This document shows positions 1 to 64,000 of a stretch of 64,000 nucleotides of DNA, one piece after another. Within the stretch, counting starts at the first letter, position 1; every line of letters starts with the position of its first letter. The notes under the pieces are model-generated. The model ran no database searches. It saw only the letters and a program-made list of their open reading frames with translations, and had not been told where the DNA came from. Origin of the DNA: Nevskia soli. Its GTDB lineage: Bacteria; Pseudomonadota; Gammaproteobacteria; Nevskiales; Nevskiaceae. The stretch lies in NCBI GenBank assembly GCA_026224805.1, contig JAMFRN010000017.1, positions 1 through 64,000 on the forward strand, read 5' to 3'. The position numbers and the translations under genes are program-made.

Positions 1-1861
1 ACCCCGCTGCATTCGTACACATTAACGTCAGCGTCGAAGCACCCGGCACCGTAACGGTGGCCGATGCCTGGGTCTTGTTCTGAACCGTGATGGTCTTGTC
101 CCAGCCGGTAACGCCTGCGGGTGCAGAGGAGGCAGCACATACGGTAGCTTCGTCGGTGTAATAGACGAGATCCACCGTTCCACCCGCCGCTACGTTGGCG
201 TCTTCAAGCGCACCCATGATCACCGTCAGGTTATCCGAACGGGTCGCGTCCTCATGACCACCGATGAGCAGGGTGCCGGTGTTGCTGGCATCCAGGTAGG
301 TCTTGAGTGCATTAGCCGCACCGTTGTAAGTGTTGTTCCAAGCCAGATCGACGCGGTAATACGCATCGGGGCAAGGGCCATTCGCAGTGGTAGAACCTGC
401 AGAAGTCTCGACATAGGACAGCCAGCCACGCAACTCTCCAATGGCATCAAACAAAGCCGAACCCGAAGAACCCGTGGTCACGTCACCCGTGTCATTGGTA
501 AAGTCGGCACACCACACCGAAGGGCCATCCGCACCGGGAACGCCCGCCGTTGGGCTACCCGTTCCCTTCGCTTCCTGGCCATTCAGCACCCCAAAGGAGC
601 TGTCCTTGGCATAAGTCATGGGGAAGGCCAGAGCATAATTCAGGCTGAAGCTATACGCCCCGAAGCTCGGATCAGCACTTCCGACATCACCGGTGGTCGG
701 CGCATACGGCACGGTCTTATCGGCGCCCGTCGTATCCTTGGCATTGATGCCCGCCCAGTACGGGTTGGCACCCTGCGGCGGCGCATTGGAACTGCCCAGC
801 AGCATCATGTCAGCGCCAACGACGCAGCTTGACGTACCTGCCGTGCCGATTTGGCAGATGGAGGTCACAGCATGCGGGTTAACGACGTGATCCTGATGAG
901 CAATCACCGTAAAATCGTTGCTGACCGGACCATAAGATGCAGGCAAGCCCGCATACGTTGCAGTGTAGGGGAACGTATTGGTCGCCGCATTGTAGTACGG
1001 GTCGCCGCAATCCCCATCGATGCGGGGCCAGTAAACCGTAATCGTGGCATTGGTGTAGTCCGGAACGCGATCTTCGCCAGCCAGGTGAGCAGCGGTCACC
1101 ACATAAGCATGACCGTCCCCACTGGTGTCATTGACCAGAGTACCCGAACCAGACTCGGACGCCGTATCACTGGAAACCGTGATGGCAACAGCCGCACGCG
1201 ACTGGGTAGCCGAGGTCGAGTCCACCGCGCAGGCGTAGTTCTTCAGCAGGGCTTCGCGGCATGCAGTGGCGTATGGACTAACACTGCAGGGGGTCGGCAA
1301 CGCGGCGGCAGACACGGCCCTGGCCGCATTCCAGAGAGAGGCATTCGACATCTTGGACGCCGGAGACACAGTGGAAGTGGTGGCAAGCGGATTGCTCGCT
1401 CCAACATAGATTTTGTCAGCGGTGATGGACACGCCAGCCGGGTTCACAGCTTTGACCGCCAACGTCAGGGTATCCCCCGGAACGAACACTGAAACGAAGC
1501 GCTGCGGATTGATGTCGGACGGGCTGTAACTGAACATGAAGCCCTGGGTGTTGGTCAGGGTAAGCTCAGAGCCGACAGGGAGCTTCATGCCGGGGAAACG
1601 TAGGGCGAGCATAGAAGCTCCGGGCACCTGGATACTGTCCGACCAGGTATATAGGCCGTCAGCGCCCTTCTGCCAGCCCGTGCCCGTGCTGGAGCTGTCC
1701 AGACGCACCGAACGGGCCATTGCAATCTGTTCCGGGCTGGTGAATTCGCCCCGGACTTCGCTGAGATCCACGGATAGGACGCGGGGAGCGGGTGGACCTT
1801 GCCCCTGAGCAGAGAAGGCTATTCCGACAATAACGCTTAAAGCTAACAGGCTGGTGCGCAT
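1..1861 (-). CDS. Secreted trypsin-like (S1, lysyl-endopeptidase-like) serine protease, 3' end truncated by window edge
   Basis: Reverse-strand reading from ATG at 1861 stays open to position 1 (absent from the ORF track because no stop lies in the window). Translation starts MRTSLLALSVIVGIAFSAQGQGPPAPR (signal peptide), contains GSGTLVNDTSGDGHAYVVTAAHLAGE (His motif TAAH) and GDVTTGSSGSALFDAIGELRGW (Ser motif GSSGS). Confidence 0.8.
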   Translation of the reverse strand, partial: MRTSLLALSVIVGIAFSAQGQGPPAPRVLSVDLSEVRGEFTSPEQIAMARSVRLDSSSTGTGWQKGADGLYTWSDSIQVPGASMLALRFPGMKLPVGSELTLTNTQGFMFSYSPSDINPQRFVSVFVPGDTLTLAVKAVNPAGVSITADKIYVGASNPLATTSTVSPASKMSNASLWNAARAVSAAALPTPCSVSPYATACREALLKNYACAVDSTSATQSRAAVAITVSSDTASESGSGTLVNDTSGDGHAYVVTAAHLAGEDRVPDYTNATITVYWPRIDGDCGDPYYNAATNTFPYTATYAGLPASYGPVSNDFTVIAHQDHVVNPHAVTSICQIGTAGTSSCVVGADMMLLGSSNAPPQGANPYWAGINAKDTTGADKTVPYAPTTGDVGSADPSFGAYSFSLNYALAFPMTYAKDSSFGVLNGQEAKGTGSPTAGVPGADGPSVWCADFTNDTGDVTTGSSGSALFDAIGELRGWLSYVETSAGSTTANGPCPDAYYRVDLAWNNTYNGAANALKTYLDASNTGTLLIGGHEDATRSDNLTVIMGALEDANVAAGGTVDLVYYTDEATVCAASSAPAGVTGWDKTITVQNKTQASATVTVPGASTLTLMCTNAAG

Positions 1862-1889
1862 GGGTACTCCTGAGCAAAGATTTTCTGAC

Positions 1890-1931
1890 TGTTTATCGCC
1901 CATTTAATGTACATCGAATCGGCGATAAACA
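1890..1931. promoter_or_regulatory. Dyad-symmetric operator candidate between divergent protease and XRE genes
   Basis: TGTTTATCGCC (1890-1900) and GGCGATAAACA (1921-1931) are perfect 11-bp inverted repeats, with the 8-bp palindrome ATGTACAT (1907-1914) exactly centred between them. Confidence 0.65.
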
Positions 1932-1960
1932 ATAGATCGGAGGACCTGTAGCCTCGATAG

Positions 1961-2191
1961 ATGCCCGGAAAGAAGCCGCACAAAATTAGGCGCCTGCTAG
2001 GCGAAAATGTACGGGCCGAGAGGGAGCGGCAGAACTTGAGCCAGGAACAGTTAGCCGAACGCGCTCATCTCGGGCAGCAGTACATCAGCGACGTGGAACT
2101 CGGGAAGAGAAATCTGGGGATCGATTCTCTGGCGACTATCGCAGAAAGTTTGTTGGTAAGCCCTGGAAAATTGCTGGGAAGCTCTGACTGA
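1961..2191 (+). CDS. XRE/Cro-type HTH transcriptional regulator (C-protein-like)
   Basis: 76 aa: IRRLLGENVRAERERQNLSQEQLAERAHLGQQYISDVELGKRNLGIDSLATIAESLLVSPGKLL, a canonical HTH_3 fold pattern. Confidence 0.9.
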   Translation: MPGKKPHKIRRLLGENVRAERERQNLSQEQLAERAHLGQQYISDVELGKRNLGIDSLATIAESLLVSPGKLLGSSD

Positions 2192-2255
2192 TACAGACGG
2201 CAACACCCAATTGCGCTAGTCAGGCTGTCTTTCACCTTCAATTCGAGTCGCCCTG

Positions 2256-3524
2256 ATGCCATTTAAACGTCCAGGACACAATCCAAGCGCCAGTGGCCCG
2301 ACTATTCCGCCCTGGCTGGAACTCACTCCGGCGGAAATTGCTGAGCTTGAGCAGGGCGGCATCCCACCCGTCGAACTTGACGAACCCTACATCCTCACCG
2401 GCCTGAAGCTAGGCGTTAAGCCGTTCCTGCTCCCTGCGCACGGGGGAGGACATTTCTTCGAGACCGAAGGGCGCCGCACACAACGGCAGTTACAGCAGAC
2501 GCTCGCAGCCTGGCCTGCGCGAATGAAAGATGGCCGGGCTTGGAGAAATCGCATTCAGTGGGCCTCAACGGCTTCCAGGCCGGGGCTCTACTACCTACCG
2601 CCGGGCGGCGGACCGCCAGCGTATCAAGGCGAGGTGAGGCGGCCGCTGGGGATGGAGGATGGTCTGATCCGCAGCCCACAGGCGTTTCAGTTCCCGATCA
2701 ACACCCCCTTTCTCAAGTGGCCGGGCGGCAAAAGCTTATTGAGCACGATGCTAGACCAGTTATGGCCTACCGCCACACGCTTGGTTGAGCCGTTCACCGG
2801 GGGCGGCTCAATATTCCTCAACACCGTGTTCGACGAATACCTACTCGCGGACACGAATATTGCCTTGATCAACCTTTATCGGGCGCTGCAGCGCACGCCG
2901 AAGGCGGCAATCAAAGACATCGAAGCTCTATTTGTCCCGCGAAACAACGCAGATGCCCGGTTCCGCGTACTGCGCAAACAGTTCAACACCACGCGCAGCA
3001 AGCGAGAGCGCGCCGCATTGTTCGTATACCTGAACCGGCACGCTTTCAATGGGCTTGTGCGCTATAACAGGCTTGGCCAGTTCAATGTGGCATTCGGAAA
3101 ATTTTCCAAGCCGCCTCAATGCCCATCCGACGCCATGAGATTCTTTGCTGACAAGCTCAAGGCATCGAAGGTCGAGATCAAGTGCCAGGATGTCTGGCAG
3201 ACCCTAGCAGAAGTGCGGGCTGGCGACTTGGTCTACTGTGACCCACCCTACTTGCCTCTCACGGCCACCGCGAATTTCGCGAACTATGGCCCCCAGAGCT
3301 TCACACTCGAGCACCAGCGACGACTTGCCGAGGAAGCGGCACGGTTGCGCGACACCCTCGGTGTACCTGTGCTGATTTCCAATCACGACACCCTGCAGGC
3401 ACGACAAATCTACCAGCATGCCGACCAACTCATCACCGGCACCGTGCGCCGCGCCATCTCGGCAAAAGGAGGCAGCCGCCAACCGGCACCGGAGCTTATT
3501 GCCGCTTACTGGCCGACGACGTAA
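2256..3524 (+). CDS. Dam-family DNA adenine methyltransferase with ~150-aa N-terminal extension
   Basis: PFLKWPGGKSLL, VEPFTGGGSIFLN (SAM motif FxGxG), VYCDPPYLPLT (DPPY catalytic motif). Residues before FPINTPFLKWPGGK are not part of the usual Dam fold. Confidence 0.85.
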   Translation: MPFKRPGHNPSASGPTIPPWLELTPAEIAELEQGGIPPVELDEPYILTGLKLGVKPFLLPAHGGGHFFETEGRRTQRQLQQTLAAWPARMKDGRAWRNRIQWASTASRPGLYYLPPGGGPPAYQGEVRRPLGMEDGLIRSPQAFQFPINTPFLKWPGGKSLLSTMLDQLWPTATRLVEPFTGGGSIFLNTVFDEYLLADTNIALINLYRALQRTPKAAIKDIEALFVPRNNADARFRVLRKQFNTTRSKRERAALFVYLNRHAFNGLVRYNRLGQFNVAFGKFSKPPQCPSDAMRFFADKLKASKVEIKCQDVWQTLAEVRAGDLVYCDPPYLPLTATANFANYGPQSFTLEHQRRLAEEAARLRDTLGVPVLISNHDTLQARQIYQHADQLITGTVRRAISAKGGSRQPAPELIAAYWPTT

Positions 3525-3952
3525 GGGATGTGGCCCCTCCGGATCTGCGACAACGAGCACCACTCTCGCGCCAAACCATACGCCGCGTTCATTTTTTTCA
3601 CTGCCTCAATCTGCTTGACACACTTGTCACGCACATCTGCGAACGGAGCCGGCTGAAACACCGTATTGCGTCGAATGTTAATGGAGTTGCGCTGAAGCCA
3701 TTCCAATCCCTGAAGTGATTCGAGGGTCCATTCAGCACCAGCAATATCGCCGTTGTGGAGTGTCCAACACACACAGAGGTAGTCGGGCCGTCTGTCACGG
3801 TTAAGGCCATATTCTCCGGCAACGACCAACCACGTTGAAAGCGACGCCGGGGTGAACAGTAGAGCCTGCACAGTCCGAGCCGATGGCAAGGAATTATTGA
3901 CAGACCCAATGGGGGGAATTCGTGACTTGATGCGTCTGGGTAACAGAATCAT
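3506..3952 (-). CDS. Hypothetical protein (148 aa), accessory region
   Basis: C-terminal part of the longer track ORF 3506..4330. Start at ATG 3952 preceded by GAGG. Convergent with the methylase and overlapping its 3' end. Confidence 0.5.
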   Translation of the reverse strand: MILLPRRIKSRIPPIGSVNNSLPSARTVQALLFTPASLSTWLVVAGEYGLNRDRRPDYLCVCWTLHNGDIAGAEWTLESLQGLEWLQRNSINIRRNTVFQPAPFADVRDKCVKQIEAVKKMNAAYGLAREWCSLSQIRRGHIPYVVGQ

Positions 3953-3983
3953 AAGAACCTCATTCAGTTGTATGTGAGCGCGC

Positions 3984-4493
3984 TTACAAGCTGCGCCTAG
4001 TTGTTGTTGTGTTGGGTTTGCGCTGGCGCTGGCGCAGGCGGAGTAGATCTGCTGCAAGCATTCGGCCTTCATTGATACACTGAGCCTCATGTAATACGGC
4101 TTCGGTCTGTTCACGCGTAAGCGTAACCATCCAACGCTGGTTTGCGACCAGCACCATATCGGCCTCTTCCCGAGAGAAGGTAAACATGCCGTCACCCCAA
4201 GACACGGCGTGATCTGGCGGCACATATGTGTAGTGCACGCCGTACAGTCCGCTACTCGTTGTAAATTTTTGGATCGTGCGGCGAACTGCTTTGACTTTGC
4301 CGAACGCAGCGACACCGGGGATAGTGTCAATGATGATGGACTTCTTGATTGGACAAGGGATGGGGGTCCCCTGAGCGTCCAGGCCTACAACCGGAAAAAT
4401 CTGAAGATTGGTGAAATTTATAGGCCAGACGAACGGCGGGGCGCCTGAAAACCGATTGCGCAGATATTGAAGTGTTACGAAGTTGAAGTTCAT
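3984..4493 (-). CDS. Hypothetical protein (169 aa), accessory region
   Basis: MNFNFVTLQYLRNRFSGAPPFVWPINFTNLQIFPVVGLDAQG...; strong SD (GAGGAGG) before ATG 4493. Confidence 0.6.
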   Translation of the reverse strand: MNFNFVTLQYLRNRFSGAPPFVWPINFTNLQIFPVVGLDAQGTPIPCPIKKSIIIDTIPGVAAFGKVKAVRRTIQKFTTSSGLYGVHYTYVPPDHAVSWGDGMFTFSREEADMVLVANQRWMVTLTREQTEAVLHEAQCINEGRMLAADLLRLRQRQRKPNTTTTRRSL

Positions 4494-4503
4494 GGCCGCC
4501 TCC

Positions 4504-4881
4504 TCACAGACCTGCTCGCGCGCCGACGCTGCGAGCGGCTTGCTCAAATCCGAGGTGGGCCAATAGGAATCGGTTGTGAGAGCGTCGAGCCAAGGGGTCG
4601 TCGGCATCCCAATTCACGAGCACCCTGGAAATGGGCTGGCCGCAACTGTCTTCCAGGTCGCGGACGACATCGGAGATGTCGTCCGCGTGAGCCGCAAAAA
4701 AGCGGTCAGTGTCCTTGTTGTAGATGAGATGGCTGACAGTGCCCGCTCCGCACCCGCCTATCATCAAGTCTCGAAACGCATCAGCCGCGCCTCGGGGCGA
4801 GTCACGCCCATAGTCATTAAGCCAGCGCCGCACATGGCGCTCCATCTTTGTTGTCGCATACCGCGCAGGTATCTTTCGCAT
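4504..4881 (-). CDS. Hypothetical plasmid/phage-type protein (125 aa)
   Basis: MRKIPARYATTKMERHVRRWLNDYGRDSPRGAADAFRDLMIGGCGAGTVSHLIYNKDTDRFF...; resembles small hypothetical proteins of mobile elements; SD AGGAG upstream of ATG 4881. Confidence 0.6.
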   Translation of the reverse strand: MRKIPARYATTKMERHVRRWLNDYGRDSPRGAADAFRDLMIGGCGAGTVSHLIYNKDTDRFFAAHADDISDVVRDLEDSCGQPISRVLVNWDADDPLARRSHNRFLLAHLGFEQAARSVGARAGL

Positions 4882-4898
4882 AGCACACTCCTAGTTGG

Positions 4899-5117
4899 TT
4901 AAGGGGTGGCGCTGCGCTCCTGCTTGGGAAAGAGGTCGTCGTTCTGCACCGCCATTTCGCAATAGAGGCGCAGCGCCTTTGATACAGTCATGCCGTGCCG
5001 CTGAGCTAGAAGCGCGAAGCGCTCCTTCGTCTCGCGGCTGACATTGAAGTTGATGAGAGAAGGCTCGACCATTTCACCGCTGCCGAGCTTTCTCCCATAC
5101 CGGTTCAACTTTTCCAT
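4899..5117 (-). CDS. Small ribbon-helix-helix-like (Arc/MobC-type) DNA-binding protein
   Basis: MEKLNRYGRKLGSGEMVEPSLINFNVSRETKERFALLAQRHGMTVSKALRLYCEMAV; internal start of ORF 4899..5315; RHH pattern (beta strand INFNVSRE then helix-helix). Confidence 0.6.
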   Translation of the reverse strand: MEKLNRYGRKLGSGEMVEPSLINFNVSRETKERFALLAQRHGMTVSKALRLYCEMAVQNDDLFPKQERSATP

Positions 5118-5155
5118 CGGTCTCCGTCGAATGGTGCAGATTGAGATTGATATAA

Positions 5156-5169
5156 TATAATATATTATA
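5156..5169. promoter_or_regulatory. AT-only 14-bp palindrome upstream of the RHH gene (possible operator/promoter)
   Basis: TATAATATATTATA is a perfect palindrome inside an AT-only tract, 39 nt upstream of the start at 5117. Confidence 0.4.
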
Positions 5170-5181
5170 ATAAAATGCAAA

Positions 5182-5493
5182 CTACTGTTTTGTTGGCCTC
5201 TTTCCGTGACCCTCCCATATCTCCAGCAGCGTTTGAGGCGACCCGGAAGCGGGTTTGGTGCGCTTGAGCAAGGTTTCCAGCGAGGCTTTCTGGTCTGGCG
5301 CCACCAGAGCTTCACCCAAACGCTCGGGCTCGTTGACCATCAGCCACTCGCCCAGTGCGATCAGAGCGCGGCGTTCCTGCCGGACTGTCGCCTTGACTTC
5401 GCGGGCTGTGACCAACTTCAACTGCGCTTTGGCCTGGCGCAGCTCTACTTCGATGCGCTCGACTCGCGCTGCGGCTTTCTCTCGCGGCGTCAT
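5182..5493 (-). CDS. Mobilization accessory protein (TraD/MobC-like)
   Basis: MTPREKAAARVERIEVELRQAKAQLKLVTAREVKATVRQERRALIALGEWLMV...; position next to relaxase/oriT; ATGA overlap with the upstream gene at 5490-5493. Confidence 0.5.
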   Translation of the reverse strand: MTPREKAAARVERIEVELRQAKAQLKLVTAREVKATVRQERRALIALGEWLMVNEPERLGEALVAPDQKASLETLLKRTKPASGSPQTLLEIWEGHGKRPTKQ

Positions 5494-5726
5494 TGGCGCA
5501 TCCTCCCGACATGGGGGGCCAGTCGGGTGACCCGGCCGCGCCGACGGCTGCCCTTGGTCGGATCGGGTGGTGCTGGCTCCAGGGCTTCGAGCCAATCGAA
5601 TACCTCGTGGTACCAGTCATTCATCGCTACTTCACCTTCACGCTGCCGCTTCGCGAGCCGGTCCCGTATCTCAAAGTTCAGGCGTTCTTCGATTTCGTAC
5701 TTCGTCAACATCGTCATTGAGGTCAT
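5490..5726 (-). CDS. Small hypothetical protein of the mobilization operon
   Basis: 78 aa MTSMTMLTKYEIEERLNFEIRDRLAKRQREGEVAMNDWYHEVFDWLEAL...; ATGA overlap with the 5182..5493 gene. Confidence 0.55.
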   Translation of the reverse strand: MTSMTMLTKYEIEERLNFEIRDRLAKRQREGEVAMNDWYHEVFDWLEALEPAPPDPTKGSRRRGRVTRLAPHVGRMRQ

Positions 5727-5864
5727 CTGCTTTCTCCTGTGGTGGGATTACCTCATTCCCATTCTGCAAATTTCTGGAACTTGTCAATCCCCTCGAGTTG
5801 TGTGTTGACAGCAGCCTGAAAATTCCAAAGATGTAAGAACACGGCCGGTGAGGCAAGCGGCGAA

Positions 5865-5918
5865 AGGCGCGCTCTTAGCGTTGCTGCGCAACGCGAGCGC
5901 ATGACGCGTAGCGCGTCA
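5865..5918 (-). other. Candidate origin of transfer (oriT), R1162/RSF1010-like
   Basis: On the minus strand: hairpin GCGTTGC-GCA-GCAACGC (5894-5878) followed directly by TAAGAGCGCGCCT (5877-5865). Second perfect hairpin TGACGCG-TAG-CGCGTCA at 5902-5918. Lies between the divergent relaxase and accessory mob genes. Confidence 0.6.
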
Positions 5919-5972
5919 CTAAAGCGGAGAAGCAGAAAACACGGCAGACGGAATGGCGGGACGAGGTGGAAG

Positions 5973-7349
5973 GTGAGTATCTATTCGGTGCACATGCAAA
6001 CCATAAAGCGATCCGAGGGGCGGCGGAGCACCGCGTGCGCCGCGTACCGCGCAGGCGCTCGCATTGCCGATGGCCGAACCGGAAAGGTCTTTGACTACCG
6101 GCGACGCAAGGGTGTGCTGCATTCGGAACTTGTCGGCTGGTCCGGCGACCGTGCCGAGCTGTGGAACGCGGCGGAGATAGCCGAGAAGCGGAAGGACAGC
6201 CAGGTTGCACGGGAGTGCGTCATCGCCTTGCCGCATGAGTTGCCCCTGGAAGCGAATATCGAGGCAATGCGCCAGCTCGCCGCCGAGATACGAGAGCGGT
6301 GGTCCGTTGCTGTGGACCTCAACATCCATCAGCATGGCCGCCAGGACACCCGTAACATCCACTGCCATTGCATGACGACTGTGAGGGCCGTCAAGGACAA
6401 TCAATTCGGGAAGAAGACCCGGCAACTGGACGTATCAACTACCGCGAAAATCGAAATCGAATGGCTTCGGGAGATCTGGGAACGCATCGCCAACCGGATG
6501 CTCGCCGAAGCGGGGCTCGATATGAGGATTGACCGGCGCTCGCTGATGGATCGCGGCGAGGCACGCGAAGCAAAGCAGACGCTCGGGCACGCCGCGTCGG
6601 CGTTGGAGCGGAAGGGACAACCCACCGCGCAGGGCGCAGTGAACCGCCAGATCGACACGCAAGAGGAACAGCGGAATGACCTGGAGCGACGGATTGAGCA
6701 ACTGGAAGAGGAGAAGGCCGAGGCAATGATTGATATGCGTCGGCTGGAGTACCAGGAAGCCGAATTGGCACGGCTCAGCTCCATTACCGTAGTCGCACCA
6801 GCGCGCAGCGATGAAGCGATACTGCGCGCTCGTGCGGAATTGATTGAATGCCGGAAAGTGCTTGCCAGCACTTACCGGCTCGTCCCCGTTACCGTGGACG
6901 AATACATCGAGGACCGGCGCTACCACTTGGCCTCACTGACAGCCTACGAACAGTCAGCCCGGCGACATCAAGCATTGGCAGACGAGACCGAGAACGAGCG
7001 GCCTGTATTGACACGACTGGTCAACTGGCTGGGTTGGCGCTCGTTGCTGCCCGACTATGCAGCGCACCGAGAAAAGGCTGCCAAGCGAGCTCGCCAGGTC
7101 CAGCATATCCGTTCCGCCCGCGAACAATACGAAGAGCGCTATGCGGCGCGAATGCGGGGCGAGAATGAGCAGCGGGAAGCCAAGTACCTGAAGCTGCTTG
7201 AGGCGCAGAACAGGGCTTATCAGCGAATTCCCGAACTGACAGATCTAGCATCCAGGCCCATCACTGCGGAGCTTGCGCAACTCGAACATGAGCGCAAAGT
7301 CAGGCTTCTTGCACCAGCGCAGCGGCCGACGCCATCCGGACCGCACTAG
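5973..7349 (+). CDS. MobA/MobL (MOBQ-like) family relaxase
   Basis: Likely GTG start at 5973: VSIYSVHMQTIKRSEGRRSTACAAYRAGARIADGRTGKVFDYRRRKGVLHSEL...; His motif HQHGRQDTRNIHCHCMTTVR; long coiled-coil C-terminus. Confidence 0.8.
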   Translation: MSIYSVHMQTIKRSEGRRSTACAAYRAGARIADGRTGKVFDYRRRKGVLHSELVGWSGDRAELWNAAEIAEKRKDSQVARECVIALPHELPLEANIEAMRQLAAEIRERWSVAVDLNIHQHGRQDTRNIHCHCMTTVRAVKDNQFGKKTRQLDVSTTAKIEIEWLREIWERIANRMLAEAGLDMRIDRRSLMDRGEAREAKQTLGHAASALERKGQPTAQGAVNRQIDTQEEQRNDLERRIEQLEEEKAEAMIDMRRLEYQEAELARLSSITVVAPARSDEAILRARAELIECRKVLASTYRLVPVTVDEYIEDRRYHLASLTAYEQSARRHQALADETENERPVLTRLVNWLGWRSLLPDYAAHREKAAKRARQVQHIRSAREQYEERYAARMRGENEQREAKYLKLLEAQNRAYQRIPELTDLASRPITAELAQLEHERKVRLLAPAQRPTPSGPH

Positions 7350-7451
7350 GCTCAGGTCCGCAACTCGCACGAATTCCGCTGGCGGAGCAAATTGACCCAC
7401 CCAGGGGCGCCGCATTGTGGGTGGCAATCAGGGCCGGTCTAACAGGGGGGA

Positions 7452-8066
7452 CTAGACACCCTCACGCGGCTTGCTGGGCGCCTTGGCGAGGAGCGGCTTG
7501 ACCACCGGGTCAATGTCCGCTTCTTTGGCTTCCCGCGTTGCACGCTGGTTCGTGGCCCGCTCGATTTCAGCCAGGTATTGGGTCTTAGACAAATGTTCGC
7601 GACGGTCTTCCGCCTTTGCCCGGCCGATGGTCGAAAAGAATTCTTCTGGTACTTGGTCGGGGCCGGTGAAAGTGAAGGGCCAGATGATCTTGGCTTCGAG
7701 GTTGCTGCTGATGAAGTCGCTATAGCTTGAAGCCATAAGCCCGAGCTTGCGTCCGCGCGCCGGCTTTTCTAGACGGTCTTCACGCCGTGCTCGCTCGGCA
7801 AACTTCGCCTCGGCGGTGTTGGTGAAGGTTTGGGACTCTACGACCTTGCGAATGGCTTCACGCTGATAACGGATCACACCGCCACCGAGTTTGACGAAGG
7901 GGATTCCAATGCTTCCGCTGTTCCGGTCATCGGCAAGAGTGCCGACAGTGATGCGGAGCAGGAAGGCCGCTTCCTCTGGCATCAACAGCGCGTCCTCTGG
8001 CAGTCCCGCGAGCGCCTTCTTCAGCGCCTGCGCTGTCGCTTCGTCTACAACGGCTTGCTTAGGCAT
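7452..8066 (-). CDS. HTH (excisionase/AlpA-like) domain protein of the mobile region
   Basis: MPEEAAFLLRITVGTLADDRNSGSIGIPFVKLGGGVIRYQREAIRKVV matches the helix-turn-helix_17/excisionase pattern. Confidence 0.6.
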   Translation of the reverse strand: MPKQAVVDEATAQALKKALAGLPEDALLMPEEAAFLLRITVGTLADDRNSGSIGIPFVKLGGGVIRYQREAIRKVVESQTFTNTAEAKFAERARREDRLEKPARGRKLGLMASSYSDFISSNLEAKIIWPFTFTGPDQVPEEFFSTIGRAKAEDRREHLSKTQYLAEIERATNQRATREAKEADIDPVVKPLLAKAPSKPREGV

Positions 8067-8202
8067 GTCGGTAAAAACCGGTATAACCCGGCATCCTCGG
8101 GAGCCATATGGGAGCCACGAGCCAAAATTCGCCTCTTTTTGACTCTCTTTTAAGCCAGAAACGATGCGTATAATCTATTGTTTTTATTATTTTTTTCTTT
8201 GA

Positions 8203-8276
8203 TGGAGGCTCGAGCCGGAATTGAACCGACGTACGGGGATTTGCAGTCCCCTGCATAACCACTCTGCCATCGAGCC
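8203..8276 (-). tRNA. tRNA-Cys(GCA)
   Basis: Minus strand GGCTCGATGGCAGAGTGGTTATGCAGGGGACTGCAAATCCCCGTACGTCGGTTCAATTCCGGCTCGAGCCTCCA; anticodon loop CTGCAAA; CCA encoded. Confidence 0.95.
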
Positions 8277-8367
8277 GATGCGACGCTGGAATTTTACTCC
8301 AGCACGGTTTCTGCGGCCGAATTCCCGGAAAGCAAGGCCGAAAATCTGAAAATGGACCGCTAATACG

Positions 8368-8395
8368 AAAAAACCTCGTCGAGAACGAGGTTTTT
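8368..8395 (-). terminator. Rho-independent (bidirectional) terminator between tRNA-Gly and tRNA-Cys
   Basis: aaaaaacctcgt-cgaga-acgaggttttt perfect stem with A/T tracts. Confidence 0.75.
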
Positions 8396-8408
8396 CCAGA
8401 TCAATCAT

Positions 8409-8484
8409 TGGAGCGGGAAACGAGATTCGAACTCGCGACCTCAACCTTGGCAAGGTTGCGCTCTACCAACTGAGCTATTCCCGC
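8409..8484 (-). tRNA. tRNA-Gly(GCC)
   Basis: Minus strand GCGGGAATAGCTCAGTTGGTAGAGCGCAACCTTGCCAAGGTTGAGGTCGCGAGTTCGAATCTCGTTTCCCGCTCCA. Confidence 0.95.
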
Positions 8485-8532
8485 TTGCGAGTTGCGTATT
8501 GTAGGGATCGGCGGCTTCTCAGGCAAGCCCTT

Positions 8533-9096
8533 TTAGCTATCCCGCATGATCGGCCAGGCGGCCTGCAGATAGACGATCATGGACCAGATGGTCAGGGCCG
8601 AAGCCAGGAACAGCAGCAGGTAGCCGATGTCGTAAAGCGGGATCGGCCCCAGCGGGGTCTGCCACAGCATCATGCTGATGGCGGTCATCTGGAATACGGT
8701 TTTCAGCTTGCCCAGCATGCTCACCGCCACCCGCCCGCGCTGGCCCAGCTCGGCCAGCCACTCGCGCAGGGCGGAAATGGTGATTTCGCGGCCGATAATC
8801 ACCGCCACCAGCACCCCCATGACGCTGCGCGGATCGTCGCGCAGCAGCATCACCAGGGCCACCGCCACCAGCAGCTTATCCGCCACCGGGTCAAGGAAGG
8901 CGCCGAAGCCGCTGGTCTGGTTCCAGCGGCGCGCCAGGTAGCCGTCGAGCCAGTCGGTGAAGGCAGCCGCCATGAACAGCAGCGCGGCGACGTGACGGGC
9001 CGGCGGCCAATCCACATAAAACAGGCCCAGCACCACGGGAATCACGGCGACGCGGCCCAGGGTCAGGATGGTGGGTGTATTCAGCCGCATGGCCAC
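8533..9096 (-). CDS. pgsA: CDP-diacylglycerol--glycerol-3-phosphate 3-phosphatidyltransferase
   Basis: MRLNTPTILTLGRVAVIPVVLGLFY...FTDWLDGYLARRWNQTSGFGAFLDPVADKLLV (CDP-alcohol phosphotransferase motif). Confidence 0.95.
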   Translation of the reverse strand: MAMRLNTPTILTLGRVAVIPVVLGLFYVDWPPARHVAALLFMAAAFTDWLDGYLARRWNQTSGFGAFLDPVADKLLVAVALVMLLRDDPRSVMGVLVAVIIGREITISALREWLAELGQRGRVAVSMLGKLKTVFQMTAISMMLWQTPLGPIPLYDIGYLLLFLASALTIWSMIVYLQAAWPIMRDS

Positions 9097-9208
9097 AGTT
9101 TCCGGTTTCCGCTTGCCAGTTTCCAGTTTTTCTTGTGCAGGCCGCTCCCGGAAACCTCCGCCATCAGTTTCCCCGGAAACTGGAAACTGGTCACTGGCCG
9201 CTGCTTTT

Positions 9209-11026
9209 TCAATGGAAGTGGGCGTAGATGCGTTCCGCCAGGGTGCGGCTGATCCCTTCCACTTTTGCCAGCTCGTCGATGCCGGCCCGCTTCACCTGAG
9301 GCAGCCCGCCGAGGGTCTTGAGTAGGGCGCGGCGGCGGGCCGGCCCCAGGCCCTCAATCACTTCCAGGCCGGAAGTCAGGCGCGCTTTCTCGCGGCGCGC
9401 GCGGTGGCCGGTGATGGCGAAGCGGTGCGCCTCGTCGCGGATGCGCTGGATCAGGTGCAGGGCCGGCGAATCGGGGGCCAGCACCAGCGGCTGCTCCTGC
9501 TCCGGCAGGATCAGCTGCTCCAAGCCCGGCCGGCGCGTCGGCCCCTTGGCGATGGCGACGACCCGCAGGTTTTCGATGCCCAGCTCGGACAGGGCTTCCA
9601 TCGCGGCGCCGAGCTGGCCCTTGCCGCCGTCGATGAACAGCACGTCGGGAGACTGCACTTCCCCGCCCTTGATGCGGGCATAGCGCCGCGCCACCGCCTG
9701 CTTGATGGCGGCATAGTCGTCGCCCGGGGTGATACCTTCGATATTGAATTTGCGATAGGCCGCCTTGAGCGGCCCTTCCTCGTTGAACACCACACAGGAC
9801 GCTACCGCCTTCTCGCCCATGGTGTGGCTGATGTCGAAGCACTCCATGCGGCGCGGCGGCTGCTCCAGGTCCAGCGCCTGCTGCAATTCGAGCAGGCGCT
9901 GATCCATGCTGGCGGCCTCCATCATGCGCGTCGACAGGGCCTGCAGCGCAGTGCCCGCGGCCATCTCCAGCAGCCGCTGCTTGGCGCCGCGCTCGGGCCG
10001 GGCGATGCGCACCTTGCGCCCGGCCTTGGCGGACAGCGTGGCTTCGAGCCATTCGGCGTCCTCCGGCAGCTCGCTCACCAGCAGCTCGGGCGGCGGCGGC
10101 CGTTCCAGATAGTACTGGGCGATGAATCCCCCCAGCAGCTCGTCCATGGCGATGCCCGGCGGGTGCCGCGGGAAAAAACTGCCATGGCCGAGATTGATGC
10201 CGTCGCGCACCGACACCACCACCACGCAGCTGCCGGAGGTATGCGGCGCGGCGACGATCACGTCGAGCTGCTCGGCGCCGCCGGTGATGGCGCGATGCTC
10301 ACGCACCCGGTTCAGCGCGGCGATCTGGTCGCGCAGGCGTGCCGCCAGCTCGAACTCCAGCTGTGCGGCCGCCTGCTCCATCTCCACGCCCAGCTCGCGC
10401 GCCAGCTCGTCGCCCCGCCCTTCCAGCAGGCGCGACGCCTTGGCTACGTCGTGGGCGTAATCCTCCCCGGAAATCAGCTTCACGCAGGGCGCCGAGCAGC
10501 GCTTGATCTGATGCTGCAGGCAGGGGCGGCGGCGGTTGGAGAAGAACGTGTCGTTGCAGGGCCGCAGCAGGAACAGCTTCTGCAGGGTCTGCAGGGTTTC
10601 CCGCACCGAGCCGGCGCTGGGATAAGGCCCTAAGTACTGATCCGGCCCGGTCTTGGCGCCGCGGTAAAAGGTGATGCGCGGGTACTCGTGCGCGGTGATG
10701 CGCACGTAGGGGAAACTCTTGTCGTCGCGCAGCGAGACGTTGTAACGCGGCGTCTGTTCCTTGATCAGAGTCGCTTCCAGCAGCAGCGCCTCGTCCTCGG
10801 TATGGGTCAGAGTGACTTCGATGCGCTGGATCTGCCCCACCATGCTTTCGATGCGCGGATTGCCGCTGGCGCGCAGGAAATAGCTGCCGACCCGCTTGCG
10901 CAGGTTGCGCGCCTTGCCGACGTAGAGCAGCTCGTCGGTGGCGTCGTACATGCGGTAGACGCCCGGCTGCGTGGTCAGCTGGGACAGGAAGGCGCGGGAG
11001 TCGAAAGGCTGGGACGGCTGGTTCAT
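9209..11026 (-). CDS. uvrC: Excinuclease ABC subunit C
   Basis: GIY-YIG N-terminus QPGVYRMYDATDELLYVGKARNLRKRVGSYF, UVR, RNaseH-like and HhH domains; 605 aa. Confidence 0.97.
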   Translation of the reverse strand: MNQPSQPFDSRAFLSQLTTQPGVYRMYDATDELLYVGKARNLRKRVGSYFLRASGNPRIESMVGQIQRIEVTLTHTEDEALLLEATLIKEQTPRYNVSLRDDKSFPYVRITAHEYPRITFYRGAKTGPDQYLGPYPSAGSVRETLQTLQKLFLLRPCNDTFFSNRRRPCLQHQIKRCSAPCVKLISGEDYAHDVAKASRLLEGRGDELARELGVEMEQAAAQLEFELAARLRDQIAALNRVREHRAITGGAEQLDVIVAAPHTSGSCVVVVSVRDGINLGHGSFFPRHPPGIAMDELLGGFIAQYYLERPPPPELLVSELPEDAEWLEATLSAKAGRKVRIARPERGAKQRLLEMAAGTALQALSTRMMEAASMDQRLLELQQALDLEQPPRRMECFDISHTMGEKAVASCVVFNEEGPLKAAYRKFNIEGITPGDDYAAIKQAVARRYARIKGGEVQSPDVLFIDGGKGQLGAAMEALSELGIENLRVVAIAKGPTRRPGLEQLILPEQEQPLVLAPDSPALHLIQRIRDEAHRFAITGHRARREKARLTSGLEVIEGLGPARRRALLKTLGGLPQVKRAGIDELAKVEGISRTLAERIYAHFH

Positions 11027-11142
11027 CAGGGAAACAAGGATACACGCCCGGATTGGGGCATCGGTACCTGCTCAAGCTGGAATCTTGCCCACGCAAAGAC
11101 CCAAGGATGCGGAGAAAGGCTGTTGCGCCCTGGCCTCAAACC

Positions 11143-11172
11143 AAAAAAGGGGACGCCCTTACAGGCATCCCC
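11143..11172 (-). terminator. Rho-independent terminator downstream of aceA
   Basis: Minus strand GGGGATGCC-tgtaag-GGCGTCCCC-TTTTTT. Confidence 0.7.
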
Positions 11173-11225
11173 TCTGCACCAGCTTTCCGTTCAGGCCCGG
11201 CGCTGTGCCGGGCCCGCGGTGTTGC

Positions 11226-12521
11226 TTAGTGGAACTGCTCTTCTTCGGTCGAGCCGGTCAGCGCGGTGACGCTGGAGGCGCCGCCCTGGATCACGGTGGT
11301 GACGTCGTCGAAGTAGCCGGTGCCCACTTCCTGCTGATGCGAGACGAAGGTGTAACCGCGGTCGCGCGCGGCGAACTCCGGCTCCTGCACCTTTTCCACG
11401 TAGGCCGTCATGCCGCGCTTGGCGTAGTCCTGTGCCAGGTCGAACATGTTGTACCACATGGAGTGGATGCCAGCGAGGGTGATGAACTGGTACTTGTAAC
11501 CCATCGCGCCCAGCTCGCGCTGGAACTTGGCGATGGTCGCATCGTCCAGGTTCTTCTTCCAGTTGAAGGACGGCGAGCAGTTGTAGGCCAGCATGGTGCC
11601 CGGAACAGCCTTCTGCACCGCTTCGGCAAACTTGCGGGCAAACTCCAGATCCGGCGTGCCGGTCTCGCACCACACCATGTCGGCGTAGGGCGCGTAAGCG
11701 ATGCCGCGGCTGATGGCCTGGGCCAGACCCTTCTTGGTCTTGTAGAAGCCTTCGGCGGTGCGCTCGCCGGTGACGAACGGCTTGTCGTTGGCGTCATGGT
11801 CGCTGGTCAGCAGGTCAGCGGCCTCGGCGTCGGTACGCGCCAGGATCACGGTCGGCACGCCATAGACGTCGGCGGCCATACGCGCGGCGATCAGCTTCTG
11901 CACGGCGTCGGTGGTCGGCACCAGCACCTTGCCGCCCATGTGACCGCACTTCTTGACCGAAGCCAGCTGGTCCTCGAAGTGCACGCCGCCGGCGCCGGCG
12001 CGGATCATCGCCTTCATCAGCTCATAGGCGTTGAGCACGCCGCCGAAGCCGGCTTCGGCGTCGGCCACCACCGGCGCGAAGTAATCGACGTAGCCCTTGT
12101 CGCCCGGGCCAATGCCCTTGGACCACTGGATTTCGTCGGCGCGGGTGAAGCTGTTGTTGATGCGCTCAACCACCTTCGGCACCGAGTCCACCGGGTACAG
12201 CGACTGGTCGGGATACATCGACGAGTAGCTGTTGTTGTCGGCGGCAACCTGCCAGCCGGACAGGTAGATGGCCTTGATGCCGGCCTTGACCTGCTGCATC
12301 GCCTGGCCGCCGGTGAGGGCGCCGAGGCAGTTGACGTACGGCTCGGTGTTGACGAGATTCCACAGCTTCTCGGCACCGTTGCGGGCCAGCGTGTGTTCGA
12401 CCTGGAGGGAGCCGCGCAGGCGAACGACGTCGGCGGCGGTGTAACCGCGCTTCACGTTCTTCCAGCGGGGGTTGGTGGCCCAGTCCTTCTCGAGGGCTTT
12501 GATTTGCTCGTCACGGCTCAT
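11226..12521 (-). CDS. aceA: Isocitrate lyase
   Basis: 431 aa; [14 protein letters not shown] catalytic motif; [38 protein letters not shown]. Confidence 0.97.
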
Positions 12522-12642
12522 TGCAGCGTTCCTCTTGGGCCTTTAGCCCGATGGTCAAAAACTCAAAAACACCTGGGGAGGTCGGGAAACGGCATTTCAC
12601 CAGCATTTTCCGTTCCCGCAGCCACCCCCACCCTTAGTCCAC

Positions 12643-14226
<1,584 letters not shown>

Positions 14227-14498
14227 CCTAAACTCCTGCCTGTTCTTGGGCGCGCGTTCTGACGACGCCCTTGGGGTGAAGGTACGCCGCGAAAGGCGCG
14301 CATTATACTCAAAAATGAATTTTGCATTGCAATGCAACAAAGACAGCCCACAGCGTCACTACAGCCATTGCACACTGGCCGGACTTGGGAAACAGGCGAC
14401 ACCCCCAAACGGGGATGCCGCGAACAAATCAATGGATTCCTTGACTTAGGACGCCCATTTCAGACCCATCATTAAATACGGCCTGAAATGCGGTCTGA

Positions 14499-15866
14499 TC
14501 AGGACACCGCTCCCACCGCTGCCGGCACCGCGGGTCCAAGGCGTTTGTGCAGTTCGCGCCGCAGGAACCAGAGATTCATCGACATCTGCACCACCGTGGC
14601 GGCAACCGACAGCAGCCAGAGCCACAAAGGGCGGAAGCCGGCGTGGTAGGACAGCAGCCACGCCGGGCCCACTGTCAGAGCGATGCGCGTGGCCGAGCTG
14701 ATCAGGGTGGGCAGCGTATTGCCCAGGCCGGACAGTACGCCGAAGCAGGAAAACGCCACCGTCACGGCAATCAGGTTGAGGGACAGCACGCGCAGGAATT
14801 CGACGCCGCCCGACACCACCGCCGGCTCGCTGGAGAAGCCGCGGATCAGCTCGCCGGGAATCAGCTGCGCCAGGATGCACATCGGCACGGTGCAGCACAG
14901 CCCCAGCTTGAGCGCACCAGCAAAGGTTTCGCGGACGCGGTGACCGAGCCGCGCGCCGTAGTTTTGTCCGGCCAACGCCGAAGCGGCGAAGCTGATCGAC
15001 ATCACCGGCATCATCCCCGCCTGCAGCAGGCGCTGGCCGATACCGAATGCGGCCTGCTCAGCGGCGCCGAACGGCCGCAGCACCACCGTGATGAACAGCA
15101 GGTAACAGCCCATCAGAGCGAATTCCACCGCCGAAGGCAGACCGATCTTGATGATGCGCCACCAGGTGGCCGCATGTGCCGCCCATTGCCGCGGACGCAC
15201 CCGCAGATAGGTGGCGGGCCGCAGGAAGTACAGCCACAGGCCGACCGTGGCCGCCGCCACCGCCAGCAGGGTGGCCAGGCCGGCGCCCTCTACGCCCAGA
15301 CGGGGACAGCCGAGCCAGCCGAAGATCAGCAGCGGCGCCAGCGCGATATTGAGCAGCACACTGCCGATTTGTGCAAAGGTGCCCGGCTTCATGTTGCCGG
15401 TGCCGCGCAGCGCGGCACCCATCGCCATCAACGGAAATTGCAAGGCCATCGAAGGCACGAACCAGCGCAGGTAGGCCAGGGTGTAGCCGGCGGTTTCGGC
15501 ATCGGCGCTGAAGGCGCGGCTATAAGCGCCTTGCACCAGCCCGACCACGATCCCGAACCCCACCATGACGCTCAGGCCCATGCCCATGGCCTGGTTGAAC
15601 AGGTAGTGCGCCTCCTCGTGATCCTTGCGCCCCACCGCCTGCGCCACCAGGGCGCCGGTACCGGCGCCCAGCATCTGCGACAGCGCCATGGTCAGCATCA
15701 TCATGTTGCCGCCCAGGGTCACCGCCGCTTGCGCGCTGGCCCCGAGCCGGCCAACCCAGTACAGATCGATCAGGCTGTACAGGATCTGCACGATCATGCC
15801 GATCATCATGAAGCCCGCCAGGCCAAGCAGGTGCCGGGCCACGGGGCCTTGCGTAAGGTCTTTCAT
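14499..15866 (-). CDS. MATE family efflux transporter
   Basis: MKDLTQGPVARHLLGLAGFMMIGMIVQILYSLIDLYWVGRLGASAQAAVTLGGN; 12-TM MatE pattern. Confidence 0.9.
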   Translation of the reverse strand: MKDLTQGPVARHLLGLAGFMMIGMIVQILYSLIDLYWVGRLGASAQAAVTLGGNMMMLTMALSQMLGAGTGALVAQAVGRKDHEEAHYLFNQAMGMGLSVMVGFGIVVGLVQGAYSRAFSADAETAGYTLAYLRWFVPSMALQFPLMAMGAALRGTGNMKPGTFAQIGSVLLNIALAPLLIFGWLGCPRLGVEGAGLATLLAVAAATVGLWLYFLRPATYLRVRPRQWAAHAATWWRIIKIGLPSAVEFALMGCYLLFITVVLRPFGAAEQAAFGIGQRLLQAGMMPVMSISFAASALAGQNYGARLGHRVRETFAGALKLGLCCTVPMCILAQLIPGELIRGFSSEPAVVSGGVEFLRVLSLNLIAVTVAFSCFGVLSGLGNTLPTLISSATRIALTVGPAWLLSYHAGFRPLWLWLLSVAATVVQMSMNLWFLRRELHKRLGPAVPAAVGAVS

Positions 15867-16052
15867 CGCTTTGAGAGGGGTAACTGGACGCGGCGTAGGC
15901 TACTCGCCAGCCCCCTCCGTCACAACTGCTTTGAGATGAACGACACGACGGTTGATCGGCTGCGGGCCTAAACCCGGCAGCCGGATCAGACGCCGGCTCG
16001 GTTGCGACACATACCCGGAGCCGCTGCGCAGCGACCCAGGCCGCATTGCCGC

Positions 16053-16535
16053 TCAGGAATGGATCGGCTGCTCGGAGACCACGATGCCGTCGGCATCGGC
16101 ATACAGCCATGCACCCGGCTTGAAGGTCGCGCCGGCGAATGCCACCACCTTGTCGGCATGGCCGGAATGCAGTCCCTTCTCGCTCTTGCGCGGGTGCAAT
16201 CCCAGCGCCTTGACGCCGATATCCTGCCCGGCGATCTCCTCCGAGTCGCGGATGCAGCCGTTGACCACGATCCCGACCCAGCCGTTCTTCACTGCCAGCA
16301 CGCCGAGATTGCCGCCGACCAGGGCGCAGCGCAGGGAGCCGCCGCCGTCGATCACCAGCACGCGGCCTTCACCCGGAGTTTCCAGGATGGTGCGGACCAG
16401 GGTGTTGTCCTCGAATACCTTGAGGGTCTTGATGACGCCGTGAAACGCCAGGTTGCCGCCGAAATCACCGAATTCCGGGTCGCAGACCTGGGCTTCGGGG
16501 TGGGCGTCGGAAAGATCGGTGGTGGCGAAGCTCAT
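16053..16535 (-). CDS. rraA: Ribonuclease E activity regulator RraA / putative 4-hydroxy-4-methyl-2-oxoglutarate aldolase
   Basis: [56 protein letters not shown]. Confidence 0.9.
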
Positions 16536-16557
16536 GATCAGGTCTCCGGATCGGGAA

Positions 16558-17061
16558 TCAATTGGGGCGGCTGCGGGCCAGCAGCGGCATGGCCAGGGCG
16601 AACAGCGTCAGGCCGATGAAGGCGAACAGGGTCCACTCCGGCAGGGCGATGCCGAGCCACTGCGCATCGATCTTGGCGCAGCTGCCCTCGCCCTTCAACA
16701 CATAGCTGACCACGTTCTGCAACGGCATCATCTTCATCAGGTAACCCAGCGTCGGCCCGCAGGCCGGCACCTGGTCCGCCGGCAGGGATTGCAGCCAGAC
16801 CTGGCGTCCGGAGATGCCGGCGCCGATGACCGCCGCCAGCCCGGCCAGCAGGGCGTAGCTCCAGCGGCCGCCGGCTTTCGGACCGTGCAGCGCACCGAGC
16901 AGGAAAAACACCGCAGCGCCGGTCATGGCGATGCGCTGGAAGATGCACATCGGGCAGGGCTCGAAGCCCTTGGCATGCTGCAGATAAAGCGCGAAGGCCA
17001 TGCCGAAGACGCAGGCCAGGAAGCCGAGCGCGGACAGGGCGCGAAAACTGAGTCTCGTCAT
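16558..17061 (-). CDS. dsbB: Disulfide bond formation protein B
   Basis: [20 protein letters not shown] (CxxC) and periplasmic Cys pair, 4 TM. Confidence 0.92.
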
Positions 17062-17253
17062 GGAGAGAGAGGGCCGGACAATGAGCTAAAAGGGGGAACC
17101 GCAGCTAGCGGCGCAATGGACCGCAGATTAGCGGCTGGAGTTCCGGGTCGCAATGCCGGAAAACCGTTGGGATCGGGGCCGGGGCCGGGGCATCGGCGCT
17201 ATACGGCGGGAAGGCGAAGAGTGATACTGACCCAGGCAGGAGGAGAACAATAA

Positions 17254-18612
17254 ATGAAGCCGCTGAGTCCGATGGACGCGATGTTCCTGTGGATGGAGCA
17301 TCGGCGCCAGCCGATGCATGTCGCCGGTTTGCAGCTGTACACGCCGCCTCCCGGCGCCGGCCCGGACTTCATCCACGAGCTGGTGGAGAAGTTTCGCAAG
17401 CACACCGAGGCCAAGTCGCCGTTCAACCTGCGCCCGGTGTTCAAGCTCGGCCACTGGTTCTGGGAGGAGGACGACGACTTCGAACTGGACTGGCACCTGC
17501 GCCACTCCGCCCTGCCCCGCCCCGGTCGCATCCGCGAACTGCTGGCCCTGGTATCGCGCCTGCACGGCACCCTGATGGACCGCAGCCGCCCGCTGTGGGA
17601 GATGAACATCATCGAAGGCCTGGCCGACGGCCGCGTCGCCGTCTACGTCAAGCTGCACCACGCCATGTTCGACGGCGTCGCCGCCACCAAGATGCTGCAG
17701 AACACCCTGTCGGAAGACCCGCACGAGGACAAGCCGCCGCCCTGGGCGCAGACTCCGCGCCGGCGCGAGGCCAAGGCCGTGACCGCCCCGGCTGTCGCGC
17801 GCAAGCTGCTGCAGCCGCTGTTCGATGCGGTCAAGGTGGGCAAAGACATCGCCCCCGGCATCCGCAGCGGCCTGTGGGAGATCGTGCGCTCCTCGCAGAC
17901 CAACCCCACCGACGCCAAGCCGTTCCAGGCGCCGCCGACCATGTTCAACGTGAAGATTTCCGGCTCGCGCCGCTTCGCCGCCCAGTCCTACTCGCTGGAG
18001 CGGCTGAAGAAGCTGAGCAAGAAGCACGGCGCCACCATCAACGACATCAGCCTGGCGATCTGCGCCGGGGCGCTGCGCAAATACCTGCGGGCGCACGACG
18101 CCCTGCCGGACAAGCCGCTGATCGCGATGGTGCCGGTATCGATCCGCGCCGAAGGCCAGGAAGGCGGCAACCAGGTCGGCATGATCCTGGCGAACCTGGC
18201 CACCCACATCGAGGACCCGGTGGAGCGCCTCAAGCAGATCATGCAGTCCACCACGCAGGCCAAGCAACGCATCGCCAAGATGTCGCGCCTGCAGCAGATG
18301 GCCCATACCGCCGCCATGGCCACGCCACTGGGGCCGAGCATGCTCACCGGCCAGGCCGGCAAGCATCCGATCTTCAACGTCGTCATCTCCAACGTGCCGG
18401 GGCCGAAGCACCCGCTGTACATGAACGGCTTCCACCTCGACGAAACCTACCCCATCTCCATCCCCATCGACTACGCCGCGCTCAACATCACCCTCAATGG
18501 CCTGTGCGACCAGCTCGGCTTCGGCTACACCGCCTGCCGCAAGTCGGTGCCGGGCCTGCAGCGCATGCTGGACTACACCGAGGAGTCGCTGGAGGAGCTG
18601 GAAGCCGTCTGA
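17254..18612 (+). CDS. Wax ester synthase / diacylglycerol O-acyltransferase (WS/DGAT)
   Basis: MKPLSPMDAMFLWMEHRRQPMHVAGLQ; active site VKLHHAMFDGVAATKML (HHxxxDG). Confidence 0.95.
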   Translation: MKPLSPMDAMFLWMEHRRQPMHVAGLQLYTPPPGAGPDFIHELVEKFRKHTEAKSPFNLRPVFKLGHWFWEEDDDFELDWHLRHSALPRPGRIRELLALVSRLHGTLMDRSRPLWEMNIIEGLADGRVAVYVKLHHAMFDGVAATKMLQNTLSEDPHEDKPPPWAQTPRRREAKAVTAPAVARKLLQPLFDAVKVGKDIAPGIRSGLWEIVRSSQTNPTDAKPFQAPPTMFNVKISGSRRFAAQSYSLERLKKLSKKHGATINDISLAICAGALRKYLRAHDALPDKPLIAMVPVSIRAEGQEGGNQVGMILANLATHIEDPVERLKQIMQSTTQAKQRIAKMSRLQQMAHTAAMATPLGPSMLTGQAGKHPIFNVVISNVPGPKHPLYMNGFHLDETYPISIPIDYAALNITLNGLCDQLGFGYTACRKSVPGLQRMLDYTEESLEELEAV

Positions 18613-18669
18613 CACCGCCGTGTCGCCGCGTTACGCTGTGCGCCTTCGCCTGAACCTGAGGGAACAAGC

Positions 18670-19644
18670 ATGAGCCTGAGCGTACGCGTCGAACAGCACG
18701 GCGGCCCGGAAGTCATGCAGCTGGTGGACCTGCCGCTGCAGCCGCCCGGCGCTGGCCAGCTGCGGGTGCGGCACCAGGCCATCGGCCTCAACTTCATCGA
18801 CACCTACCAGCGCGCCGGCCTCTACAAGGTGGCCCTGCCCAGCGGCATGGGTTCGGAAGCCGCCGGAACGGTCAGCGCCGTCGGGCCGGGGGTCAGCGGC
18901 TTCGCCGTCGGCGACCGCATTGCCTACGCCGGCGGGCCCCTCGGCGCCTATAGCGAAGAGCGCCTGCTGCCCGCCGCCAACGCGGTGAAGCTGCCGGCGA
19001 ACGTCAGCGTGGAAGCCGCCGCCGCGCTGATGCTCAAAGGGATGACCGCCTGGTACCTGCTGCACCGGACCTTTCCGGTGCGCCCCGGTACTACCTTATT
19101 GATGCACGCCGCCGCCGGTGGCGTCGGCAGCGTGCTGGTGCCCTGGGCCAAACAACTTGGCGCCACCGTGATCGGCACGGCCGGCTCGGCCGAGAAGGCC
19201 GGCCTGGCGCGTGAGGCGGGCTGCGACCACGTCATCCTCTACCGCGAGCAGGACTTCGCCGCCGAAGTCAGAAAACTCACCGGCGGCAGCGGCGTCGACG
19301 TGGTCTACGACTCGGTGGGCAAGGACACCTTTGCCGGCTCGCTCGACTCGCTGCGCCGCCGCGGCACCCTGGTCAGTTTCGGCAACGCCTCCGGCAAGGT
19401 GCCGCCGTTCGAGCCGGTACTGCTGGCGGAAAAGGGCTCGCTGTTCCTGACCCGCCCCAGGCTGGTCGACCACATCGCCACGCGCGCGGAATTGGAAACA
19501 GCGGCGAACGCCCTGTTCGCGGTGATCGCCAGCGGCGTGGTCAAGCCGGAAATCCGCCAGCGCTACCCGTTGCGGGAAGCGGCGCGCGCGCATGCCGAAA
19601 TGGAAGCGCGGCAGACTACCGGTGCCAGCCTGTTGCTGCCTTAG
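18670..19644 (+). CDS. qor: NADPH:quinone oxidoreductase (zinc-less MDR)
   Basis: SVRVEQHGGPEVMQLVDLPLQPPGAGQLRVRHQAIGLNFIDTYQRAGLYKVALPSGMGSEAAG; AAAGGVGSVLVPWAKQLGA. Confidence 0.93.
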   Translation: MSLSVRVEQHGGPEVMQLVDLPLQPPGAGQLRVRHQAIGLNFIDTYQRAGLYKVALPSGMGSEAAGTVSAVGPGVSGFAVGDRIAYAGGPLGAYSEERLLPAANAVKLPANVSVEAAAALMLKGMTAWYLLHRTFPVRPGTTLLMHAAAGGVGSVLVPWAKQLGATVIGTAGSAEKAGLAREAGCDHVILYREQDFAAEVRKLTGGSGVDVVYDSVGKDTFAGSLDSLRRRGTLVSFGNASGKVPPFEPVLLAEKGSLFLTRPRLVDHIATRAELETAANALFAVIASGVVKPEIRQRYPLREAARAHAEMEARQTTGASLLLP

Positions 19645-19657
19645 ACGACGGGGAAAC

Positions 19658-19700
19658 AAAAAAGCCGGCGGCGCTTAGGGAAGCGCCGCCGGCTTTTTTT
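19658..19700. terminator. Bidirectional rho-independent terminator
   Basis: aaaaaagccggcggcgctt-aggg-aagcgccgccggcttttttt, perfect 13-bp stem. Confidence 0.9.
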
Positions 19701-19709
19701 GAATCGCGA

Positions 19710-21023
19710 TCAGGCCGCTGCGTAAATCTGGTGGCTATGGTGGGTCTTCGGCTCCCACATCTCGATGCCGCGCTCGATCTCGGCCAGCTGGATCAGGCTG
19801 TCGCCGGTGAGCGAGGCGGTGTCGACGAAGGCCGCTTCCAGCACGCGGATCACGCCGCGGATGTTGCCGTGCCAGCGGCAGGCGCGCATCGCCTTCCAGC
19901 TTTCCAGGCTCATCCCGGTCGGGGCTTTCCAGTCCTTGCACGGCGCGGCCAGGCGGGCCAGCGCGCCAGCCACCACCGCGATCATGTCCTCCTCGCGGCG
20001 GTTCAGCTCCGGCACTTCCAGACGCGCCGCGCCCAGGCGGGTGAACTCGTCAAGGTTGACGCCGCTCTGCAGGTGCTGCCAGCTGCGGTTGGTGGCGTAA
20101 AGCAGCGCGCACTCCATCTGCCGCTTGGCGGAAGCGCCGTAGGGCATGTACTGGCCCTGGTCGAGCACTTCCATCAGCACTTCCATCACGGCGCCGGCGA
20201 TCTCATGGCTCTCGTCCATGAAGCAGACGCCGTCGCGGGCGGTGGTCAGCGCGCCGTTGCGGGCCGCGGCGCCGGGGAAGGCGCCGGAAACGTGGCCGCA
20301 CAGCAGGGACTTGATCGCCGCCTTGTCGCCGACGTTTTCCGCCGCCAGGTTGACCGCGACCCACTGGCCGAGGCCGCGGATCAGGTAGTAGTAGTAGGCG
20401 ATGGTGGTCTTGCCGCTGCCGGGGCCGCCCATCAGGATGGCCCGGGTCACGCCGTTGCGGGCGAAGCCGCGGACGCGCGCCACCAGGGATTGCAGCTCCG
20501 GGCTGAACACGTAGAAATTCTTGAAGACGCTGTTTTCGATCTCGGCCGAAGCCGGCATGCGGATGACGTTGTCCTCCGTCACCTTGAGCAGGCGCTGCGG
20601 CAGCTGGGCGGCGATGGAGTCGACGTCGCCGCCAACCATCAGGCGCACGCCGGACAGGCGGCCGGCGATGGCGCGCTTGTCGAGCCAGTTGCCCAGGGCC
20701 ACGAACTGCGAGCTATAGATCGCCACGATCAGCACGGTGTGGTAGCCGTTCTTGCGCGCTTCCAGAACCTTGTCGGCGATGCCGTCGAGCTGCGAGGGAT
20801 CGATGAACAGGCTCAGCACGAACTCGCTGTTCAGCGGCCGGTCGGCGCCGTGCTCGAGGGGCGAGATGAATTCGAAGCGCTGGCCTTCCGGCACATGCCG
20901 CTGCAGCAGCGCCAGGCCGTCGCGGTCGGTGCGGAGCACTTCCGGCCCGACCACCGTCAGAAAAGCCGGCGGCCGCGCATCGGCCGTGTGCAACTGCTCT
21001 ACCTTGGAACCCTTGCCAAACAT
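19710..21023 (-). CDS. AAA+ ATPase related to sigma54 enhancer-binding proteins, degenerate GAFTGA, no HTH
   Basis: Walker A GGPGSGKT, loop GHVSGAFPGAAARNGAL, Walker B GVCFMDESHE, C-terminal WHGNIRGVIRVLEAAFV (cf. WPGNVRELENV). Start ATG 21023 with SD GGGAGA. Confidence 0.7.
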   Translation of the reverse strand: MFGKGSKVEQLHTADARPPAFLTVVGPEVLRTDRDGLALLQRHVPEGQRFEFISPLEHGADRPLNSEFVLSLFIDPSQLDGIADKVLEARKNGYHTVLIVAIYSSQFVALGNWLDKRAIAGRLSGVRLMVGGDVDSIAAQLPQRLLKVTEDNVIRMPASAEIENSVFKNFYVFSPELQSLVARVRGFARNGVTRAILMGGPGSGKTTIAYYYYLIRGLGQWVAVNLAAENVGDKAAIKSLLCGHVSGAFPGAAARNGALTTARDGVCFMDESHEIAGAVMEVLMEVLDQGQYMPYGASAKRQMECALLYATNRSWQHLQSGVNLDEFTRLGAARLEVPELNRREEDMIAVVAGALARLAAPCKDWKAPTGMSLESWKAMRACRWHGNIRGVIRVLEAAFVDTASLTGDSLIQLAEIERGIEMWEPKTHHSHQIYAAA

Positions 21024-21058
21024 CGCCGCATCTCCCTGGAGCATCTGCCTAGGCATGA

Positions 21059-24208
<3,150 letters not shown>

Positions 24209-24237
24209 GTCCCGCCGGGTCCCGACAGGATCAAGCC

Positions 24238-24741
24238 GTGAACGACACCAGCGCCGGCCTGCCGCAGCTGCTCGACGGCCACGCCGCCTTCGCCGCCAAG
24301 GCGCTGGAGCTGGTGCGCGGCGCCCGCGCCGAACTGCTGCTGCTCAGCGATTCGCTACAGCGGAATCTCTACGGCAGCGAGGAATTCGCCGACGCGGTGA
24401 AGGACTTCCTGCTGGGCAGCGAGCGCGCCCGCCTGTGCGTGTTCGTCAACCAGCCTCAGGAAGCGGTGCTGAACGTGCCGCGCCTGCTTGAACTGAGCCG
24501 CCGCGTCAGCAGCCGCTTCGAGTTCCGCGAGCCCTCGGCGGCGCAAGTCGCCGGCAGCGGCAACCACAGCGAGTGGTTACTGGCCGATCGCCGCGCGCTG
24601 CTGGAGCGGCGCGAGCCGGACAGCCTGCAGGCCCAGTTCTGGGCGCAGGAGCCGCAGCGCGGGAAGCTCCGCGCCGAAGCCTTCGAGGCCCTGTGGAACG
24701 AGGCGCAGCCAGCACAGGAACTGCGCGGCCTGGACCTCTGA
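24238..24741 (+). CDS. Conserved hypothetical protein (phospholipase-D-like fold possible)
   Basis: GTG start; 167 aa; LVRGARAELLLLSDSLQRNLYGSEEFADAVKDFLLGSERARLCVFVNQ. Confidence 0.6.
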   Translation: MNDTSAGLPQLLDGHAAFAAKALELVRGARAELLLLSDSLQRNLYGSEEFADAVKDFLLGSERARLCVFVNQPQEAVLNVPRLLELSRRVSSRFEFREPSAAQVAGSGNHSEWLLADRRALLERREPDSLQAQFWAQEPQRGKLRAEAFEALWNEAQPAQELRGLDL

Positions 24742-24783
24742 TCCCGGCTTCCGCCGCCTTCCGCCCCCGGCGAAAACCGCCTC

Positions 24784-25797
24784 TCAGGGCTTCTCTTTCA
24801 CCGCTCCGGCAACCGACTGCACCGCATCGGCCATCGCCTTGGCGATTTCCGTCGAGGTGGTCGCATCCCCGGCATCCGATTGCAGCGTCATGCCGCACTG
24901 CGGCTTGACCGTCAGGCTGCCCTTCACCGGCAGCGGGATCGACTGTACATAACGCGGATCGGAGAAACGGAAATGCAGGGTATGCATGACCGGTTTCGGC
25001 GGTGCTCCCTTCTTGGCCGCAGTGGCCGTCTTGGACGGCGCGCTCCAGTACTGGAGGGTGGCATTGCGGCAGGCCGGAAACAGGAACACGTTCTTGGCCG
25101 CGCCCAACACGTCCGCCGCGTTTTTGCTATCCAGCTTCAGTGCGGAAGGCGGCGGCTCCACGCTCAGCACCGCGACTGCCGGCACCCCGTCCTGGGCGAA
25201 GCCCACCAGTTGCGGCGGCACCCACTCCGAGGAGAGGCCCGGGCAAGCGCTGTCGAGTTGCCGCAAAAAGTTGAATACGTTGAGATCCTCGTCAAAGGCG
25301 GCATCGGCCGCAACCGACGGCACCTGGGCGGATTGCGAGCAGCGATTCGGGGCACCCGAACCCACCGCGGTCAGGCCCGTCACCACCAGCTCCGCCCCGG
25401 TCGTGATATAGCTTGCGAGGTGATCGGTCACCGTCACATTGACCGTGCTCAGCACATCCGAGTCCGCAGCGGTGATCAGGCTCACCGACGTGGTCTTGTA
25501 CCAGTGATCCTCGCCCGCGATCATCAGCACATTGGTCCGCGCGGGGTCCGCCGCCGTGGCGGCGGTGACCGTCATTTCGCCGCCGGCGTCCTTCTTGAAG
25601 TGCAGCGCGGTGGTCCAGAGCGCGTACTGGCCGCGCGTTTCATTGAGGTCTTTCGGACTGTAGACATGGGTCCGGCCCGGACCATAGTCGACCACCGGCG
25701 TACTGGAACAGCCGACGATCCCGAGAACCACGCCCACGCTGACCGACGCGGCAAGGCCGACGGCCGTGCGCAACATCATTCCCTTCGACAGCTTCAT
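24784..25797 (-). CDS. Putative lipoprotein of unknown function
   Basis: MKLSKGMMLRTAVGLAASVSVGVVLGIVGCSSTPVVDYGPGRTHVYSPKDLNETRG; lipobox IVGC. Confidence 0.65.
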   Translation of the reverse strand: MKLSKGMMLRTAVGLAASVSVGVVLGIVGCSSTPVVDYGPGRTHVYSPKDLNETRGQYALWTTALHFKKDAGGEMTVTAATAADPARTNVLMIAGEDHWYKTTSVSLITAADSDVLSTVNVTVTDHLASYITTGAELVVTGLTAVGSGAPNRCSQSAQVPSVAADAAFDEDLNVFNFLRQLDSACPGLSSEWVPPQLVGFAQDGVPAVAVLSVEPPPSALKLDSKNAADVLGAAKNVFLFPACRNATLQYWSAPSKTATAAKKGAPPKPVMHTLHFRFSDPRYVQSIPLPVKGSLTVKPQCGMTLQSDAGDATTSTEIAKAMADAVQSVAGAVKEKP

Positions 25798-25952
25798 GGC
25801 ACTCCCCAATGCACTGCAGACAGCGGCCCCTCGCTTGCTGTCGAGCCGGATCAATCAACCCCAGGGCCCCAAGGCCTGCCCCCAGAGCCTACCTGTTCGC
25901 AATTATTCGATCGCGACGTCCAAATAACTGTGAACAGGTTCCGGGTCCCCGC

Positions 25953-26390
25953 CTACTCTTCCGGCGCCACCGCTTCCCGCGCGCGAATCCAGGCCCGCAC
26001 ATGCTCCGGCACCGGCATGGTTTTTTGCGCGGCATAGTCGAACCAGGCCAGCACCCCGCGCAGCACCGCGACGACTTTGTCGCCCTGGAACACCGCCGAC
26101 ATCATGCCGACGCTGCTGCGGCCGATGCGCGTCACGCGGCTGCCGATCTCCAGCTCGGCTGGATAATGCACCTGGGCCAGGAAATCGCAGGCCATGCTGG
26201 CGAGGATGATGCCGTGCTCCTTCCAGAAAGTCGGATCGTCCTTCTCCAACGCGTCGAAGTAGGCGATGCGCCCGGACTCGCCGTAGCGGAAATACTGCAC
26301 GTTATTGACGTGGCCCAGGGCATCCATGTCGCCCCAGCGCACCGTCATCGGAATGAACTGGCGGAATTCCTCGCGGGTCGGCGCGCTCAT
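25953..26390 (-). CDS. Acyl-CoA thioesterase (4HBT hot-dog fold)
   Basis: FIPMTVRWGDMDALGHVNNVQYFRYGESGRIAYFDAL. Confidence 0.9.
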   Translation of the reverse strand: MSAPTREEFRQFIPMTVRWGDMDALGHVNNVQYFRYGESGRIAYFDALEKDDPTFWKEHGIILASMACDFLAQVHYPAELEIGSRVTRIGRSSVGMMSAVFQGDKVVAVLRGVLAWFDYAAQKTMPVPEHVRAWIRAREAVAPEE

Positions 26391-26584
26391 GACCGGGCCG
26401 ATTTCCCGAGCGGCTGCGGCTGCATCAGCGCCAGGCGCTCGCGCGCGGCGGCGACAACGCGCAGCTTGACTTCAGGTGTCGAAACGCTCCAGTTGACGAT
26501 CTCGTCGATATGCCGGCCGCAGCCAAGGCAGATGTCCTTGCTGTCCAGGGAGCACACGTCGATGCAGGGTGAGGGTACGTCCAT
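26387..26584 (-). CDS. DUF1289 domain-containing protein
   Basis: MDVPSPCIDVCSLDSKDICLGCGRHIDEIVNW (four-Cys pattern); ATGA overlap with the thioesterase. Confidence 0.9.
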   Translation of the reverse strand: MDVPSPCIDVCSLDSKDICLGCGRHIDEIVNWSVSTPEVKLRVVAAARERLALMQPQPLGKSARS

Positions 26585-26654
26585 GTTCCTATTATCGCCC
26601 AGCGCCGGAGTCGTGTGCTGTGCATGAACCAAGCCAGTCAGCCGGCACGCTTGC

Positions 26655-26700
26655 CTCTCCCCTTGGGGGAGAGGTCGCGCCGCCAGGCGCGGGTGAGGGG
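26655..26700. repeat. REP-like intergenic palindromic element
   Basis: ctctcccc-ttg-ggggagag followed by gcgcc...ggcgcgggtgagggg. Confidence 0.6.
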
Positions 26701-26790
26701 TGCACTATCCACAGGAATGGGCACTTTGTAGTTCCAGCGCCCCATCCTTACGCCCTTCCACAGAGGGAAAGGCTTTCAAGAAACTCGCCC

Positions 26791-27228
26791 CTACTCGTCG
26801 TCCTCGCCGCCTTTGCGGCGCGACGTTTTCCAGAAGGTGATGCGCGGCAGCCCGCCGGCAATGTCCTCGGTATGCCCGGCCATGCGGCTGGCATGGACCG
26901 CGAGGCGGAAGATCGCCAGGCACAGCTCCAGTGCCACCCGCGCGCAGGTCACCATGGTCAGGAAGGCCAGCGGCCCGGTCAGCAGCAGCCGCAGCAGGCC
27001 CTCGCCCAGCGAGTGCGAAAACCCCTGCGCGGCATAGGCCGCCACCCAAAGCGCGCTGGCGACGATGGCCAGCACGAACAGCGTCGGCAGCATCCGCGGC
27101 GTCAGCAGACGCCGGAATTCCAGGTCGAACAGGTTGCGCAGGAAATCACCGGCCTTGGCCGGCCAGTCCTTCCAGCTGCCTGCATTTTCTTCCTCTGCGG
27201 CCATCGGAGGGATTTCGCGTCTGCCCAT
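26791..27228 (-). CDS. DUF4282-like membrane protein
   Basis: MGRREIPPMAAEEENAGSWKDWPAKAGDFLRNLFDLEFRRLLTPRMLPTLFVLAIVASALW...; two TM segments. Confidence 0.7.
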   Translation of the reverse strand: MGRREIPPMAAEEENAGSWKDWPAKAGDFLRNLFDLEFRRLLTPRMLPTLFVLAIVASALWVAAYAAQGFSHSLGEGLLRLLLTGPLAFLTMVTCARVALELCLAIFRLAVHASRMAGHTEDIAGGLPRITFWKTSRRKGGEDDE

Positions 27229-27233
27229 GAGCT

Positions 27234-29312
<2,079 letters not shown>

Positions 29313-29471
29313 TCAACAGTCCGCGCCAGGGATGGCGCGGTGCTTGTCAGGACGACCGAGCAACTGATGCGGATATTAGCTGCTCGCCGGCAGCCCGCGT
29401 TGGCTGCGCGGACGCTCGCGCCTTGCGCCAGGGCCATGCTGCCAGCCTTCCCTCAAGGCCCAGAATGGTGC

Positions 29472-30284
29472 ATGAAACAATTCGGCAATGGACGCGTACG
29501 GCTCGAAATCAGGGAAGGCATCGCCTGGGTGCGCCTGTCGCGCCCGGACAAATTGAACGGCCTGGACTGGGACATGCTGCAAGGCCTGGTCGGTGCGGCT
29601 CGCGCCATCCGGCGCAATGCCGAGGTGCGGACGGTGATCCTGCACAGCGAAGGCCCCGCCTTCAGCTCCGGCCTGGACTTCGGCACCTTCGGCAAGCAGC
29701 CGCTGCGCTCGGTGCGTGCCTTCCTCAAGTACGGCAGGAGCACCAACCTGTTCCAGGAAGCCTGCTGGTGCTGGCGCAAGCTGCCGGTGCCGGTGATCGC
29801 CGCCCTGCACGGCCGCTGCTACGGCGGCGGCTTCCAGATCGCGCTGGCGGCGGACTTCCGCATCGCCACGCCGGACTGCGAGTGCTCCATCATGGAAATC
29901 AAATGGGGCCTGATTCCGGACATGACCGGCACCGTGACCCTGCGCGAGCTGGTGCCGATCGACGTGGCCAAGCAACTGACCATGAGCGGCCGCCTGTTCA
30001 GCGGCGCCGAAGCGAAGCAGATGAACCTGGTGACGCAGGTCGCCGATGACCCGCTGGCGGCGGCGGAAACACTGGCGGCGGAATTGATGACACGCTCGCC
30101 CGACGCCGTGGCCGCCGCCAAGTCGCTGTTCCATCGCAGCTGGTTCGCCAGCGTGCGGCGCGCCTTCGCCATCGAAAGCGGCATCCAGTTCCGGCTGTTG
30201 CGCGGCGCCAACCAGCGCATTGCCATGCACGCCAACTTCGCCAAGAAAATTCCCGTGTTCAAGAACCGCAGTTTCAAGGATTGA
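29472..30284 (+). CDS. Crotonase/enoyl-CoA hydratase family protein
   Basis: MKQFGNGRVRLEIREGIAWVRLSRPDKLNGLDWDML...HSEGPAFSSGLDFGTFG. Confidence 0.9.
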   Translation: MKQFGNGRVRLEIREGIAWVRLSRPDKLNGLDWDMLQGLVGAARAIRRNAEVRTVILHSEGPAFSSGLDFGTFGKQPLRSVRAFLKYGRSTNLFQEACWCWRKLPVPVIAALHGRCYGGGFQIALAADFRIATPDCECSIMEIKWGLIPDMTGTVTLRELVPIDVAKQLTMSGRLFSGAEAKQMNLVTQVADDPLAAAETLAAELMTRSPDAVAAAKSLFHRSWFASVRRAFAIESGIQFRLLRGANQRIAMHANFAKKIPVFKNRSFKD

Positions 30285-30292
30285 CCCGTCTC

Positions 30293-30796
30293 ATGAAGAA
30301 AGCCGAAAACGCCCTGCAAAAACTCGTCACCGCGGCAGCGCGCCTGCCCGCTCCGCTGCGCAGCCGCGCCATCACCGCCGCCTTCACTTACCGCGTGCGC
30401 TTCGCCGGCACCGGCGGCGTCCGTATCGAAGTGCTGGAAGAAGGCCGCGCAGTCGCCGTGATCGGCAACTGCGGCAAGGTGCGCAACCATATCGGCGGCG
30501 TGCATGCCGCCGCCATGGCCCTGCTGGCCGAAACCACCACCGGCGCCGTCTTCGGCCTGAGCCTGCCGGGCGACAAGCTGCCGCTGCTGAAGAGCATGCA
30601 GGTGGACTACCTCAAGCGCGCCCAGGGCGGCCTGCGCGCCGAAGCCACCCTGGCCCTGCCGCAGCGCCGCGCGCTCGCGGCCAAGGAGCGCGGCGAAATC
30701 GTGGTGCCGGTGCAGGTCACCGACGACAGCGGCGAAGAGCCGATCAAGTGCAGGATGACCTGGGCCTGGGTACCAAAGAAGCGCAGCGAGGTGTAA
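30293..30796 (+). CDS. DUF4442 hot-dog fold (PaaI-like) protein
   Basis: NCGKVRNHIGGVHAAAMALLAETTTGAVFGLSLPGDKLPLLKSMQVDYLKRAQGGL. Confidence 0.8.
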   Translation: MKKAENALQKLVTAAARLPAPLRSRAITAAFTYRVRFAGTGGVRIEVLEEGRAVAVIGNCGKVRNHIGGVHAAAMALLAETTTGAVFGLSLPGDKLPLLKSMQVDYLKRAQGGLRAEATLALPQRRALAAKERGEIVVPVQVTDDSGEEPIKCRMTWAWVPKKRSEV

Positions 30797-31037
30797 CGAC
30801 TTTTGAGGTTGGGCCCTTTTTTGAGATCCTCATTTGAGGCATTCAACAACAGCCTTTTCCAGATCGGGCACAAAGATCGGCGTGGGCTTGCCCGATTTAA
30901 TTTTCCAAACCGTGTAGGCTCGGGCAGGTCGAGGCTGGTGCCGGCGACGTGGTCACGGTCAACCGTGGTGCTGGCGGATCGGAGCTGGCACACTGCCGAA
31001 GGCGAATCCCCGGTAAACTGAATGCTGGAGATATGCC

Positions 31038-31352
31038 GTGCATCCGCTAATCGAACAACACCGGGAGCAGATCGCCGCCCTATGCAGGCAGTATGGGGTG
31101 CGGCGCCTGGATGTCTTCGGTTCGATTCTGCGCGAGGACTTTGATCCCGCTGGGAGCGACGTGGATGTGGTGGCCGAATTCGCTTCGCAAGCGGCGGAAG
31201 GGGCTCTGCGCCGATACGTCGATTTCAAGGCGACGATGGAAGCGCTGCTGAAGCGTCCGGTGGACGTGATCGAACTGGGCGCCATGGAAGACACCCGTCT
31301 CAAACGCATCATCGAACGCACCAGGGTGCCCGTTTATGCAGCGGCGGCCTGA
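31038..31352 (+). CDS. MNT-type nucleotidyltransferase (HEPN/MNT toxin-antitoxin antitoxin)
   Basis: YGVRRLDVFGSILREDFDPAGSDVDVVAEF (GS...DxD motif); 104 aa; GTG start. Confidence 0.85.
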   Translation: MHPLIEQHREQIAALCRQYGVRRLDVFGSILREDFDPAGSDVDVVAEFASQAAEGALRRYVDFKATMEALLKRPVDVIELGAMEDTRLKRIIERTRVPVYAAAA

Positions 31353-31686
31353 TGTTTATCTGGAGCTTGCACTAGTCGCGTTGCGGAAGCTTCCACGCTA
31401 TCTTCAGGATCGTTCGCTCGACGCCTATTTGGCGGACGACTACTGCCAATCCGCGGTTGAGCGCCAACTAGAAATCGCTGGTGACGCGCTGAGCCAGTAG
31501 CGCAAGCTCGACGCCGAGCTTTTCAAGCGCATTGCGGATGGCGACCTCATCGTCGCATTCCGCAACGTACTCGCCCATGGATACGCCGTTCTGAACCACA
31601 AAATCGTCTATGAGGCCGCGGCGGTCAAAGCGCTTGATCTCACCCGGGCGCTAGAACGCCTGCTGGCCGAATTGCCGGAAGAATAG
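31336..31686 (+). pseudogene. HEPN domain protein (HepT-like toxin) interrupted by in-frame TAG
   Basis: ATG 31336, one in-frame TAG (31498-31500) after ...QLEIAGDALSQ; same frame continues RKLDAELFKRIADGDLIVAFRNVLAHGYAVLNHKIVYEAAAVKALDLTRALERLLAELPEE to TAG 31686; contains the RN-x4-H-type motif RNVLAHGY. Confidence 0.8.
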
Positions 31687-31751
31687 CCCTTCGAGGCGGA
31701 TCGGTAACATTTCGGCCGTGTGCTCAGCGTGGCCCTTGTAACCGCCAGCCC

Positions 31752-32534
31752 TCAGGCCTTCGGCTTGCGGAACTTGAAGATGAACTGGTCGGTATGTCCG
31801 CGGATCGACTTGTCGAATACCGTGGCGGTATGCGGGTCGGCTGGATTGGCCAGGATGGCGCTTTCACTCTCGAACTTGAAGCCCGCCGCCTCCACCTCGC
31901 GGCGCACCGTCGCGGGCTCGATGCGGTGCAGGGTCTCGGTGACGTCCGCGGGCGCGCCCTTGGCGGCGGCGTGGTCCAGCACCAGATAGACCCCGCCCGG
32001 CTTGAGCGCCGCATAAACTGCCCGGTTGAACGCGGCCATATCGACCGGGCCCATGAAACTGTCGTGCAGATCATGGTAGTTCTGGGAGATCCAGAACAGG
32101 TCGAGCTGGTCCGGGTACCTCACCGTTTCCAGCGCGGACGCCACGCTCACCGTGACATTCGGGTGGGTGCTGGCGAAGGCCGACATTTCGGCGGTTCCCT
32201 TGACGATATTCGGGTAGACGAACAGGCTGCCAGGCACCATGGCGTAGACGTGGCCACTCGGCCCGACCACGTCGGCGAACAGGCGGGTGAAGTAGCCGCC
32301 GCCCGCGGCATAGTCGGCCACCTTGTCCCCGGGTTTCACACCGGCGAAGGCGAGGGTTTCGGCCGGCTTGCGATCGGCGTCCCGCGCGCTGTCCTCGGCG
32401 GGCCGCGAGGCATCGGCTACCGCCGCGGCAATCGCCTCCGGAACGGCCGGCGCGCCGGCCGCCATGGCCAGGGTGGAGAGCGAAGCTGCTCCTGCGAAAG
32501 CCAAAACCGCACAGACCAGTACGAATTTGCGCAT
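31752..32534 (-). CDS. Predicted SAM-dependent methyltransferase with signal peptide
   Basis: MRKFVLVCAVLAFAGAASLSTLAMAAG signal peptide; VKPGDKVADYAAGGGYFTRLFADVVG (motif I). Confidence 0.8.
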   Translation of the reverse strand: MRKFVLVCAVLAFAGAASLSTLAMAAGAPAVPEAIAAAVADASRPAEDSARDADRKPAETLAFAGVKPGDKVADYAAGGGYFTRLFADVVGPSGHVYAMVPGSLFVYPNIVKGTAEMSAFASTHPNVTVSVASALETVRYPDQLDLFWISQNYHDLHDSFMGPVDMAAFNRAVYAALKPGGVYLVLDHAAAKGAPADVTETLHRIEPATVRREVEAAGFKFESESAILANPADPHTATVFDKSIRGHTDQFIFKFRKPKA

Positions 32535-32679
32535 GCCAGGATCCTCACGGGTGAACCGGCCCAGGGGGCGCGGCGTGCAAAGTCTTTGAGCCTGAAACGG
32601 CCCGCCAGGGCCGAATAGTGATAAAGGACACCCGCTTGGATGATTCAACTCGCGATTGCGTTTACACGCGTGGAGCCAT

Positions 32680-33831
32680 TCATGCCGCAGATTCTCGCCA
32701 GACTTGGGCGATTGCCCTCCTGAAATTCAGGAGCGAAGACCGGTCGCCGAATTGGCGCAGGGCGTCACGCGAAATATCGGCGGTGCGGCCAGGCGCCTGA
32801 TTCAACACCTCGGTGAGGCTGCCTGCATCCCGGTCCTTGAAGACCAGCCCCAGGCGGTTGTTGACGACGTTTTTGCCGATCAGATGAAAGTCACTGGCGA
32901 TGACCGGCTTTTCGAAGTGCGCTGCTTTTGAAAGCAGGTTCGATGACCCGTAATGAGACAGATAAGGCAGCATGACCCAGGTGCAATGCTCAAACAGCCA
33001 GCGCTCCTCCGAGTCCAGGATGTAGCGATCGAGGAGGGTCGCCTTGCCTTGCGCGACCAGTTCAGATGCGAGCTTGCGGACTTCCGGGGTCTTCTGCTTG
33101 CCTGCGATCCACAGGTGCAGCCGTTCATCCGTGGCTTGCTGCAGCGCCTGGAGCAACAGCGCGCTGCCTTTGCGCTCATCGCCGACACCGTATTGCAGCA
33201 GGTAGATTCGCGAAGCATCCAGCGCTGATATTTCCGGCGGTTGACTTGAAGACTCCGCGATGCGGCAGGGATCCGGGATGAAACTGCAATGGTGAACGCC
33301 TTGCTGCTGCAACTCCTCGACCAGGTACTGATCCAGCAGCCAGATATGCCTGAACCAGTTCTCTTTTCCCAAGCTCCGCCATCCAAGACGCTTCCAGGCA
33401 TTGCCGAATCCGCGCTGCCCGGCATCTAGGGGGCGTGGGCGGTGGTAAATCACCGAGATCTTGCCTTTCAATGGCTGTGGGGGACGGAATCCCAGGCAAG
33501 CCAGCCGGAATTGGCTGGATGCGATGGTGTCGAAATTATTGAGGATGAGATCCGTGCAGCGATGCGCCTCGAATAGGGCGAGGATCTGCTTCCAGTATTG
33601 AGCCAGTCCCGCGCGTTTCCGCAGCGTCGAGCCGATCAGGGTGATCGCAGAGGGCAGTCCGGGCGCCAGTTCCTGCATGCGGCGGGCCACCTCCACCTGG
33701 TTGGGATGAACCAGCATCACAATCGTGCAGCCCAGTTCGCGCAATGCTTCGGCAACCATGGTGAGCCAGAGCACATGATGGCCCTCAAGCTCGGTGTCGA
33801 CGATCAGTATGGTCCGGGAGGAGTGGGTCAT
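32680..33831 (-). CDS. Glycosyltransferase (GT4-like)
   Basis: ILIVDTELEGHHVLWLTMVAEALRELGCTIVML; C-terminal LLQYGVGDERKGSALLLQAL...LPYLSHYGSSNLLSKAAHFEKPVIAS. Confidence 0.75.
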   Translation of the reverse strand: MTHSSRTILIVDTELEGHHVLWLTMVAEALRELGCTIVMLVHPNQVEVARRMQELAPGLPSAITLIGSTLRKRAGLAQYWKQILALFEAHRCTDLILNNFDTIASSQFRLACLGFRPPQPLKGKISVIYHRPRPLDAGQRGFGNAWKRLGWRSLGKENWFRHIWLLDQYLVEELQQQGVHHCSFIPDPCRIAESSSQPPEISALDASRIYLLQYGVGDERKGSALLLQALQQATDERLHLWIAGKQKTPEVRKLASELVAQGKATLLDRYILDSEERWLFEHCTWVMLPYLSHYGSSNLLSKAAHFEKPVIASDFHLIGKNVVNNRLGLVFKDRDAGSLTEVLNQAPGRTADISRDALRQFGDRSSLLNFRRAIAQVWRESAA

Positions 33832-33873
33832 GGTGCTTGTGCGCGAAGTGGTTTGGATTGAATGAATGAAATA

Positions 33874-33909
33874 AATTGCATCGATAGCCCAGATGCCAAC
33901 GATGCAATT
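33874..33909. promoter_or_regulatory. Inverted-repeat regulatory site candidate upstream of glycosyltransferase
   Basis: AATTGCATCG (33874-33883) / CGATGCAATT (33900-33909), perfect 10-bp arms; partial third copy CATTGCATCC nearby. Confidence 0.5.
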
Positions 33910-33995
33910 CGCAAAAGACGCTCATTGCATCCTACAGCCCTTCTGTCGCCTCAAGATGAGAAGGTCTCTTATACCGATCGGCCTCGAGAACGCCT

Positions 33996-34535
33996 CTACC
34001 GCCCCGCCCTCAACTCCGCGCTGAGGCTGTCCTGCCCGCGATGCCAGAGCTCGACGAATTCCGGCAGCGGCGGCGAAGGCTGGTTCCAGCCGATCAGGGC
34101 CATGATCTCCGCCGGCGTGGGGCGGGTGCCGTCGCGCGCCATGAACAGGTAGCGCACCACGATCACCGCGTGAACGCGCTCACCGACCAGGAAACGATGC
34201 TCGGCGAACAGCCACTTACTGTTCCAGCCGACCATGCGGGTCTGCAGCTCGTATTTCTGGAAGGGCTGTAGCTGGCGGCTGAAACGGGCATTGGCATCGC
34301 CCGCCATCGGCCGCCAGCCGCGCGCCAGGGTCTTGTGCCAGAGGCCGCTGCGCACCCACCAGTCGAGCCGGCCGAGGTCGGCAGCGGAGAAGTAGCGGCC
34401 GTTGTTCATGTGGACGTTGAAGTCCAGGTCATTGGGCCAAACGCGCATGGAAAAGCGGCTGGCGGCGTCCGCGGCGATGCGCGGGCGCATGCGCGAAATC
34501 CACCAGACGCGGACGAATCTGAGCATCATCACCAT
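33996..34535 (-). CDS. Acyl-CoA thioesterase-like (hot-dog) protein
   Basis: FSMRVWPNDLDFNVHMNNGRYFSAADLGRLDWWVRSGL. Confidence 0.85.
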   Translation of the reverse strand: MVMMLRFVRVWWISRMRPRIAADAASRFSMRVWPNDLDFNVHMNNGRYFSAADLGRLDWWVRSGLWHKTLARGWRPMAGDANARFSRQLQPFQKYELQTRMVGWNSKWLFAEHRFLVGERVHAVIVVRYLFMARDGTRPTPAEIMALIGWNQPSPPLPEFVELWHRGQDSLSAELRAGR

Positions 34536-34782
34536 GGTTGGGGCAATTCGGTAGGGCGTGCGTGGGTGGTCGGCGAAAGGCGCCTATGTTGCCGCAATGC
34601 CGCTGCCCGGGGCGACGCTTCGAAGCCGATTGCCGCAATGCAGCACTGGCGAGTTCGACAGGATCGATTGGCCGCGCAGCCATGGCGGCGGGTTGTCGCA
34701 ACGGCAAAGCTTGCGCGTCGTTGCCGCCGCCCCCGGCCGCAGCGATCCACTATAGCCATCGATCAATTCAGGGCAAGTACAC

Positions 34783-36108
34783 ATGAGCGACCGTTACCTG
34801 GACCTGGCGCAATCCTCGCTGGGCCGCCAGTTCTTCTCCGCGCTGAACCTGCCGGGGCCGCCGCGTCTGACGCGCGAGCCGCAGGCCTACAACGCGCAGC
34901 CGCTGGCCGGCAAGGGCGTCATCGTCGGCGGCGTGGCGCAGGCGCGCTATCGCAGCGGTGTTGAGGCGGCACTGCGCGGCGCGGGCGCCACCCTGGCCGA
35001 GGGCGCGGCACCGCTGCTGGTGTTCGATGCCACCGGCGCCAGCGGCCCGGCCGAGCTGAAAGACCTGTATGCCTTTTTTCACCAGAACCTGGAAGGCTTA
35101 CCCTCCGGCGCGCACATCGTGGTGCTCGGCCGCGCCGTCTCCAGTTGCGAAAGCGCCGCGGAAGCGGCGGCGGCCGGCGCACTCTCCGGCTTCGTCAAGA
35201 GCCTGGCCAAGGAGATCGGCCGCAAGGGCGCCACCGCCAACCTGGTCACCGTGGCGGACGGCGCCGAGCCCTGGCTCGACGGCGCCCTGCGCTTCCTGCT
35301 CAGCGGCCACGCCGCCTATGTCACCGGCCAGGTGCTGCCGCTGATTCCGGCGGCCAAGAGCCTCAAGCCCGGCGATTTCAGCCAGCCGCTGAGCGGCAAG
35401 ACGGCGCTGGTCACCGGCGCGGCGCGCGGCATCGGCGCCGCCATCGCCCAGACCCTGGCGCGCGAAGGCGCCCAGGTGATCGGCGTCGATCGGCCGCAGG
35501 AGGAAGAAGCCCTCAATGCCACCCTGCACCCGATCGGCGGGCGCGCGGTGCTGCTCGACGTCACCGCGGCCGACGCCGGCGAGCGCATCGGCGAAGCGGC
35601 CGGCAAGCTCGACCTGCTGGTGCACAACGCCGGCGTGACCCGCGACAAGCTGCTGCGCAAGATGCCGGAGCACTATTGGGACATGGTGCTGGGCATCAAT
35701 CTCGACGCCATCGTGCGTATCAACGACCACCTGCTGTCCGGCAACTTCAAGCCGCAGGCGCGCCTGGTGTGCATCGCCTCGATCGGCGGCATCGCCGGCA
35801 ATGCCGGTCAGACCAACTACGCCGCCACCAAGTCCGGCGTGATCAGCTATGTCGCCGCGCTGGCGCCCGAGCTGGCCAAACGCGGCATGGCCATCAATGC
35901 CGTGGCGCCCGGCTTCATCGAAACGCAGATGACCGCCTCCATCCCCGCCGCTAACCGCTTCTTCGGCCGCCGCATGAGCGCGCTGCTGCAGGGCGGCTTG
36001 CCGGAAGACATCGCCGAGGCGGTGACCTTCCTCGGCGCGGCGCCGTTGTCCGGCGGCGTCAATGGCGCCACGCTGCGTGTCTGCGGGCAGAACTGGCTCG
36101 GCGCGTAA
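34783..36108 (+). CDS. 3-oxoacyl-ACP reductase (FabG4-like, high molecular weight SDR)
   Basis: GKTALVTGAARGIGAAIAQTLAREGAQVIGVD; YAATKSG active site; degenerate N-terminal Rossmann half. Confidence 0.9.
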   Translation: MSDRYLDLAQSSLGRQFFSALNLPGPPRLTREPQAYNAQPLAGKGVIVGGVAQARYRSGVEAALRGAGATLAEGAAPLLVFDATGASGPAELKDLYAFFHQNLEGLPSGAHIVVLGRAVSSCESAAEAAAAGALSGFVKSLAKEIGRKGATANLVTVADGAEPWLDGALRFLLSGHAAYVTGQVLPLIPAAKSLKPGDFSQPLSGKTALVTGAARGIGAAIAQTLAREGAQVIGVDRPQEEEALNATLHPIGGRAVLLDVTAADAGERIGEAAGKLDLLVHNAGVTRDKLLRKMPEHYWDMVLGINLDAIVRINDHLLSGNFKPQARLVCIASIGGIAGNAGQTNYAATKSGVISYVAALAPELAKRGMAINAVAPGFIETQMTASIPAANRFFGRRMSALLQGGLPEDIAEAVTFLGAAPLSGGVNGATLRVCGQNWLGA

Positions 36109-36129
36109 CGGCGCGCCCCTCACCCTGAT

Positions 36130-36155
36130 CCTCTCCCCATTGCATGGGGAGAGGG
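36130..36155. repeat. REP-like intergenic palindromic element
   Basis: cctctcccc-attgcat-ggggagagg preceded by cccctcaccctgat; same family as 26655-26700, opposite orientation. Confidence 0.6.
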
Positions 36156-36199
36156 GATTAAAAGACCACGATCACCACTGAAGCTCGCAGGAAATCACC

Positions 36200-37477
36200 A
36201 TGACACAGACCGTCCGCAAGGTCGCCATTCTCGGCGGCGCGCGCATCCCCTTCAGCCGCTCCAACTCGGCCTATTCCCACAAGTCCAACCAGGACATGCT
36301 CATCGCCGCGCTGCGCGGCGTGGTGGACAAGTACCAACTGCACGGCGAGCGCCTCGGCGAAGTCGCCGCCGGCGCGGTGCTGAAGCACTCGCGCGATTTC
36401 AACCTGACCCGCGAATGCGTGCTGTCCTCCGGCCTGGCGCCGGAAACCCCGGCTTATGACGTACAGCAGGCCTGCGGCACCGGCCTGGAAACCGCCATCC
36501 TGGTCGGCAACAAGATCGCCCTGGGGCAGATCGAGTCCGGCATCGCCGGCGGCGTCGATACCGCTTCCGATGCGCCGATCGCCCTGAACGACAAGCTGCG
36601 CAAGATCCTGCTCGACGCCAACCGCGCCAAGACCAGCGGCCAGAAGCTGGCCGCCATTGCCCGGATCCGCCCCTCCATGCTGGTGCCGGCGATCCCCACC
36701 AACGGCGAGCCGCGCACGCGCCTGTCGATGGGCCAGCACTGCGAGCTGATGGCGAAGGAATGGCACATCGCCCGCGAGGACCAGGACCAGCTGGCCTATG
36801 AATCGCACAAGAAGGCCGCGGCTGCTTACGACGCCGGCTTCTACGACGACCTGCTGGTGGAGTTCGGCGGTCTCAAGCGCGATAACAACCTGCGCCCGGA
36901 CATCTCCATCGAAAAGCTGGCCTCGCTCGGCCCGGCCTTCGACCGCAAGGGCGGCACCCTCAGCGCCGGCAACAGCACGCCGCTGACCGACGGCGCCTCG
37001 GCGGTGCTGCTCGCCTCCGAGGAGTGGGCCAAGCAGCACGGCCTCAAGCCGCTGGCCTACCTGACGCACAGCGAAACCTCCGCCGTCGATTTCGTCGGCA
37101 AGAAGGAAGGCCTGCTGATGGCTCCCGCCTACGCCGTGTCGCGCATGCTGCAGCGCGCCGGCCTGACCCTGCAGGATTTCGACTTCTACGAGATCCACGA
37201 GGCCTTCGCCGCGCAGGTGCTGTGCACCCTCAAGGCATGGGAAGACCCGAAGTTCTGCAAGGAGCGCCTGGGCCTGGACAAGCCGCTGGGCTCGATCGAC
37301 CGCAGCAAGCTCAACGTCAAGGGCGGTAGCCTGGCTTCCGGCCACCCCTTCGCCGCCACCGGTGGACGTATCCTGGCCACGCTGGCCAAGATCATCGATG
37401 AGAACAAGGGGGGCCGCGGCCTGATTTCGATTTGCGCGGCGGGTGGAATGGGCGTGGTGGCCATCGTCGAAAGGTAA
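36200..37477 (+). CDS. Acetyl-CoA C-acyltransferase (thiolase)
   Basis: VRKVAILGGARIPFSRSNSAYSHKSNQDMLIAALRGVVDKY; YDVQQACGTGLETA; SLASGHPFAATGGR; CAAGGMG. Confidence 0.93.
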   Translation: MTQTVRKVAILGGARIPFSRSNSAYSHKSNQDMLIAALRGVVDKYQLHGERLGEVAAGAVLKHSRDFNLTRECVLSSGLAPETPAYDVQQACGTGLETAILVGNKIALGQIESGIAGGVDTASDAPIALNDKLRKILLDANRAKTSGQKLAAIARIRPSMLVPAIPTNGEPRTRLSMGQHCELMAKEWHIAREDQDQLAYESHKKAAAAYDAGFYDDLLVEFGGLKRDNNLRPDISIEKLASLGPAFDRKGGTLSAGNSTPLTDGASAVLLASEEWAKQHGLKPLAYLTHSETSAVDFVGKKEGLLMAPAYAVSRMLQRAGLTLQDFDFYEIHEAFAAQVLCTLKAWEDPKFCKERLGLDKPLGSIDRSKLNVKGGSLASGHPFAATGGRILATLAKIIDENKGGRGLISICAAGGMGVVAIVER

Positions 37478-37535
37478 TCCCGAAGGGCGAGATTTACGGG
37501 ATAATCCCCGGCATAAGATCATCGGGGGAGCCAGC

Positions 37536-38708
37536 ATGAATGCATCAGCTTCGCTGTTCGAGCAGCACGACTTCGTCTATGACGGCCATCGCCTGGCCTA
37601 TGAAACGGTCGGCGAAGGGATGCCCTTCGTGCTGCTACACGGCATCCTGCTCGATGCGCACATCAACCGCGAACTGGCGACGCGTTTCGCGGTGGAAGGC
37701 TACCGGGTGATCCTGCTCGACCTGCTCGGCCACGGCCGCAGCGACAAGAGCAGCGATCCCAAGGACCACCGCGCCGACTTCTATGCCGACCAGGTGATCG
37801 GGCTGCTCGATCACCTCGGCATCGAACAGGCCATGGTCGGCGGCGTCTCGCTGGGCTGCATCGTCTCGCTGCATGTCGCGGCGAAGGCGCCGCAGCGGGT
37901 GGCCGGGCTGTTCCTGGAAATGCCGGTGATGGAATGGTCGGCGCCCTGGGCGGCGGTGATGCTGTCGCCGATGCTGGTGGCGGCGCGCTTCCTGCGAGCG
38001 GGGTATGTACCGCTCACCCGCATGATGCGCAAGCTGCCGCGCCCGCGTGAACTCAAGCGCGAGTGGCTGGCGAGCATCATGAACACGCTGTCGCTGGACC
38101 CGCCGGTGGTGGCGGCGATCCTGCACGGCGTGCTGGTCGGGCCGATCGTGCCGTCCGAGCGGCAGCGTCTGAACATGAACATGCCGGCCTTGGTGATCGG
38201 CCATACGCGCGACAAGCTGCATGAGTTCCGCGACGCCCATGTGCTGAGCGAGCAACTGCCCAACGCGCGCCTGCTCGAAGCCCGGCACATCCTGGAGCTG
38301 CGCACCCGCCCCGACCGTTTGTGGCCGCAAATCAGCCAGTTCCTGCAGGAAGTCCAGGAAGCGGCGCTGGTCGCGCCCGCGCCGGCACCCACCATTGCGG
38401 CCGCAGCGCCGCGGACCGCAGCGGCGCCGCAGGGCGATCTGAAGCAGCGTTTCGAGCAGGCCGTGGAAAAAGTGCGTACGGCCCCGGCGGACGGCCCGTT
38501 CAAGCCCTCCAACGAGCTGAAGCTGAAGATGTACGCGCTGTACCGCCAGGCCATCGACGGCGACGTGCAGGGCAAGCGCCCCGGCATGCTCGATATCGTC
38601 GCCCGCTACAAATACGACGCCTGGGCCATGGCCAAGGGCCTGTCGGCCGAGGATGCGATGCGCAAGTACCTTGAGGAAGTGGCCAAGGTGGAACAGAAAT
38701 ACGGCTGA
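37536..38708 (+). CDS. Alpha/beta hydrolase fused to C-terminal acyl-CoA-binding protein (ACBP) domain
   Basis: N-terminal hydrolase VLLHGILLDAHINRELA...MVGGVSLGCIVSLHVA; C-terminal DLKQRFEQAVEKVRTAPADGPFKPSNELKLKMYALYRQAIDGDVQGKRPGMLDIVARYKYDAWAMAKGLSAEDAMRKYLEEV. Confidence 0.9.
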   Translation: MNASASLFEQHDFVYDGHRLAYETVGEGMPFVLLHGILLDAHINRELATRFAVEGYRVILLDLLGHGRSDKSSDPKDHRADFYADQVIGLLDHLGIEQAMVGGVSLGCIVSLHVAAKAPQRVAGLFLEMPVMEWSAPWAAVMLSPMLVAARFLRAGYVPLTRMMRKLPRPRELKREWLASIMNTLSLDPPVVAAILHGVLVGPIVPSERQRLNMNMPALVIGHTRDKLHEFRDAHVLSEQLPNARLLEARHILELRTRPDRLWPQISQFLQEVQEAALVAPAPAPTIAAAAPRTAAAPQGDLKQRFEQAVEKVRTAPADGPFKPSNELKLKMYALYRQAIDGDVQGKRPGMLDIVARYKYDAWAMAKGLSAEDAMRKYLEEVAKVEQKYG

Positions 38709-38727
38709 GCGACCCGGCCGGGCCTGA

Positions 38728-39999
38728 TCAGGCGCTCAGCGGCGGCCAGTAGTCGACGATCTTGCCGCCGCGCATCGCCACCAGATCGCCGAACTGCAGC
38801 AGCACGCCTTCGACGATCTCCGGACGCATGAAGACCTGGTCGTTCACTTTCAAGCCCGTAGCCGGCGAACCGCTGACATTTTCCTGATTGGCGCTGACGC
38901 CGAGTATCGGGTTGAACTGCAAGCCTTTGGGCGATTCGTACTCCGCCCGCCAGAAACCGCCATAGATGTAATACAGGTCGCGTTGATTGACATCCCACCA
39001 GGAGACAATCCTGGACTTCCCGTCCAGCGCCGGAATCTCGATCGGGCCGACCGCCTTGATCACCGGCGTGGCGATGAACACCGCCGGCACATGCTTGGTC
39101 AGGGTCGCGATGTCGTAGTGGGTCGGCTTGAGCAGGGCGGTGCCGGTGCTGATCTCGCTGCTGGTTTTTTCCTGGTCGTGCAGCGGGTAGCTGGGGCTGC
39201 CGCCGGCGTTGAGGGTCAGGTCGTCGCGCCACAGCCTGGGATACTGGCTGCGGACGAAATCGACGTAGCCCTGGTACTCCCCCATGGCCTTGGCGAGCAA
39301 TTCCTGGGGCGTGCCGAGGATCGGCGGCACGCCGAAGCCAACGTGGGCGTCGTAACCCATGAAGCCGGCGAACTCCAACTGCTGCGGGTTGGCGGCGATC
39401 AGGTCCAGCATCTGCCCCAGCATGGCATTGTTGCTGACGCCGCCGCGGTGCAGGCCGACGTCGAGCTCGATGTTGATGCGCAGGCGCGTGCCGAGGCCGC
39501 GCGCCAGTTCCAGGTATTCCTGCACCCGCTCCGGCGTGTCGTTCAGCCACTGCAGCTGGCGCGACGGGTCGAAGGGGCCCTTGTGATTCTTGTAGAACAG
39601 CTCCGCCGAGCGCACCGGCAGCGGCTTGCCCAGCAGCAGGTCGGCATCGGGGAACAAGACCGCATCGTCGTTGAGGAAAGGCTGGTGGAACGACATCAGG
39701 CGGCGCGAGCCGGAGCGCTTGCTGATGTAGTCGATCAGCTTGGGCGAGGGTAGCGATTTCTCAACGATGCGGTAGTTCTTGCCGGCGCCCTTGAGCGTGG
39801 CGGTCACCAGGTCGAGATTGCGGTCCATGCGATCGAGGTCGATAACCAGGCAGGGCCGCATCGGCCCGTTCTTCTTCAGCTCCTGGTTGAGGGCGCTGAA
39901 ATAGGCATCGTAAGGCGCGCCATGATCGCCCGGACGGGCCAGCAGGCCGCCGCCGATCACCGCGGCGCCGGCGCCAAGGAGGAAGTTTCTGCGTTTCAT
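38728..39999 (-). CDS. Alanine-racemase-fold (DSD1-like) protein with Tat-type leader
   Basis: MKRRNFLLGAGAAVIGGGLL leader; MRPCLVIDLDRMDRNLDLVTATLKGAGKNYRIVEKSLPSPKLIDYI; 423 aa. Confidence 0.75.
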   Translation of the reverse strand: MKRRNFLLGAGAAVIGGGLLARPGDHGAPYDAYFSALNQELKKNGPMRPCLVIDLDRMDRNLDLVTATLKGAGKNYRIVEKSLPSPKLIDYISKRSGSRRLMSFHQPFLNDDAVLFPDADLLLGKPLPVRSAELFYKNHKGPFDPSRQLQWLNDTPERVQEYLELARGLGTRLRINIELDVGLHRGGVSNNAMLGQMLDLIAANPQQLEFAGFMGYDAHVGFGVPPILGTPQELLAKAMGEYQGYVDFVRSQYPRLWRDDLTLNAGGSPSYPLHDQEKTSSEISTGTALLKPTHYDIATLTKHVPAVFIATPVIKAVGPIEIPALDGKSRIVSWWDVNQRDLYYIYGGFWRAEYESPKGLQFNPILGVSANQENVSGSPATGLKVNDQVFMRPEIVEGVLLQFGDLVAMRGGKIVDYWPPLSA

Positions 40000-40019
40000 C
40001 GTTGGTTCCTTACACGCTC

Positions 40020-41402
40020 TTAACAGGTGACGCCGAAGACGGAGCGCAGATGTCCGTTGAGGAATTTGCCGCCCGGGTCGAGCGCGGCGCGCACGTCGAG
40101 GAAGTCCTGCCAGTGCGGATACAGTTTGGAGAACTGGTTGTGGTTGAGGTTGTGCAGCTTGCCCCAATGCGGACGGCCCTCGTACTTCCAGAAGATCGGC
40201 TCGATCTGCGCGAAGAAGTTGTGATAGTCCAGGCGATAGTCCTGATGCACGGAGATGGCGCAGGTATCGCGGCCATTGAACATGCTCAGCGGAATATCGT
40301 CGCCCTTGACATAGCGGTACTCCAGCGGGAAGAAGCTGTTGAGATTCTGCTCGCGCACCGTCTTGATGATTTCGCGCACACAGGCCGGCCCGGCCTCCGC
40401 CGGCAGCTCGTATTCCATTTCATTGAAGCGCTGGTCGCGCACATGGGCGAAGACGCGGAAGGAATCGTCCACCACGTCCGAGGAAATGATGCGCTTGACG
40501 AAGGTGTCCAGCAGCGCCGCCTGCACTTGGGGATGGTTGCGGGCATAGGTATTGATCGCCATCAGCGCGGAGACGCCGTCGCCGTCGCCGCCGCCCGGGT
40601 TGGGCTTGCTGTGCGGATCGGTGGTCTCGTTGGTGGCGGTGGCCAGCGCCACATCGGAATGCAGGATCGGGTTGATCTCGAAGTGATCGTTCTCCGCGAT
40701 CAGCTTGGGCATGTCCTCCAGCAGTTCCTCGGTGTTCTGCACCCAGATCTTCTCGTGCAGGCGGAACGCCTTGCGGTTCTGCAAGCGCACGCGGGTGATG
40801 ATGCCGAGGGCGCCGAGCGAGGTGCGGGCGACGTGGAAGATTTCCGGGTGATTATTGGCGTCGCAGTCGATGATATCGCCGGCGGCCGTAACCAGGCGCA
40901 AGCCCACCACGGTGCTGGAATAGGAGCCGAACTTGGGCCCGGTACCGTGGGTGGAGGTGCTGATGGCGCCGGCAATGGTCTGGTAGTCGATGTCGGCCAT
41001 GTTGAGCATGGCCAGGCCGGCCTTGAGCAGGGGCTCGCCCATGTCGGCGACGCGAGTGCCGCCCCAGAATTCCGATTGCAGGGTCTGGGCGTCGGAACTG
41101 ATGATGCCGGTCATGTTGCTCAGCGACAGCAGGGTGCCGTCGGTGGGCACCAGGGCGCTGAACGAATGGCCAGAGCCCACGGCGCGGATCGCCCCCTTGG
41201 TGCCGCGCACCACTTCGGCCAGCGCCGCCTCGTCTTCCGGCGCGACGCGCACCGCCGGAATGCACGCCTGGCCGCCGGACCAGTTGTGCCAGGCGATGAT
41301 GCGCTCGGACGCGGCGCGTGCCAGCCCGGCCAGACCGCCGCCGGCGCCGAGCAGGCCCAGGGCGCCGGCGTGTTTCATCACTTCTCTGCGTGTCAGATCC
41401 AT
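40020..41402 (-). CDS. FAD-linked D-arabinono-1,4-lactone oxidase-like protein with Tat-type leader
   Basis: MDLTRREVMKHAGALGLLGAGGGLAGLARA; VVRGTKGAIRAVGSGHSFSALVPTDGTLLSLSNM; C-terminal HWGKLHNLNHNQFSKLYPHWQDFLDVRAALDPGGKFLN (ALO domain). Confidence 0.88.
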   Translation of the reverse strand: MDLTRREVMKHAGALGLLGAGGGLAGLARAASERIIAWHNWSGGQACIPAVRVAPEDEAALAEVVRGTKGAIRAVGSGHSFSALVPTDGTLLSLSNMTGIISSDAQTLQSEFWGGTRVADMGEPLLKAGLAMLNMADIDYQTIAGAISTSTHGTGPKFGSYSSTVVGLRLVTAAGDIIDCDANNHPEIFHVARTSLGALGIITRVRLQNRKAFRLHEKIWVQNTEELLEDMPKLIAENDHFEINPILHSDVALATATNETTDPHSKPNPGGGDGDGVSALMAINTYARNHPQVQAALLDTFVKRIISSDVVDDSFRVFAHVRDQRFNEMEYELPAEAGPACVREIIKTVREQNLNSFFPLEYRYVKGDDIPLSMFNGRDTCAISVHQDYRLDYHNFFAQIEPIFWKYEGRPHWGKLHNLNHNQFSKLYPHWQDFLDVRAALDPGGKFLNGHLRSVFGVTC

Positions 41403-41413
41403 GTTCTATAGCC

Positions 41414-41788
41414 TTACTGAAGCTTGGCACCGGACATGTACTCGGCGACGGCGACGAAGTCGTCTTCCGAGCACTGCATGCACATGCCCATCGGCGGCAT
41501 GCCCTTGTAGCCATTGATGATGTGGTTGAGCACGATCTCCCTGCCCTGCGCCATCCGCGGCGCCCAGGCCTGGATGTCGCCGGTCTGCGGCGCGCCGGTG
41601 CCCGGCCTGCCGTGGCAGTTGCTGCAGGTGGTGGCGTAGATCTTCTGGATCGCCGGGCTGGCGGCAGGCGGCGGCGCCGCGGAGGCGGTGGCGGCGGCCG
41701 GCTTGCCGTCCTGGCCGCTGCCGCAGGCTGCCAGCAGGAGCAGGGTGCCGCACAGGGCGGCGCGTGAAGCGGAGATGAAACCGGTCAT
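41414..41788 (-). CDS. c-type cytochrome, lipoprotein
   Basis: LLLLAACGSGQDG lipobox; IYATTCSNCHGRPGTG (CxxCH); MPPMGMCMQCSEDDFVAVAEYM. Confidence 0.9.
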   Translation of the reverse strand: MTGFISASRAALCGTLLLLAACGSGQDGKPAAATASAAPPPAASPAIQKIYATTCSNCHGRPGTGAPQTGDIQAWAPRMAQGREIVLNHIINGYKGMPPMGMCMQCSEDDFVAVAEYMSGAKLQ

Positions 41789-42453
41789 GACTTTCCCTTT
41801 TTTGAAGTTGCCTTGCCATGCGGCGCGGGCTTGCCGGCATCGGCCGCGGCCTCAGCCGCCGCGAGCTGACCTGGCTCGGCCATGCGCACCAGCGCGCGCA
41901 CCATTTGCGCGCGCTGCTTTGCGGTGAACGGGGACAGCTGCAACAACTCCTGCATCCACAGACCCTCGGTCGCCAGATAGACCAGGGCGGCCTGCTCGAA
42001 CGGCACGTCCTGCACCAGCTTGGCGAAGCGGCCGTGGAAGTACTCCGCCACCGGGGCCAGCAGGGCGCGATCGCTGTTGAGCGCCGCCAGCAGGGCGCCG
42101 CTGACGCGGTCGTCCACGTCCAGCGCCTGCACCGAATTCATCACATAGGCCTTGAGGCTGCGGCCCGGCCGGTCCGGCAGGCTGGCGGTGACCTGGGCAT
42201 GGGCGTGGCGGTTGTGTTCGACCACGCGCTCCACCATCGCCTTGAGCAGGGCTTCCTTGGTCGGGAAGTTGTACATCACCCCGCCCTTGCTGACTCCGGC
42301 GCGCCGGGCCACCGCGTCCAGCGTCAGCTTGCCGGCGCCGCCTTCCAGCACCACGTCCTGCGCCGCGTCGAGCATCGCCTCGCGCGAATTGGGGCGGCCC
42401 CTGGTCTTCACCGGCGTCTTTACCGGCTTGGGGGCTTTCGGAGTTTTCGGCAT
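41785..42453 (-). CDS. TetR/AcrR family transcriptional regulator
   Basis: RGRPNSREAMLDAAQDVVLEGGAGKLTLDAVARRAGVSKGGVMYNFPTKEALLKAMVERVV; ATGA overlap with cytochrome gene. Confidence 0.93.
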   Translation of the reverse strand: MPKTPKAPKPVKTPVKTRGRPNSREAMLDAAQDVVLEGGAGKLTLDAVARRAGVSKGGVMYNFPTKEALLKAMVERVVEHNRHAHAQVTASLPDRPGRSLKAYVMNSVQALDVDDRVSGALLAALNSDRALLAPVAEYFHGRFAKLVQDVPFEQAALVYLATEGLWMQELLQLSPFTAKQRAQMVRALVRMAEPGQLAAAEAAADAGKPAPHGKATSKKGKS

Positions 42454-42836
42454 CGAGCCACCGCTGATCTTGCTTGAATTATGTACCGGCTGGTCGGCAA
42501 AGGCCGTGCCAGCGCCGACCTCGGCCCGCCTCGCCCGGACGCCGCGCATATCGTCGCTCACGCCACCCTGCCGTTCACGCATTTCATGGCGCCATCTAAC
42601 CATTGTGCAAGTCGCCACGCTTGACAGCTGACGACAGCGACACGCTCCATGCCGGCCGGTTGCGGATGCACCTCCCGATCCGCTCGACCATGGAGGCCAT
42701 TAGGCAGAAATATACCGAATAGTGACAGCCGCAACCGCTTGAATTACTTTACCGTCCAGTCGGCATAGTAAATGCTTAGAGAAATCCCTTTCAAGGGATC
42801 ACGGCCGCGGATGTTTCGCGGTGCGAAGGAGGAGTC

Positions 42837-43877
42837 ATGCTGCAAGCCACAAACCAGGCCCCGTTGCGCGAGGCCACCATGCGCGGCGCCTCCCTGGTCG
42901 GGCTCGATGCCCTGCTGGCGCGCCGCGGCGCCAGCCTGGGCCAGGTCTGCGCCCGCATCGGCGTGGACATCAGATGGCTGTCCGAGCCCGAAGGCCGTCT
43001 GCCGGTGCGCCATTTCGTGGCGCTACTGGAGGAGGCCGCGCGCGCCTCCGGCGACGACACCATCGGCCTGCGCCTGGGCAACTCCCACGGACCGGACAGC
43101 TTCGGCCCGCTCCGCGACGCCATCGTGCAGGCGCCGGATATCGCCGGCGCCATCGCCAATGTGTCGCGCTATTTCTTTGTGCACCAGGAAGGGGCCAATC
43201 TGGAGTTGCGCGTCGAAGGCCGCAACGTGGTCGTCACTTATTGCATCCGCGATGCCGGGATTCTCGACTACCGGCAGGATGCCGAACTGTCGATCGCAAA
43301 AATGATGAATTTCACCCGCATCGCCACCGGCTGCCGCAACTGGACGCCGTCGGCGGTCTACTTCGAGCATCCGGAACCGCGGGACAGCAGCGAGCATCGC
43401 CGCATCTTCGGTGCGCCCGTGTATTTCTCGCAGCCCTACAACGCCCTGGTGGCGCCGCGCGAACTGCTGGCCATGCGCATCAACGGCACCGACGGCGCCA
43501 ACCTGTTGCAACTGCAAAACCTGGCCGAAGCACAGGCCGCGCAGACCCCGCCCGGCGACGATCTGCTGGCCGGCGTCAGCCAGCACATCCTGCGCGGCCT
43601 GCGCGCCGGCGGCGTCTCCATCCAGAAAGTGGCAGCGGCAATGGACCTGAGCGAGCGCACCCTGCAACGGCGCCTGGGTGAATGCGGCGCCACCTTCAAC
43701 GAGCTGGTGGAGCGCATGCGCTTCCAGCTGTCGCAGCGTTACCTGCGGCAGGATCACCTGTCCCTGACCGAGATCGGCTATCTGCTCGGCTATTCCGAGT
43801 TGAGCGCCTTCAGCCGTGCCTTCCGCCGCTGGGCCGGGGTCAGTCCCATCGAATTCCGCAAAGTGGCCTGCACTTGA
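42837..43877 (+). CDS. AraC family transcriptional regulator (arabinose-binding N-terminal domain type)
   Basis: C-terminal AAAMDLSERTLQRRLGECGATFNELVERMRFQLSQRYLRQDHLSLTEIGYLLGYSELSAFSRAFRRWAGVSPIEFRK. Confidence 0.95.
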   Translation: MLQATNQAPLREATMRGASLVGLDALLARRGASLGQVCARIGVDIRWLSEPEGRLPVRHFVALLEEAARASGDDTIGLRLGNSHGPDSFGPLRDAIVQAPDIAGAIANVSRYFFVHQEGANLELRVEGRNVVVTYCIRDAGILDYRQDAELSIAKMMNFTRIATGCRNWTPSAVYFEHPEPRDSSEHRRIFGAPVYFSQPYNALVAPRELLAMRINGTDGANLLQLQNLAEAQAAQTPPGDDLLAGVSQHILRGLRAGGVSIQKVAAAMDLSERTLQRRLGECGATFNELVERMRFQLSQRYLRQDHLSLTEIGYLLGYSELSAFSRAFRRWAGVSPIEFRKVACT

Positions 43878-44002
43878 ACGGGACACTTGTGAGGACTCGA
43901 GTGCAGGCGCCCGCGCTGGACGAGTCGGCCCGTGCGGGAGGAGCAGCGGAGACTCCGGCGGAATTCGAGCGGAGCCAGGCCGCCACAGCAACGCCGGTGA
44001 AC

Positions 44003-44830
44003 ATGAACACGGCGCCCGTGGTTCTGATCACCGGGGCCTCGTCCGGTATCGGCAAGATCTGCGCCGAGCATCTGCATGCCAGGGGCTACCGCGTTTATGG
44101 CACCAGCCGCCGCGCGGCGCAGACACTCCATTCGTCGTCCGACTCCTTTCATTTGATCGCCATGGACGTCACCTCCGAAGATTCGGTGGCGCACGCCCTG
44201 CAATCGATCCTGGCGCGCGAAGGCCGGCTCGATGTGGTGTTCAACAATGCCGGCGACGGCATCGCCGGCTCGGTGGAGGACACCAGCATCGAGGAGGCGC
44301 GGCAACAGCTCGACACCAATTTCTTCGGCGTGCTGCGCGTCTGCCGCGCCGCGCTGCCGATCCTGCGCCGGCAGGGCGCCGGCCTGATCGTCAACGTCAG
44401 TTCCCTCGGCGGACTGGTCGGCCTGCCGTTCCAGGGGCTGTACAGCGCCAGCAAGTTCGCAGTGGAGGGCATGACCGAAGTCCTGCGCATGGAAGTACGC
44501 CCCTTCGGGGTGCGGGTGGCCCTGATCGAGCCGGGTGACTTTCGCACCGGCTTCACCGCGCAGCGGCGCAAGGTATTGGCGGCGCAACGCGACGGCGCCT
44601 ACTCCGAACGCTTCGGCAAGGCCCTGGCGGTGATGGAGCGCGATGAAACCCATGGCGCCGACCCGCTGGCGGTGGCCCGGCTGCTGGAGCGCATCATCAA
44701 CACCCGCTCGCCGCGGCCGCGCTACAAGGTGGGCGGCTTTTTGCAGACGCTCTCGGTGGGCCTGCTCAGGAAAATCCTGCCGCAGAAAGTGTTCGAGTAC
44801 CTGCTGATGGCGAGCTATGGCATCGCCTGA
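44003..44830 (+). CDS. Short-chain dehydrogenase/reductase
   Basis: MNTAPVVLITGASSGIGKICAEHLHARGYRVYGTSR; YSASKFAVEG. Confidence 0.93.
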   Translation: MNTAPVVLITGASSGIGKICAEHLHARGYRVYGTSRRAAQTLHSSSDSFHLIAMDVTSEDSVAHALQSILAREGRLDVVFNNAGDGIAGSVEDTSIEEARQQLDTNFFGVLRVCRAALPILRRQGAGLIVNVSSLGGLVGLPFQGLYSASKFAVEGMTEVLRMEVRPFGVRVALIEPGDFRTGFTAQRRKVLAAQRDGAYSERFGKALAVMERDETHGADPLAVARLLERIINTRSPRPRYKVGGFLQTLSVGLLRKILPQKVFEYLLMASYGIA

Positions 44831-44976
44831 ATGCGGGCGCTTGCCGCCCGTGCACTGCACGGGCGGCGCGCATGGCGTCAGATGTCAAGATGGCCGGCAG
44901 GCGATCAGGGATAGTTTGAACCATCCAAGTCGTGCAACAGTGTGCGTGCAGCGCGCATAGCAATATGGAGTTGAAG

Positions 44977-46362
44977 ATGCCCATCACTCGTTACAAGCCC
45001 GGTCAGTTGCTCGCCGCGGCCGCAGCCGCTCTTCTCAGCGGCGCCGCCATGGCGGCGTCGGACGCGCAGATCGCGCGGCTGGGACAGGATCTGACTCCGG
45101 TCGGCGCCGAGAAGGCGGGCAACAAGGACGGCAGCATTCCCGCCTGGACCGGCGGCGACATGAAAGCGCCGGCGGGCTGGAAGATCGGACAGGTGCGGCC
45201 CGACCCCTACGCCGCGGAGAAACCCCTGCTCTCCATCACCGCCGCCAACGCCGACCAGTACAAGAGCAAGCTGACAGCCGGCCAGATGGAGTTGCTCAAG
45301 ACCATCAAGGGCTATCGCATGGACATCTATCCGACGCACCGCTCCTGCGGCTACCCGGATATCGTCTACCAGCGCAGCAAGGAAAACGCCAAGATCGCCG
45401 CCATCGCCGGCGATGGCTTCGGGCTTGCTTCCGCTACCGGCTCCGGCTTCCCCTTCCCGATCCCGGGCAGCGGCGTCGAAGCAATGTGGAACCACAAGCT
45501 GCGCTACGAAGGTCAGGGCCGCATCGAGCCGAACTACACCATGCTGTCGCCTTCCAGGGGCGGCTCTGACTTCACCAAGATCGCTTACATCGCCGACTAT
45601 CTGGTGCCGTTCCAGTCACCGAACACCAAGACCATCGCCGACGCCAACGGTGTGGAGTTCTACTTCTACCAGGAGACCATCACGCCGCCGGCGCTGGCGG
45701 GCACGCTGGATGCGGGCGTCTACTACCTGCAAAAGCTGAACGAGGGCTGGCAATACTTCCCCGGCCAGCGCCGCGTGCGGCGTCTGTCCACCTACGCTTA
45801 CGACGCGCCGCTGATCGGGCTGGAAAACACCTACTACGTCGACCAGGCCTGGATGTACAACGGCATGCTCGATCGCTACACCTACAAACTGGTGGGCAAG
45901 CAGGAGCTATACATCCCCTACAACAGCTATGCGCTGCGCGACGGCACGAAGTTCAGCGACAAGACCGAGTTCCTGCCCGACCACCTCAATCCGGACGCAC
46001 GCCGCTACGAGCTGCATCGCGTGTGGAAGGTGGAAGCCGATGTGCGTCCCGGCCAGCGCCATTCCGCGCCGCACCGCGTGTTCTATCTGGACGAGGATAC
46101 CTGGGGCATCATCGTTGTGGACCTGTACGACGCGCAGGGCAAGATCCAGCGCGTACAGGAAGGCAGCGTCACCCCGATCTGGGAGATCGGCGCCTGCGAC
46201 AGCAGCCAGGACTATGTCAGCTACGACCTGCCTACCGGCCGCTACTGGGGCGACATCTTCACCATCGGCCAGCCGGAAACCGATTGGCTGGCTGGCCAGC
46301 AAGGGCGTTTGAAAACCGACATGTTTACCGAAGACTACCTGCGCAGACAGGGCGCCCGCTAA
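44977..46362 (+). CDS. DUF1329 domain-containing protein (LolA/LolB-like periplasmic carrier family)
   Basis: Signal peptide MPITRYKPGQLLAAAAAALLSGAAMAA; LGQDLTPVGAEKAGNKDGSIPAWTGG; WQYFPGQRRVRRLSTYAYDAPL. Confidence 0.9.
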   Translation: MPITRYKPGQLLAAAAAALLSGAAMAASDAQIARLGQDLTPVGAEKAGNKDGSIPAWTGGDMKAPAGWKIGQVRPDPYAAEKPLLSITAANADQYKSKLTAGQMELLKTIKGYRMDIYPTHRSCGYPDIVYQRSKENAKIAAIAGDGFGLASATGSGFPFPIPGSGVEAMWNHKLRYEGQGRIEPNYTMLSPSRGGSDFTKIAYIADYLVPFQSPNTKTIADANGVEFYFYQETITPPALAGTLDAGVYYLQKLNEGWQYFPGQRRVRRLSTYAYDAPLIGLENTYYVDQAWMYNGMLDRYTYKLVGKQELYIPYNSYALRDGTKFSDKTEFLPDHLNPDARRYELHRVWKVEADVRPGQRHSAPHRVFYLDEDTWGIIVVDLYDAQGKIQRVQEGSVTPIWEIGACDSSQDYVSYDLPTGRYWGDIFTIGQPETDWLAGQQGRLKTDMFTEDYLRRQGAR

Positions 46363-46472
46363 GCGGGCGCGGCATCAAGACAGTGTGATCGGCCCAGGGA
46401 CAACAACGAGCCCGCAATGCGGGCGCCGATCCGGAAAACTGGCAGTACATTGGATTGTGACTGGGGGTTGGG

Positions 46473-48431
46473 ATGAAACAGCAGGCTGCAGGTGCACGTA
46501 AGAAACAGGCTCTCCGGCAAGGGCTGGCTGTTTGCGCGGTCGCGGCAACGCTCGCAGGCGCAACGATGCCGGCGTCGGCATTCCAGTTCGATCTTGGCAG
46601 CGGCTTCAAGGGCGCCTTCGACTCCACCGTGTCCTATGGCATGCAGATGCGCATGCAGGGCCAGGCCTGCGGCCTGATCGCTCTGGACAACGGCGGCTGT
46701 GCCAGGCTGACGGCGCAACTGCCGGAAGCGTCCGAAGACGCCTACTTCCTCAACGCCGACAACGGCGACCAGAACTACAACAAGTACGACCTGGTTTCCG
46801 AAGTGGTCAAGGACACCAGCGAACTGCAGCTGAAAATGCCGTACGACTTCAGCTTCTTCGGGCGCATTTCCGGACTGTACGACTGGCGCATCGGCCAGGT
46901 CGAGCGCACGCCGCTGCTGCCCGAGGCGCGGCGCTACTCGGTCTACAACCTGCAGCCGCTGGACGCCTACATCAACAAGAATTTCGAGTGGTTCGACCAT
47001 AGCGCGCGCATCCGCGCCGGCTACCAGGTGATGAGCTGGGGCGAGGACATCTTCGTGCTCGGCGGCATCAACTCGATCAACGCCATCGACGTGCGCCGCG
47101 ATCACGTCGCCGGCGCCCAGGTCAAGGAAATCCTGCGGCCCGCGCCGATGATCTCCTTCAGCAGCGACCTGTTCAAGGATGTCAGCACCGAAGCCTATTA
47201 CCAGTGGCACTGGAACGGCTTCCAGCTCGATCCTTCCGGCACCTATTTCTCCAGCGCCGATCCGGCCGGACGCGGCAATACCCAGGCGATCTTCATTCCC
47301 ACCTCGGTGGTCAACGCCGGCGTGCAGGCGAACCCGGCCGGCGCAGCCCTGCTGGCCGCCGGCCTGATCCGCCTGGCGCCGGCGGGCACCGTCGGCGACA
47401 GCGGCACGACCGGGCTGACCACGGCACAGATGGAAAACCCCAAATTCGTCGGCCCGCGCCTGATCAAGGGCTTCACCATCCCCGGCAATCCACTCTCGGC
47501 CGCGGCCGCCACCTTGCTGGTGGACGCAGCCCTCAACACCGGCACGGCTATTCCGCTGGTGGGCGACAATGGCGGCAGCAATCACGGCCAGTACGGCCTG
47601 TCGTTCCGCTACCGGCCGGAATGGGTCGATGCCTCGTTCGGCTTCTATTACGAGCGCCTGAACTCGAAGATTCCATTCATCACCTATACCGTCAACAGCG
47701 CCTACGCGACCGACAACCCGGTCTCCGCCGGCTACAAGATCGAATATCCCAGCGGCATCAACCTGTACGGCGTGTCGTACAACACCAATGCCGGAGACTG
47801 GGCCCTGGGCGGCGAGCTGTCGTGGCGCCCGAACGACGCCGTGGCCATCGATACCTCGGTGCCCAGCGGCAGCATCGCCAACAGCGCGCCCTACGCCTGC
47901 GTCAACGGCGGCGGCGAAGCGGCGGGCAAGTATTGCCGCGGCTGGGTCGATCGCTCCAAGTTCCAGCTGCAGCAGTCGGCACTGCAGATCTTCTCGCCGA
48001 CCGAGGGCTTCGGCGGCTGGGTGCTGCGTACCCTGGGCGCCAACGAGGGCTACTTCCTCGGCGAACTCGGCGCCACCGACTACCCCGGCCTGGATCGCCT
48101 CGGCGGCGTGCCCTGGTCGCTGCCGGCCTATGCCCTGCCCAACAAGTTCTCCGCCGGCTACTCGCTGGAAAGCCAGGTCACCTACGCCAACGTAATGAAC
48201 CTGGGCTTCGACTGGCTGCCGCAGATCGACTGGTCGCAAGGCGTGATCGGCAACACCCCGAACGCCCTGCCCTGGCAGTCCAACGTCAAGTCGGCCACCT
48301 TCACGCTCAACTTCAACCGGCACAACATCGTCACCGCGGCGCTGGCCTACAGCTGGTTCTTCGGCGGCGGCACGCCCAACCAGACCAGTGACCGCGACTA
48401 TCTCAGCTTCACCGTCGCCTACAATTTCTGA
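46473..48431 (+). CDS. DUF1302 domain-containing outer-membrane protein
   Basis: Signal peptide; FQFDLGSGFKGAFDSTVSYGMQMRMQGQ; YQVMSWGEDIFVLGGINSINAIDVRR; terminal aromatic YLSFTVAYNF. Confidence 0.9.
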   Translation: MKQQAAGARKKQALRQGLAVCAVAATLAGATMPASAFQFDLGSGFKGAFDSTVSYGMQMRMQGQACGLIALDNGGCARLTAQLPEASEDAYFLNADNGDQNYNKYDLVSEVVKDTSELQLKMPYDFSFFGRISGLYDWRIGQVERTPLLPEARRYSVYNLQPLDAYINKNFEWFDHSARIRAGYQVMSWGEDIFVLGGINSINAIDVRRDHVAGAQVKEILRPAPMISFSSDLFKDVSTEAYYQWHWNGFQLDPSGTYFSSADPAGRGNTQAIFIPTSVVNAGVQANPAGAALLAAGLIRLAPAGTVGDSGTTGLTTAQMENPKFVGPRLIKGFTIPGNPLSAAAATLLVDAALNTGTAIPLVGDNGGSNHGQYGLSFRYRPEWVDASFGFYYERLNSKIPFITYTVNSAYATDNPVSAGYKIEYPSGINLYGVSYNTNAGDWALGGELSWRPNDAVAIDTSVPSGSIANSAPYACVNGGGEAAGKYCRGWVDRSKFQLQQSALQIFSPTEGFGGWVLRTLGANEGYFLGELGATDYPGLDRLGGVPWSLPAYALPNKFSAGYSLESQVTYANVMNLGFDWLPQIDWSQGVIGNTPNALPWQSNVKSATFTLNFNRHNIVTAALAYSWFFGGGTPNQTSDRDYLSFTVAYNF

Positions 48432-48443
48432 GGTTTCGGATTC

Positions 48444-50807
48444 ATGTTGACTGCGCTGGTCCGCCGGCTGGAAGATTTTCTGTTCGGCCACCGCGGCGCG
48501 GTGCTGGCGGTGTTCGCCGTGCTGACGGTGCTGATGGGCTGGGAAGCCTCGAAGCTGCGCATCTCCGCCGGCTTCGACAAGCTGCTGCCCTCGGGCCACG
48601 AGTACATCAAGACCTTCGACGATTACCGCGGCCAGCTGCATGACGCCAACGGCATCGCCGTGGTGGTGCATCCGCGCCACGGCGATGTATGGAACGCGGC
48701 GGCGCTGAAAAGCCTGTTCGATGTCACCCAGGCGGTCACCTTCCTGCCCGGCATCAACCGCGGCAGCGTCACCTCGCTGTGGACCCCCAACATCTTCGTC
48801 ACCCAGATCACCGAGGACGGCTTCACCTCCGACCTGCTGATTCCCGGCACCACCACACCGGACGCGCTCACCCCGGAAGTCATCGGCCAGATCCGCGACC
48901 GCGTGGTCAAGGGCGACTTTATCGGCAAGCTGGTGGCCAAGGACGGTTCCGGCGCGCTGATCGCGGCGGAAGTGATGGACCCGGACCCGCATACCGGCGA
49001 GCCGCTGGACTACATCGCCTTCGGCCATTCGCTGGAAACGCAGATCCGCCAGAAGTTCGAAGACAAGGACGTCGAAATCCAGATCATCGGCTTCGCCAAG
49101 GAAGTGTCGGACATCGCCGACGGCGCCCAGGGCGTGCTCGTGTTCTGCGGCATCGCCCTGGTGCTGACCATCCTGGCGGTGTACTGGTACTGCCGCTCCT
49201 GGACCCTGACCTTCCAGAAGATCATCTGCTCGATGACCACACTGATCTGGCAGTTCGGCACGGTGCACCTGCTCGGCCTGGGCCTGGACCCGCTGGCCAT
49301 CCTGGTGCCGTTCCTGATCTTCGCCATCGGCGTGTCGCACGGCGTACAGCAGATCAACTTCATGGTGCGCGAAGTCGCCGGCGGCGCCGACATGTATACG
49401 GCAGCGCGGCGCAGCTTCAGCGGCCTGCTCATTCCCGGCGTGCTGGCCCTGGCCACCACCCTGGTCAGCTTCATCACCATGGTGCTGGTGCCGATCCCGA
49501 TGATCCGCGAACTGGCCATGGTGGCCTCGATTGGCATCGCCTACAAGGTGATGAGCAACCTGGTCATGCTGCCGCTGGCCGCTTCCTACTCGAAGATCAC
49601 CCCAGAGTGGAGCCGCCTGTCGCAGCAGCGGCGCGAAAGCCGGGGCAATCTCATGTCGCGCATCGCCAAAATCGCCGAGCCGCGCAATGCCTGGATCATG
49701 TGCGGCCTGACGCTGCTGATCTTCGTTTCCGCTGTGACCTTGTCGCGGGGCCGGGTCATCGGCAGCCTGCAGCCCGGTTCGACCGAGTTGCGCGCCGATT
49801 CGCGCTACAACGTCGATTCGCGTTCCATCGCCGAGAAATTCGACGTGGGCCTGGACTGGCTCACCGTAGTGGTGGAGGCGCCGGAGGAATCCTGCGGTAA
49901 CGTCGAGCTGCTCAAGCAGGTGGACGAATTCAGCTGGGAGATGCGCAACGTGCCGGGCGTGATCTCGGCCGAATCGGTGGCCTCGCTGACCAAGCTCTAC
50001 AACGCGGGCCTCAATGAAGGCCAGCCGAAGATGGGCACGATTCCCCGCGACAGCCATACCTTGAGCTACAACATCGCCCAGGCGCACGAAGCGGCCGCCA
50101 TCACCGGCAAGGGCTGCAAATGGATGGCGGTGAACCTGTACCTGAGTGATCACAAGGCCACCACCATTCAGGGCGTGGTGGCGGCGGTGAAGCAGTTCCG
50201 CGCCATCCATCAGACGGCGGCGGTGAAATTCCGCCTGGCCAGCGGCAATGCTGGGGTGGAAGCCGCCACCAACGAGGTGCTGGCCAGCGAAGAGCTGCCG
50301 ATGCTGCTCTACGTCTTTGCCACCATCATGGCGCTGGTGTTCCTGGCCTACCGCGACTGGCGCGCCATGCTGGCCTGCTGCCTGCCGCTGGCGGTGGCCA
50401 CCTATATCGGCTACGCCTTCATGAAGCTGCTCGACATCGGCCTGACCGTGGCCACCCTGCCGGTGATGGTGCTGTCGGTGGGCGTCGGCGTGGACTATGC
50501 CTTCTACATCTACAACCGCCTGCAACTGCACATGGCGCGGGGCGAGAACATCGTCGACTCGTTCGAGCACGCCTTGAAGGAAACCGGCGTCGCCACCGTG
50601 TTTACCGCCATCACCCTGTCGATCGGCGTGGCTACCTGGAGTTTCTCGGCGCTGAAGTTCCAGGCCGACATGGGCAAGCTGCTGGCCTTCATGTTCATGG
50701 TCAACATGGTGATGGCGATCACCGCCCTGCCCGCCTTCGCCGTCGTCCTCGAGAGACTGTTCCCGCGCAAGGGGCCGGTGCACATGCCGGGGCTGGCCCA
50801 TGACTAA
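48444..50807 (+). CDS. RND/MMPL family transporter
   Basis: 787 aa, two TM repeats; PFLIFAIGVSHGVQQINFMVREVAGG and VMVLSVGVGVDYAFYIYNRLQ. Confidence 0.93.
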   Translation: MLTALVRRLEDFLFGHRGAVLAVFAVLTVLMGWEASKLRISAGFDKLLPSGHEYIKTFDDYRGQLHDANGIAVVVHPRHGDVWNAAALKSLFDVTQAVTFLPGINRGSVTSLWTPNIFVTQITEDGFTSDLLIPGTTTPDALTPEVIGQIRDRVVKGDFIGKLVAKDGSGALIAAEVMDPDPHTGEPLDYIAFGHSLETQIRQKFEDKDVEIQIIGFAKEVSDIADGAQGVLVFCGIALVLTILAVYWYCRSWTLTFQKIICSMTTLIWQFGTVHLLGLGLDPLAILVPFLIFAIGVSHGVQQINFMVREVAGGADMYTAARRSFSGLLIPGVLALATTLVSFITMVLVPIPMIRELAMVASIGIAYKVMSNLVMLPLAASYSKITPEWSRLSQQRRESRGNLMSRIAKIAEPRNAWIMCGLTLLIFVSAVTLSRGRVIGSLQPGSTELRADSRYNVDSRSIAEKFDVGLDWLTVVVEAPEESCGNVELLKQVDEFSWEMRNVPGVISAESVASLTKLYNAGLNEGQPKMGTIPRDSHTLSYNIAQAHEAAAITGKGCKWMAVNLYLSDHKATTIQGVVAAVKQFRAIHQTAAVKFRLASGNAGVEAATNEVLASEELPMLLYVFATIMALVFLAYRDWRAMLACCLPLAVATYIGYAFMKLLDIGLTVATLPVMVLSVGVGVDYAFYIYNRLQLHMARGENIVDSFEHALKETGVATVFTAITLSIGVATWSFSALKFQADMGKLLAFMFMVNMVMAITALPAFAVVLERLFPRKGPVHMPGLAHD

Positions 50808-51858
50808 GCCGAACTTGTCCCTGAAGCTGGGCCTGCTGGAAGCCTTTGCGGTTCTGGCCGGGATTTCCATCGGCGCCGGACTGTGGTTCGAACACGCGGC
50901 GCATCAAGGGGCCGGTTCACCCGCTTCCGGTGCGGCGGCAACGACGGCAGTGCAGGCGACCGCAAGCAATGGCAGTGCACAGATGCCCGCAACGCCCGTC
51001 GCCGATGCGGCCCATGCGCCCCTGCTGGCGGCGGCGCGCGCCGGCAAGCGGGTGGTCGCCGTGGGTGAACACGGCGTGATCCTGCTGTCCGACGACGAGG
51101 GCAAGACCTTCCGGCAGGCCGGGGCCGTGCCGACGCAGGCCCTTCTGACCAGCCTGTATTTCATCGACGACCGGCAGGGCTGGGCGGCCGGCCACGACGG
51201 CGTGGTGCTGCATACGCAGGATGGCGGCGAAACCTGGACGCTGCAGCATGAGGATCTGTCCAGCGACAAACCGCTGTTCTCGATCTACTTCAAGGACGCG
51301 CAGCATGGCCTGGCGGTGGGGCTATTCGGCACCGCGCTGCAGACCGCCGATGGCGGGGCCACCTGGACACCTCTGGCCGTGGAAAGCGGCGAGGAGAACG
51401 ATCACCATCTGTACGCAATCTTCGGCGATCCGGCCACGGCCCTGTGCATCGCGGGCGAGGCCGGCCTGATCTACCGTTCCACCGATGGCGGGGCGAGCTG
51501 GAGCACCATCAAGACGGCCAACCCGGGCTCCTTCTGGAGCGGCGCACTGCTCAAGGACGGCAGCCTGCTCGCCGCCGGCCAGCGCGGCCATCTGTTCGCC
51601 AGCCATGACCAGGGCGCGAGCTGGACCGAGCTCCCCTCCGGCACCGATCAGTCCCTCACCAGCATCGCGCAGGACACCGACGGCGCCATCCTGATCACCG
51701 GGCTCGCCGGCATCACCCTGAGCAGCAGCGACGGCGGCAAGACCTTCGCCGCGCAAAGCCGCGCCGACCGCGTGCCCCTGAACGCCGCGCTGAGCCGCCC
51801 CGGCCAGGCCGCGCTACTGTTTGGCGACAAAGGCGCGGTGGATCAGCCGGCGAGCTAG
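50800..51858 (+). CDS. Ycf48/BNR-repeat (photosystem II stability/assembly factor-like) exported protein
   Basis: Repeats GWAAGHDGVVLHTQDGGETWT, GLAVGLFGTALQTADGGATWTPL, ALCIAGEAGLIYRSTDGGASWS; overlaps the RND stop codon. Confidence 0.9.
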   Translation: MTKPNLSLKLGLLEAFAVLAGISIGAGLWFEHAAHQGAGSPASGAAATTAVQATASNGSAQMPATPVADAAHAPLLAAARAGKRVVAVGEHGVILLSDDEGKTFRQAGAVPTQALLTSLYFIDDRQGWAAGHDGVVLHTQDGGETWTLQHEDLSSDKPLFSIYFKDAQHGLAVGLFGTALQTADGGATWTPLAVESGEENDHHLYAIFGDPATALCIAGEAGLIYRSTDGGASWSTIKTANPGSFWSGALLKDGSLLAAGQRGHLFASHDQGASWTELPSGTDQSLTSIAQDTDGAILITGLAGITLSSSDGGKTFAAQSRADRVPLNAALSRPGQAALLFGDKGAVDQPAS

Positions 51859-51897
51859 ATTCCGCCGAAACAACCGCTCGGGCCTTGGCCGGGGGTT

Positions 51898-51970
51898 GCG
51901 TCAACTGTCAATGCGTCCCCCGGCCAATTAACGGATAGTAGCAATCAAAACTCAAGTTCCGATGCTGCGA
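51898..51970. repeat. Diverged direct repeat, copy A
   Basis: gcgtcaactgtcaatgcgtcccccggccaattaacggatagtagcaatcaaaactcaagttccgatgctgcg, ungapped match to copy B at 53050. Confidence 0.65.
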
Positions 51971-52236
51971 AAGCTTCTGGACTATTCGGCCGCTATTGCA
52001 GTGGCGGCTTTGAACTCCGCGCTGGTAGGGGCTGGGATGACCCACCCCCTGTCACCGACTTCTGCAATCAGCTGATCCATTACCACTTTCAGTCCTTTGG
52101 CTGATGGCTGTTCTACCCGGCTGCGACTCCATGAGCTCAGCAGCCTCCACCGGGGGTTAGACTGCAAAGGCGTCCCTGTGTATCCGCCAAGCACCCCGCT
52201 GCCGATGATTCATTTACTTCCAACTCATTCGATCTT

Positions 52237-52698
52237 ATGCGCGTTCTGAAAATTCTCGGATGCCTGCTGCTTTTCTGGGCCGGTTTCGGCTGTGGCGCCG
52301 CAAGCTTTATCCGGACCCAATCCAGGCCTTTGCCGGCCATCAGCCAATGCACATCCACCGAGATCTGTCTGACCGATCCGGAGGTACTGGGCCTGATTAC
52401 CTCGGTGGGATTGCATCTTGTGCCCGGCCTCATGCCCGACATCGTGGCGCGCAGTCCGGAATGCGTCGCCATCCGCAATCCGAAGCCGGAGGCGCGTGTC
52501 GACCTGGTGTTTTTCCCGACGCGCGATTTGCGCAATCTGCTCGACCTCGCACCAGGGGATGAAAAATACGTGGTCGGCTGCTTCGCACTAATGCAGAAGG
52601 TCGCCGACGAGCGCGGCATCCGCAACTGGAGGATTGTCAGCAACGGGCCAGGCATTCAGGAGATCGCCTACCTGCACTTCCACCTCTTGCAGCAGTGA
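52237..52698 (+). CDS. Membrane-anchored/exported HIT-like protein
   Basis: MRVLKILGCLLLFWAGFGCGAAS N-terminal TM/signal; FFPTRDLRNLLDLAPGDEKYVVGCFALMQKVADERGIRNWRIVSNGPGIQEIAYLHFHLLQQ resembles the HIT family C-terminal half (HxHxHxx-like end). Confidence 0.6.
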   Translation: MRVLKILGCLLLFWAGFGCGAASFIRTQSRPLPAISQCTSTEICLTDPEVLGLITSVGLHLVPGLMPDIVARSPECVAIRNPKPEARVDLVFFPTRDLRNLLDLAPGDEKYVVGCFALMQKVADERGIRNWRIVSNGPGIQEIAYLHFHLLQQ

Positions 52699-53049
52699 AT
52701 ATTCCCCGCCTTCGCCGGATAACGTCGGTTTGCGCTATGGCGCGGCATCGCCGAGCAGTGCGGATACGGAATTGCCGATCGGGGTTGATAAGCCAGCAAC
52801 CCGCAGTATTTCCGGGAGCAGTTCCAGCTTAATGCTGCGTGTTGCCGTTTTGTTGGGCGTGGCGTTGGTGGAGGGATAGCTCATGAACACCGCAGCACTG
52901 CCGCCTTGCGGCGCATCGCAAGCGGAACTGCACGGGGCTCCCGATGCTTCTGTCCTGAAGCCTCAGCCAGCGACCGTATTGCAGCTGGTTGTGCCGTACC
53001 TATTGGCGATAGACACGGGCTCCCCCTCCATAACCAGTGAAAGGAGATG

Positions 53050-53122
53050 GCGCCAACTGTCAATGCGCGCGCCGGCCAACTGGCCGATAGTAGGAGCCAG
53101 AACTCAGGCATCGATGCGGCGC
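53050..53122. repeat. Diverged direct repeat, copy B
   Basis: gcgccaactgtcaatgcgcgcgccggccaactggccgatagtaggagccagaactcaggcatcgatgcggcg. Confidence 0.65.
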
Positions 53123-53199
53123 ACTGCCCCCGGCAGGCGCGCCGTAAACGAAAGCCGAACCATCGACGTGACGGGTACATCGGTCCAGGGGACAGCGCC

Positions 53200-56100
53200 A
53201 TGCAGCAGACAAGTCAGGATTTTTCCAAACACATTCCGGGCCTTGCCCTGCGCGGCGGCAGGCTCGCCTTCCTGCTCGGCGCCGGCCTGGCACTGGCCGC
53301 CTGCGGCTCCAGCTCGCCGGTTGCCGGGACCAGTTCGAATTCCAGTGGTGGAGGTGGAGGAGGCGGCGGCTCCAGCGGAGGGCTGAGCGGCAATCTGGGG
53401 CCCGGCGACGGCAGCAGCACCTATCTGAACATCGAAGTGCCGGGCAGCAACGGCGATTCGGCCGGAGGTGTCGGCCTGCCGGTCGCCGGCACGCCGGCCA
53501 GCTACCCCGCCAACTACAACGACCAGGCCACCATGTATGGCGACTTGAGCTATGCCCAGCAGGGGCTGACGCCGACGCCCTGCACGCCGCCGACCAGCCT
53601 GAGCCAGCACGTCGCCTCCTCCAACCTCGGCTGCAACTACTTCAAGCACAACGGCCTGAGCCCGGACACCGTGGTGTCCACCGAGACCCTGACCACCACT
53701 TATGGGGGCACCGTCACCATCCAGCGCGATGGCTGGGGCGTGCCCTTCATCACTGCAGCCAACCGCCAGGACGCCATGTACGGCGTCGGCTATGCCGAAG
53801 CCGAGGACCGGCTGTGGATCATGGACGTGCTGCGCAATTTCGGCCGCGGCCAGCTCAGCAAGTTCCTGGGACCGGCGCCGGAGCTGTTCCAGTACGACGC
53901 CGCCCTGGCCGTTACCGCCGGCTACGGCGAGGACGAGCTGACCAATATGGTGAACACCACCGCGGCGGACTTCGGCGATCTCGGGCCGCTGATCCTGCAG
54001 GACGTCGACGCCGATGTGGCCGGCATCAACGGCTATATCACCAGCCTCACCGGCGCCAACGCCGCCAAGATCCCCACCGAATACGCCCTGCTCAAGAATG
54101 GCGGCTATCCGCCGCCGGCCTTCACCCGCAACGACGTGGTCGCCTCGGTCACCTTGCTGCAGTCCATTTTCGCCGTGGGTGGCGGCAGCGAGGTCAGCAA
54201 CGAGGCCTTCCTGCAGCAGCTCGACTCCAGCGTCACCGCCGGCAACCTCAACCTGCCGGTCGCCGCCTGCCAGATGTGGCGCGACCTGCGCCACGCCAAC
54301 GACCCGCAGGCCACGCGCACCGTCAGCGCCACCTTCACCCAATCCCCCGCCAGCCTCAACGAGAACTGCCCGCAGACCCTGCCGGCCGGTACCGCGATCT
54401 GGGACGTGGGCAGCTACAAGGTGTTCGACGCCTACGACGCCGACGGCACCAACGAAAACCTGCCGCTGCCGCCGACCACCGCTACCACCAGCGTGGACAG
54501 CGCCCGCAAGACCCTGCTGGCGCAGCTGCTGTTCGGCGGCAAGCCCGGCGACAGCAAGAGCCTGCGCGCCGCGCTGCAGGCCGGCCTGCACAGCCGCAGC
54601 CATGCCGCACCGCTCCAGGCCCAACTACAGGCAAAACTGCGGATGCCTGCCGGCCAACCGGCCAAGCGGCCGGTGCAGCTGGCGATGGGGCCGCTGGACA
54701 TGCTGCACAAAGCCCTGGGCGTGTTCGGCGTGCCGCCGAGCATGTCCAACTGGATGGCGGTGACCGCCGCCAACACCGTGGACGGCCACCCGATCGGCGT
54801 GATGGGGCCGCAGGTGGGCTACTTCCAGCCGCACGCACTGTGGGAATTCGCGGTGCACTCCACCGGCGGCACGCCGACCGACCTCGACGGCCGCGGCATG
54901 ACCTTCGGCGCCATCCCCTACATCCTGATCGGACGCGGCGTCGACTATGCCTGGAGCGCCACTTCCAACGACAGCGACATCGTCGACACGCGCGTCTCGC
55001 AGATCTGCAACATGGACGGCTCGGCGCCCTCGCTGACCCTGGTCAACGGCTTCCCCAGCGCCGACGGCTATCTCTACGACCAGGGCGATGGCAAGGGCGC
55101 GCTATGCCGCGCGTTCTACAAGCGCACCGACAGCTGGACCGCAACACCGACGGTGGCCTCCATCGCCGGCCTGGGCGGCTCGCTGGCGCCGGCCTCGGTG
55201 CACCGCTATGTCCTGCGCACCCACTACGGCCCGGTGTTCGCCACCGCCACCGTCAACGGCGCGCCGGTGGTAATCTCGCTGCAGCGCTCCAACTACTACA
55301 ACGAACTGGGCGGCGCGGCACCATTCTCCCTGACCTCCACGCCCACGGTGCACGGCGTCAGCAGCTTCCAGCATCTGCTCAACGGCTACAGCGGCACCTT
55401 CAACTGGCTGTACGTGGACAAGCAGGACGTCGGCTACAGCGCCACCGGCCTGCTGCCGGTGCGCAATGCCGGCCAGTCGCCGGAGCTGCCGTCCTGGGGC
55501 AATGGCAATTACGAGTGGGCCAGCGACGTCAGCTTCCTGCAGCAGAACCCTTATTACTTCAGCAACTACGGCGGCGATGTACCCTTCCCCGCCCGGCAGG
55601 TGCCGGTCGCGGTCAATGGCGGCCCGCTCGCCGGCGGCTACGACGAGTGGCAGAACTTCCTCCAGTTCCCCCAGCATCCGCAGGTGGTGAATCCATCGCA
55701 GGGCTACATCGTCAGCTGGAACAACTCGCCGGCGGCCGGCTGGTGGGCGGCGGACAATCGTCCCGGCTGGGGACCGATCCACCGCATCGATACCGAGCCG
55801 GTGCGCTTCAACAATTTCCTGGCCACCGGCAAGAAATTCAATTTCGCCAATGTCGAGGAAATCGAGGCCGACGCCAGCTATGTCGATCTGCGCGGGCAGG
55901 AACTGCTGCCGCTGCTGCTGCAGATCATGCAGCAGGGCACCCTGACCGCCGACGAAACCACCGCCGCCACCCTGATGCAGAACTGGCTCAACGGCATCGC
56001 CTCCGACGGCACCACCCTCAACGGCAGCTCCAATGCCTGGATCAACGGCACCCAGGGGCTGGGCGCCTGGCGCCGCACGCGCACCCCGGGTACTGCCGGC

Positions 56101-56637
56101 GCTACCACCTACGACAACCAGCCGGCCGTGGTGCTGATGGATGCCTGGTATCTGTACCTGATGAACACGGTGACCTCGCAGCTCGCCGCGCTCGACCCTG
56201 ACATCGACCAGCCCTCGCTCAGCGGCGCCTGCATCAGCAGCATCCTGCTGTGCCGCCAGGATGCCCCGCGCGCCCAGGGTTCCGCTTACGAGTTCGGCTG
56301 GTACGCGGTGATGTACCGGATGCTGCAGATGGCCCTCAATACCCCCGGCCATACCAACTACCAGACGCTGAAATGCGCCGGGACCGGTGCCTTGAGCGAT
56401 TGCCGCAATGCCGTGCTCAGCGCGCTGGACAGCGCCATCAGCCAGCTCGGCGGCGTCTCCAACATGGCCAAGTGGAACGGCACCCAGCTGCCCAATATGC
56501 AGGGCCAGAGCAAGGTGACGGTGGAGACCTACGACGACATCAAGCCCACCGACTTCAGCGCGCTGCCCGCCGAGCCCCTGCCCTGGGAAAACCGGCCGTC
56601 CTACCAGCAGGTGATCGAGATCACCAGCGGGCGTTAG
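53200..56637 (+). CDS. Penicillin acylase family (Ntn-hydrolase) lipoprotein
   Basis: Lipobox LALAACGSSS with Gly/Ser linker; GWGVPFITAANRQDAMYGVGYAEAEDRLWIMDVLRNFGRGQLSKFLG; nucleophile region PPSMSNWMAVTAANTVDGHPIGVMGPQVGY. Confidence 0.93.
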   Translation: MQQTSQDFSKHIPGLALRGGRLAFLLGAGLALAACGSSSPVAGTSSNSSGGGGGGGGSSGGLSGNLGPGDGSSTYLNIEVPGSNGDSAGGVGLPVAGTPASYPANYNDQATMYGDLSYAQQGLTPTPCTPPTSLSQHVASSNLGCNYFKHNGLSPDTVVSTETLTTTYGGTVTIQRDGWGVPFITAANRQDAMYGVGYAEAEDRLWIMDVLRNFGRGQLSKFLGPAPELFQYDAALAVTAGYGEDELTNMVNTTAADFGDLGPLILQDVDADVAGINGYITSLTGANAAKIPTEYALLKNGGYPPPAFTRNDVVASVTLLQSIFAVGGGSEVSNEAFLQQLDSSVTAGNLNLPVAACQMWRDLRHANDPQATRTVSATFTQSPASLNENCPQTLPAGTAIWDVGSYKVFDAYDADGTNENLPLPPTTATTSVDSARKTLLAQLLFGGKPGDSKSLRAALQAGLHSRSHAAPLQAQLQAKLRMPAGQPAKRPVQLAMGPLDMLHKALGVFGVPPSMSNWMAVTAANTVDGHPIGVMGPQVGYFQPHALWEFAVHSTGGTPTDLDGRGMTFGAIPYILIGRGVDYAWSATSNDSDIVDTRVSQICNMDGSAPSLTLVNGFPSADGYLYDQGDGKGALCRAFYKRTDSWTATPTVASIAGLGGSLAPASVHRYVLRTHYGPVFATATVNGAPVVISLQRSNYYNELGGAAPFSLTSTPTVHGVSSFQHLLNGYSGTFNWLYVDKQDVGYSATGLLPVRNAGQSPELPSWGNGNYEWASDVSFLQQNPYYFSNYGGDVPFPARQVPVAVNGGPLAGGYDEWQNFLQFPQHPQVVNPSQGYIVSWNNSPAAGWWAADNRPGWGPIHRIDTEPVRFNNFLATGKKFNFANVEEIEADASYVDLRGQELLPLLLQIMQQGTLTADETTAATLMQNWLNGIASDGTTLNGSSNAWINGTQGLGAWRRTRTPGTAGATTYDNQPAVVLMDAWYLYLMNTVTSQLAALDPDIDQPSLSGACISSILLCRQDAPRAQGSAYEFGWYAVMYRMLQMALNTPGHTNYQTLKCAGTGALSDCRNAVLSALDSAISQLGGVSNMAKWNGTQLPNMQGQSKVTVETYDDIKPTDFSALPAEPLPWENRPSYQQVIEITSGR

Positions 56638-56676
56638 AGGCTACCGGGCATGCGCTAAGGAAATTCTGAACAATTT

Positions 56677-56763
56677 CGTCATCGTCACCCCCGCGAAGAC
56701 GGGGGACCAGTTTTGATTTCCACCCTTCGCAAAACTGGATTCCCGCCTTCGCGGGAATGACGG
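56677..56763. repeat. REPIN-like nested palindromic intergenic element
   Basis: cgtcatcgtcacccccgcgaagacgggggaccagtttt...aaaactggattcccgccttcgcgggaatgacg: two REP-like hairpins in inverted orientation around ccagtttt/aaaactgg. Confidence 0.7.
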
Positions 56764-56778
56764 TTGATCAGAGTTTCC

Positions 56779-57690
56779 CTATGCGTCCGCCGGGCTGCTA
56801 TCACCTGCCTTGCCCAAGGCCGTCGCCAGAAAGTTGCGCAGGGCCGGCGACTCTCCATCGCGCTTCCAGGCAAGCAGGATGTCCGTGCTGGCATCGCTCT
56901 GCACCAGCGGCAGAAACACCACGCCCGGCACATGGATCTGCCGCATCGACGCCGCCACCAGGGCCACCCCGACCCCGGCTGCAACCAGGCCGATGACGGT
57001 GGGCATCTCGTGCACTTCCTGCACTACGCGCGGCGCGAATCCCGCCTTCAGGCACAGCGCCAGGATCTGGTCGTGCAGCCCGGTGCTGACCGTGCGCGAA
57101 TAGAGGATGAAGGGCTCCTGCGCCAGCGCCGACAAGGGCAAGCGTTTGCGCCTGGCCAGCGGATTGTCCGCATGCAGCGCCAGCAGCAGCGGCTCGCGCA
57201 GCACCACGCGCGTTTCCAGCAGATTCAGTTTCTCGTGTTGGGTGGGGCGGAAAAAGCCGACGTCGAGGGTTTCCTCGGCTAGGCGCTCGATCTGCTCGCG
57301 CGTGCTCAACTCGCGCAGCTGCAGCTGCACGCCGGGATAGGCCTGGCGGAAATCGTGCAGCACGCGCGGCATCACCGGGGTAAACGGCAGGGAGCCGGTG
57401 AAGCCGATCTCCAGCATGCCGCTCTCGCCGCGCCCGACCCGCTGCACTGCGGTTTTCGCCGCCTGCGCCTGGCTCAGCACGGCGCGGGCGCGCGGCAGCA
57501 GCTCCCGCCCGGCATCGGTCAGGCTGATGCGGTGACCGGCGCGCCCGAACAGCGGCACGCCCAGTTCCTGCTCCAGCGTCTGGATCTGCTGCGACAGCGG
57601 CGGCTGCGAGATATGCAGGCGGCGCGCGGCGCGGCCGAAGTGCAATTCCTCGGCGACGGCGATGAAGTAACGCAGGCGGCGCAGGTTCAT
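56779..57690 (-). CDS. LysR family transcriptional regulator
   Basis: MNLRRLRYFIAVAEELHFGRAARRLHISQPPLSQQIQTLEQELGVPLFGR. Confidence 0.96.
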   Translation of the reverse strand: MNLRRLRYFIAVAEELHFGRAARRLHISQPPLSQQIQTLEQELGVPLFGRAGHRISLTDAGRELLPRARAVLSQAQAAKTAVQRVGRGESGMLEIGFTGSLPFTPVMPRVLHDFRQAYPGVQLQLRELSTREQIERLAEETLDVGFFRPTQHEKLNLLETRVVLREPLLLALHADNPLARRKRLPLSALAQEPFILYSRTVSTGLHDQILALCLKAGFAPRVVQEVHEMPTVIGLVAAGVGVALVAASMRQIHVPGVVFLPLVQSDASTDILLAWKRDGESPALRNFLATALGKAGDSSPADA

Positions 57691-57784
57691 GATATGAATA
57701 ACATATCAAATTCGTCTAAAAATAATATTTGCCGTATCAAACAACCAGGACTAAGCTGCGCCACTTCTTGAGCTGGAGCGGTTC

Positions 57785-58978
57785 GTGCGGATCGAGCGTG
57801 GCCAGGTTGCGGTGGTGGCGGCGGGGATGTGCGCCTTCTTCAATATGTACATCACCCAGGCACTGCTGCCGGAGCTGCGCCGGGCCTTCGGCGCCGGCGT
57901 GGCGCAGGTCAGCCTGACCGTCACCGCCACCACGCTGGGCGTGGCGTTTGCCGCGCCTTTTGCCGGCAGCCTGGCCGACCGCTTCGGCCGCAAGCGCGTA
58001 CTGCTGATCGCCCTGGCCCTGCTGACCCTGGCCACCTTCGGCGCCGCCAGCGCGGATCGCCTGGGCGTACTGCTGGTGTGGCGGGCCCTGCAGGGCATCG
58101 TCATCCCCGGCATCTTCGCCAGCGCGGTGGCCTACATCGCCGAGGAATGGCCGCCGGCCGAGGCGGCAACCATGGCCAGCCTGTATGTGGCCGGAACAGT
58201 GCTGGGCAGTTTCTGCGGCCGCTTCATCTCCGGGCTGGTGACGGACGCCTACGGCTGGCGCAGCGCCTTCCTGGTAATGGGCCTGATCAACCTCAGCTTC
58301 CTGCCGCTGATCGCAGGCCTGCTGCCGCAATCACGGCGCTTCACGCCCAGCACCTCCCTGCTCGCCTCGCTGTCGGGCGTCAGCCGGCATCTGCGCAACG
58401 CGCCGCTGCTGGCGACTTACGGCGTCGGCTTCACCCTGCTGTTTGCCCAGGTCGGCACTTTCACCTATATCAATTTCTATCTCAGCGAAGCCCCGTTCGG
58501 GCTTTCCACCCACGCGCTGTCCTTCATCTTCTTCGTCTTCCTCATCGGCATGGCGGTGACGCCGTTCAGCGGCCGCTGGGCGCTGCGCTGGAGCCCGCGC
58601 ACCGTGGGCCTGGCCGCGTTGGCGACGAGCGCGCTGGGGCTGGCGCTGACGCTGAGCCACTGGCTGCCGCAGATCATCCTCGGGCTGGTTCTCAGCTCGG
58701 CCGGCATCTTCATCGTGCAGTCCCTGGCGACCGCGACCGTGCCGCGCCTGGCCCAGGGTGCGCGCTCCGCCGCGGTGGGCCTGTATCTCACCAGCTACTA
58801 TTTCGGCGGCAGCGTCGGCGCCAGCCTGCCGGCCTCGCTGTGGTCCTTCGCCGGTTGGCCCGCTTGCGTGGCCTTGGTGCTGGCGGTGCAGCTGTTCGCA
58901 GCCCTGCTGATTCACGCCACCTGGGCCGTGCGTCCGGCACGATCCACGGCGGCACTCACAGCAGTCGGCGAGGCATAG
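57785..58978 (+). CDS. MFS transporter
   Basis: 12-TM; GSLADRFGRKRVLLIALALLTLATFGAASA; divergent from LysR. Confidence 0.93.
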   Translation: MRIERGQVAVVAAGMCAFFNMYITQALLPELRRAFGAGVAQVSLTVTATTLGVAFAAPFAGSLADRFGRKRVLLIALALLTLATFGAASADRLGVLLVWRALQGIVIPGIFASAVAYIAEEWPPAEAATMASLYVAGTVLGSFCGRFISGLVTDAYGWRSAFLVMGLINLSFLPLIAGLLPQSRRFTPSTSLLASLSGVSRHLRNAPLLATYGVGFTLLFAQVGTFTYINFYLSEAPFGLSTHALSFIFFVFLIGMAVTPFSGRWALRWSPRTVGLAALATSALGLALTLSHWLPQIILGLVLSSAGIFIVQSLATATVPRLAQGARSAAVGLYLTSYYFGGSVGASLPASLWSFAGWPACVALVLAVQLFAALLIHATWAVRPARSTAALTAVGEA

Positions 58979-59119
58979 ATCGGCGGCGTCAGACGCAAGC
59001 GATTCTCGTTACGTCAATTGCGGCGGATGTCTGCTAGCTTCTCCGCTCCGGGCGCCGCAAACGATATAAGTTTGGAACCGTTTCCGCGCTCCAGCACATT
59101 CCTAACTGGAGGACGCACC

Positions 59120-59452
59120 ATGTCGCACCCCGTTTCTTCCGATCGCCGCCGCTTCCTCAGCCGCATCGCCCTGGGCGCCGCCGCGCTGCCGCTGCTGCGC
59201 CTGGCCCCGGCGCAGGCCGCCGATCTGCCGCACCTGAGTCCGGACGATCCCACCGCCAAGGCGCTGGGCTTCACCACCGACGCCAGCAAGATCGATCCGA
59301 AGAAGGAAACCGCATTCAAGGCCGGCAGCCATTGCGGCAGCTGCGCGCTGTTCACCGCCCCCGCCAGCGGCGACTGGGGCGCCTGCGGCGCGTTCTCCGG
59401 CAAGTCCGTCGACCAGGGCGGCTGGTGCCGCGCCTACGCCGCCAAGGGGTAG
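59120..59452 (+). CDS. High-potential iron-sulfur protein (HiPIP), Tat-exported
   Basis: DRRRFLSRIALGAAALPLLRL Tat leader; CGSCALFTAPASGDWGACGAFSGKSVDQGGWCRAYAAKG. Confidence 0.95.
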   Translation: MSHPVSSDRRRFLSRIALGAAALPLLRLAPAQAADLPHLSPDDPTAKALGFTTDASKIDPKKETAFKAGSHCGSCALFTAPASGDWGACGAFSGKSVDQGGWCRAYAAKG

Positions 59453-59507
59453 CAGGCACTCCGTCCGGGAAGCGCTAATTCATTACTGGGCGGTTCAAGC
59501 AAGCAAC

Positions 59508-59545
59508 AAAAAAATAGCCTCGGCTTTTTGGCCGAGGCTATTTTT
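59508..59545. terminator. Bidirectional rho-independent terminator
   Basis: aaaaaaatagcctcggc-ttttt-ggccgaggctattttt. Confidence 0.9.
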
Positions 59546-59568
59546 CATTGTCTCCCGCCAATCCGGGA

Positions 59569-60687
59569 TCAGGCCTTCAATGCGTCCTGCGCCGGCTGAT
59601 AGGCATAACCCAGCGTATCGGCCACGGCCTTGTACGTCACCTTGCCGCGGCTGACGTTGAGCCCTTCACGCAGGTTGGGATCATCCAGCAGCGCCTTGCG
59701 CCAGCCCTTGTCGGCCAGCGCCAGCGCAAACGGCATGGTGGCGTTGGTCAGGGCGAAGGTCGAGGTGCGCGCCACGCCGCCCGGCATATTGGCCACGCAG
59801 TAATGCACCACGCCTTCTTCGACGTAGGTGGGGTTCTGGTGGGTGGTGGCCCGTGAAGTCTCGAAGCAGCCGCCCTGGTCGATGGCCACGTCGACGATGA
59901 CCGAACCCGGCTTCATCGTCTTCAGCATGGCCCGCGTCACCAGCTTGGGCGCGGCTGCGCCCGGCACCAGCACCGCGCCGATCACCAGGTCGGCCTGGCT
60001 GACCTCGTTCTCCAGCGAATCGACGCTGGAGTACAGGGTGGTCAGGCGGCGCTCGAAGATCGTATCGAGCCAGCCGAGGCGCGGCAGCGAGCGATCGAGA
60101 ATGGTGACGTCGGCACCCAGGCCGACCGCCACGCGCGCAGCGTTGTAACCGACCACGCCGCCGCCGATCACCACCACCTTGGCCGGCGGCACGCCGGGCA
60201 CGCCGCCGAGCAGCACGCCGTTGCCGCCCTGGGCCTTCTCCATGGCATGGGCGCCCGCCTGGATCGACATGCGCCCCGCCACCTCGCTCATCGGCGCCAG
60301 CAGCGGCAGGCCGCCGCGGCCGTCGCTGACCGTTTCATAGGCGATGGCAATGGCCCCGGATTCGACCAGGCCCTTGGTCTGGTCCGGGTCCGGCGCCAGG
60401 TGCAGGTAGGTGAACAGCACCTGCCCCTCGCGCAGCATCTTGCATTCGACCGCCTGCGGCTCCTTGACCTTGATCACCATCTCGGCGCGGGCAAACACTT
60501 CCGCCGCGTCCGGGACGATTTTCGCGCCCGCCGCTTCATACAGCGCGTCGCTGATGCCGATGCCCACACCGGCCTGCGTCTGAACAATGATCTGGTGGCC
60601 ATGGGCGGCCAACTCGCGCACACCGGCCGGCGTAAGGCCGACGCGATATTCGTGTACCTTGATTTCCTTTGGAACGCCGATCAGCAT
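59569..60687 (-). CDS. ald: Alanine dehydrogenase
   Basis: [70 protein letters not shown]. Confidence 0.95.
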
Positions 60688-60810
60688 TCGGATGTTTCCT
60701 TGTGATGGCTGCAATGACCCAGTTTATCGCAGGCCGCAGCGCGCCACAGGACCGCCGCCGGGAATTGCCCGGGCGGATATAAGCAATCAATTCAATTTGT
60801 TGGAGATTCG

Positions 60811-61158
60811 ATGCAAGGTCGCCTGCGTTATCGACTCGGCTTTCTGCTCGCCGCCGGCGGCATTGGCTTATGCGGCTATGCCGGTTTGCAGTGGCATGCG
60901 CTGCCGCATTACAGCGAAGAGGACCTCAAGACCTCGACCGAACTGAATCTGCAGATCGACCTGGCCCGGCAGGGCATCCGCGATCAGCCGGGTGCGGAGC
61001 AGATGGAGACGCTACGTCAGCGGGAACGGGCCGAAATCGAAGCCGAAATCAGCGCCGAACGAGACACCGTGCTGCGCTGGTTCGCCGCAGGTCTGGGACT
61101 GCTGGTGATTGCGGCTGGCCAGGCGGTGATGCTGCGACTGAGCCCTCCCGCCGGTTAG
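60811..61158 (+). CDS. Small hypothetical membrane protein (two TM)
   Basis: MQGRLRYRLGFLLAAGGIGLCGYAGLQWHALPHYSEEDLKTSTELNLQIDLARQ...FAAGLGLLVIAAGQAVML. Confidence 0.6.
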   Translation: MQGRLRYRLGFLLAAGGIGLCGYAGLQWHALPHYSEEDLKTSTELNLQIDLARQGIRDQPGAEQMETLRQRERAEIEAEISAERDTVLRWFAAGLGLLVIAAGQAVMLRLSPPAG

Positions 61159-61286
61159 CTTTCACGTCCGAACCGAATTCGCAAAGCCCAGCGCACTCCA
61201 TTGAGTGGCACTGGGCATCGCAAGCTGACGCAGATCCGTCGGACCAATTAATCCAGCACGCCTGCGACACGCCTAAACCGCTCCAT

Positions 61287-63572
61287 TTATGGTGGGCAGG
61301 TCCCGCCGGTGTACGCTACCGGGATAGTTGCCGGCGAAGCCGCCGCGGCATTTGATCCATATGCCGGCGTGGTCGCAGTGATCACCAGCGTATCGGTGCA
61401 ACTGGTGCTGGAAGTCGGCGCCTGGATAGTGAATGAAGCCGTGACATAGCCGAACTGATCCGTATTCGGTACGGTGTACGAAGACGGCGCCTCGACCGAT
61501 CCACCATTGCTCATCGACGCGGAAATGGTGGTCCCCGCAGCCGGAACCTGCAGCTGAGAATCGCCCACCGATGCATATACGATCTGGGTTTTTACCAGCG
61601 CGATCGACAGGCCGGCGACACTGGGAGGCGCCACAAATTTGTAGGGATTTATCGGCGTGCCTACGGCGGGATTCGTATTGTTGACGTATAGATGCAAGTT
61701 CGAATCGGTCATGACGATCACCAGCTGACCGCTGACTTCCAGTTCGGTCTGGTTGGGATCGCATGCGGGATCGTTGCACAGCAGGCCTACAAACAGGCTG
61801 CTCGCGGAGTCATATTTCCCATTATGGTTGTAGTCGACGTAAGACTCGAAATCGCCGTTGAAGACTCCACTTTCGTTGTAGTCGAAGAAGACCTCAGGCA
61901 GCGAGACGAAGAAGTCGCCATCTTTACACTGCGTCGCATTGTTCGAAGTGTTCTTCACGGAAACGTAATTACCGGTGCCATTGCAATCGTTGAAGCTCTC
62001 TTCGCCGATTGCGTATGCGGTGACCGTGCAACGGTGATCATCGCAGCCAAGACCACCATTGAACGTACTGGAACCGGTGGCCGAGCAATTGTTGTCGATA
62101 TAAGTGGGACTTGCCGGAGTTGTGGTGGTTTTCGGAAACGCCAGCATGCTGGTGCGCGGATTCTGCGTGGTGAACGTCACGGAGCAGGCACCAAGACCAC
62201 CTGTAGTGTTACAACTCGGCTGAATGCTTCCGCATTCAGTGGTGAAGGCGATGGCAGTGCCATCCGGAACCGGGTTGGCATACCGATCCGCCAGGCGTGC
62301 CGTAATGGTTGTCGTGTTGCCGTCATAATTGTTGCCGACCAGATTCAAGACGGTAGCGGAGAGGGAGAATCCATTTTGCGTGGGCACCCCCGTCGAAATG
62401 GTCAGTTGACTTGATTCGGTGGTGAGGGAGGTGCCATTGATAACCGCCGTGACGCGCACGGTGGTATGTACCGTTCCCGACTCTACGGTCGTCTGCACAT
62501 CGCCGTTGGCGTCACTCTTTGCATTGGCGGGAGACACGCTCACACCGCCGGCCGTGGTGGTCAGCGAGAAATTGACCTGCTGGTTCTGCACCGGGTTGCC
62601 ATTGGAATCGAACACCGTGAATACGACAGTAGACGAGTCAGTCAAACCGGTGCCCTGGAGGCCAATGGTGGTCGGGGTCGCCGACACGAACACGATCGAG
62701 CCGAGCGTTGCCGGCTGAACGTTGATCACACCGCTGGCGGAAAGGCTGGTGGTGCCGACTACCGCGGTTGCCGTGATGGTGTCGTTGCCGCTACAACCGG
62801 TGGCTTTGTAAGTCGTGCTGAAGGTGCCGGTCGAACTCGTCACCGGAGAGGTGATTTGCGCCAACCCCTGGCTTTGACAGGGCGAGGAAAAGCTGACCGT
62901 CGCCGAACCGGCATAGGGCGTATTGCCATTCGCCGTATCCACGATGCTGAGTTGCAGGCCCGAACTGCCGCCCGCCGCCAACGGGGTCTGCCCGACGGCG
63001 ATGATGTTTGCGGTGAAGGAACCGGTGCTGGACAGAACGCCCAGGGAATAGGAAGGCGTCGTCGATGCAACCGTGACGGCAGTCGTAGCGGAAAGTGTGG
63101 TGCCGGTCGCAGCTGCAGTACCGTTAATGGTGGTCCCGGCTATGGCAGCTCCAGCCGAAAGGGTGGCGGTGATATTGCCGTCGACATCGGTAGTGGTCGC
63201 GCTGGGAACCAGCACGCCCGCGGAGGCCGCGAAAGTGACCGGGTAATTGGGGATACTGACATTGTTCGTATCGGTCAGCGTGGCGGTCAAAGTGACCGAC
63301 GCCCCCGCGGTGCCGGCTGCGGCATTGCTCGACAGCGTTGAGCTGCTGGTGATGACAATCAGGTGCGCGGGCGTCTGCGAAGTCGTCCCGCTGGAGCTGC
63401 CGCTACCGGTGCCGGTGCCGCCCGAAGAAGAACTGCTGGAACTGCTGGAGCTGCCGCTCGACGAGGCTCCGCTGGCAGTCAGGGAAAAACCGCTCCCGCC
63501 GCCCCCGCAGGCTGCAAGGCCAAAAGAAAACAGAACGGCCGCACAGGCCTTGGCAATCATCTGACCGCGCAT
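61287..63572 (-). CDS. Ig-like (Big_1/invasin-type) repeat surface lipoprotein
   Basis: Lipobox FGLAACGGGG, poly-Ser linker, repeats such as PVTFAASAGVLVPSATTTDVDGNITATLSAG and VNFSLTTTAGGVSVSPANAKSDANGDVQTTVESG. Start ATG 63572 with SD GGGGAGA. Confidence 0.85.
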   Translation of the reverse strand: MRGQMIAKACAAVLFSFGLAACGGGGSGFSLTASGASSSGSSSSSSSSSSGGTGTGSGSSSGTTSQTPAHLIVITSSSTLSSNAAAGTAGASVTLTATLTDTNNVSIPNYPVTFAASAGVLVPSATTTDVDGNITATLSAGAAIAGTTINGTAAATGTTLSATTAVTVASTTPSYSLGVLSSTGSFTANIIAVGQTPLAAGGSSGLQLSIVDTANGNTPYAGSATVSFSSPCQSQGLAQITSPVTSSTGTFSTTYKATGCSGNDTITATAVVGTTSLSASGVINVQPATLGSIVFVSATPTTIGLQGTGLTDSSTVVFTVFDSNGNPVQNQQVNFSLTTTAGGVSVSPANAKSDANGDVQTTVESGTVHTTVRVTAVINGTSLTTESSQLTISTGVPTQNGFSLSATVLNLVGNNYDGNTTTITARLADRYANPVPDGTAIAFTTECGSIQPSCNTTGGLGACSVTFTTQNPRTSMLAFPKTTTTPASPTYIDNNCSATGSSTFNGGLGCDDHRCTVTAYAIGEESFNDCNGTGNYVSVKNTSNNATQCKDGDFFVSLPEVFFDYNESGVFNGDFESYVDYNHNGKYDSASSLFVGLLCNDPACDPNQTELEVSGQLVIVMTDSNLHLYVNNTNPAVGTPINPYKFVAPPSVAGLSIALVKTQIVYASVGDSQLQVPAAGTTISASMSNGGSVEAPSSYTVPNTDQFGYVTASFTIQAPTSSTSCTDTLVITATTPAYGSNAAAASPATIPVAYTGGTCPP

Positions 63573-63775
63573 GGAATCTCCCCAATCCGCCGCACTTTGC
63601 GGCACTTCCCTATGTTCCGATCCTAGCCTGAAATTTCAGCCAAAACAAGAAAATCGGCTATCTATGCAATGCAGTTTAAGAGGTACGCTCCCGGCTGCTG
63701 GGAGGTCCCGGTACCTGGCGGTCCTGATCATGTACCGCGCAATCTTGAGGTGTGATGACAGGCGCGACCGGCCTG

Positions 63776-64000
63776 TCAGGCCCGCCCCGCCTGTTCCGCC
63801 TGCTCGAGCCCTAGGGTGCTGCGGCCGCGGCTGTAGCCGAAATAGATCACCAGGCCGATCGCCAGCCAGGCGAAAAAGCAGACCCAGTTGCTGATGGACA
63901 ACCCCATCATCAGCAGGCCGCAGGTGAGGATGGTGACGATCGGCGCCAGCAGGCCGCCTGGAGCGCGGAAATGACGCCCCCGCTCCGGCTGCTTGAAGCG
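63776..64000 (-). CDS. APC family amino acid permease, C-terminal part (5' truncated by window)
   Basis: Minus strand translation RFKQPERGRHFRAPGGLLAPIVTILTCGLLMMGLSISNWVCFFAWLAIGLVIYFGYSRGRSTLGLEQAEQAGRA*. Confidence 0.75.
   Translation of the reverse strand, partial: RFKQPERGRHFRAPGGLLAPIVTILTCGLLMMGLSISNWVCFFAWLAIGLVIYFGYSRGRSTLGLEQAEQAGRA

Follow-up and report, generated by a model that had tools for sequence, protein, structure and literature searches.

Positions 5861–5918 on the minus strand of the window (the whole 64-kb stretch of DNA that was analyzed) are predicted by sequence comparison to be the origin of transfer (oriT) of a MOBQ mobilization module, a reading to which we give a probability of roughly 0.9; the oriT very probably adds a diverged new representative to an established class. 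Read on the minus strand from 5920 down to 5862 the site is AGTGACGCGCTACGCGTCATGCGCTCGCGTTGCGCAGCAACGCTAAGAGCGCGCCTTTC, and it contains two hairpins (H2 and H1) and a nick-region core (Table 1). An earlier note on this DNA had placed the site between divergent mob genes, and this arrangement is borne out, with a MobC-like gene on the minus strand on one side and a MOBQ relaxase gene on the plus strand on the other. Divergent mobA and mobC genes likewise flank published MOBQ oriTs (PMC3832669).

Table 1. Coordinates of the predicted oriT, its parts and the neighboring features of the window
Feature	Position	Strand	Basis or remark
Hairpin H1, GCGTTGC-GCA-GCAACGC	5878–5894	-	Perfect 7-bp stem, 3-nt loop; expected relaxase recognition hairpin
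Nick-region core TAAGAGCGCGCCT	5865–5877	-	Directly 3' of H1; position and strand as for TAAGTGCGCCCTT in homologs
Outer helix GCGCTC (5900–5895) / GAGCGC (5874–5869)	5869–5900	-	Encloses H1 and 3-nt TAA bulge; perfect complement, minimum-energy fold, homolog covariation
Hairpin H2, TGACGCG-CTA-CGCGTCA	5902–5918	-	Perfect 7-bp stem, 3-nt loop
MOBQ (MobA/MobL) relaxase, 458 aa + stop, GTG start	5973–7352	+	Pfam, NCBIfam, alignment
78-aa ORF between oriT and mobC-like gene	5490–5726	-	No family found
MobC-like relaxosome accessory protein, 103 aa	5182–5493	-	Weak match to pBR1.1 mobilization protein; divergent position as for mobC in homologs
72-aa ORF	4899–5117	-	Weak RelB/DinJ-type similarity, below cut-offs
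tRNA-Cys	8203–8276	-	3' end (8203) is putative island border

The site and its relaxase

The perfect hairpin followed directly by a nick core that had been described earlier is present as stated (H1 from 5894 to 5878, then TAAGAGCGCGCCT from 5877 to 5865), although the structure extends further than was then recognized, a 6-bp outer helix having been overlooked. The second hairpin also exists, and exactly 54 bp separate it from the relaxase GTG at 5973, as had been claimed; its loop had been given as TAG, which is the plus-strand reading, the loop on the minus strand being CTA.

The relaxase matches Pfam MobA_MobL (6.9e-44), and the best NCBIfam match to its relaxase domain is TraA_Ti (4.3e-58, below the curated cut-off), with MobQ also below its cut-off (1.1e-54; 185.2 bits, cut-off 200); in the PDB its sole sequence match is the NES relaxase, or nicking enzyme (4HT4, E=5.4e-21). 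Tyr25 and His119, His130 and His132 are invariant among its relatives in the alignment, and for MOBQ4 relaxases Tyr25 and three motif-III histidines are listed as the catalytic residues (PMC6856555). The reading frame is intact, and the GTG start is backed by the homologs, in which Met1 and Tyr25 are invariant; an ATG start at 5901 was considered and rejected, since the homologs start at the residue matching 5973. The closest relatives are about 48–51% identical over the relaxase domain (about 48% at best in plasmids, and similar in genomes), so that no close relative was found in the plasmid and genome collections searched. A scan of genome contigs for relatives gave one distant relative, and within its own genome the gene is the only one of the MobA_MobL family.

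On the other side of the oriT, the mobC-like gene is transcribed away from the relaxase, in the same place as in homologs; its assignment to mobC is tentative, the 103-aa product matching the pBR1.1 mobilization protein weakly (E=9e-5 for a single comparison). In searches against plasmids neither this protein nor the 78-aa ORF product gave a match. The same-strand cluster downstream of the mobC-like gene includes a 125-aa protein (4504–4881, minus strand) that matches DUF7222 (1.3e-14).

Comparison with homologous origins of transfer

Because the relaxase has no close relative, the DNA upstream of its distant relatives was compared instead. With a fixed pattern, a hairpin followed on the same strand by TAA...G(C/T)GC was found in 31 of 52 regions upstream of homologous relaxases, versus 0.08 expected from shuffles, and about 40% of the regions lack the motif under this pattern. 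In nearly all plasmid relatives with a divergent mobC a hairpin precedes ATAAGTGCGCCCTT or TAAAGTGCGCCCTT, with strand and location unchanged. The window has a single hairpin whose stem reaches 7 bp or more and which is followed by the loose core TAA(N0-3)G[CT]GC, and none of 40 dinucleotide shuffles searched on both strands has one; since these hairpin and core patterns were loosened with the window sequence in view, the unbiased test is a 40-position covariance model trained on 26 other MOBQ oriTs, the window being left out. Its best site in the 64 kb is 5861–5901 on the minus strand (30.6 bits, E=1.6e-4), and its second-best match there scores 17.3 bits (E=0.11), both E-values being rough owing to a short calibration. 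A blastn search of the oriT region against plasmids gave chance-level matches only and no related sequence; with a relaxase that has no close relative, the oriT is thus not alignable at high identity to any experimentally tested oriT.

The earlier note had called the site an R1162/RSF1010-type oriT. Its MOBQ class and the order hairpin, TAA, GCGC stand, but judged by structure its nearest counterparts are found on small MobQ plasmids and in Ti-type TraA elements rather than in R1162. The MobQ-plasmid oriTs (Sphingobium pYAN-1, Delftia pBR1.1, Comamonas pZM22-2 and, as reported in PMC3832669, Paracoccus pMARC3/pMOS6) share with it the divergent layout of mobC, oriT and mobQ or mobA, as well as H1, TAA, a GTGCGC-like core and the outer helix, and often H2 too. 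They differ in having GTGCG with the arm CGCAC where the window has GAGCGC with GCGCTC, in a TAA bulge that is usually 4 nt rather than 3, in relaxases about 45–48% identical to that of the window, and in being small plasmids, whereas the window belongs to a chromosomal contig and has the additional 78-aa ORF before mobC. Ti-type TraA or rhizobial MOBQ2 oriTs (e.g. L091, L092 and L094: ACGTCGGAACGACGT ATAAGCGCGCCCT) likewise combine a hairpin, TAA and a GCGC core, with a shorter outer pairing (GCGC/GCGC) and a different stem sequence, and the window relaxase, at 458 aa, lacks the long helicase portion found in TraA. The oriT of RSF1010/R1162 IncQ plasmids (MOBQ1) resembles the site in its inverted repeat directly before TAAG.GCGC and in a MOBQ relaxase with Tyr25. 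However, in the IncQ1 oriT of L113 (AGTTTCTC-GCA-GAGAAAC CGGTAAGTGCGCCC) nothing that abuts the hairpin can serve as a pairing arm for the core, unlike in the window. The 38-bp R1162 oriT has no sequence match to the window beyond the core, its stem being unrelated, and the plasmid matches to this 38-mer and to the window oriT are disjoint types.

A counterpart of H2 (5 bp or more of stem, 3–12 nt before H1) occurs in 12 of 26 homologous oriTs versus 1.9 expected; in 9 of the 26 its stem reaches 7 bp or more, versus 0.11 expected. These counts are not independent, several of the sites being related to one another. From this comparison H2 appears as a part common to homologous oriTs, which may be bound by the accessory protein or may aid in re-closing the strand.

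The published MOBQ consensus core is TAAGTGCGCCCT (PMC3832669). The core of the window agrees with it at 9 of 12 bases and differs in having GAGCGC for GTGCGC, and its variant GCGCGCCTTTC is also present in L066. The TAA anchor together with the outer helix places the expected nick at TAAGAGCG^CGCC, between 5870 and 5869 on the minus strand, while alignment to L066 allows a second predicted position, GCGCG^CC, between 5868 and 5867. Ungapped scoring of the core by its distance from H1 was tried and dropped; the window requires a one-base shift, for which the TAA anchor and outer helix account.

Pairing between the core and its flank

GCGCTC, just 5' of H1, is the exact reverse complement of GAGCGC in the core, and H1 thus stands on a 6-bp outer helix. 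The minimum-energy DNA fold predicted for 5862–5920 (minus strand) consists of H1 on this outer helix together with H2 (-22.7 kcal/mol, z=-3.4), and the same H1/outer-helix structure recurs in the folds predicted for five homologs. In homologs 5–8 bases 5' of H1 pair with the core across a 3–4 nt bulge, the two arms being CGCAC and GTGCG in L017, CCCAC and GTGGG in L027, GCGCGG and CCGCGC in L007, GCACGC and GCGTGC in L008, and GGCACGGT and ACCGTGCC in L071, compared to GCGCTC and GAGCGC in the window. When cores were re-dealt among spacers, none of 5000 swaps reached the observed 154 bp of pairing (mean 107.8, maximum 142), a statistic that ignores relatedness among the homologs; slid registers gave 38–85 bp. 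In a MAFFT alignment of 26 sequences with the window left out, 88% of outer-helix cells are paired and 3 pairs are changed on both sides, and the covariation score of the whole structure is 0.594 versus 0.05–0.09 in slid versions. All six of the six H1 stem pairs counted in homologs vary on both sides.

This pairing accounts for the occurrence of GAGCGC in place of GTGCGC, and on the sequences compared the window is among the clearest cases of an outer helix, because its altered core is matched by an altered arm. For the MobQ/TraA group in general, we regard it as an evenly balanced question whether the oriTs share an unrecognized covarying outer helix, such that core and flank co-evolve and the core can drift (GTGCG, GTGGG, CCGCG, GCGTG, GAGCG), with the helix possibly read by relaxase specificity and H2, at a fixed distance, as a further common part. 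A literature search conducted mostly outside subscription journals found no published description of an outer helix for MOBQ oriTs. In MOBP-type oriTs of the staphylococcal pWBG749 family branched hairpins lie beside the core (PMC4652767), giving a precedent for core-flanking structure of this kind.

The matched arms also bear on whether the site still works. An oriT that was functional in an ancestor, and whose altered core GAGCGC is no longer cut, would be consistent with the departure from the consensus and with the lack of a helper type IV secretion system (T4SS) in a genome that is 84% complete. We consider such decay unlikely, however, as the relaxase frame is intact and retains the catalytic residues, both hairpins are perfect, and the change in the core is answered in the opposite arm, as it is in L027, L007, L008 and L071. 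It is considerably less probable still that the hairpins act in gene expression instead, as a terminator, an attenuator or repressor-binding palindromes for divergent promoters: at none of 45 sites is H1 followed by a T-run, whichever strand is read, no Rfam family reaches its gathering threshold, and a strand-specific nick core is conserved beside H1. The location between two divergent genes would suit such a function, and since relaxosome proteins often repress mob genes too, it could be an additional role, especially of H2. Short palindromes form easily in GC-rich DNA, but it is scarcely credible that chance alone, or a repetitive element with no link to the relaxase, accounts for the site given the empty shuffles, the independent covariance-model match and the lack of any further site of this kind in the window.

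In the predicted oriT, the relaxase, probably with the help of the MobC-like protein, would bind H1 on the locally opened minus strand, cut at the expected position with Tyr25 and remain on the 5' end, so that on the departing minus strand the mobC side would lead and the relaxase gene would trail, exit being through a T4SS and coupling protein supplied by a helper element. Through the outer helix the nick core would become part of an extended stem that carries a TAA bulge; the helix would probably serve to position or gate the core, both when the strand is cut and when it is re-joined as transfer finishes. As no T4SS was found in the genome, this activity may be dormant.

Genomic setting and significance

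Similarity to the DNA of same-genus genomes starts exactly at the 3' end of the tRNA-Cys gene (8203), and beyond this point the DNA differs among those genomes, as at a tRNA insertion site. At the same-genus loci compared (L034–L057) the 3' side of tRNA-Cys carries different DNA in most genomes, which suggests an insertion hotspot in the genus. Judged from these sequences, the module looks like part of a helper-dependent mobilizable island ending at the tRNA-Cys 3' end. Transfer would depend on a helper, since the genome, at 84% completeness, yielded no match to a VirB4-type protein or a coupling protein (T4CP); in having its own relaxase and no T4SS found, the island resembles a canonical integrative mobilizable element (IME). 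The contig begins at window base 1, so that neither the other end of the island nor its integrase and att pair can be seen; integrase genes occur on other contigs of the genome only, and a search of the genome for a second copy of the tRNA-Cys att, allowing up to 3 mismatches in 25 bases, gave none.

Beside the tRNA-Cys border, a 204-aa protein (7452–8066, minus strand) has weak HTH_17 similarity, below the cut-off, and could be an excisionase-like or regulatory protein. An XRE-type HTH regulator (1961–2191, plus strand) is followed by a Dam-family adenine methyltransferase (2256–3524; TIGR00571, 7.2e-67) that has a long N-terminal extension, with no restriction gene recognized alongside. A long ORF (2–1861, minus strand) that is open to the contig start has weak trypsin-like peptidase similarity (E=0.023, below the cut-off) and may encode secreted cargo of the island.

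The analysis provides a precise predicted oriT for a relaxase that has no close relative, and a proteobacterial island that apparently carries its own relaxase, with no T4SS found. According to a 2017 review no canonical IME of this relaxase-but-no-T4SS kind was known in Proteobacteria (PMC5704250), and later work may differ. Since a site missed by blastn is recovered with the 40-position structure model, inclusion of a covarying outer helix would improve oriT detection, and the outer helix suggests a route by which nick cores may diverge and yet stay functional.
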